Position numbers and translations under genes: made by a program. A stretch of DNA of 32,693 nucleotides from Alphaproteobacteria bacterium. Lineage in GTDB: Bacteria > Desulfobacterota > Binatia > UBA12015. The stretch covers positions 1 to 32,693 of the forward strand of contig JAFMJW010000015.1 of assembly GCA_017853315.1 (NCBI GenBank). The letters run 5' to 3'. The notes beneath the pieces were generated by a model that did no database searches, was not told the origin of the DNA, and worked only from the letters and a program-made list of their open reading frames with translations. This document shows, in pieces, positions 1 through 32,693 of the stretch (position 1 is its first letter; each line of letters opens with the position of its first letter).

Positions 1-2
1 TC

Positions 3-3000
3 CGGCGTCTCTCCCCGGACCGCCCGGGCGAGATCCTGCGCGGACTGCTCGACGTCGCCTGGGCCTCGCGCGACCGCTCGATCTTCGGCAAGACGCCGGC
101 CGGCGAGGTCGCGAGCGTGCCCCTGCCTCGTCCCGACGGCGAGGCGATGCAGGTCGTCGGCCTCCCGCTGCCCGGCCCGGGCGTCTACCTCGTCGAGCTC
201 GCGAGCACGGAGCTCGGCCGCGCCCTGCTGGGCACGACGGCGCCCATGTACGTCCAGACCGCGGCGATCGTCACCGACCTCGCCGTGCACTTCGAGCGCG
301 GGCCGGAGCGCTCGCTCGCGTGGGTGACCTCGCTCGGCGCCGGCAAGCCGGTGGCGGGCGCCGAGGTCGCGGTGCACGACTGCGCCGGCACGGTGCTCGC
401 CACGGCGAAGACCGGCGCCGACGGCATCGCCTGGTTCGACCGGCTGCCGTCGGCCGATCGGCAGCCCTCCTGCAAGTCGCCTCCCTCCTCCGAGGACGTC
501 GACGCGTTCCGCGAGTGGAACTCGGAGCTCATGGGCCTGACCGACGGACTGCTCGTGACCGCTCGGGTGGGCGACGACCTGGGCCTCGCGAGCACGGCGT
601 GGACCGACGGCATCGACCTCTTCCGGTTCGACCTGCCCTACCTCTTCGAGGACGCGCCGGGGACGCGCGCTCACACCGTGCTCGCTCGCAACCTGCTGCG
701 CGCGGGCGACACGGCGCACATGAAGCACGTCCTGCGCTCCGCGATCGGCCGCGGGTTCGGCCTGCTTCCGGCCGCCGAGCGCCCGACGACGGTGGTCTTG
801 CGCCACGACGGCAGCGGGACCGAGACCTCGCTGCCGCTCGCCTGGAATCCCGACGGCACCGCGACGACCGACTGGGCGATCCCGCGCGAGGCGAAGCTCG
901 GCCTCTACCGCGTCGTGCTGCGTCGGCCGTCCGCGTCCGAGCGCGCCGCGGCCGCCGCCTCGCCGACGCCCGCGCCCCGCCCCACTCCGAGCCCGCGCTG
1001 GCCGTATGCGTCGGTGCCCGACGGCTCGATCGACTCGCGCGAGTGGGAGTCGGGCCAGCTGCGCGTCGAGGAGTTCCGCGTCCCGCTGCTCGAGACCCGG
1101 CTGCGCCTGCCCGCGGGCCCCGAGGTCGCGCCGCGCGAGGTGACGGCCGACGTCGCCTCGACCTTCCTCGCGGGCGGGCCGGCGAAGGGGCTGCCGGTCG
1201 TGGTGCGCAGCCGCGTCGTCGAGAGCTGGCTCGACCTGCCGGCCCCCTTCTCCCGGCTGAGCTTCCAGGGAGGGCCGCTGGTCGAGGGAGTCGAGCGCTC
1301 CGCGAACGGCGGCCCGGTCGCCGAGGAGTCGAGCGAGGCCGCGCCCGGCGCGGACGGCTCGACGGCGACCAGGGGCGTCTTCCGCCGCGACGAGGTTCGC
1401 CTCGACGGCACCGGCTCGGCCCGCGTCGCGATCTCCGGCGTGCCCGCGGTCTCGAAGACGAGCGAGCTGCAGGTCGAGGCCGAGGTGCGCGATCCCAACG
1501 GCGAGAGCCAGACGACCACCTCGACGCTTCGACTCTGGCCCGCTTCCCGCGTCGTCGGGATCTCGGCCGAGGCCGACCCGCGACGGCGTCGGCGCGGTAC
1601 CGCCGAAATCGCCGTGCTCGACACCGCGCTCGCGCCGGTCGCGGGCGCGCGCGTCGACGTCGATCTCTTCACCCAGCGCACGTACACGACGCGGCAGCGC
1701 GTCGTCGGCGGGTTCTACGCCTGGCAGAACGTGGTCGAGACCCGTCGCGCGGGCTCCTTCTGCCACGGGCGCACCGGTCCCGACGGGCGGCTCCGCTGCA
1801 GGCACTCGCTGCCCGACGGGCACGACTTCCTGCTGCAGGCGCGCACCCGCGACGACGCCGGCCGCGTCGCGACCGCCACCTCGTCGATCTGGCTGCCGGG
1901 CGACGATTCGGACTGGAGCCCGCAGGCCGACGACGACCGGATGGACGTCGTCCCCGAGCGCAAGTCGTGGGAACCCGGCGAGACCGCGCGCCTGCGCGCC
2001 GACGTGCCCTTCCGCGAGGCGTCGGCGCTCGTCAGCGTCGCGCGCGAGGGCGTGCTCGACGCGCGCGTCGTCAGGATCGGGCGCGGCGACGGCGGCTTCG
2101 AGGTGCCGATCCTCCCGTCCTACTCGCCGAACGTGTTCGTCCACGTGCTCGCGGTGCGCGGGCGCGTCGGCTCGATCCAGCCGACGGCGACCCTCGACCT
2201 CGGCAAGCCGGCCTTCCGGCTCGGGATCGCGCCGCTCGACGTCGGCTGGAAGCCGCACCGCCTCGACGTGACCGTCGTGCCCGAGCGCGAGGTGTTCCAC
2301 CCGCGCGAGAAGGCGCGCGTGCGCATCGCCGTGCGCGCGGCCGACGGCAGCGCGCTCGCCGCCGGCTCCTCGGTCTCGGTCGCGGCGATCGACGAGGGCC
2401 TGCTCCGGCTGATGCCCAACGACAGCTGGAAGCTGCTCGAGGCGATGATGGCCCCGCGGCCCGACCGCGTCGAGACCTCGACCTCGATGCTGCACGTGAT
2501 CGGCAAGCGCCATTTCGGCAAGAAGGCGCGGCCCGACGGCGGAGGCGGCGGAGACAAGCCGACGCGCGAGCTCTTCGACACGCTGCTCCTGTGGAAGGGC
2601 ACGGTCGTGCTCGACCGCGCCGGCCGCGCCGAGGTCGAGGTGCCGCTCAACGACTCGCTCACCGCGTTCCGCATCGCCGCGGTCGCGGAGTCCGGCACCG
2701 AGCGCTTCGGCACGGGCGAGGCGACGATCCGCTCCACGCAGGACCTGATGCTGCTCTCCGGCCTGCCGCCGGTGGTCCGCAGCGGCGACCGGTTCACGGC
2801 GCCGGTCACGGTGCGCAACGCGTCCGACCGGCCGCTCGACGTGACGGTCCGCGCGCGCGCCGGGGGGCTCGCGAACCCCGAGCTCGGCGAGCGCGCGATG
2901 CGCCTCGAGCCCGGCGAGTCGCGCATCGCCACCTGGGAGGTCGCGGTCCCCGTCGGGATCGACGGCCTCGGCTGGCAGGTCGACGCGCGCGCGAGCGGTG

Positions 3001-4610
3001 CACCCGGCGGCGCGGTCGCGACCGACCGACTCGAAGTCCGCGAGCGCGTGGTCCCCTCGGTGCCGGTGCGCACGCTGCAGGCGACGCTCGCGCAGTGGAC
3101 GCCGCCCGGGCCGCTCGTCCAGCCGGTCGCCGCCCCCGCGGGAGCCGTCCCCGGCGCCGGCGGCGTCGACGTCGGGATCGCGCCGAGCCTCGGGGCCGGT
3201 CTCGACGGCGTGCGTGCCTGGATGCGCGAGTACCCGTACTCGTGCCTCGAGCAGCGCGTGTCGCGGGCGGTCGCCGTCGGCGATCCCACGCTCTGGAAGG
3301 ACGTCGTCGGCCGGCTGCCCTCGCTGCAGGACGGCGACGGGCTGCTCCGCTTCTTCCCGTCGATGCCGCGGGGCAGCCTCTGGCTGACCGGCTACGTGCT
3401 CGACGTCGCGCACCAGGCCGGGCTCGCGCTGCCGTCCGACGTCGAGGACAAGATGAAGTCGGCGCTGCGGTCGTTCGTCGGCGGCAACCTCCGCGTGCCC
3501 GACGGCGGCGGCAGCGACCTCGTGCCGCGCAAGCTCGCCGCGATCGCGGCGCTCGCGAGCGCCGGCGGCGCCTCCGGCGCCGACCCGGCCCTGCTCGCGG
3601 GCATCGAGATCGAGCCCGCGCTCTGGCCGACGCGCACGGTCCTCGACTGGTGGCAGGTGCTGCGGCGCACGCCGGCCGTGCCCGACCGCGACGCGCGCAC
3701 GCGGGAGGCCCTGTCCGTGCTGCGCTCCCGGCTCGACCTCTCGGGAACGACGCTCGCGTTCGCGGCCGACCCGCGCGGGCGCTTCGGCGACGGTTTCGGC
3801 AGCGACGACGTGGACGCCCTGCGGCTCGTCCTCGGCGCGGTCGAGAGCGGAGCCTTCGAGGACGACCAGGGACGGCTCATGCGCGGCGCGCTCGCGCGCC
3901 AGTCGAAGGGCGCGTGGCCCGGGACGGTCGCGAACGCGTGGGGCACCATCGCGACCCGTCGCTTCGTCGCGGCCCACGAGAAGGAGCCGGTCGACGGCAC
4001 GACGACGGCGACGCTCGCCGGTGCAGCGCAGTCGGTCGACTGGGCGAAGGAGCCCGCCGGGCGGACGCTGTCCTTCGCGTGGCCCGCCGCCGGAGCCGAT
4101 CTCGCGATCGACCACCGCGGCGCGGGCCGTCCCTGGACGACGATCCGCACCCGCGCCGCCGTGCCGCTCGCGGAGCCGCTCTCGGCCGGCTTCCGCATCC
4201 GTCGCACCGTCGAGCCGATCGAGCGGCGCAGCCCGGATCGCTGGAGCGTCGGCGACACGATGCGGGTACGGGTCGAGGTCGAGGCCGCGGCCGAGCAGGG
4301 CTGGACCGTCGTCGACGACCCGGTGCCGCCCGGCGCGAGCTGGCTCGCGCGCGGCTTCTCGACCGACTCCGCCCTCGCCACGACCGGAGCGACACCCGCC
4401 CCGGGCTTCCCCCCGACCTTCGAGGAGCGTGCCTTCGAGGGACTGCGCGCCTACTGGGAGTCGGTCGGCGCGGGACGTCTGGTCGCCGAGTACTCGATCC
4501 GCCTGAACCAGGCCGGCGTCTTCCGGCTGCCCCCGACCCACGTCGAGGCGCTGTACGCGCCCGAGGTCATGGCCGAGGCTCCCATCCCGCCGCTCGAGGT
4601 CGTGGAGTGA
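3..4610 (+). CDS. Bacterial alpha-2-macroglobulin (YfhM-like), 5' end outside window
   Basis: Large periplasmic or inner-membrane-anchored protease trap. The frame is open from the first bases of the window, so the true start, signal peptide and first domains lie upstream; about 1,535 residues are visible against roughly 1,500-1,900 for the family. What identifies it is the thioester region YPYSCLEQ (Cys codon 3243-3245), preceded by a typical A2M segment with LWKGTVVLD and VPLNDSLTAFRIAAVAE (near 2590-2690). Downstream lies an alpha-helical complement-like region and then a C-terminal receptor-type domain. The thioester Cys and Gln are intact, so it should be able to form a covalent trap (known for the family, inferred here). 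Its stop overlaps the start of pbpC by four bases, the arrangement known for the yfhM-pbpC type. An in-frame GTG at 117 is only an internal codon. Confidence 0.93.
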   Translation, partial: RRLSPDRPGEILRGLLDVAWASRDRSIFGKTPAGEVASVPLPRPDGEAMQVVGLPLPGPGVYLVELASTELGRALLGTTAPMYVQTAAIVTDLAVHFERGPERSLAWVTSLGAGKPVAGAEVAVHDCAGTVLATAKTGADGIAWFDRLPSADRQPSCKSPPSSEDVDAFREWNSELMGLTDGLLVTARVGDDLGLASTAWTDGIDLFRFDLPYLFEDAPGTRAHTVLARNLLRAGDTAHMKHVLRSAIGRGFGLLPAAERPTTVVLRHDGSGTETSLPLAWNPDGTATTDWAIPREAKLGLYRVVLRRPSASERAAAAASPTPAPRPTPSPRWPYASVPDGSIDSREWESGQLRVEEFRVPLLETRLRLPAGPEVAPREVTADVASTFLAGGPAKGLPVVVRSRVVESWLDLPAPFSRLSFQGGPLVEGVERSANGGPVAEESSEAAPGADGSTATRGVFRRDEVRLDGTGSARVAISGVPAVSKTSELQVEAEVRDPNGESQTTTSTLRLWPASRVVGISAEADPRRRRRGTAEIAVLDTALAPVAGARVDVDLFTQRTYTTRQRVVGGFYAWQNVVETRRAGSFCHGRTGPDGRLRCRHSLPDGHDFLLQARTRDDAGRVATATSSIWLPGDDSDWSPQADDDRMDVVPERKSWEPGETARLRADVPFREASALVSVAREGVLDARVVRIGRGDGGFEVPILPSYSPNVFVHVLAVRGRVGSIQPTATLDLGKPAFRLGIAPLDVGWKPHRLDVTVVPEREVFHPREKARVRIAVRAADGSALAAGSSVSVAAIDEGLLRLMPNDSWKLLEAMMAPRPDRVETSTSMLHVIGKRHFGKKARPDGGGGGDKPTRELFDTLLLWKGTVVLDRAGRAEVEVPLNDSLTAFRIAAVAESGTERFGTGEATIRSTQDLMLLSGLPPVVRSGDRFTAPVTVRNASDRPLDVTVRARAGGLANPELGERAMRLEPGESRIATWEVAVPVGIDGLGWQVDARASGAPGGAVATDRLEVRERVVPSVPVRTLQATLAQWTPPGPLVQPVAAPAGAVPGAGGVDVGIAPSLGAGLDGVRAWMREYPYSCLEQRVSRAVAVGDPTLWKDVVGRLPSLQDGDGLLRFFPSMPRGSLWLTGYVLDVAHQAGLALPSDVEDKMKSALRSFVGGNLRVPDGGGSDLVPRKLAAIAALASAGGASGADPALLAGIEIEPALWPTRTVLDWWQVLRRTPAVPDRDARTREALSVLRSRLDLSGTTLAFAADPRGRFGDGFGSDDVDALRLVLGAVESGAFEDDQGRLMRGALARQSKGAWPGTVANAWGTIATRRFVAAHEKEPVDGTTTATLAGAAQSVDWAKEPAGRTLSFAWPAAGADLAIDHRGAGRPWTTIRTRAAVPLAEPLSAGFRIRRTVEPIERRSPDRWSVGDTMRVRVEVEAAAEQGWTVVDDPVPPGASWLARGFSTDSALATTGATPAPGFPPTFEERAFEGLRAYWESVGAGRLVAEYSIRLNQAGVFRLPPTHVEALYAPEVMAEAPIPPLEVVE

Positions 4611-6880
4611 GCCGGGCGCGCCGCGCGCTTTCCGTCGGCACCGCGACGGCCGCGGTCGCCGCACCCGCCGCGGTGCTGGCCGCCCTGCTCCTCCTCGCCC
4701 CGTCGGCCCGCGCGGTACCGGGCTTCGACGAGGCGCGCGCGCGACACCGCCCCTCGGACCTCCTGCTGCTCGACCGCCACGGCGAGGTGCTCGACGCGCG
4801 CCGCGTCGACCTCGACCGCCGACGCCTCGAGTGGACGCCGCTCGACCGCGTCGCGCCCGCTCTGCGGCGCGCCGTGGTCGTCTCCGAGGATCGTCGCTTC
4901 GTCGAGCACGGCGGGGTCGACGCGCGCGCGCTCGCGGCGGGCGCGATCGCGCGGCTTCGCGGCGGCCCCCGTCGCGGCGGGAGCACGATCGCGATGCAGC
5001 TCGCCGACCTGCTCGGCATCTCGCCGTCGCGCGCCGGCGGGCGCGGACTCGCGGGTAAGCTCTCGCAGGTCGCGGCCGCACGCGCGCTCGGCGCCTCGTG
5101 GTCGAAGGACGAGATCCTCGAGGCCTATCTCAACCTCGCCCCCCTGCGCGGCGAGGCGATCGGCGTCGACGCGGCTTCGCGGCTCCTCTTCGGCAAGGCG
5201 CCGCACGCGCTCTCCGACGCGGAGGCGGTCACGCTCGCCGCCCTCCTGCGCTCGCCGAACGCGCCGCCGGCATCCGTGCGCCGACGGGCCGAGACCCTCG
5301 CCGCCGACATGGCCCGATCGGGCGATCCCGCCGGAGAGGCGCTCGCGGGGCCCGGCGGCACGGCGGCGATCGCCGCCGCGGTCGAGCGCGCGTGCGAGCC
5401 GGGCGCCGCCCGCTCCCCGGTGGCGCGGATCTCGCTCGCGCCGCACGCAGCGGCGCGCCTGCTGCGCCCGGGCGGGCCGCCGGCGCTGCGCACGACGCTC
5501 GACGCGCACCTCCAGCGCGCCGCCACCGAGATCCTCGAGCGGCAGGTCCGCGCCATCGCCGAGCGCAACGTGCACGACGGCGCGGCGATCGTGCTCGACG
5601 TCGAGAGCGGCGAGGTGCTCGCCTGGGTCGGCGGCAGCGGCGCCACTTCGAGCGCCCGTCACGTCGACGGCGTGGTCGCCCATCGCCAGGCGGGCTCCAC
5701 GCTGAAGCCGCTCCTCTACGCGACGGCCCTCGACGAGCGGCGCCTCACCGCGGCCTCCCCGATCGCCGACCTGCCGCTCGAGGTCGCGGTGACCGGCTCC
5801 GGCGTCTGGCGGCCGCGCGACTACGACCCGCGCTGGCGCGGCCTCGTCACGATGCGGGAGGCGCTCGCCGGGTCGCTGAACGTGCCCGCGGTCCGCACGC
5901 TCGGGCTCGTCGGGCCGTCCACGTTCGCGACCGCGCTGCGGCGCATGGGCTTCTCCGGCGTCGACCGCCCGGGCGACCACTACGGGCCCGCGCTCGCGCT
6001 CGGCGCCGCCGACGTGAGCCTGCTCGAGCTCGCGAACGCCTACCGCGCGCTCGCGCGCGGCGGGCTCTGGACGCCGACGGCCCCGCTCGCAGCCGGCGAT
6101 CGCGAGCCGGCGGGCGGCCCGCCCGTCGCCGACGGCCGGCGCATCTGGTCGCCCGGGGCGGCCTTCGTCGTCGCCGACGTGCTCTCCGACCGCGACGGGC
6201 GCAGCGCGACCTTCGGGCTCGAGAGCGCGCTCTCGACCCGCTTCTGGTCGGCGGTGAAGACCGGCACGAGCCGCGACATGCGCGACAACTGGTGCGTCGG
6301 CTTCACGCGGCGCCACGTGGTCGCGGTCTGGGTCGGCAACTTCTCGGGCGAGCCGATGCACGACGTGAGCGGCGTCTCCGGCGCGGCCCCGGCCTGGCAG
6401 GAGATCGTCGGCCTCCTGCAGGCCGGCCTGGTCGACGAGCGCCCCGCGCCCCCGTCCGGGCTCGTGCGCCGTCGCGTGCGCTTCGCCTCGGAGCCCGAGC
6501 GCGACGAGTGGTTCCTCGCCGGGACCGAGCCGTCCTCGCGCGTCGTCGAGACCGCGCGCCCGATCGCGCGCATCGAGTCGCCGGTCGAGGACGGCGTGTT
6601 CGCGATCGACCCCGACGCGCCGCCCGCGCGCCAGCGCATCGCGCTCGACGCGAGCGGGGCGCCCGCAGGCGCCTCGTGGCGGATGGACGGTGCCGCTCTC
6701 GGCGCGGCGGAGCGCCTGCTGCTGTGGGAACCGCGCCCGGGCCGGCACCGCCTGGAACTCGCAGACACGGGCGGCCGGGTGCTCGACCGGGTCGCCTTCG
6801 AGGTCAGAGGCCCGGGCCCGGCAACGCCCCCGTCGACCCCGCCGTCATCCCGCCGTCCACCGCGATCGCCTGCCCGCTGA
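4607..6880 (+). CDS. pbpC: Penicillin-binding protein 1C (bifunctional glycosyltransferase/transpeptidase)
   Basis: Peptidoglycan synthase anchored in the inner membrane. The start is the GTG at 4607, inside the A2M stop (GTGA overlap), giving 757 residues, close to E. coli PBP1C (770). Residues 5-35 form an N-terminal hydrophobic anchor. The GT51 domain follows, with catalytic Glu94 in SEDRRFVEHGGVD and the STIAMQ motif. The transpeptidase has STLK (Ser364, Lys367), SLN (Ser423) and KTG (551-553). The C-terminal part, with PIARIESPVEDGVF onward, matches the BiPBP_C domain specific to PBP1C. Coupling to A2M suggests a repair role: the macroglobulin traps proteases that come through a damaged envelope while PBP1C mends the wall (proposed for the family). 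The last 77 bases overlap the SDR gene on the other strand, and the Pro/Arg/Ser-rich tail encoded there is probably dispensable. Confidence 0.95.
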   Translation: MSRARRALSVGTATAAVAAPAAVLAALLLLAPSARAVPGFDEARARHRPSDLLLLDRHGEVLDARRVDLDRRRLEWTPLDRVAPALRRAVVVSEDRRFVEHGGVDARALAAGAIARLRGGPRRGGSTIAMQLADLLGISPSRAGGRGLAGKLSQVAAARALGASWSKDEILEAYLNLAPLRGEAIGVDAASRLLFGKAPHALSDAEAVTLAALLRSPNAPPASVRRRAETLAADMARSGDPAGEALAGPGGTAAIAAAVERACEPGAARSPVARISLAPHAAARLLRPGGPPALRTTLDAHLQRAATEILERQVRAIAERNVHDGAAIVLDVESGEVLAWVGGSGATSSARHVDGVVAHRQAGSTLKPLLYATALDERRLTAASPIADLPLEVAVTGSGVWRPRDYDPRWRGLVTMREALAGSLNVPAVRTLGLVGPSTFATALRRMGFSGVDRPGDHYGPALALGAADVSLLELANAYRALARGGLWTPTAPLAAGDREPAGGPPVADGRRIWSPGAAFVVADVLSDRDGRSATFGLESALSTRFWSAVKTGTSRDMRDNWCVGFTRRHVVAVWVGNFSGEPMHDVSGVSGAAPAWQEIVGLLQAGLVDERPAPPSGLVRRRVRFASEPERDEWFLAGTEPSSRVVETARPIARIESPVEDGVFAIDPDAPPARQRIALDASGAPAGASWRMDGAALGAAERLLLWEPRPGRHRLELADTGGRVLDRVAFEVRGPGPATPPSTPPSSRRPPRSPAR

Positions 6881-7574
6881 CGAACGACGCGTCGTCGCTC
6901 GCGAGGAAGAGCACGAGCCGCGCGACCTCCTCGGGCTCGCCGATGCGGCCGAGCGCGTGGATGCGCCCGATCCTCGCGATCGCCGCCTCGTCGACCGAGA
7001 AGCCGCCGAGCATCGGCGTGCGGATGATCCCCGGGCAGACCGCGTTCACCCGGATGCCGGCCGAACCGACCTCGATCGCCGCGGTCCGGGTGAGCCCGAC
7101 GACCGCGTGCTTGGTCGCGGCATAGGAGCCGAGCATCGGCGCGCCGGTCAGGCCGGCCACGCTCGCGGTGTTCACGATGCTGCCGCGGGCGGGCCCCGGG
7201 TTCGCCATCATCGCGGGGACCGCGTGCTGGATCCCGTGGAGGACGCCGGTCACGTTCACGTCGAGGAGGTCGCGGTGCGCCTGCGGGTCCATCGCGACGA
7301 GCGGGCCGTTGCGCTCGATGCCGGCGTTGTTGAACAGGACGTCGAGGCGGCCGTGGTCGGCGACGGCGCGCGCGACCAGCGCGGCGACGTCTCCGGAGCG
7401 CCGCACGTCGCAGGCGACGAAGGTGCCGCCGATGTCCCGGGCGACGGCCGCCCCGTCCTGCACGTCGCCGATCACGACGCGAGCCCCCGCCTGCGCGAAC
7501 AGCCGCGCGGTCGCGGCCCCGATCCCCGAGGCCCCCCCGGTCACCACCGCCACCTTGCCGTCGAGTCGATTCAT
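6804..7574 (-). CDS. SDR-family NAD(P)-dependent oxidoreductase
   Basis: Classical short-chain dehydrogenase of 256 residues. The Rossmann motif TGGASGIG lies at about residues 12-19, NNAG near 87-90, the catalytic Ser in NTASVAG, and the YxxxK pair in SYAATKHAV. The C-terminal SGQAIAVDGGM is typical of 3-oxoacyl-ACP reductase-like members. The ATG start at 7574 has GGGGGAAA just upstream. The substrate cannot be told from sequence; an alcohol/ketone conversion is all I would claim. It is the last gene of a minus-strand run with the creatininase-like gene (28 bp gap) and the acid phosphatase. The final residues after VDGGM are unusual for the family and are encoded in the overlap with pbpC. 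Confidence 0.93.
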   Translation of the reverse strand: MNRLDGKVAVVTGGASGIGAATARLFAQAGARVVIGDVQDGAAVARDIGGTFVACDVRRSGDVAALVARAVADHGRLDVLFNNAGIERNGPLVAMDPQAHRDLLDVNVTGVLHGIQHAVPAMMANPGPARGSIVNTASVAGLTGAPMLGSYAATKHAVVGLTRTAAIEVGSAGIRVNAVCPGIIRTPMLGGFSVDEAAIARIGRIHALGRIGEPEEVARLVLFLASDDASFVSGQAIAVDGGMTAGSTGALPGPGL

Positions 7575-7602
7575 GATTTCCCCCTCGGGCCGCGGGTGCG
7601 GC

Positions 7603-8583
7603 TCAGGAAAGCAGCGCCGCGAGCACCGCGGCGGCGAGCGCCAGCCGAGCGAAGAAGCCCGGCTGGATCACCGCGTGGTCCGACGCGATGCTGCGGACGT
7701 TCTCCGGTGCGAGCGCCCCTCGAACGACGTCCGTGACGATCGCCGTGCAGTCCTCGGCGAGGATCTCCTTGAAGGCGCGGCCGATCTCGGCGCTCGCGAC
7801 CGAGGGGTCGCCCTTCCAGCTGACCTCCGCACCGCCGTAGCCGAAGTGCGCGTTGAGCAGCCAGCCGACGCTGCCGGCGAGCTGGTCGGCCGTCTCGCGC
7901 AGCGGCGGCAGGAGCCCGCCGAGCGCCGCCAGCGGCCGGAACTTCGGCGGCGCGAGCGGGCCGAGCGCGCGGTAGCACGGGTCGACCAGCTCGGGTCGCG
8001 TCGCCAGCATGAACGACGTCTCCCACGCGCCGGCGTGCTCGCCGGTCAACAGCGCCTCGCGCTCGCGCGGCTCGAGCGCGCGCCCCAGCAGTTCCTCGAG
8101 CCGCGCGTTGCGGCCGCCGGTGATCACCCGGTGGAGCACCTGGATGGACGGCGTGACCATCCGGATGCCGAAGCGGCGGCTCGTCCGACGGCAGGCGTGC
8201 TCGATCGCCGCCGCGTGGCGCGGCCCGCCGTGCCCGTTGGTGACGACCACCGTGCCGAAGCCCGCGCGCGCAAGCGAGGCGCCGTGGCCGAGGAGCACGC
8301 GGTGGAACGCGCTCGGCCGCACGTCCATCGAGCCCCGCAGCGGCAGCTCGTCCGCCCCCACCGTGAGCGGCGGGTAGACGGCGACCGTCCAGTCGGGATG
8401 GCCCTCGGCGAAGCGGCGCGCGGTCTCCTCGGCCATCCACTGCGCCATCGCGACGTCCTGCACGATCGGCAGGTGCGGCCCGTGGACTTCGAGCCCGCTC
8501 ACCGCGAGGAACGCGATCGAGCGATGGCGATCGAGCCGGCGGATGCGGTCGTAGGTGAGCTCTTCGGCTCGGACGAGAGGCAT
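7603..8583 (-). CDS. Creatininase-family metal-dependent amidohydrolase
   Basis: 326 residues. Metal-site residues of the creatininase fold are present: Glu32-x-His34 and Asp43 in LEVHGPHLPIVQD, His118 in TNGHGG, and the EHAGAWETS segment at 182-190. These match the spacing of Glu34, His36, Asp45 and His120 in Pseudomonas creatininase. The family cleaves cyclic or linear amides (creatinine, formamidopyrimidine intermediates, the mycofactocin precursor), and the actual substrate here is unknown. The last 17 residues form a hydrophobic stretch (FFARLALAAAVLAALLS) that could be a membrane tail, which is not usual in the family. It lies between an acid phosphatase gene and an SDR gene on the same strand, with short gaps of about 30 bp. 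The start is ATG at 8583. Confidence 0.88.
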   Translation of the reverse strand: MPLVRAEELTYDRIRRLDRHRSIAFLAVSGLEVHGPHLPIVQDVAMAQWMAEETARRFAEGHPDWTVAVYPPLTVGADELPLRGSMDVRPSAFHRVLLGHGASLARAGFGTVVVTNGHGGPRHAAAIEHACRRTSRRFGIRMVTPSIQVLHRVITGGRNARLEELLGRALEPREREALLTGEHAGAWETSFMLATRPELVDPCYRALGPLAPPKFRPLAALGGLLPPLRETADQLAGSVGWLLNAHFGYGGAEVSWKGDPSVASAEIGRAFKEILAEDCTAIVTDVVRGALAPENVRSIASDHAVIQPGFFARLALAAAVLAALLS

Positions 8584-8615
8584 GTCGGCGAACCCCCGGG
8601 TGCGCGGAAGCGGCG

Positions 8616-9374
8616 TCAGCGGATGCGGTAGACGGGATTCGGAAGCTTGTAGAAGCGCTCGGCGAAGCCGCCCGTGAGGTCGGTCTCCTGGTCGCCGACG
8701 ACCGCGATCACGTTCCAACCTCCGTTCAGGAGCTCGCGGCGCGCGCTCGCCTTGAAGTCGGCCGAGCTCGGGTACTTCGCGTCCTTGGGCGGGCCGATCA
8801 CGTCGGTGAACTCGTAGCCCTGCTCGCGCAGGTTGCGGCGCGTCGCCTCCAGGAGCTCCGGAGGCCGCGTCACGACGAAGAACACGGCGACGCCGAGCTC
8901 GCGCGCGTGCCGGGCCAGCGCCAGCACCGGGCGCACGGCCTGCGCCTTCGCCGACTTCTGCCACTCGCGAAGCCCGCAGGGCCCGTGCTCGAGGTTGCAG
9001 GGGCCGTCGACGATCCGGGCCCAGCGGTTCGCGCGGAGCGCCGGCCAGTTCGACAGCGCCGTCTCGTCGACGTCGAGGACGATCGCGGGCTTCGCGACCG
9101 CCTTCGCGCGCTCCTCCATCCACGCGTTCGCGAGCGCGGTCACCGACGAGACCTCGGCCTCCCATCGACCGGACTTGATCCACGCGTCGATCGCCGCCTG
9201 GGTGTCCCACAGGTTCGGCACGACGAGCGGTACCGCGGCCGCCCCGGGTGTTCCGGGTGCCGCCTGCGCGGGGGACGGCACCCCGCCCCGGGCCGCCTGC
9301 GTGCAGCCGGCGGCGCAGGCGAGGACGAGGGCGAGGGTCGGGATGGTCGCGGTGGCGGCAGGCGATCGGCGCAT
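8616..9374 (-). CDS. HAD-superfamily acid phosphatase, lipoprotein (class IIIB)
   Basis: Predicted outer-membrane or periplasmic lipoprotein of 252 residues that hydrolyses phosphomonoesters. The signal peptide ends in a lipobox, LACAAGC, with Cys24 as the lipidated residue. HAD motif I is DVDET (Asp101, Asp103), with Asp101 the expected nucleophile. Motif II is in FFVVTRPPE, the conserved Lys lies in GPPKDAKYP, and motif III is in VGDQETDLTGG. The terminal FYKLPNPVYRI is characteristic of the Acid_phosphat_B group (vegetative storage protein and e(P4) relatives). A GGAGG sequence lies about 9 bases upstream of the ATG at 9374. It is the first gene of the minus-strand run and diverges from valS across 76 bp. 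The natural substrate is unknown; nucleotides are a reasonable guess. Confidence 0.92.
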   Translation of the reverse strand: MRRSPAATATIPTLALVLACAAGCTQAARGGVPSPAQAAPGTPGAAAVPLVVPNLWDTQAAIDAWIKSGRWEAEVSSVTALANAWMEERAKAVAKPAIVLDVDETALSNWPALRANRWARIVDGPCNLEHGPCGLREWQKSAKAQAVRPVLALARHARELGVAVFFVVTRPPELLEATRRNLREQGYEFTDVIGPPKDAKYPSSADFKASARRELLNGGWNVIAVVGDQETDLTGGFAERFYKLPNPVYRIR

Positions 9375-9450
9375 CGGCGGGAACCTCCGCGCCCGAGGCT
9401 AGCCCGCTTGGCGGGCGGCCGCACGCGGGCTTTGCTACCTCCCCGCCGCG

Positions 9451-12093
9451 ATGGCAGACGTCCGCTCGATCGACCCCGCACGCCTTCCCAAGCACTTCGA
9501 CTCGGCGGAGGCCGAGGCCCGCTGGCACGCCGCCTGGGACCGGCTCGGGCTGCACCGATGGGACCCGGCGCGCCCCCGCGAGGAGACCTTCGTCGTCGAC
9601 ACGCCGCCGCCGACGGTGTCCGGCTCGCTCCACGTCGGGCACGTGTTCTCCTACACGCACGCCGACGTGCTGGCCCGCCAACGGCGCATGCGCGGGGGCA
9701 ACGTCTTCTACCCGATGGGCTGGGACGACAACGGGCTCCCCACCGAGCGCCGCGTCCAGAACCACTACGGCGTGCGGTGCGACCCGGCGACGCCGAGCGT
9801 CGCGGAGCTCCGGCTCGACCCCGCGACGGACCCCAAGGCGCCGCCACGCCTGCTCTCGCGACCCGACTTCATCCGCGCCTGCCTCGAACTCACGCGCCGC
9901 GACGAGGAGGCGTTCAAGTCGCTGTGGCGCCGCATCGGCCTCTCGATCGACTGGCACGAGGAGTACTCGACGATCGACGACCGCTGCCGGCACGTCGCGC
10001 AGGCGAGTTTCCGCGACCTCTGGGAGAAGGGCCACGTCTACAGCGTCGAGGCGCCGACGATGTGGGACGTCGACTTCCAGACCGCGGTCGCGCAGGCCGA
10101 GGTCGAGGACCGACCGACGCGCGGTGCGTTCCACGACGTCGCCTTCGGCGTCGAGGGCGGCGACGCGTCCTTCACGATCGCGACGACGCGACCCGAGCTG
10201 CTGCCCGCCTGCGTCGGCGTGACCGCGCATCCCGACGACGCGCGCTACGCGCCCCTGTTCGGACGACGCGCGATCACGCCGGTCTTCGGCGTGCCGGTGC
10301 CGATCTTCCCGAGCGAGCTCGCCGACCCCGAGAAGGGCACCGGCATCCTCATGGTCTGCACCTTCGGCGACGCGACCGACGTGACCTGGTGGCGCGAGCA
10401 GCGCCTCGCGCTGCGCCAGGTGCTGGGCCGCAACGGTCGCTTCGTGCCGGTCGAGTTCGGCACGCCGGGCTGGGAGAGCACGCGCGCCGAGGCCGCGAAC
10501 CGCGCCTACGCCGCGATCGCCGGCAAGGCGACCGGCGGCGCCCGCCAGGCGATCGTCGAGATGCTGCGCGACCCGGCCCACGCCGCGACCGGCGACGGGC
10601 AGCCCGCGCTGCGCGCCGAGCCGCGGCCGATCGAGCACTCGGTCAAGTACTACGAGAAGGGCGACCGCCCGCTCGAGTTCGTCTCGAGCCGCCAGTGGTT
10701 CGTGCGGCTGCTCGACAAGAAGGACGCACTGCTGGCGAAGGGGGACGAGGTGCGCTGGCACCCGGACTTCATGCGGCTGCGCTACCGCAACTGGACCGAG
10801 AACCTGAACTCCGACTGGTGCATCAGCCGCCAGCGCTACTTCGGGGTGCCCTTCCCGGTCTGGTACCCGCTCGACGAGAGCGGCGCGCCGCGGCACGACC
10901 ATCCGATCGTCGCGCCCGCCGAGAGCCTGCCGGTCGACCCGACGACCGACGTGCCGCCCGGCTTCTCGCCGGAGCAGCGCGACCGGCCCGGCGGGTTCAC
11001 CGCGGAGACCGACGTCTACGACACCTGGTTCACGAGCTCGCTCACGCCGCAGATCAGCTCGCGCTGGAGCCTCGAGCCGGACCGCCACCGCAAGCTCTTC
11101 CCGGCCGACATCCGGCCGCAGAGCCACGAGATCATCCGCACCTGGGCGTTCTACACGATCGCCAAGGCGATGCTGCACGAGGACACGATCCCGTGGCACC
11201 ACGTGATCGTGTCGGGCTGGATCCTCGACCCCGACCGCAAGAAGATGTCGAAGAGCAAGGGCAACGTCGTCACCCCGATGCACCTGCTCGACGAGCACGG
11301 CGCCGACGGCGTGCGCTACTGGGCGGCGTCGGCGCGGCTCGGCATGGACACGGCCTTCGACGACAAGGTGCTGAAGGTCGGCAAGCGCCTCGTCACGAAG
11401 CTGTTCAACGCCGGCAAGTTCGTCCTCGGGCAGGAGGGGCCGGCGACGCCCGTCACCGCCGAGCTCGACCGCGCCTTCGTGCACCGGCTCTCGCTGCTCG
11501 TCGAGCGGGCGAGCGCGTCGTTCGACGGCTTCGACTACGCGCACGCGCTGCAGGACACCGAGGCCTTCTTCTGGCAGGACTTCACCGACAGCTACCTCGA
11601 GCTCGCCAAGGGCCGGGCGCGCGACGGGCGCGACGGCTCGGCGATCGCGGCGCTGCGACTCGGCCTGAACGTGCTGCTCCGGTTGTTCGCTCCGGTGCTG
11701 CCGTACATCACCGAGGAGGTGTGGTCGTGGGCGTTCGCGGCCGAGACCGGCCACGAGAGCATCCACCGGGCCCCGTGGCCGACGGTCGAGGAACTCCGCG
11801 CGGTTGCCGGGCCCGCCGACCCGGCGTGCTTCGACGCGGCCGTCGCCTGCCTGGGCGCGATCCACAAGGCGAAGACCGAGGGCGGGGTCTCGATCGGACG
11901 CGAGGTCGAGCGCCTGCGGCTCGCGGCGCACCCCGACGCTCTCGCCCGCGTGGCGCCGGTCCTGGGCGACGTGCTCGCGACCGCGCGCGTCGCCGCCCAC
12001 GACCTGGTGCCGCGAGCCGATCTCGCCGACGGCTCCTTCGAGGTCGTCGAGGCGACCTTCGCCCCGCCGCCGGCGGGCGGCAAGGACGGCTGA
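9451..12093 (+). CDS. valS: Valyl-tRNA synthetase, archaeal-type short form
   Basis: Class I aminoacyl-tRNA synthetase that charges tRNA-Val and edits mischarged Thr; 880 residues. The HIGH-type motif is HVGH (61-64) after TPPPTVSGSL, and KMSKS is at 598-602. The CP1 editing domain shows ATTRPELLPACVGVTAHP. The stretch PMGWDDNGLPTERRVQN is the signature of the form found in archaea, Rickettsia and some actinobacteria rather than the E. coli form. The C-terminus ends after a short anticodon-binding region and lacks the long coiled-coil tRNA arm of standard bacterial ValS. The next gene begins five bases after the stop, so the two are probably co-transcribed. No T-box or leader is visible in the 76-bp upstream gap. 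Confidence 0.95.
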   Translation: MADVRSIDPARLPKHFDSAEAEARWHAAWDRLGLHRWDPARPREETFVVDTPPPTVSGSLHVGHVFSYTHADVLARQRRMRGGNVFYPMGWDDNGLPTERRVQNHYGVRCDPATPSVAELRLDPATDPKAPPRLLSRPDFIRACLELTRRDEEAFKSLWRRIGLSIDWHEEYSTIDDRCRHVAQASFRDLWEKGHVYSVEAPTMWDVDFQTAVAQAEVEDRPTRGAFHDVAFGVEGGDASFTIATTRPELLPACVGVTAHPDDARYAPLFGRRAITPVFGVPVPIFPSELADPEKGTGILMVCTFGDATDVTWWREQRLALRQVLGRNGRFVPVEFGTPGWESTRAEAANRAYAAIAGKATGGARQAIVEMLRDPAHAATGDGQPALRAEPRPIEHSVKYYEKGDRPLEFVSSRQWFVRLLDKKDALLAKGDEVRWHPDFMRLRYRNWTENLNSDWCISRQRYFGVPFPVWYPLDESGAPRHDHPIVAPAESLPVDPTTDVPPGFSPEQRDRPGGFTAETDVYDTWFTSSLTPQISSRWSLEPDRHRKLFPADIRPQSHEIIRTWAFYTIAKAMLHEDTIPWHHVIVSGWILDPDRKKMSKSKGNVVTPMHLLDEHGADGVRYWAASARLGMDTAFDDKVLKVGKRLVTKLFNAGKFVLGQEGPATPVTAELDRAFVHRLSLLVERASASFDGFDYAHALQDTEAFFWQDFTDSYLELAKGRARDGRDGSAIAALRLGLNVLLRLFAPVLPYITEEVWSWAFAAETGHESIHRAPWPTVEELRAVAGPADPACFDAAVACLGAIHKAKTEGGVSIGREVERLRLAAHPDALARVAPVLGDVLATARVAAHDLVPRADLADGSFEVVEATFAPPPAGGKDG

Positions 12094-12097
12094 GGCG

Positions 12098-13552
12098 GTG
12101 GACGTCGACGCGCTGGTCCGGCCGGGGCGTCGCCAGCTCCTGGTCGCGGGCGAGTGGCGCGAGTCGCTCGACGACTCGCGCTTCCCGGTGGTCGACCCGG
12201 CGACCGGCCGCGCGATCGCCGACGTCGCCGACGCGACGCCCGAGGACGCGCTCGCGGCACTCGCGAAGGCCGAGGCCGCGCGACCCGCGTGGGCCGCGAC
12301 CCCGCCGCGACGGCGCTCCGAGATCCTGCGTCGGGCCTTCGACGGCATGGTCGCGCGCACCGACGCGCTGGCCGAGCTCATGGTGCGCGAGAGCGGCAAG
12401 ACGCTCGCCGACGCGCGCGGCGAGGTCGCCTACGCCGCCGAGTTCCTGCGCTGGTTCTCGGAGGAGGCGGTGCGGCTCGACGGCTCGGTCGCGACCGCGC
12501 CGGGCGGCGCCCACCGGATCGTGGTCGTGCGCAAGCCGGTCGGCACGGCGCTGCTCGTGACGCCGTGGAACTTCCCGGCCGCGATGGTGACGCGCAAGTT
12601 GGCACCCGCGCTCGCGGCGGGCTGCTGCGCGGTCCTGAAGCCGGCGAGCGAGACTCCCCTCACGGCGCTCGCCGTCGCGGGAATCCTCCACGAGGCGGGC
12701 GTGCCCGCCGGCGTGCTCGCCGTGCTGCCGACGACGCGCAACGCGGCACTCGTCGAGGCGGCACTCGACGACCCGCGCGTGCACAAGCTGTCGTTCACCG
12801 GCTCGACCCGGGTCGGACGGCGGCTGCTCGCCCGCGCGGCGGACCGCGTCGTGCGCTGCTCGATGGAGCTCGGGGGCAACGCGCCCTTCGTCGTCTTCGC
12901 CGACGCGGACCTCGACGCCGCGGTCGCGGGCTTCCTCGTCGCGAAGATGCGCAACAACGCCCAGGCCTGCACCTCGGCGAACCGGGTTCTCGTGGAGGCG
13001 CCCGTCGCCGACGAGTTCACCCGGCGCATCGTCCGCGCGATGGGGGCCCTGCGCGTCGGCCCCGGGATCGAGGCGGGCACGCAGCTCGGCCCGCTGGTCG
13101 ACGCGGCCGGACGCGACAAGGTCGACCGGCTGGTCGGTGCCGCGGTGCGCGCCGGGGCGAAGATCCTGTGCGGCGGCACGGTGCCCGAGGGCCCGGGGTT
13201 CTTCTATCCGCCGACCGTGCTCGCCGACGTGGCCGCGGACTCGCCGATCCTGCGCGAGGAGATCTTCGGGCCGGTCGCCCCGGTCGTGGTCTTCCGCGAC
13301 GAGGCCGAGGCCATCCGGCTCGCGAACGACACCGAGCACGGTCTCGTCGCCTACGTCTGGAGTCGCGACCTCGGCCGCGCGCTGCGCGTCGCCGAGGCGA
13401 TCGAGTCGGGCATGGTGGGCGTGAACCGGGGCCTGGTCTCCGACCCGGCCGCCCCGTTCGGCGGGGTGAAGCAGAGCGGCCTCGGCCGGGAAGGCGGGCA
13501 CGAGGGGATCCTCGAGTACACCGAGCAGCGCTACCTGGCCGTCGACTGGTGA
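12098..13552 (+). CDS. NAD(P)-dependent aldehyde dehydrogenase (succinate-semialdehyde dehydrogenase-like)
   Basis: 484 residues, normal for the ALDH superfamily, oxidising an aldehyde to a carboxylate. Visible landmarks are TPWNFPAAMVTRKLAPALAAG (cofactor/Asn region), FTGSTRVGR (glycine motif), general base Glu257 in MELGGNAPFVVF, and catalytic Cys291 in NNAQACTSANR. The EEIFGPVAPV and GVKQSGLGREGG segments follow. The C-terminal pattern is closest to the GabD group (succinate semialdehyde), but specificity is inference. The start chosen is GTG at 12098, five bases after the valS stop. The frame is open further upstream, but only this start begins where ALDH homology begins. No terminator with a T-run follows; a C-run-rich spacer does. 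Confidence 0.92.
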   Translation: MDVDALVRPGRRQLLVAGEWRESLDDSRFPVVDPATGRAIADVADATPEDALAALAKAEAARPAWAATPPRRRSEILRRAFDGMVARTDALAELMVRESGKTLADARGEVAYAAEFLRWFSEEAVRLDGSVATAPGGAHRIVVVRKPVGTALLVTPWNFPAAMVTRKLAPALAAGCCAVLKPASETPLTALAVAGILHEAGVPAGVLAVLPTTRNAALVEAALDDPRVHKLSFTGSTRVGRRLLARAADRVVRCSMELGGNAPFVVFADADLDAAVAGFLVAKMRNNAQACTSANRVLVEAPVADEFTRRIVRAMGALRVGPGIEAGTQLGPLVDAAGRDKVDRLVGAAVRAGAKILCGGTVPEGPGFFYPPTVLADVAADSPILREEIFGPVAPVVVFRDEAEAIRLANDTEHGLVAYVWSRDLGRALRVAEAIESGMVGVNRGLVSDPAAPFGGVKQSGLGREGGHEGILEYTEQRYLAVDW

Positions 13553-13817
13553 GGCGGGCGTCGGCGCCGGGCCTCGGGTCGCCCCCCGGGCCCGGGTGCC
13601 GGAAGCCGGATCCTGGCCCGCCGCCCCGACGTCCCCCCGGCCCAGAGGCCCCTCCCGGGCCCGCGGCCCCCCACCGAGACGGCCCCCCCGGCCGTGAACG
13701 TCCATCCCGTGGGGTGCCCCCCTTGTCGCAACGCTTCGGCAGGGGTACCGATGGAGCCCGGAAGATTTCGACGAACGCGGGCCGCGGCGCCCCGGGAAGA
13801 AGAAGAGGAGGTTCGAC
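13553..13817. other. C-run-rich spacer between aldehyde dehydrogenase and secreted-protein genes
   Basis: 265 bases without a gene. The + strand holds 13 runs of three or more C between 13582 and 13722, so the minus strand has clustered G-runs. A weak promoter-like pair (TTGTCG at 13723, 17 bases, TACCGA) follows, and an AGGAGG ribosome site precedes the next start. Confidence 0.6.
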
Positions 13818-14435
13818 ATGAACGGTTCGATTCGGAAGTTCGCGAAGTGGGGTCTCGTGACCGCCGCCTTCGGATTCTTCGCCGCGACGCAGCTCCTGCC
13901 GTCGGCTGGCGTGTCCGTGGCGCAGGCCGGCCTGATCGACACCGATACGATGGACGACACCTTCGTCCAGCTGAACGACGTCGCGCACCCCGACAAGGAC
14001 ACCTTCACGATCCGCGGGCGGGTCGAGTGCCAGACCGGTCAGGATCCGGTCGCCGACGGCCTGACATACGGCGTGCAGGTGACGGCTCTCGAGTCTTCCC
14101 CCCCGGTTGCGCCGATCCCCTTCCAGTACAATGTCGTGAAGTCGAAGGTCTTCGCGCCGTCGCAGTGCAAGGCGATCTTCCAGGGCCGCAGCCTCTACTG
14201 CAAGGACACGACGGACGGCAGCTTCTTCCGCCTGCGCCGGTCCTCGTCGCCGACGAAGTTCCGCGTCAACACGGTCGTGCGGCGGCAGGAGTTCGTCGAC
14301 CCGGCCAAGCCGTTCGGGCTGCCGCTCGCGGGCGACGTGCTCTTCGCGAACTTCCACTGGTTCGGCGAGACCGACTCGAACCTGTGCCGAGTGAGCCACA
14401 ACGGCGAGCGCTCGACCTGTCGCGTGAAGGACTGA
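13818..14435 (+). CDS. Secreted protein of unknown function (shares a module with 28481-29053)
   Basis: 205 residues with a clear Sec signal peptide: a basic start (SIRKFAKWG), a hydrophobic core, and a likely cut after AQA at residue 37. The start ATG has AGGAGG eight bases upstream, one of the strongest ribosome sites in the window, which suggests good expression. The mature part has five cysteines and no transmembrane segment. I do not recognise a named family. Residues 61-77 (DTFTIRGRVECQTGQDP) align without gaps to DSLTFHARIAPASAIDP in the protein at 28481. Near the C-terminus GDVLFANFHWFGETDS resembles GDDLFNNIGTWTQTKK there. It is probably a beta-rich exported protein. It stands alone between a C-run-rich spacer and a strong hairpin. 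Confidence 0.85.
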   Translation: MNGSIRKFAKWGLVTAAFGFFAATQLLPSAGVSVAQAGLIDTDTMDDTFVQLNDVAHPDKDTFTIRGRVECQTGQDPVADGLTYGVQVTALESSPPVAPIPFQYNVVKSKVFAPSQCKAIFQGRSLYCKDTTDGSFFRLRRSSSPTKFRVNTVVRRQEFVDPAKPFGLPLAGDVLFANFHWFGETDSNLCRVSHNGERSTCRVKD

Positions 14436-14476
14436 GGACCTGAGCGGGGCGGGCCAGCGCCCGCCTCTCCTCTCCC

Positions 14477-14512
14477 GCGGGGCGGGTGCCGCGAACGCGG
14501 CACCCGCCCCGC
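14477..14512 (+). terminator. Strong hairpin after the secreted-protein gene
   Basis: A perfect 16-bp inverted repeat (arms 14477-14492 and 14497-14512) with a GAAC loop lies 41 bases after the stop at 14435. It is followed by CTCGTTTC, so the T-tract is weak. A Rho-independent terminator for the small secreted-protein gene is the simplest reading. It also separates that gene from the nitrilase-like gene that starts at 14670. Confidence 0.65.
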
Positions 14513-14669
14513 CTCGTTTCGCCCCGGAATCCGGGAGGCTCTCGCGGCAGGGAGACTGCGCGGCCTCGAAACCGACGTCGCAAGCCGTCGAAGCCGGCGC
14601 GGGGCCGGGCGGGCCGCGCCCCGCTCGACGCGGGTTCCCCGGCCGTGCGCCCGTTGATAGGCGTCGGCC

Positions 14670-17495
14670 ATGCGCACGAAGGCCCGACCTCGACCGGCCC
14701 GCCTCCCCGGGGCTCTCCTCGCCGCGACCCTGGCCTGGGCCCGCACCGGACCGGCGGAAGCCGCCCCGGTGCGGGTGTTCCTCGTGAACCACGAGGTGAG
14801 GATCGAGGACGCGGTCGACGTGGCGGGCTTCCGCGCGAGGTTGCGCGCCCTGTTCGACGCGCGCGCGCGCGGCCCCGGCCTCGTGCAGGACGGCGTCGAC
14901 GACGTCGCCTCGCGCCTCCGGCCGCGCGACGAAGGAGCCCCAGCCCTCGCCGTCGTCCACCTGCCCGAGGACACGGGTCTCGTCGCGGCACTGGTCGGCT
15001 CGCGCGGGTCCGGGGCGCGCGCGGTCGACTCCTCGACGCTCGCGTTCGCGAGCCTGCTCGCGCCGTACGGACCCGTGATCGACCGCTACGAGGCGCGCTG
15101 GCCCGCGCTCGTCGCGCAGCCGATCCGCGGGCTCGTCGTCGCGCTGACCGACGTCCTCTACCGCACGGTCTACGAGACCTGCCGCGAGCTGGCGCGCGAG
15201 CACGGCGTCCACCTGTCGGTGTCGCTCAACGCGGCGACCGCGCGCCGGGTCGAAGCGAGCGCGGACCCGGCACTCGTCGCGCTGCTGCGCGGCCCCGACG
15301 AGCCCGGCCGCGCGTACGCGTGGGAGGCGACCTCGGACCTGCCGCGCAACGTCGTCTGGCTGTTCGAGCCTTCCGGCGAGATCCTCGTGCCGGACGGCCG
15401 GGGCGGGCTCCTGCGCTCGCCGAGCGAGACCGGCGGCGAGATCCGGCCGAGCGCCTCGAAGGCGTATCTCACCCCGATCGAGCAGGGGCTCGACAAGCCG
15501 GGCGGCGGCCTCTCGCTCGCCGCCGGGGCCGTCCGCGACCTCGACGTCCTCGACACCCCGGTCGGAGCGATCGGCGTGGTCATCTCGAAGGACGCGTGGA
15601 TGCCCGACGTGAACGAGCGCCTCGACGCGAAGGGCGCGAACTTCACGCTGCAGTCCGAGGCCTTCTCCGGCTGGGCATTCGCCGCTCGTCCGTGGGATCC
15701 CGACGTCTTCAAGGAGAGCGGCTTCGGCAACCTGCAGGGACGCGCGGGCTTCCGCTTCTCGGCCTCGCCGAGTCTCGTCGGCAACCTGTTCGACGTGACC
15801 TTCGACGGCCAGGGCGCGATCCTCGAGAAGCGACGCGAGAAGCCCCGCCCGCCCCGGCGCACCGAGCGCAACGGCTGGCTCGGCCAGCTCGCCGACTCGG
15901 GTTTCGTCGCGGTCGCGCCGTGGGTGCTCCCCGACCCCGCGCCGCCGGGATCGCCCGGGTCGTCGACGTCGCTCGCGGAGCGACGCGCGTGGCTCGCCGA
16001 GCGCGGAGCGCTCCTGCGCCCCGGCTCGGGCGTGGCCTGCTCCTCGACGGTCGAGGTCGGCGCCTGCGAGGGCGGCTACCGCGAGTCGGTCGTGTTCGCG
16101 GACCTCGAACTGCCGACCGGGCCGCTCGTCTCGGGCACGCCCGCGGGCGACGACTTCGCCGCACGCCCGGTCGCCGAGGGACTCGCTCCCGCGCGCTTCG
16201 GGTCGAGCTTCGCGCTCGCACCCGGCGGACCGGGACGACAGCGCCACCCGCGAGTCGCCGCCGACGGCGACCTCGTCGCGATCGCCTGGGACGACACGGC
16301 CGACGGGCCCGTCCCCCGGGTGCGGCTCGCGATCTCGACCGACGGCGGGCGAAGCTTCTCCGCGCCGATCGCTGCGGGCGGGCCGGGGGCCCTCCCGGGC
16401 TTCGAGGGCGCCGAGCTCCTGCCCGACGTCGAGATCGCGCGCGGCGAGATCCGCGTCGCATGGCAGGTGTTCGCCGACGCGCTCGACGACGACTCCGGCG
16501 CGATCGCCCTCGCGGCCTTCGGCGCGGACGGGCGCGTGCGCGTGCCGGTCACGCGGGTGGACGGCGGCGCGGCGCTGCCGGGCGCGGGGCGCTGGCACCC
16601 CGCGCTCGCGACCCTTCGCGGCGGCGACCCGCTCGTCGCCTGGGTCGACGAGCGCGACGCCGGCCCCGACGGCGTCGCCTTCGAGCACGTCCACGCCGCG
16701 CGCGGCCGGCGAACGGGTCCGGGGTTCTCGTTCGACGCGGCCGTGCGCGTCGGCGGAGGCAGGCCCGTGCCGCTCGCGGAAGCCTTCGACGACGAGTGGG
16801 CACCCGACGTCGCCGTCGATCGCGAGGGACGCGTCCTGGTCGCGTGGGTCGGCTTCCGCGACTACTCGTGGGACGTCTGGACGGCGCGCTCGACCGACGA
16901 GGGCGCGAGCTTCGCGGCTCCGCTGCGGGTGAACGGCGGATCCCGGGAGGAGCGGATCTGCGACGCCCCGCACCTGCTCGCGCTCGACGACGGCACGACG
17001 CTGCTCGCGTGGACCGACCTCCGCGACCGGCGCCCCGACACCGACGTGCGCCTCGCGGGAACCGGCGACGGAGGCGCGTCGTGGTCCGCCGATCGCGTGC
17101 TCGAAGACTCGTCGCTGCGCGAGGACCCCGACGTCGACGTCCCGAGCGACCAGGCGCGCGTGGCCCTCGCGACGGCCGGTGGACGCGCGCTGGCCGCCTG
17201 GCAGGACGACCGCGAGGGCAACGCCGACCTGTTCTTCTCGCCGCTCGGCCGCGGCGCGTCGGCCGCGACGTCCGCCCTCCCCGAGCGCCTCGACGACGGC
17301 GGATCCGGACCGAGCGGGCAGTTCCGGCCCGACCTCGCGGCGACCGGCTCCGATCCCCCTCGCTGCCTCGCCGCCTGGGAGGACGACCGCGACGGGCGAC
17401 TACGGATCCGCGTCGCGAGCACGCCCTGTGTCGCGGGAACCGGCCCCCGCCTGTCGGTCGGCTCCCGCGGGATCCCGACCCTCGAACGGCGGTGA
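14670..17495 (+). CDS. Secreted nitrilase-like domain fused to Asp-box beta-propeller repeats
   Basis: 941 residues with a Sec signal peptide (ending near AEA-AP, residue 32). Residues 33-370 look like the carbon-nitrogen hydrolase (nitrilase) fold: HLPEDTG gives the expected Glu100, SKAYLTPIEQ gives Lys264, and the nucleophile segment reads GAIGVVISKDAWMPD. There the usual Cys is Ser306, so normal thiol amidase chemistry is unlikely. After a linker, residues 520-920 carry repeated propeller blades with Asp-box motifs: STDGGRSF (556), STDEGASF (741) and GDGGASW (near 800), plus repeated AWxD/AWVDxRD strands. Such repeats occur in sialidases and other sugar- or protein-binding propellers; I see no sialidase active-site Arg triad I can assign. 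It is exported, but its substrate or ligand is unknown. Confidence 0.82.
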   Translation: MRTKARPRPARLPGALLAATLAWARTGPAEAAPVRVFLVNHEVRIEDAVDVAGFRARLRALFDARARGPGLVQDGVDDVASRLRPRDEGAPALAVVHLPEDTGLVAALVGSRGSGARAVDSSTLAFASLLAPYGPVIDRYEARWPALVAQPIRGLVVALTDVLYRTVYETCRELAREHGVHLSVSLNAATARRVEASADPALVALLRGPDEPGRAYAWEATSDLPRNVVWLFEPSGEILVPDGRGGLLRSPSETGGEIRPSASKAYLTPIEQGLDKPGGGLSLAAGAVRDLDVLDTPVGAIGVVISKDAWMPDVNERLDAKGANFTLQSEAFSGWAFAARPWDPDVFKESGFGNLQGRAGFRFSASPSLVGNLFDVTFDGQGAILEKRREKPRPPRRTERNGWLGQLADSGFVAVAPWVLPDPAPPGSPGSSTSLAERRAWLAERGALLRPGSGVACSSTVEVGACEGGYRESVVFADLELPTGPLVSGTPAGDDFAARPVAEGLAPARFGSSFALAPGGPGRQRHPRVAADGDLVAIAWDDTADGPVPRVRLAISTDGGRSFSAPIAAGGPGALPGFEGAELLPDVEIARGEIRVAWQVFADALDDDSGAIALAAFGADGRVRVPVTRVDGGAALPGAGRWHPALATLRGGDPLVAWVDERDAGPDGVAFEHVHAARGRRTGPGFSFDAAVRVGGGRPVPLAEAFDDEWAPDVAVDREGRVLVAWVGFRDYSWDVWTARSTDEGASFAAPLRVNGGSREERICDAPHLLALDDGTTLLAWTDLRDRRPDTDVRLAGTGDGGASWSADRVLEDSSLREDPDVDVPSDQARVALATAGGRALAAWQDDREGNADLFFSPLGRGASAATSALPERLDDGGSGPSGQFRPDLAATGSDPPRCLAAWEDDRDGRLRIRVASTPCVAGTGPRLSVGSRGIPTLERR

Positions 17496-17580
17496 CGGGT
17501 CTCGCGGACGAGTTGGACGTTTCACGATTTCCGCGCGACGGGATGGTGACAGGGCTCACCGAATCGAATAGCGACCGGGC

Positions 17581-18900
17581 ATGACGAACATCGCCGTTCC
17601 GCGCGCGCGCGACGTCCTCCCTCTCCTCCTCGCGACGGCGGTCGCGGCCGGCTGCGGCAGTTCCTCGAGCGGCCCGGTCGGCCCCGCGACGAGTTCGCGC
17701 ATCGAGCACGTGGTCGTGATCGTGCAGGAGAACATCAGCTTCGACTCCTACATGGGCACGTGGTGTACCGCGCCGACCGGGTCGAACCCTTCGTGCACCG
17801 AGGGTCCGGAGTGCTGCGAGCGCGCGCCCGACCGCGACCCCGGCACCGGCATCGCGCCGGTCCTGCTCGACGACGCCGAGCACGCGGCCTTCGACCCGAT
17901 CCACCTGTCGGTCTGCTTCGACTCCGAGATCAACGGCGGTCGGATGGACCAGTTCGTCGCCGGCGCCGTCTGCGGCTCGAGCCAACGGAACTTCGCGCAG
18001 GCCGACGCCGCGACCGTGCCGCTCTACCACGAGTACGCCCGCGACGGCGCGATGGCCGACCGCTGGTTCCAGTCGGTCACCGGCGCGAGTTCGGCCAACG
18101 ACATGTACCTCGTTCGTGCCGCGTTCGTCTTCCCCGACAATCAATTCATGCCCGAGGGCGCGATCGGCGACGAGTGCGCGCTGAACAAGAACGTCGCGAG
18201 CTGGGACGACCCGACGATCGGCGACCTGCTCGCCGACGCGGGCATCGGCTGGTCGTTCTACGTCGAGGGCTACGACCACATGGTCGACTCGCTCGCGCGG
18301 GGCCAGTGCCCGGCGCCCGACCCGGCCTGCCCGTTGGGCATCGGCGTCTACCCCTGCGTCTACGACCCGTCGGACATTCCCTTCCAGTACTACCCGCGCT
18401 TCCGCGACGATCCCGCCTACATCAAGGACTACTCCCGGCTCGCCGAGGACCTGGCCAGCGGAACCCTGCCGCCGGTCGCTTGGGTGAAGGGCCTCGGCTT
18501 CAAGACCGAGCATCCCGGCTACGGCACCACGATCACCGCGGGCATGGAGTTCGTCGGCGGCATCGTCGACGAAATCGAGGCCTCGCCCTACGCCTCGAAC
18601 ACGCTCGTCCTGGTGGTCTACGACGAGAGCGGCGGCTACTTCGACCACGTGGCGCCGCCGCCGAACAGCACGGTCGACGGCAAGCCCTACGGCCCGCGCA
18701 CCCCGACCTTCGCCGTCGGCCGGTTCGCCAGGAAGGGAACCGTCTCGCACGTGCCGATGGAGCACGCCTCGATCGTGCGCTTCATCGAGTGGAACTGGCT
18801 CGGCGGGAAGACGGGCCAGCTCCAGACCCGCGACGCCGTGGCGAACGGCATCGGCAGCCTGCTCGATCCCGCGGAGACCGGCACGGCCGTCCCCGAGTGA
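17581..18900 (+). CDS. Phosphoesterase-family lipoprotein (phospholipase C / AcpA-like)
   Basis: 439 residues. The signal peptide ends in the lipobox AVAAGC (Cys25), so the protein is probably lipid-anchored outside the inner membrane. The N-terminal motif IEHVVVIVQENISFDSYMGT corresponds to the phosphoesterase family hallmark (ENxSFDxYFG), with Glu50-Asn51 expected at the metal site. The late motif YDESGGYFDHVAPPP corresponds to the family's DExGGxxDHVxPP. Members include phosphatidylcholine-specific phospholipase C and AcpA acid phosphatase; I cannot separate these by eye. Many cysteines in the insert region suggest disulfides. The stop overlaps the next gene's GTG start by four bases, which points to translational coupling with a membrane glycosyltransferase-like protein. 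A short GGTGA/TCACC repeat lies 20 bases before the start. Confidence 0.88.
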   Translation: MTNIAVPRARDVLPLLLATAVAAGCGSSSSGPVGPATSSRIEHVVVIVQENISFDSYMGTWCTAPTGSNPSCTEGPECCERAPDRDPGTGIAPVLLDDAEHAAFDPIHLSVCFDSEINGGRMDQFVAGAVCGSSQRNFAQADAATVPLYHEYARDGAMADRWFQSVTGASSANDMYLVRAAFVFPDNQFMPEGAIGDECALNKNVASWDDPTIGDLLADAGIGWSFYVEGYDHMVDSLARGQCPAPDPACPLGIGVYPCVYDPSDIPFQYYPRFRDDPAYIKDYSRLAEDLASGTLPPVAWVKGLGFKTEHPGYGTTITAGMEFVGGIVDEIEASPYASNTLVLVVYDESGGYFDHVAPPPNSTVDGKPYGPRTPTFAVGRFARKGTVSHVPMEHASIVRFIEWNWLGGKTGQLQTRDAVANGIGSLLDPAETGTAVPE

Positions 18901-20498
18901 CCCCGGGGGAGTCGAGACCGACGCCCGCCGCCGGACCTGCCGGCGGCGGGAGCGACCTCCGCTTCGGGCTGCTCGCCACGGCGCTGCTCGCGGCTCTCGT
19001 CCTCGCGACCCACCGCGAGGCGCTCGGCTGCTGGTTCGCCTCGGACGACTTCCGCTGGCTCGAGATCAGCGAGCCCGGCGACGTCCTGCGGAGCTTCGTC
19101 GGGCCGTGGGGGCACGGCCCCGCCTACCGTCCGCTCTCGCGCGTGAGCTTCCTCCTCGACCGGGCGGTCTTCGGTCTCGACGCGCGCGGCTGGCACCTCC
19201 ACGGGCTCTTCGCCCACGCCGTCGCCGCCGCGCTCTTCGCGGTGCTGCTGCGCCGCCTCTCGCGCGACGCGGTGTTCGCACTCGCCTCGGCCGCGGTCTT
19301 CGCCGTCTTCCCGCTCGGCTACGAGAACTCGATCTGGATCTCGGGCCGCATCCACGCGATCGGGCTCTCCTGGTCGCTCGCGGCGCTGGTGTTCTTCGAC
19401 CGCGTCGCGGCGGCCCGTCGACGCGGCGACGCGCTCGCCTTCCTCGCCTGCTACGCGCTGGCGCTGCTCGCCTACGAGGCGAGCGCCTACGTGCCGCTCT
19501 TCGCGGTGCTCGTGGCGCTCGCGCGACGCCCCGTGGCCGGGCATCGACCCGCCCTTCTCCGAGCCTGGCTCGCAGCCCTCGCGCTCACGGTCGCATGGCT
19601 CGCCCTGCGCCGCTGGGCGGTCGGCGGCGAGACGCTCTACCCGATGCGCTCGGCCGGCGACCTGCTCTCGCTCGACTTCGCCGCGCACGCCGCGAAGGCG
19701 CTGCGCCGGCTCCTGCAGCGGCTCGCACCCGCGTGGTGGGCGGTCGCCGCCGCGGCCCTCGCGACCGCGTGGGCAGCGCCGCGACTGCTCGCTCTCGTCC
19801 CGCTCGGTGCGCTCGTCGCGGCGATCGGCTTCGCGCCCTTCGCGCTCGTCACGGGCGGCGTGCCGGCGCGCTTCCTCTACGCGAGCCAGCTCGGGGTCGC
19901 GATCGCCGTCGGTGCGGTCGTCGCGGGCGCGGCGCGGGTGCCGCGCGCAGGCGGACTCCTCGCCGCGGGGCTCGCCGCGGCGATCCTCTGGCCGCTCGGC
20001 GCGCAGACCGACGCGATCGCGCGCGACTGGCGGATCGCGGGCCAGGTCGGCCGACGCGTGCTCGACGACGTCGACCGCGCGACGCCGACCGGCGCGGGGC
20101 CCGGCATCACCGTGCTTCTCGGCGCGCCCTACGAGATCCGCGAGCGGATGGTCTTCTCGACCTACCTCGACGCGGCGATGCGGGTGTTCCACCCCGACCA
20201 CCCGCGACTCGTCGTCCCCGGGCAGTGGTTCCACGACGCCGACCGGCGCGTGGCCGCGGGAATGATGGCGGCGACGATCGACGGCGACGCGGCGCGCCGC
20301 GGCGCGGAGGGAAGGCCGCCGGTCGGATGCGGCGACGCGCGTCGGGCCCTCGACGCGGGCGGGCTCGACGCCTTCGCCCCGGCTCTCGTCGACTGCGGCG
20401 GCGCCTTCCTCGTCGCGACCACGCCCGACTTCGCCGTGCGCGCGCTCGACCCGGCCGCAGCCGCCGCCTCGCTCCGGACCACGGCTTCCCGACCGTAG
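18897..20498 (+). CDS. Multi-pass membrane protein, GT-C glycosyltransferase-like
   Basis: 533 residues with about ten hydrophobic segments. The start is GTG at 18897, overlapping the upstream stop (GTGA). The first periplasmic loop contains [10 protein letters not shown], an acidic pair in the place expected for the GT-C catalytic motif. It is followed by [32 protein letters not shown], a pattern I know from PMT/TMTC-like proteins that transfer sugars from polyprenyl-phosphate donors. The C-terminal 150 residues are soluble and contain no TPR repeats that I can see. It probably moves a sugar onto an exported protein or lipid, but neither donor nor acceptor can be read. Coupling to the phosphoesterase lipoprotein suggests related substrates at the outer face of the membrane. 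Confidence 0.78.
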
Positions 20499-20586
20499 CG
20501 GGGCCGGGCGGCTCTGGCATCGGACCCGGCGATCCTGTTGGATCGGGAAGGCGCCGCCTCGCGCGGCCATTCGGAAGGAGACCGCC

Positions 20587-21786
20587 GTGCATTTCGACCA
20601 CTCGGACAAGGTGAAGGGCCTGCTCGGGAAGCTGCAGGAGTTCATGGACGCCCACGTCTACCCGGCCGAGGCCGTCTACGACGCCGAGCTCGAGAAGCAC
20701 GGCCGCTGGAAGCAGCCGCCGGTCATCGAGGAGCTGAAGCGCAGGGCGAAGGCGGCCGGGCTCTGGAACCTCTTCCTCCCCGAGAGCGAGCGCGGCGCAG
20801 GACTGACCAACGTCGAGTACGCGCCGCTGTGCGAGGTCATGGGACGCTCGCCGATCGCGCCCGAGACCTTCAACTGCGCGGCCCCCGACACCGGCAACAT
20901 GGAGGTGATCGAGCGCTACGGCACCGCGGAACAGAAGAAGCAGTGGCTCGAGCCGCTGCTGGACGGGAAGATCCGGTCCGCCTTCGCGATGACCGAGCCC
21001 GAGGTCGCGTCCTCCGACGCGACGAACATCCGCTGCCGCATCGAGCGCGACGGCGACCACTACGTGATCAACGGCCGCAAGTGGTGGACCTCCGGCATCC
21101 TCCACCCGCACTGCCGCGTCCTGATCGTCATGGGCAAGACGAACCCCGACGCGCCCGTCCACCAGCAGCAGTCGCAGATCCTCGTGCCCGCGGACGCACC
21201 CGGCGTGAAGGTGCTGCGCCACCTTCCGGTCTTCGGCTACGACGACGCACCGCACGGCCATGGCGAGGTGCTGTTCGAGGACGTGCGCGTACCGGCCTCG
21301 AACATCGTGCTCGGCGAAGGCCGCGGCTTCGAGATCGCGCAGGGGCGCCTCGGCCCCGGCCGCATCCACCACTGCATGCGGGTGATCGGGGTGGCCGAGC
21401 GGGCGCTCGATGCGATGTGCCGACGGGTGAAGGAGCGCGTCGCCTTCGGCAAGCCGGTCGCCGAGCAGACCGTGACCCTCGAGCGCATCGCCGAGTCGCG
21501 GATCGCGATCGAGCAGTGCCGGCTGCTGACGCTCAAGGCCGCCTACATGATGGACACGGTCGGCAACAAGGTCGCGCGCAAGGAGATCGCGATGATCAAG
21601 GTCGCCGCACCGAACATGGCGCTCAAGGTGATCGACTGGGCGATCCAGGCCCACGGCGGCGGCGGCGTCTCGGAGGACTTCGGGCTGGCCGGCATGTGGG
21701 CCGGCGCACGCACGCTGCGCCTCGCCGACGGCCCCGACGAGGTCCACCGCAACCAGATCGGCAAGCTCGAGCTGCGCGAGCACTGA
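20587..21786 (+). CDS. Acyl-CoA dehydrogenase (ACAD10/11-like)
   Basis: FAD-dependent enzyme of 399 residues that introduces the alpha-beta double bond in an acyl-CoA. The GTG start at 20587 is preceded by AAGGAG. The FAD/acyl-binding strand [16 protein letters not shown] is typical, as are GRKWWTSGI, the [13 protein letters not shown] helix and the late [12 protein letters not shown]. The end [21 protein letters not shown] matches the ACAD10/11 branch, in which the catalytic residue arrangement differs from short-chain ACADs. The gap before it (88 bp) contains a small palindrome, CGATCC/GGATCG (20530-20545). An SDR follows after five bases, so the pair probably acts in one lipid or branched-acid oxidation route (inference). 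Confidence 0.94.
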
Positions 21787-21791
21787 GAGCC

Positions 21792-22550
21792 GTGGCCGAC
21801 GCCGCACGGCTCTTCGACCTCTCGGGCAAGGTCGCGCTCGTCACCGGGGGGAGCCGCGGGCTCGGCCGCGAGATGGTACTCGCCTTCGCCCGCGCGGGCG
21901 CCGACGTCGTCGTCGCGAGCCGCAAGGCGGACGCCTGCGAACGGGTCGCGGACGAGGTCCGCGCGCTCGGCCGACGCGCGCTGGCGCAAGCCTGCCACGT
22001 CGGCGACTGGCAGGCGGTGGACGCGCTCGCCGACGCCGCGTGGTCGGCCTTCGGCCGGGTCGACGTGCTCGTGAACAACGCGGGGATGTCGCCGCTCTAC
22101 CCGTCGCTCGACGCGGTCGGCGAGGCGCTCTGGGACAAGGTGCTGGCCGTGAACCTGAAGGGGCCCTTCCGGCTCGCGGCGAACCTCGGCACGCGCATGG
22201 CAGCCGGCGCGGGCGGCTCGATCGTGAACGTGAGCAGCACGGCCGCCGTCTCCCCGACCCCGGCCGAGGCGCCGTACGGCGCGGCCAAGGCGGGCCTGAA
22301 CGCGCTCACGATCGCGTTCGCACAGGCGTTCGGCCCGAAGGTCCGGGTGAACGCGATCATGCCCGGCCCCTTCCTCACCGACATCTCGAAGGCGTGGCCC
22401 GAGCCGATGCTGCGCGCGATCGAGCGGGGCGCGGCCCTCGGTCGCGCCGGCGAGCCGTCGGAGATCGTGGGCGCGGCGCTCTACTTCGCGTCGGACGCGT
22501 CGAGCTTCACGACCGGGTCGATCCTGCGCATCGACGGCGGGCGGGCCTGA
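21792..22550 (+). CDS. SDR-family oxidoreductase
   Basis: 252 residues, start GTG at 21792, five bases after the acyl-CoA dehydrogenase stop. Classical SDR marks are TGGSRGLG (Rossmann glycines), NNAG, NVSSTAAVS and the YGAAK catalytic pair, then VNAIMPGPFLTD. The C-terminal FTTGSILRIDGG is family-typical. Because of its position it may reduce or oxidise the hydroxyacyl or ketoacyl product of the preceding ACAD; that is inference. It converges with dapL, 93 bp away, with an inverted repeat between. Confidence 0.92.
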   Translation: MADAARLFDLSGKVALVTGGSRGLGREMVLAFARAGADVVVASRKADACERVADEVRALGRRALAQACHVGDWQAVDALADAAWSAFGRVDVLVNNAGMSPLYPSLDAVGEALWDKVLAVNLKGPFRLAANLGTRMAAGAGGSIVNVSSTAAVSPTPAEAPYGAAKAGLNALTIAFAQAFGPKVRVNAIMPGPFLTDISKAWPEPMLRAIERGAALGRAGEPSEIVGAALYFASDASSFTTGSILRIDGGRA

Positions 22551-22558
22551 TCCCCGGG

Positions 22559-22603
22559 CCGGTCGCCGCCGCGGAGGAACCGGGCGTCGACTCCGGCGAC
22601 CGG
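22559..22603. terminator. Inverted repeat between convergent SDR and dapL genes
   Basis: A perfect 10-bp repeat CCGGTCGCCG / CGGCGACCGG with a 25-base loop lies just after the SDR stop and about 40 bases beyond the dapL stop on the other strand. It could serve both genes as a transcription end. There is no T-run and the loop is long, so this is tentative. Confidence 0.35.
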
Positions 22604-22643
22604 TCGCGACTCCGCCCCTCGCCGCGGACGGCGAGGCCGTCGC

Positions 22644-23873
22644 TCACCAGGTCGCCCGCCCGATCCTCGCGACCGCTTCCTCGACGTTCTCGCGCGAGTT
22701 GAACGCGGACAGCCGGAAGTAGCCCTCGCCCGACGGCCCGAAGCCCGAACCCGGCGTGCCGACGACGTTCGCCTGGGAGAGCAGGCGGTCGAAGAAGTCC
22801 CACGAGGTGAGGCCCTTCGGGGTCCGCAGCCAGATGTAGGGCGCGTTGGTCCCGCCGAAGACCGTGAATCCCGCGTCCGCGAGCCCGCGCCGGATGATGG
22901 CGGCGTTCTCCATGTAGAAGCGGACGATGTCGCCGGTCTGCCGGCGCCCCTCGGGCGAGTAGACGGCGGCCGCCCCGCGCTGCACCGGGTAGGAGACGCC
23001 GTTGAACTTGGTCGTCTGGCGGCGGTTCCAGAGCCCGTTCACGGCGACCCGCTCGCCCCCGGCCTCGGCCGTGACGCCCTTCGGCACGACCGTGAAGGCG
23101 CAGCGCGTACCGGTGAAGCCGGCCGTCTTCGAGAAGCTGCGGAACTCGATCGCGACCTCCTTCGCGCCGGGGATCTCGTAGATCGAGCGCGGGATCGCGG
23201 GGTCCGACACGTAGGCCTCGTAGGCCGCGTCGAAGAGGATGATCGATCCGTGCGCGCGCGCGTACTCGACCCAGCGCGCGAGCTCGTCGCGCCCGGCGGC
23301 GGCGCCGGTCGGGTTGTTCGGCGAGCAGAGGTAGATCAGGTCGACCTTCTGCTTCGGCAGGTCGGGCACGAAGCCGTTCTCGGCGGTGGCCGGCATGTAG
23401 ACGATGCCCGCGTAGCGGCCGTCGGGCCCGGCCGCGCCGGTGCGGCCCGCCATCACGTTCGTGTCGAGGTAGACCGGGTAGACCGGGTCGGTCAGCGCGA
23501 CCACGTTGTCGAGCCCGAAGATCTCCTGGATGTTGCCGCTGTCGCACTTGGAGCCGTCGGAGACGAAGACCTCGTCGCGGGCGATCTCGACTCCGCGCGA
23601 GGCGTAGTCGTGCTCGCGGACCAGGTCGATCAGGAAGTCGTAGCCCTGTTCGGGCCCGTAGCCGCGGAAGCCGCCGTCGGTCCCCATCTCGTCGACCGCG
23701 GCGCGCATCGCGTCCACCACCGCGGGCACGAGCGGCCGGGTGACGTCGCCGATGCCGAGCCGGATGATCTTCGCACCCTCGTTCGCCGCGGCGAACGCCG
23801 CGACGCGGCGCCCGATCTCGGGGAAGAGGTAGCCGGCCTTGAGCTTGAGATAGTTCGCGTTCGCCTTCGCCAT
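22644..23873 (-). CDS. dapL: LL-diaminopimelate aminotransferase
   Basis: PLP enzyme of 409 residues that converts tetrahydrodipicolinate directly to LL-diaminopimelate, bypassing the succinylase or acetylase steps of lysine and cell-wall precursor synthesis. The N-terminus [20 protein letters not shown] and [12 protein letters not shown] are typical of DapL. The PLP-lysine is Lys249 in [13 protein letters not shown], and SPNNPTGA holds the usual Asn. [10 protein letters not shown] and [12 protein letters not shown] are also diagnostic. The ATG at 23873 is right because the homology starts there, although the frame is open further upstream. A 15-bp palindrome sits just upstream of the start, where a ribosome site would lie. 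It diverges from the sulfotransferase across 255 bp. Confidence 0.96.
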
Positions 23874-23877
23874 GCGA

Positions 23878-23892
23878 GACGGCTTAGCCGTC
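23878..23892 (-). promoter_or_regulatory. Palindrome just upstream of dapL
   Basis: GACGGCT-T-AGCCGTC, a perfect 7-bp inverted repeat with a one-base centre, starts four bases upstream of the dapL ATG. Its short centre suits a dimeric DNA-binding protein better than an RNA hairpin. It covers the region where a Shine-Dalgarno sequence would be. No function is demonstrated. Confidence 0.35.
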
Positions 23893-24128
23893 CACCGGCG
23901 GGGAGCCAAGCCGCGGACGGCGTTCGCGACGCGACGCGGATCGCCGTGCCACTCGCACGGAGGATCTTGCGCCCGTCGATCCCCGACCGAGGCGCTCCGA
24001 TGCCTTGCCCCACGAGGTCGCCCCTTGGTACCCTCGCGGACGGGGCACCGCGGTCGCTCCATCCCGGTCCCCGACGGCAGGGTCCCGGCGACGGGCGCGC
24101 CCGCGGTCGAGCGTCGGCAGTTTCGCAC

Positions 24129-25130
24129 ATGCGAATTCGTCTCGAACCACCGCCCGTCTTCTTCATGCACGTTCCCAAGACGGGTGGCACCGCCATCGGA
24201 CGGTGGCTGAAGTCGGTCTACCGCGCGCGGGACTACGTCCATCTCGACGTTCAGCAGATCGCGGATCTCCCGCCGGAATCGCTCGCCCGGCACCGCTGCT
24301 ACCACTCGGCCGGTCATTTCGGACGCGACGTGCTGCGGATGACGCGGCGGGACGACCTCGCGACGTTCACCGTCCTGCGCGAGCCGATCGAACGCTGCGT
24401 CTCCGGATACCACCATTTTCGCCGAGCCTTGCTGCTGCACCCGCAGACCTTTCGACCGGGTTACGTCGCCCGGATGCTCGCCAGGCTCCCGGAAGACATT
24501 TCCGACGTCGACCACGACTTCCTCGACACGATCCGCGACACGCAGACGGACGTTCTCGGGGCGAGACGCGACTACGAGGGGTTCTTCGACGACCTGCGAC
24601 GTCGACGCGCCGCCGAGGGGCGCTCCGCGCTCCTCAGGCCTCATGTCGTCGCCCACGTTCCCGGCACCGAGGACCCTCGACGGACGTTCGCGCGGGCCGT
24701 CGAATGGCTGCGCACCATGCCCGTCGTCGGCCTGGCGGAACGTTTCGGGGAGACGCTGCAGCTGGTTGCCGACTTCCTGGGTGTTCCGCCGCCCCGCACA
24801 CCGGTGACGGCGAATGCAAATCCGACCCGCAAGACCCTTCACGAGACGTACCGCTCCGCGCTCGCCCCCGACACCCTCGCGCAGCTCGAGGCGATCAACC
24901 GCCAGGATCTCGCCCTCCACGAGATCGCCCGCGATCTCTTCGAGCAGCAGTGGGCGCGATTCCGTAGCCGCCGCGGCCGCACGATCAGCATCGGCCCGCG
25001 ATGGCGCTCCCTGGAGAACCGTCTCGGATCGCGGGAGCGCGGCCTGGAGAAGTCGCGGAACCCGATCGCGACGTCCCTGGCACCCGGGATCCCGTCGAGC
25101 GAGCGCGGGATCGCGGCGTCCGACAGCTAG
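24129..25130 (+). CDS. Sulfotransferase family protein (PAPS-dependent)
   Basis: 333 residues, predicted to transfer a sulfuryl group from PAPS to a sugar, lipid or small molecule. The 5'-phosphosulfate loop is [13 protein letters not shown] (residues 14-26), and the 3'-phosphate site is [11 protein letters not shown] with Arg84 and Ser92. The rest is a typical loosely conserved sulfotransferase-2 fold, and the acceptor is unknown. The ATG at 24129 is the last start before homology; no clear ribosome site is visible. A start at 24000 in the same frame adds 43 unlike-family residues and is rejected. About 15 of the first 68 codons end in A or T, against one of 66 in the acyl-CoA dehydrogenase gene, so the gene may be a recent arrival. 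Convergent with the esterase gene, with a hairpin between. Confidence 0.88.
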
Positions 25131-25177
25131 GCCGCTTCGAACGGGGCGATCGAGCCCGGCCCCCATCCCGCGCACGG

Positions 25178-25221
25178 CGGCGCGGCTCGGCCGTTCCCCG
25201 CGGAGGAGCCGAGCCGCGCCG
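25178..25221. terminator. Bidirectional terminator-like hairpin between convergent genes
   Basis: A perfect 14-bp inverted repeat (arms 25178-25191 and 25208-25221, 16-base loop) fills the short gap between the sulfotransferase stop (25130) and the esterase stop (25225 on the other strand). Its right arm ends three bases from the esterase stop. There is no T-run on either side. Confidence 0.5.
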
Positions 25222-25224
25222 GCT

Positions 25225-26757
25225 TCAGCGTGCGGCCGACACGCTCGCCGGCGGGTGGGCCGCGAAGAACTTCCAGGTCTCGCTCGAGGCGACGAACGAC
25301 GGGCTCTGGTAGCCGAACGGGCAGTTGCCGATGCCGGGCAGGAGAGGCGGCGTGCCGCCCGGCCAGGTGTGGCCTCCGCCGTTCACCGTGCACTGCTCGA
25401 CGTCGACTCCGGCCGCGCAGCCGGAGAACCTCTGGCAGGCGGCGTCGGGGCGATCCGTGCCGCGTCCGGGCTTGTCGCGGCACCCTGCGCGCGCGCGCCA
25501 GCCCTCGATCGTCTCGGCCACCGACGGGTAGGCGACACCGCTCGCGCCGCAGCCGAATCCCCCGTCGAAGGGGACGTGCTGGTCGGCGGCCCCGTGGATC
25601 TCGAACACCGGCACGGGACGGACGGGCGCGCAGGCAGCGGCCATGTTCGTCCCGGCGACCGGCCCGATCGCGCGGATCCGGTCGGCGAGCTCGCAGGCCA
25701 GGCGATGACTCAGGATCGCACCGTTCGACATGCCCTGCGCGTAGACGCGGCGGCGGTCGATGCACGTGGTCGCCTCGAGGCGGTCGAGAAGCGCGCGCAC
25801 GAAGCCGACGTCGTCGACGTTCGCCGAGACCGCGTATCCGCAGCAGCCGCCGCCGTTCCAGGTCCGGATGCCGTAGACGGGGTCGGCGACGCCGTCGGGA
25901 GAGACCGCGACGAAGCCGGCCGAGTTCGCGACCTCGGTGATGCGCGAACTCGACTCGATCTGCGCGCCGCTGCCGAATCCGCCGTGCAGGTTCAGGACGA
26001 CGGGCCTCGGCGTGAGGCCGTCGTAGGAGCCGGGCAGGTAGACGCGGAAGGTCCGGGCGATCCCGTCGTGGACGAGCGAGTCGACCGTGGCGACGCCCGG
26101 GGGATAGGGAGGTGGCGTGGAACCGCAGCCCGCGCTCGGGAGCGGCGGCACGCCGGCCCGCGGATCGAGGCGCGCCGAGGTTCTCGCCCTGGCGTCGGTG
26201 GAGACCTGCCCCGGCCCGAAGATCGCCTCGAAGCACGCCGGGCTCGCATCGTTCACGACCTGGAGCGTGAGGGCGCCGACCGGCGCCCGCGGGAGCGCGG
26301 GCAGCGCGGCTCCGCGCGCGTCGAGCTTCAGCTGAGTCGTCGACTTCGGACTCGCCTTCAGGCCGATGGAGCGAACCCCCGAGGAGCCGCTCGACGCGTC
26401 GGCGTAACGGAATCCCGACGAGAGGGAGACCCAGCAGGGTTCGCCGGCACAGTCCCCTGCCGGCGGCACGTCGAGCGAGAGCAGGCGCCCCGCTTCGTCC
26501 CAGAGACAGAACGACGTCGTCGTCGATGCGGTCGGGTCGCCGAAGTCGGCGACCGCCGTCGCGGGCCCCTTCTTCCACGCGAGCGTCACGCGCCGGCCGG
26601 CGGGGTCGGCACGGTCGTCGACCGAGAGCGTCGCCTGCCCTGCGGCACGGCAGGCGGCGAGCGGCCGATCGGGACAAGCCGCGTCGGCGGGCACGGCTCC
26701 GCAGAGGAGCACCGCGAGGATCGGAGCCGACGACGTCAACGACGGGATCGAGCGCAT
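25225..26757 (-). CDS. Secreted PHB-depolymerase/feruloyl-esterase-like hydrolase with extra N-terminal module
   Basis: 510 residues with a Sec signal peptide (cut near PADA-AC, residue 27). The C-terminal half (220-510) is an alpha/beta-hydrolase of the PHB depolymerase (LpqC) type: LHGG oxyanion loop at 258-260, nucleophile Ser344 in QGMSNGA, Asp392 in [10 protein letters not shown] and His463 in GGHTWPG. It could cleave polyesters or feruloyl esters; the substrate is not evident. Residues 27-190 are a separate Cys-containing module with [16 protein letters not shown] and [18 protein letters not shown]. It resembles, in order and spacing of motifs, the small secreted proteins at 13818 and 28481. 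A Pro/Ser-rich linker (200-222) joins the halves. It lies 29 bp after the rhomboid gene and is probably co-transcribed with it. Confidence 0.87.
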
Positions 26758-26786
26758 GAGACAGCCTGGAGTCCTCGGTGCGGTCT

Positions 26787-27695
26787 CTACCAGAGTGCCG
26801 GGCCTGCGTCCGTCGGAAATCCCCGCTCGCTGCCCTCGGCCCGCTCCGCCCCCGCCCGCGGATGGACCAGTCGCCCGAGCATCACGCCTGCCACGAGCCC
26901 CGCGGCATGCGCGACGTGGTCCGCCTTCGGCGAAGCGCCGACCAGGAGCGCGTAGGCCGCCGCCAGCGCCGCGAGCACCTGCCACCGCCGGTAGCGACCG
27001 GCACGCTCGGTCGCTGCACCGAGCGACTCGCCGGCGAGCGCGCCCAGCAGGCCGGCGATCCCGCCCGAGGCGCCCGCCTTCAGCCCGAGCGTCGGCGCGA
27101 GCGCGAAGCTCGCGAGGTTGCCCGCGACTCCGGCGCCGGCGAACACGGCGAGCAGGCGGAGTCCGCCGATCTCGCGTGCGAGCAGCGGCCCGACGAACAG
27201 CAGCGTCGCCGCGTTGGCGATCAGGTGCGCCAGGTCGAAGTGCAGGAGGATCGCCGTCGCGAGCCGCCACGACTCGCCCTGCTCGACGCGACCGTGCTCG
27301 ACCGCGCCCGCGCGGAGCATCTGCTGCCAGGTCGCCTCGGTCGCGAGGCCCGCCGTCGCGAGGTAGGCCGCGACGAGCACGCCGAGGAGCCCGACCACGG
27401 CGAGCGCCGAGCGGTCGAACCATCCCCGCCGATGGGACGGCCCGCCGACCCCGGCCGCGGCGGCCCGCGCGTCTCGTTCCTGCTCCTCCTCGAGTTCGTC
27501 GAGCACCGCGCGAGCCCGCTCGGCCTGACCCGCGGGAACGGCGATCGCCACGCCCTCGCCCGGCTCGACGACGGGGAGCGCCGGGATCGCGAGCGCCTGC
27601 AGGGCGAGAAGGGCCGCTTCCGCCCGCGCGCGGTCGAGGCCGCGGCGCAGGAGGACGGGCGCCTCCTCGACCCCCGGATCCGGGCGGTCGCTCAC
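26787..27695 (-). CDS. Rhomboid-family intramembrane serine protease with N-terminal DUF2007-like domain
   Basis: 302 residues with about six transmembrane segments after residue 95. The catalytic pair is present: Ser210 in GASGG and His263 in HVAHAAGLVAG. The family's ESWRL segment (WR motif), His157 and Asn161 in HLIANAATL are also there. Residues 12-70 form a small soluble domain resembling DUF2007, which is often fused to rhomboids in bacteria. It should cut transmembrane proteins within the membrane; the substrate is unknown. The start is GTG at 27695. It probably heads a two-gene unit with the esterase and diverges from the frameshifted gene at 27828. The last 20 residues are hydrophilic and variable. 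Confidence 0.9.
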   Translation of the reverse strand: MSDRPDPGVEEAPVLLRRGLDRARAEAALLALQALAIPALPVVEPGEGVAIAVPAGQAERARAVLDELEEEQERDARAAAAGVGGPSHRRGWFDRSALAVVGLLGVLVAAYLATAGLATEATWQQMLRAGAVEHGRVEQGESWRLATAILLHFDLAHLIANAATLLFVGPLLAREIGGLRLLAVFAGAGVAGNLASFALAPTLGLKAGASGGIAGLLGALAGESLGAATERAGRYRRWQVLAALAAAYALLVGASPKADHVAHAAGLVAGVMLGRLVHPRAGAERAEGSERGFPTDAGPALW

Positions 27696-27827
27696 CGGGC
27701 CACCGTCCGGTGCGCGGTGGCGGGAGGGGCGCCCCCCGGCCGCGAAGCGGTGCTTGCCGCGACGTCGCCCGCGAACGTGTCGCCGGGGCGGAGTGCGCGA
27801 GAACGCTCGGATTCGAAGGGCAGGCCC

Positions 27828-28480
27828 ATGGGATCGCGCACGACGACGAGAGGCGGTCGCGCGGGGATTCGACCGGCTCTCGCGGCGGCCACTCTCGGGA
27901 TCTCCCTGTCCGCCGCACCGGCGACCCCGGGCGACGGGGTCGAGTTCTCCGCCGCCTGCGACGCGACCTACGTCAACAAGCGGGTCGGCGCCAACGAGCA
28001 GTGACGCTCACCTGGGATCTGGTCGCCCTCGTGAGCGGCAACGTCCTCGAGATCGACGGCGGCCCGCCCTCCTTCGTCGAGTGCCGACGGCGACCCGGTG
28101 GCGACGGCAAGGTGCTCGCCTTCGACTGCCAGGGCTCGCAGGCCTGCCGGACGCCTCCCGCGCCGACGGCAGGACGCCGATCCGAACCGACCGAGGTGCC
28201 CGCACCCTTCCTCCACCCGCCTGGAACGATCGCCGCGAGCCTCCTCACCGTGACGGAGAACGCGCCCGGCGACTGCCTCGGTGCCCCCAGCCCTGCTCCG
28301 GAGGGACGGGTCGAGGGTCGAGTGCCGACCGCGACCTACCCTCCTCCTCCCGGTCTCCGGCGGCCGAGGCGGCCGACCGGAAAACATGTTGGCTTCCTCC
28401 CTCGAATCTGGCAGGGAGACCGGGGATCGCCGCCGGTGGCTCGGCGTGCAAGCAGAAGGGGGGGGGCCGTGGAAGACGGG
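27828..28480 (+). pseudogene. Secreted-protein gene broken by a frameshift near 28001
   Basis: The first 58 codons (ATG 27828 to TGA 28002-28004) encode a signal peptide (cut near SAAPA-TPG) followed by CDATYVNKRVGANEQ. The reading frame that continues in sense starts with the GTG at 28001 and runs VTLTWDLVALVSGNVLEIDGG and on past GTIAASLLTVTENAPGDC (to about 28280), with normal codon bias for this genome. Adding one G after CAGT at 28002 would give NEQWTLTWDL and join both frames, so a single missing base is the simplest explanation, real or an assembly error. The rejoined frame has no stop of its own before the next gene, and from about 28290 to 28480 the codon bias is lost, so its true 3' end is unknown. 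I do not recognise a family. Confidence 0.6.
28458..28466 (+). repeat. Poly-G tract (G9) upstream of a secreted-protein start
   Basis: Nine consecutive G, the longest single-base run I found in this window, lie 14 bases upstream of the ATG at 28481. Length changes here would alter both the spacing of the AAGG upstream of the GTG at 28469 and whether the upstream frame runs into the downstream gene. Confidence 0.8.
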
Positions 28481-29053
28481 ATGCCGGGACAGGCCTGCAG
28501 GGCAAGAGGCTGGAAGTTCGTCATGCTGGTCGCGGGACTGGTCGCGACCGTGGCGACGATGACGGGAGCCTCTCCGGCCCGCGCCCAGGAGACGGGTGAC
28601 CCGATCATCACCCCGTGCCATCATCCCTGTCCCGCGGAACTGAAGTTCGGAACGGCTCACGGCCAGCTCGACAGCCTCACGTTCCACGCGCGCATCGCGC
28701 CCGCATCGGCGATCGACCCCGCCACGGAGGTCGTGACGGTCGGCCTCCAGAACCTCGACGGGACGATCGCCGGCGAGACGCTCCCCGCGGGCACGATCGG
28801 AGCCCGGCAGAACGGCCTCTACGTCTACCGCAACCCGCAGGCCCGCAAGACGGGAGGCATCGCCTCGTTCAAGCTCCGTCCGCGGCGGGACCCGCTCGGC
28901 GGCTACCGCGTCGACATCGTCATGTACGGCGACTACTCGATCGCGACCTTGCCGACGATGTCGACGGTGATCCTGGTCGGGGACGACCTGTTCAACAACA
29001 TCGGCACCTGGACGCAGACGAAGAAGGGCTGGATCTACGAGTTCCCGTCCTGA
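28481..29053 (+). CDS. Small secreted protein of unknown function (module shared with 13818-14435)
   Basis: 190 residues. It has a Sec signal peptide (RARGWKF basic part, hydrophobic VMLVAGLVATVATM, likely cut after ARA at residue 35). The mature protein has two Cys in TPCHHPC and is otherwise predicted to be mostly beta-strand. Residues 64-80 align gaplessly with 61-77 of the protein at 13818, and GDDLFNNIGTWTQTKKGW matches the end of that protein. The DPATEVVTVGLQN, LPAG and GGIASFKL segments also line up with the N-terminal module of the esterase at 25225. ATG 28481 has GGAAG five bases upstream; GTG 28469 and ATG 28523 are alternatives. The open frame runs in from upstream without a stop, and a run of nine G lies just before the start. 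Confidence 0.78.
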   Translation: MPGQACRARGWKFVMLVAGLVATVATMTGASPARAQETGDPIITPCHHPCPAELKFGTAHGQLDSLTFHARIAPASAIDPATEVVTVGLQNLDGTIAGETLPAGTIGARQNGLYVYRNPQARKTGGIASFKLRPRRDPLGGYRVDIVMYGDYSIATLPTMSTVILVGDDLFNNIGTWTQTKKGWIYEFPS

Positions 29054-29158
29054 CCCACGGCCTCGACTCGCCGGCGGCGCGCGCGTGAGCCGCGACCGCC
29101 GCGGGGGCACGGTTCCTTCACCGCTCGCGGCCGCCACGCCCACCGCGAGCTCGGTGAC

Positions 29159-30316
29159 GTGAGCGCCCCGCGCGTCGAGGGTTCCTGCGAGCCGCGCTTC
29201 CACCGCGTCCGCGAGGCCTTCGAGGCGAACCTGGCGAGCGGGCGCGACCTGGGCGCCGCCTGCTGCGTCCACCACCGCGGGCGCCGGGTGGTCGACCTCT
29301 GGGGCGGGATCGCCGACGCCCGCACCGGGCGGCCCTGGGAGGAGGACACGGCCGTGCTCGTGTTCTCGTCGACCAAGGGTGCGGTCGCGATCGCGATGGG
29401 GCTCCTCGCCGAGCGCCGCGCGCTCGACTTCGACGCCCGCGTCGCCGATGCGTGGCCCGAGTTCGCGGCCAACGGCAAGGAGTCGATCACGGTCCGCGAC
29501 GTGCTCTCGCACCGCGCCGGGCTGCCGGTCGTCGAGGGCGACTTCACGCTCGAGCAGGCCCTGTCGTGGCAGCCCGTCGTCGCGGCTCTCGCCGCGCAAG
29601 CCCCCCTGTGGCCTCCCGGAACCGCGCACGGCTACCACGTCCGCACCTACGGCTGGCTCGCCGGCGAGATCCTTCGCCGGGTCGACGGACGCTCGCCGGG
29701 CCGCTTCTTCGCGGACGAGATCGCGCGGCCGCTCGGCCTCGACTTCTGGATCGGGCTGCCGGGGGAGATCGAGCCGCGCGTCGCCCGCATCGTCCCGCCG
29801 GAGCCGCCCTCGGATCCGCGGGTGCGCGAGCTCCTCGAGAGCGTGATGGGACCGGGGACCACGAGCGGACGGGCGCTCACCGGCCCCTCCGGCCTGTTTC
29901 CCTACGACGAGACCTGGAACCTCCGCGCGGTGCGTGCCGCCGAGCTGCCGTCGTCGAACGGCATCGCGACCGCGCGATCGCTCTCCCGCCTCTACGCGGC
30001 GGTGATCGGCGAGGTCGACGGGATCCGGCTGCTGTCCGCCGACACGGTCGACGAGATGCGCCGGCCGCGCAGCGAGGGGCCCGATCGCATCCTGCTCCTG
30101 CCGACGGCCTTCGGCACCGGGTTCATGCTGCCGCCCTCGCTCTGCCTCGCCGGGGCGGCGGGCAGCTTCGGGCACCCGGGGGCCGGCGGCTCGCTGGGCT
30201 ACGCGGAGCCCGAGACCGGGCTCGCGCTCGGCTACGCGATGAACCGGATGAACGTCGGCGCGGCGCTCGACCCGCGCGCGCACTCGCTCGTCGAGGCGGC
30301 CCGGGCGAGCCTCTGA
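29159..30316 (+). CDS. Beta-lactamase-fold serine hydrolase (class C / EstB-like)
   Basis: 385 residues without a signal peptide, so probably cytoplasmic. The catalytic SxxK is SSTKG near residue 71, the tyrosine motif is in HVRTYGWLAGEILRR, and FGHPGAGGSLGYAEP holds the position of the third motif (HxG). These fit the serine beta-lactamase-like / EstB esterase group, which cleaves esters or D-amino-acid peptides rather than antibiotics in most members. The substrate is unknown. The start is GTG at 29159, 105 bp after the secreted protein gene. It ends 13 bp from the convergent carboxypeptidase gene with no visible terminator between. Confidence 0.9.
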   Translation: MSAPRVEGSCEPRFHRVREAFEANLASGRDLGAACCVHHRGRRVVDLWGGIADARTGRPWEEDTAVLVFSSTKGAVAIAMGLLAERRALDFDARVADAWPEFAANGKESITVRDVLSHRAGLPVVEGDFTLEQALSWQPVVAALAAQAPLWPPGTAHGYHVRTYGWLAGEILRRVDGRSPGRFFADEIARPLGLDFWIGLPGEIEPRVARIVPPEPPSDPRVRELLESVMGPGTTSGRALTGPSGLFPYDETWNLRAVRAAELPSSNGIATARSLSRLYAAVIGEVDGIRLLSADTVDEMRRPRSEGPDRILLLPTAFGTGFMLPPSLCLAGAAGSFGHPGAGGSLGYAEPETGLALGYAMNRMNVGAALDPRAHSLVEAARASL

Positions 30317-30329
30317 GCGCGGCCGCGGA

Positions 30330-31925
30330 TCAGGCCGCCTCGTCTCGCAGGTAGCGACGCTCGAGGTGGCGGCGGAAGATCCCGGCGTCGAGCGGACGGC
30401 CGGTCGCCTGCACCAGCAGGTCGTGGGTCGAGAGCGACGACCCCTTCGAGTGCACGTGCTCGCGCAGCCAGGCGAGCAGCGAGTCCACTCGACCCTCCGC
30501 GATCTCGGCCTCGATCCGGGGGGCCGCGCGGCGCGCGGCATCGAAGAGCTGCGCCGCCGTCATGGCGCCCATCGTGTAGGTCGGAAAGTAGCCGAACGCG
30601 CCGGCGTACCAGTGGATGTCCTGCAGGCAGCCGGTGCGGTCGTCGGGCGGCTCGACGCCGAGGATCTCGCGCAAGCCGTCACGCCACGCGCCGGGCAGGT
30701 CGGCCGGGTCGAGCGCACCGTCGACCATCGCGCGCTCGAGTCGGTACCGGAGGATGACGTGCGCGGGGTAGGTGACCTCGTCCGCGTCCACGCGGATCAG
30801 CGTCCGGGCGACGCGCGTCGCCCGCCGGCGCAGCGCGGCCGTGCTCCACGACCCGTCGTCCGCCATCCCGGCTCGCCCCACGACGCCTCCGCTCTTGCGC
30901 GGCGGCGACGCGGCGAAGGCTTCGCGGGCGACCGGGGCGAGCCAGCCGAGAAACGCCGCCGAGCGGCAGACCTGCATCTCCACCAGCAGCGACTGCCCCT
31001 CGTGCACGCTCATGCCGCGGGCACGGCCGACGGGGTGGCGGCGCCAGGCGGCCGGCAGCCCGCGCTCGTAGAGCGCGTGCCCCGTCTCGTGGACGACCGC
31101 GAGGAGCCCGCGCAGGAAGTCGTCCTCGTTCCAGCGCGTCGTGATGCGCACGTCCTCGGGGATGCCGCCGCAGAACGGGTGGTGGCTCGTGTCGAGCCGG
31201 CCGTGGGCGAAGTCGAAGCCGAGCCCGCGCATCACCCGCTCGGCGAGCCTGCGCTGCGCCTCGACCGGAAACGGGCCCTGCGGCGCCGCGGGCGCCCCCT
31301 CCGCGCGCTGCTTTTCGACGACCTGATCGACGAGCCCGGGCAGGAAGGTCGAGAGTTCCGCGAACAGCCGGTCGATCTCCGCCGACGAGCCGCCGGGCTC
31401 GTACTCGTCGAGCAACGCGTCGTAGGCCGTCGTGCCGAAGGCCTCCGCCTTCGCGGCCGCGATCTCGCGGACGAGCCCCAGGACCTCGCGCAGCGACGGC
31501 AGCACGCCCGCGAAGTCGTTCGCGTCGCGGCGACCGCGCCACTCGATCTCGCAGGCCGATGCCGCGCGCGAGTGCCGGGCCACGAGCGCGGGCGGTACCG
31601 CGACCGCGTGGCGACGGTCGCGCTCCATTTCGTCGAGGTCGGCGAGGTGCCATGCCTCCGCGCCGTCGCGGACGGCGTCCTCGCGCGCGGAACGGAGCCA
31701 CTCGCCGACCTCTTCGTCGACCAGCAGCTCGTGGGCGACTTCGCGGAGCTCCGCCATCTGCTCGCCCCGAGCCGCGGCTCCGCCGTCCGGCATCACCGCC
31801 GCCATGTCCCACTGGAGCATTCCCACGGCCTCGCCGAGCAGCGCGATGCGACGGAATCGCGCCTCGAGCTCGGCTCGCGCCGGGCGGGCGGGGAGCCGGC
31901 GCTTCGGCCTTCTCGACGCAGCCAT
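30330..31925 (-). CDS. M32 metallocarboxypeptidase (carboxypeptidase Taq family)
   Basis: 531 residues, a cytoplasmic zinc carboxypeptidase that removes C-terminal amino acids. The zinc motif is HETGH (His279, Glu280, His283) in VVHETGHALYE. The second family motif is HEGQSLLVEM (His308, Glu309), where most members have HESQSxxxEN, so the Asn is changed. The late segment LQDIHWYAGAFGYFPTYTMGAM is diagnostic. The segment DTSHHPFC before the HETGH is also typical (DxSxHPF). ATG 31925 is preferred; an in-frame ATG at 31937 would add four residues, and neither has a clear ribosome site. It diverges from sdhC over 242 bp. Confidence 0.94.
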   Translation of the reverse strand: MAASRRPKRRLPARPARAELEARFRRIALLGEAVGMLQWDMAAVMPDGGAAARGEQMAELREVAHELLVDEEVGEWLRSAREDAVRDGAEAWHLADLDEMERDRRHAVAVPPALVARHSRAASACEIEWRGRRDANDFAGVLPSLREVLGLVREIAAAKAEAFGTTAYDALLDEYEPGGSSAEIDRLFAELSTFLPGLVDQVVEKQRAEGAPAAPQGPFPVEAQRRLAERVMRGLGFDFAHGRLDTSHHPFCGGIPEDVRITTRWNEDDFLRGLLAVVHETGHALYERGLPAAWRRHPVGRARGMSVHEGQSLLVEMQVCRSAAFLGWLAPVAREAFAASPPRKSGGVVGRAGMADDGSWSTAALRRRATRVARTLIRVDADEVTYPAHVILRYRLERAMVDGALDPADLPGAWRDGLREILGVEPPDDRTGCLQDIHWYAGAFGYFPTYTMGAMTAAQLFDAARRAAPRIEAEIAEGRVDSLLAWLREHVHSKGSSLSTHDLLVQATGRPLDAGIFRRHLERRYLRDEAA

Positions 31926-32119
31926 GATCCGGAGCATACACGCCCGCGCTCGCCGCGCGCCCTGCGCCTCCGCCCGGGACGGGGGAAGGCGGCCGAACGG
32001 GGCGCGGCACTTCCGCCCCGGACCATGGGCCGACGGCGGCGGGCAGCTTCGCCAGCGCACCTAATGCTGTGGTTCAGGCCTCCTCGGCCCCGCCGCGGTC
32101 CCGCCCGCGGCCGACGGCT

Positions 32120-32145
32120 CGGATCATTGGCAAGCATGGTCCGAA
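32120..32145 (+). promoter_or_regulatory. Inverted repeat upstream of sdhC
   Basis: TCGGATCAT - 8 bases - ATGGTCCGA, a 9-bp repeat with one mismatch that would be a G-U pair in RNA, lies 22 bases before the sdhC ATG. It could be a regulator site or a leader hairpin. The rest of the 242-bp divergent region shows nothing I can assign. Confidence 0.3.
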
Positions 32146-32167
32146 CGGCTAGGGGAAAGACAACCTT

Positions 32168-32693
32168 ATGAGCCTCACGCGCTTCCGCCTGTCGTCGTCG
32201 GTCGGCAAGAAGTTCCTGAACGGTCTGACCGGAGTCCTGCTGCTCGCCTTCATCGTCGCGCACCTCGCCGGCAACCTGACGATCTTCGCCGGACAGGACG
32301 CCCTGAACGGCTATGCGGCGCTCACCCACAGCCTCGGCCCGATGCTGATCGTGATCGAGTTGCTGCTCGGGGCCGTCTTCCTCGCCCACGCCGTGAGCGC
32401 GATCAACGTGTGGCGCGACGGCCAGCGGGCGAGGCGGCGCAAGAACCTGCGCACCGCGAGCAAGGGCGGTTCCAGCCGACAGACCGTCGCGTCGAAGAGC
32501 ATGATCGTGACGGGACTCGTCCTGCTCGCCTTCCTCGTGATCCACCTCTGGCAGTTCCGCTTCGGGCCGAACGAGCACCAGGGCTACGTCGCCCGCCTCG
32601 GCGAGCGCGAGGTCTGGGACCTGTGGCGGGTGGTCGTGGAAGTGCTGAAGAACCCGCTCTGGACGCTCTTCTACACCGCCGTGATGGTGCTGC
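32168..32693 (+). CDS. sdhC: Succinate dehydrogenase cytochrome b558 subunit, 3' end outside window
   Basis: Membrane anchor of succinate dehydrogenase/fumarate reductase, complete at the start and cut by the window edge after 175 codons. AGGGGA lies 11 bases upstream of the ATG. The N-terminus SSVGKKFLNGLTGVLLLAFIVAHLAGNL is typical of the single-polypeptide b558 type (Bacteroides, Bacillus and delta-type enzymes), which carries two hemes. Histidines at 32, 74 and 126, inside predicted transmembrane helices, are likely heme ligands. The flavoprotein and iron-sulfur subunit genes are expected immediately downstream. It links electrons from succinate to quinone. Confidence 0.92.
   Translation, partial: MSLTRFRLSSSVGKKFLNGLTGVLLLAFIVAHLAGNLTIFAGQDALNGYAALTHSLGPMLIVIELLLGAVFLAHAVSAINVWRDGQRARRRKNLRTASKGGSSRQTVASKSMIVTGLVLLAFLVIHLWQFRFGPNEHQGYVARLGEREVWDLWRVVVEVLKNPLWTLFYTAVMVL

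What the first reader, a model, noticed from the sequence alone, without database searches (positions are those of the whole stretch)
14670..17495. Nitrilase-fold domain with Cys-to-Ser nucleophile fused to an Asp-box propeller
The N-terminal domain keeps the Glu100 and Lys264 positions and the surrounding GVVIxKDAWxPD frame of the carbon-nitrogen hydrolases, but the nucleophile is Ser306 (TCG). The C-terminal half is a repeat propeller with at least three Asp-box motifs. The combination, exported by a signal peptide, is not one I know as a described family. It could be a binding protein built on a dead amidase, or a Ser-based hydrolase.
Basis: partly seen in the sequence, partly recalled or inferred. 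Interest (0 to 1): 0.62.

Follow-up and report, generated by a model that had tools for sequence, protein, structure and literature searches.

The report
Serine-variant nitrilase domain fused to propeller
A probably exported bacterial protein joins a nitrilase-type enzyme domain, whose reactive cysteine is a serine in every one of 58 relatives examined, to a seven-bladed propeller; it belongs to an unnamed branch of the nitrilase superfamily that could test whether this fold can work with serine or has become a binding protein.

Summary
[quoted passage not shown] AlphaFold2 models are confident (N-domain pLDDT 93.5; two-domain model 90.1, pTM 0.93). The N-domain matches carbon-nitrogen hydrolases (VIA Z 24.9; profile-profile probability 99.4%, S306 on the catalytic Cys). 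The propeller has seven blades and is closest to CylK and Photorhabdus lectins. Ser306 is not a one-off. It is Ser in 58/58 aligned relatives from Binatia, Myxococcota, Actinomycetota and Bacillota, while 29/29 members of the sister groups keep Cys. E100, K264 and E271 are retained (55/55, 57/58, 57/58). A second pocket site switched with the nucleophile: residue 330 is acidic in 57/58 Ser proteins and Ser/Ala in all Cys ones. On the tree Cys to Ser came first, probably once; the propeller was then gained once. An early Ser sub-branch (Thermoleophilia) lacks the propeller and is often fused to a GDPD domain. No curated family or retrieved paper describes the fusion. Favoured mechanism, inferred and only about even odds: Ser306 is a working nucleophile and the propeller docks or gates. 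Rival: a substrate-binding protein with a frozen active site. New variant of a known kind.

The parts
14670..17495 (+). Whole gene: 941-aa Ser-variant nitrilase-like domain + seven-bladed propeller
   Evidence: full-length relatives
14670..14762 (+). Probable Sec signal peptide, residues 1-31 (AEA|AP)
   Evidence: sequence; hydropathy scan (heuristic)
14760..16124 (+). Nitrilase-fold domain, residues 31-485
   Evidence: AF2 pLDDT 93.5; VIA Z 24.9 to 6mg6; hhalign 99.4%
14967..14969 (+). Glu100, general-base position
   Evidence: 55/55 in Ser clade, 29/29 in Cys relatives
15459..15461 (+). Lys264, catalytic lysine position
   Evidence: 57/58; aligned to Lys of canonical hydrolases
15480..15482 (+). 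Glu271, second-glutamate position
   Evidence: 57/58 in Ser clade
15585..15587 (+). Ser306 (TCG) in place of the nucleophilic Cys
   Evidence: 58/58 Ser versus 29/29 Cys in sister groups; codon
15657..15659 (+). Glu330, acidic residue replacing Ser/Ala of the Cys relatives
   Evidence: E/D 57/58 versus S/A 29/29
16122..16181 (+). Low-confidence linker, residues 485-504
   Evidence: model pLDDT under 50 at model residues 455-474
16188..17444 (+). Seven-bladed beta-propeller, residues ~507-925
   Evidence: strand order in the model; VIA Z 36.7 to CylK, ~29 to PLL lectins
16335..16358 (+). Asp-box 1 STDGGRSF
16890..16913 (+). Asp-box 2 STDEGASF
17061..17084 (+). Asp-box 3 TGDGGASW

Best explanation
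The gene encodes a probably exported two-domain protein of a Ser-variant branch of the nitrilase superfamily. Shown: nitrilase fold; an active-site set E100-K264-E271 with Ser306 in the Cys position, held across phyla; an acidic residue at 330 that separates the Ser branch from its Cys relatives; a C-terminal seven-bladed propeller gained once inside the branch. Inferred: Ser306, activated by E100 with K264 and E271 helping to hold the tetrahedral intermediate, works as an acyl-accepting nucleophile on an amide or ester outside the cytoplasm, with E330 reshaping the pocket for that chemistry or for its substrate. Inferred: the propeller either binds a surface glycan or protein, or caps the active site as in CylK or prolyl oligopeptidase. 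The substrate is unknown.
For: Fold: AF2 N-domain pLDDT 93.5, pTM 0.94; VIA Z 24.9, 2.7 A over 251 residues to H. pylori C-N hydrolase 6mg6, and the 50 entries listed are all nitrilase superfamily; hhalign 99.4%, E 1.6e-21 with VISKDAWMPD on CVCYDLRFPE; the profile hits mouse Nit2 at E 6.5e-5 with Cys on Ser306. Invariance: Ser 58/58, E100 55/55, K264 57/58, E271 57/58, Q328 58/58; E100, S306 and Q328 are among only 10 strictly invariant of 455 positions. Two relatives that lost the nucleophile altogether (Gly; L122, L126) also lost the Lys, so the site can decay and in the Ser branch it does not. Coupled acidic residue at 330. The same residues persist in three architectures: propeller fusion, GDPD fusion, single domain. 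Phylogeny: Ser rows as one clade not rejected (p-AU 0.53); propeller needs one change. Seven-bladed propeller of lectin/CylK type. CylK's active site sits at its domain interface (PMC8916777).
Against: No activity data. Engineered Cys-to-Ser nitrilase-superfamily proteins hold ligands: yeast Nit2 C169S was solved with an endogenous peptide-like ligand (4hgd title). No model coordinates were available to measure S306-E100-E330 distances. Gene neighbours are not conserved and give no substrate hint. A few members vary: K264E in the frameshifted fragment L140, E271G in L121, K/R307 lost in 9 of 58.
Confidence: 0.5

Rival explanations
1. Pseudoenzyme or ligand-binding protein: the nitrilase domain captures an amide- or peptide-like ligand in a frozen active site, with Ser preventing turnover, and the propeller anchors it to a partner or the cell surface.
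For: Cys-to-Ser holds ligands in an engineered relative (4hgd, Nit2 C169S with endogenous ligand); two relatives have a dead Gly form; several members look like lipoproteins or exported; the propeller is lectin-like.
Against: Ser is never Ala, Gly, Thr or Cys in 58 sequences; E100, K264 and E271 stay; an acidic residue was added at 330 rather than the site being eroded.
Confidence: 0.4
2. The propeller is the catalytic part (glycosidase or lyase, sialidase-like) and the nitrilase-like domain is accessory.
For: Foldseek's first hits for the full model are sialidases, GH145-type BT3686 and a rhamnose-glucuronate lyase.
Against: The conserved sites lie in the nitrilase domain: in the full-length alignment 24 of 25 invariant columns are there and one is in the propeller; no [FY]RIP arginine motif is seen in the translation; the Ser domain also occurs without the propeller.
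Confidence: 0.07
3. Ser306 is a one-off mutation or sequencing error in an ordinary Cys nitrilase.
For: Cys to Ser can be a single base change.
Against: Ser in 58/58 relatives over several phyla, collected in part with tools that do not require the motif.
Confidence: 0.01

Closest known systems
Nitrilase superfamily / Pfam CN_hydrolase PF00795 (Nit2, NitFhit, N-carbamoylputrescine amidase, NitN amidase)
   Same: Fold, E-K-E set, CxD frame as SxD, profile similarity
   Different: Nucleophile Ser instead of Cys in the whole branch; acidic residue at 330; long insertions; propeller fusion
Cys-bearing 340-480 aa relatives in Bacillota, Binatia and Myxococcota (L101, L111, L139-L165; unnamed)
   Same: Closest sequence relatives, same E and K positions and Q328
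   Different: Cys nucleophile, Ser/Ala at 330, no propeller; the CYD group shows no obvious export signal
Cephalopod vanin/symplectin-like proteins with E-K-S triads (PMC5541922)
   Same: Natural Cys-to-Ser change in a nitrilase-superfamily protein
   Different: Animal proteins, repeated sporadic changes, vanin base domain, no propeller
Apolipoprotein N-acyltransferase Lnt
   Same: Extracytoplasmic nitrilase domain with E267-K335-E343-C387 (PMC5500890)
   Different: Cys nucleophile, membrane domain, no propeller
CylK (7ron)
   Same: Best structural match of the seven-bladed propeller, Z 36.7; two-domain fusion
   Different: N-terminal Ca-binding domain rather than a nitrilase fold; Friedel-Crafts alkylation
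Photorhabdus PLL/PHL lectins
   Same: Seven-bladed propeller, Z 27-29
   Different: Lectin without a catalytic domain; sugar sites not tested here

Membership tests
Nitrilase superfamily (carbon-nitrogen hydrolases) | alpha-beta-beta-alpha nitrilase fold | tested here: met
   VIA Z 22-25 to many nitrilase-superfamily structures
Nitrilase superfamily (carbon-nitrogen hydrolases) | Glu general base and catalytic Lys | tested here: met
   E100 55/55, K264 57/58
Nitrilase superfamily (carbon-nitrogen hydrolases) | Cys nucleophile | tested here: not met
   Ser 58/58 in the branch; hence a homologous variant branch by fold and sequence, not a standard CN hydrolase
Nitrilase superfamily (carbon-nitrogen hydrolases) | C-N bond hydrolysis or acyl transfer activity | not testable with these tools
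   needs biochemistry
Pfam PF00795 CN_hydrolase | match at the curated score | tested here: not met
   window protein has no match at E<=1, though 22/31 relatives match at E<=1, best 1.7e-9
Asp-box (BNR) propellers | repeated S-x-D-x-G-x-[ST]-[FW] motifs in a propeller | tested here: met
   three boxes, seven-bladed model
Sialidase GH33 | [FY]RIP arginine motif | tested here: not met
   not seen on reading the translation
Sialidase GH33 | six-bladed propeller | tested here: not met
   seven sets of strands in the model; best VIA matches are seven-bladed
PLL-type lectin | sugar-binding pockets between blades | not tested
   only fold similarity, Z ~29
CylK | Ca-binding N-domain and catalytic Arg/Tyr at the interface | tested here: not met
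   the N-domain here is a nitrilase fold

The most novel reading that the evidence does not exclude
A natural Ser-nucleophile branch of the nitrilase superfamily in bacteria: one Cys-to-Ser conversion, fixed together with an acidic residue at 330, gave a stable, mostly extracytoplasmic acyl-transfer or hydrolase centre that was later combined with propellers or GDPD domains.
Probability: 0.45. Interest if true: 0.75.

Novelty: new variant of a known kind. Interest (0 to 1): 0.58.

Why it matters
The nitrilase superfamily is defined by a Cys-Glu-Lys centre, and replacing the Cys is a standard way to study or trap it. A branch in which Ser is fixed over several phyla, together with a second pocket change, makes it directly testable whether this fold can use Ser as a nucleophile or has become a widespread family of substrate-binding proteins. 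It also supplies an unnamed, unannotated domain architecture.

Tried and rejected
Single-protein Pfam, NCBIfam and PDB searches: no significant hit for the window protein. Conserved gene neighbourhood: none common to the lineages; the Pfam phosphoesterase (PF04185) next door and the aguB-like gene in G038 look incidental. Strict Ser-propeller linkage: rejected after Thermoleophilia members with Ser but no propeller appeared. Ser as an adaptation to export: not supported, since Nitriliruptoraceae members show no signal peptide and one Cys sister group has N-terminal hydrophobic anchors. K307-E330 salt bridge as a strict pair: not strict, six rows are L/E. Label regex was faulty; labels were redone from alignment columns. 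Searches were input errors. In the fold search of the full model the propeller filled most of the list, so the N-domain was judged from its own model. Papers: none in the held library combining nitrilase, seven-bladed and propeller.

Full report
Observation. The window lies in a 3.98 Mb, 398-contig genome (G000:C384) whose closest matches are Candidatus Binatia. ORF 14670-17495 on the + strand encodes 941 aa. Ser306 is codon TCG at 15585-15587, within IGVVISKDAWMPDVNERL. Three Asp-boxes lie at residues 556, 741 and 798; 20,000 shuffles of the C-terminal half gave two or more in none. By itself the protein barely registers in family libraries: BNR at E 0.013, no CN_hydrolase at E<=1, no PDB relative, and a weak NCBIfam hit to deaminated glutathione amidase over residues 290-332.

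Relatives. A scan of genome contigs gave 27 loci, 26 of which match the N-domain (the 27th matches only the propeller): Binatia and other deltaproteobacterial bins, Myxococcales, Sandaracinaceae, Solirubrobacteraceae, Nitriliruptoraceae and Bacillota. tblastn-type search of 58 related genomes added full-length copies at 45-58% identity. Because one seed was VISKDAWM, I repeated the search with a profile of the N-domain, which does not require Ser, in further groups of genomes. These runs recovered both Ser and Cys proteins. In the window's class 17 of 148 genomes match at E<=1e-15, one of them being the Cys relative L101, so the gene is patchy; two genomes of the same genus lack it.

Fold. The N-domain model has pLDDT 93.5 and pTM 0.94 and matches carbon-nitrogen hydrolases with Z up to 24.9 (2.7 A over 251 residues, 6mg6). 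A profile of the family hits Nit2 and NitFhit (E 6.5e-5 and 7.6e-5) with Cys aligned to Ser306, and profile-profile comparison with 13 canonical hydrolases gives 99.4%. 22 of 31 members hit CN_hydrolase. The full model (pLDDT 90.1, pTM 0.93) has seven sets of strands after model residue 490; CylK (Z 36.7) and PLL lectins (about 29) are nearest, sialidases about 24.

Active site. Over 58 Ser-branch and 29 Cys-relative sequences: E100 55/55 and 29/29; K264 57/58 and 29/29; E271 57/58 (10/29 at that exact column in the Cys group, where many sequences read PTQED or PTLED, so the second Glu seems shifted by one position); position 306 is Ser 58/58 versus Cys 29/29; position 330 is E/D 57/58 versus S/A 29/29; Q328 is invariant in both. 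Under my filter 306 was the only site fixed differently in the two groups, and 330 just missed it (Glu 52/58). From general knowledge of N-carbamoylases, the region of 330 lines the substrate pocket; this was not measured here. Lnt has the homologous E267-K335-E343-C387 (PMC5500890). Two relatives with Gly at 306 also lost the Lys, so decay of this site is possible but is not what the Ser branch shows. The 58 rows are related sequences, not independent events.

History. On a 96-row tree the nucleophile label needs three changes over all states and the propeller one. Holding all Ser rows together is not rejected and fits slightly better than the free tree. The tree is a quick one with several long branches. 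Earlier branches of the Ser group lack the propeller: six Thermoleophilia loci with motif ATSLPAF, four of which carry an N-terminal GDPD-like domain (Pfam GDPD E 2.9e-24 for the one scanned). So Cys to Ser most likely preceded the propeller. Four Ser rows that seemed to lack the propeller were left out of that count: L012 is cut by an assembly gap, L097 is a broken frame, and L130 and L134 are fetched loci or contigs that end early. Export signals are common (Sec-like in Binatia, lipobox-like in Myxococcota, Tat-like RRQFLK in Bacillota) but absent in Nitriliruptoraceae (heuristic).

Mechanism. Shown: fold, residues, history. Inferred: function. I favour a Ser nucleophile (0.5) because the full set E-K-E is held with an invariant Ser and because an acidic residue was fixed at a second site, which looks like retuning rather than loss. 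The main rival (0.4) is a binding protein; yeast Nit2 C169S was solved with an endogenous ligand bound (title of 4hgd). Natural E-K-S triads have been reported in cephalopod vanin-like proteins, whose authors note that Ser could still act as nucleophile (PMC5541922). The propeller may dock the protein on glycans, or gate the site as in CylK, whose active site lies at the domain interface (PMC8916777), or in prolyl oligopeptidase.

Novelty. No curated model covers the architecture and no paper in the held library combines nitrilase with a seven-bladed propeller. Both folds are known; the Ser branch and the fusion are a new variant.

Noticed in passing
L197:1800-4580, L198:2338-4749, L200:2296-4662, L201:2193-4628: Thermoleophilia genomes carry a GDPD (glycerophosphodiester phosphodiesterase) domain fused in front of the Ser-variant nitrilase-like domain, without a propeller; suggests a lipid or phosphodiester theme.
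   Followed up: partly
L122 and L126: Nitrilase-like relatives with Gly at the nucleophile and Glu at the Lys position: apparently dead forms.
   Followed up: partly
L111:1402-2421 and 2797-3831: Two adjacent nitrilase-like genes in a Bacillota genome; the second appears to have Gly in the Cys position (VILLGLDAL).
   Followed up: no
L175:5515-6435: In one Binatia-class genome the Ser gene is followed after about 17 bases by a canonical Cys carbon-nitrogen hydrolase resembling N-carbamoylputrescine amidase.
   Followed up: partly
window 3-4610 and about 4592-6880: Bacterial alpha-2-macroglobulin next to a penicillin-binding protein 1C-type gene, a known pairing.
   Followed up: partly
window 17581-18900: Co-directional Pfam phosphoesterase (PF04185, phospholipase C / acid phosphatase type) lipoprotein-like gene 85 bases downstream of the Ser gene; not conserved as a neighbour in relatives.
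   Followed up: partly
window 13818-14435: 205-aa probably exported protein upstream with no Pfam match.
   Followed up: no
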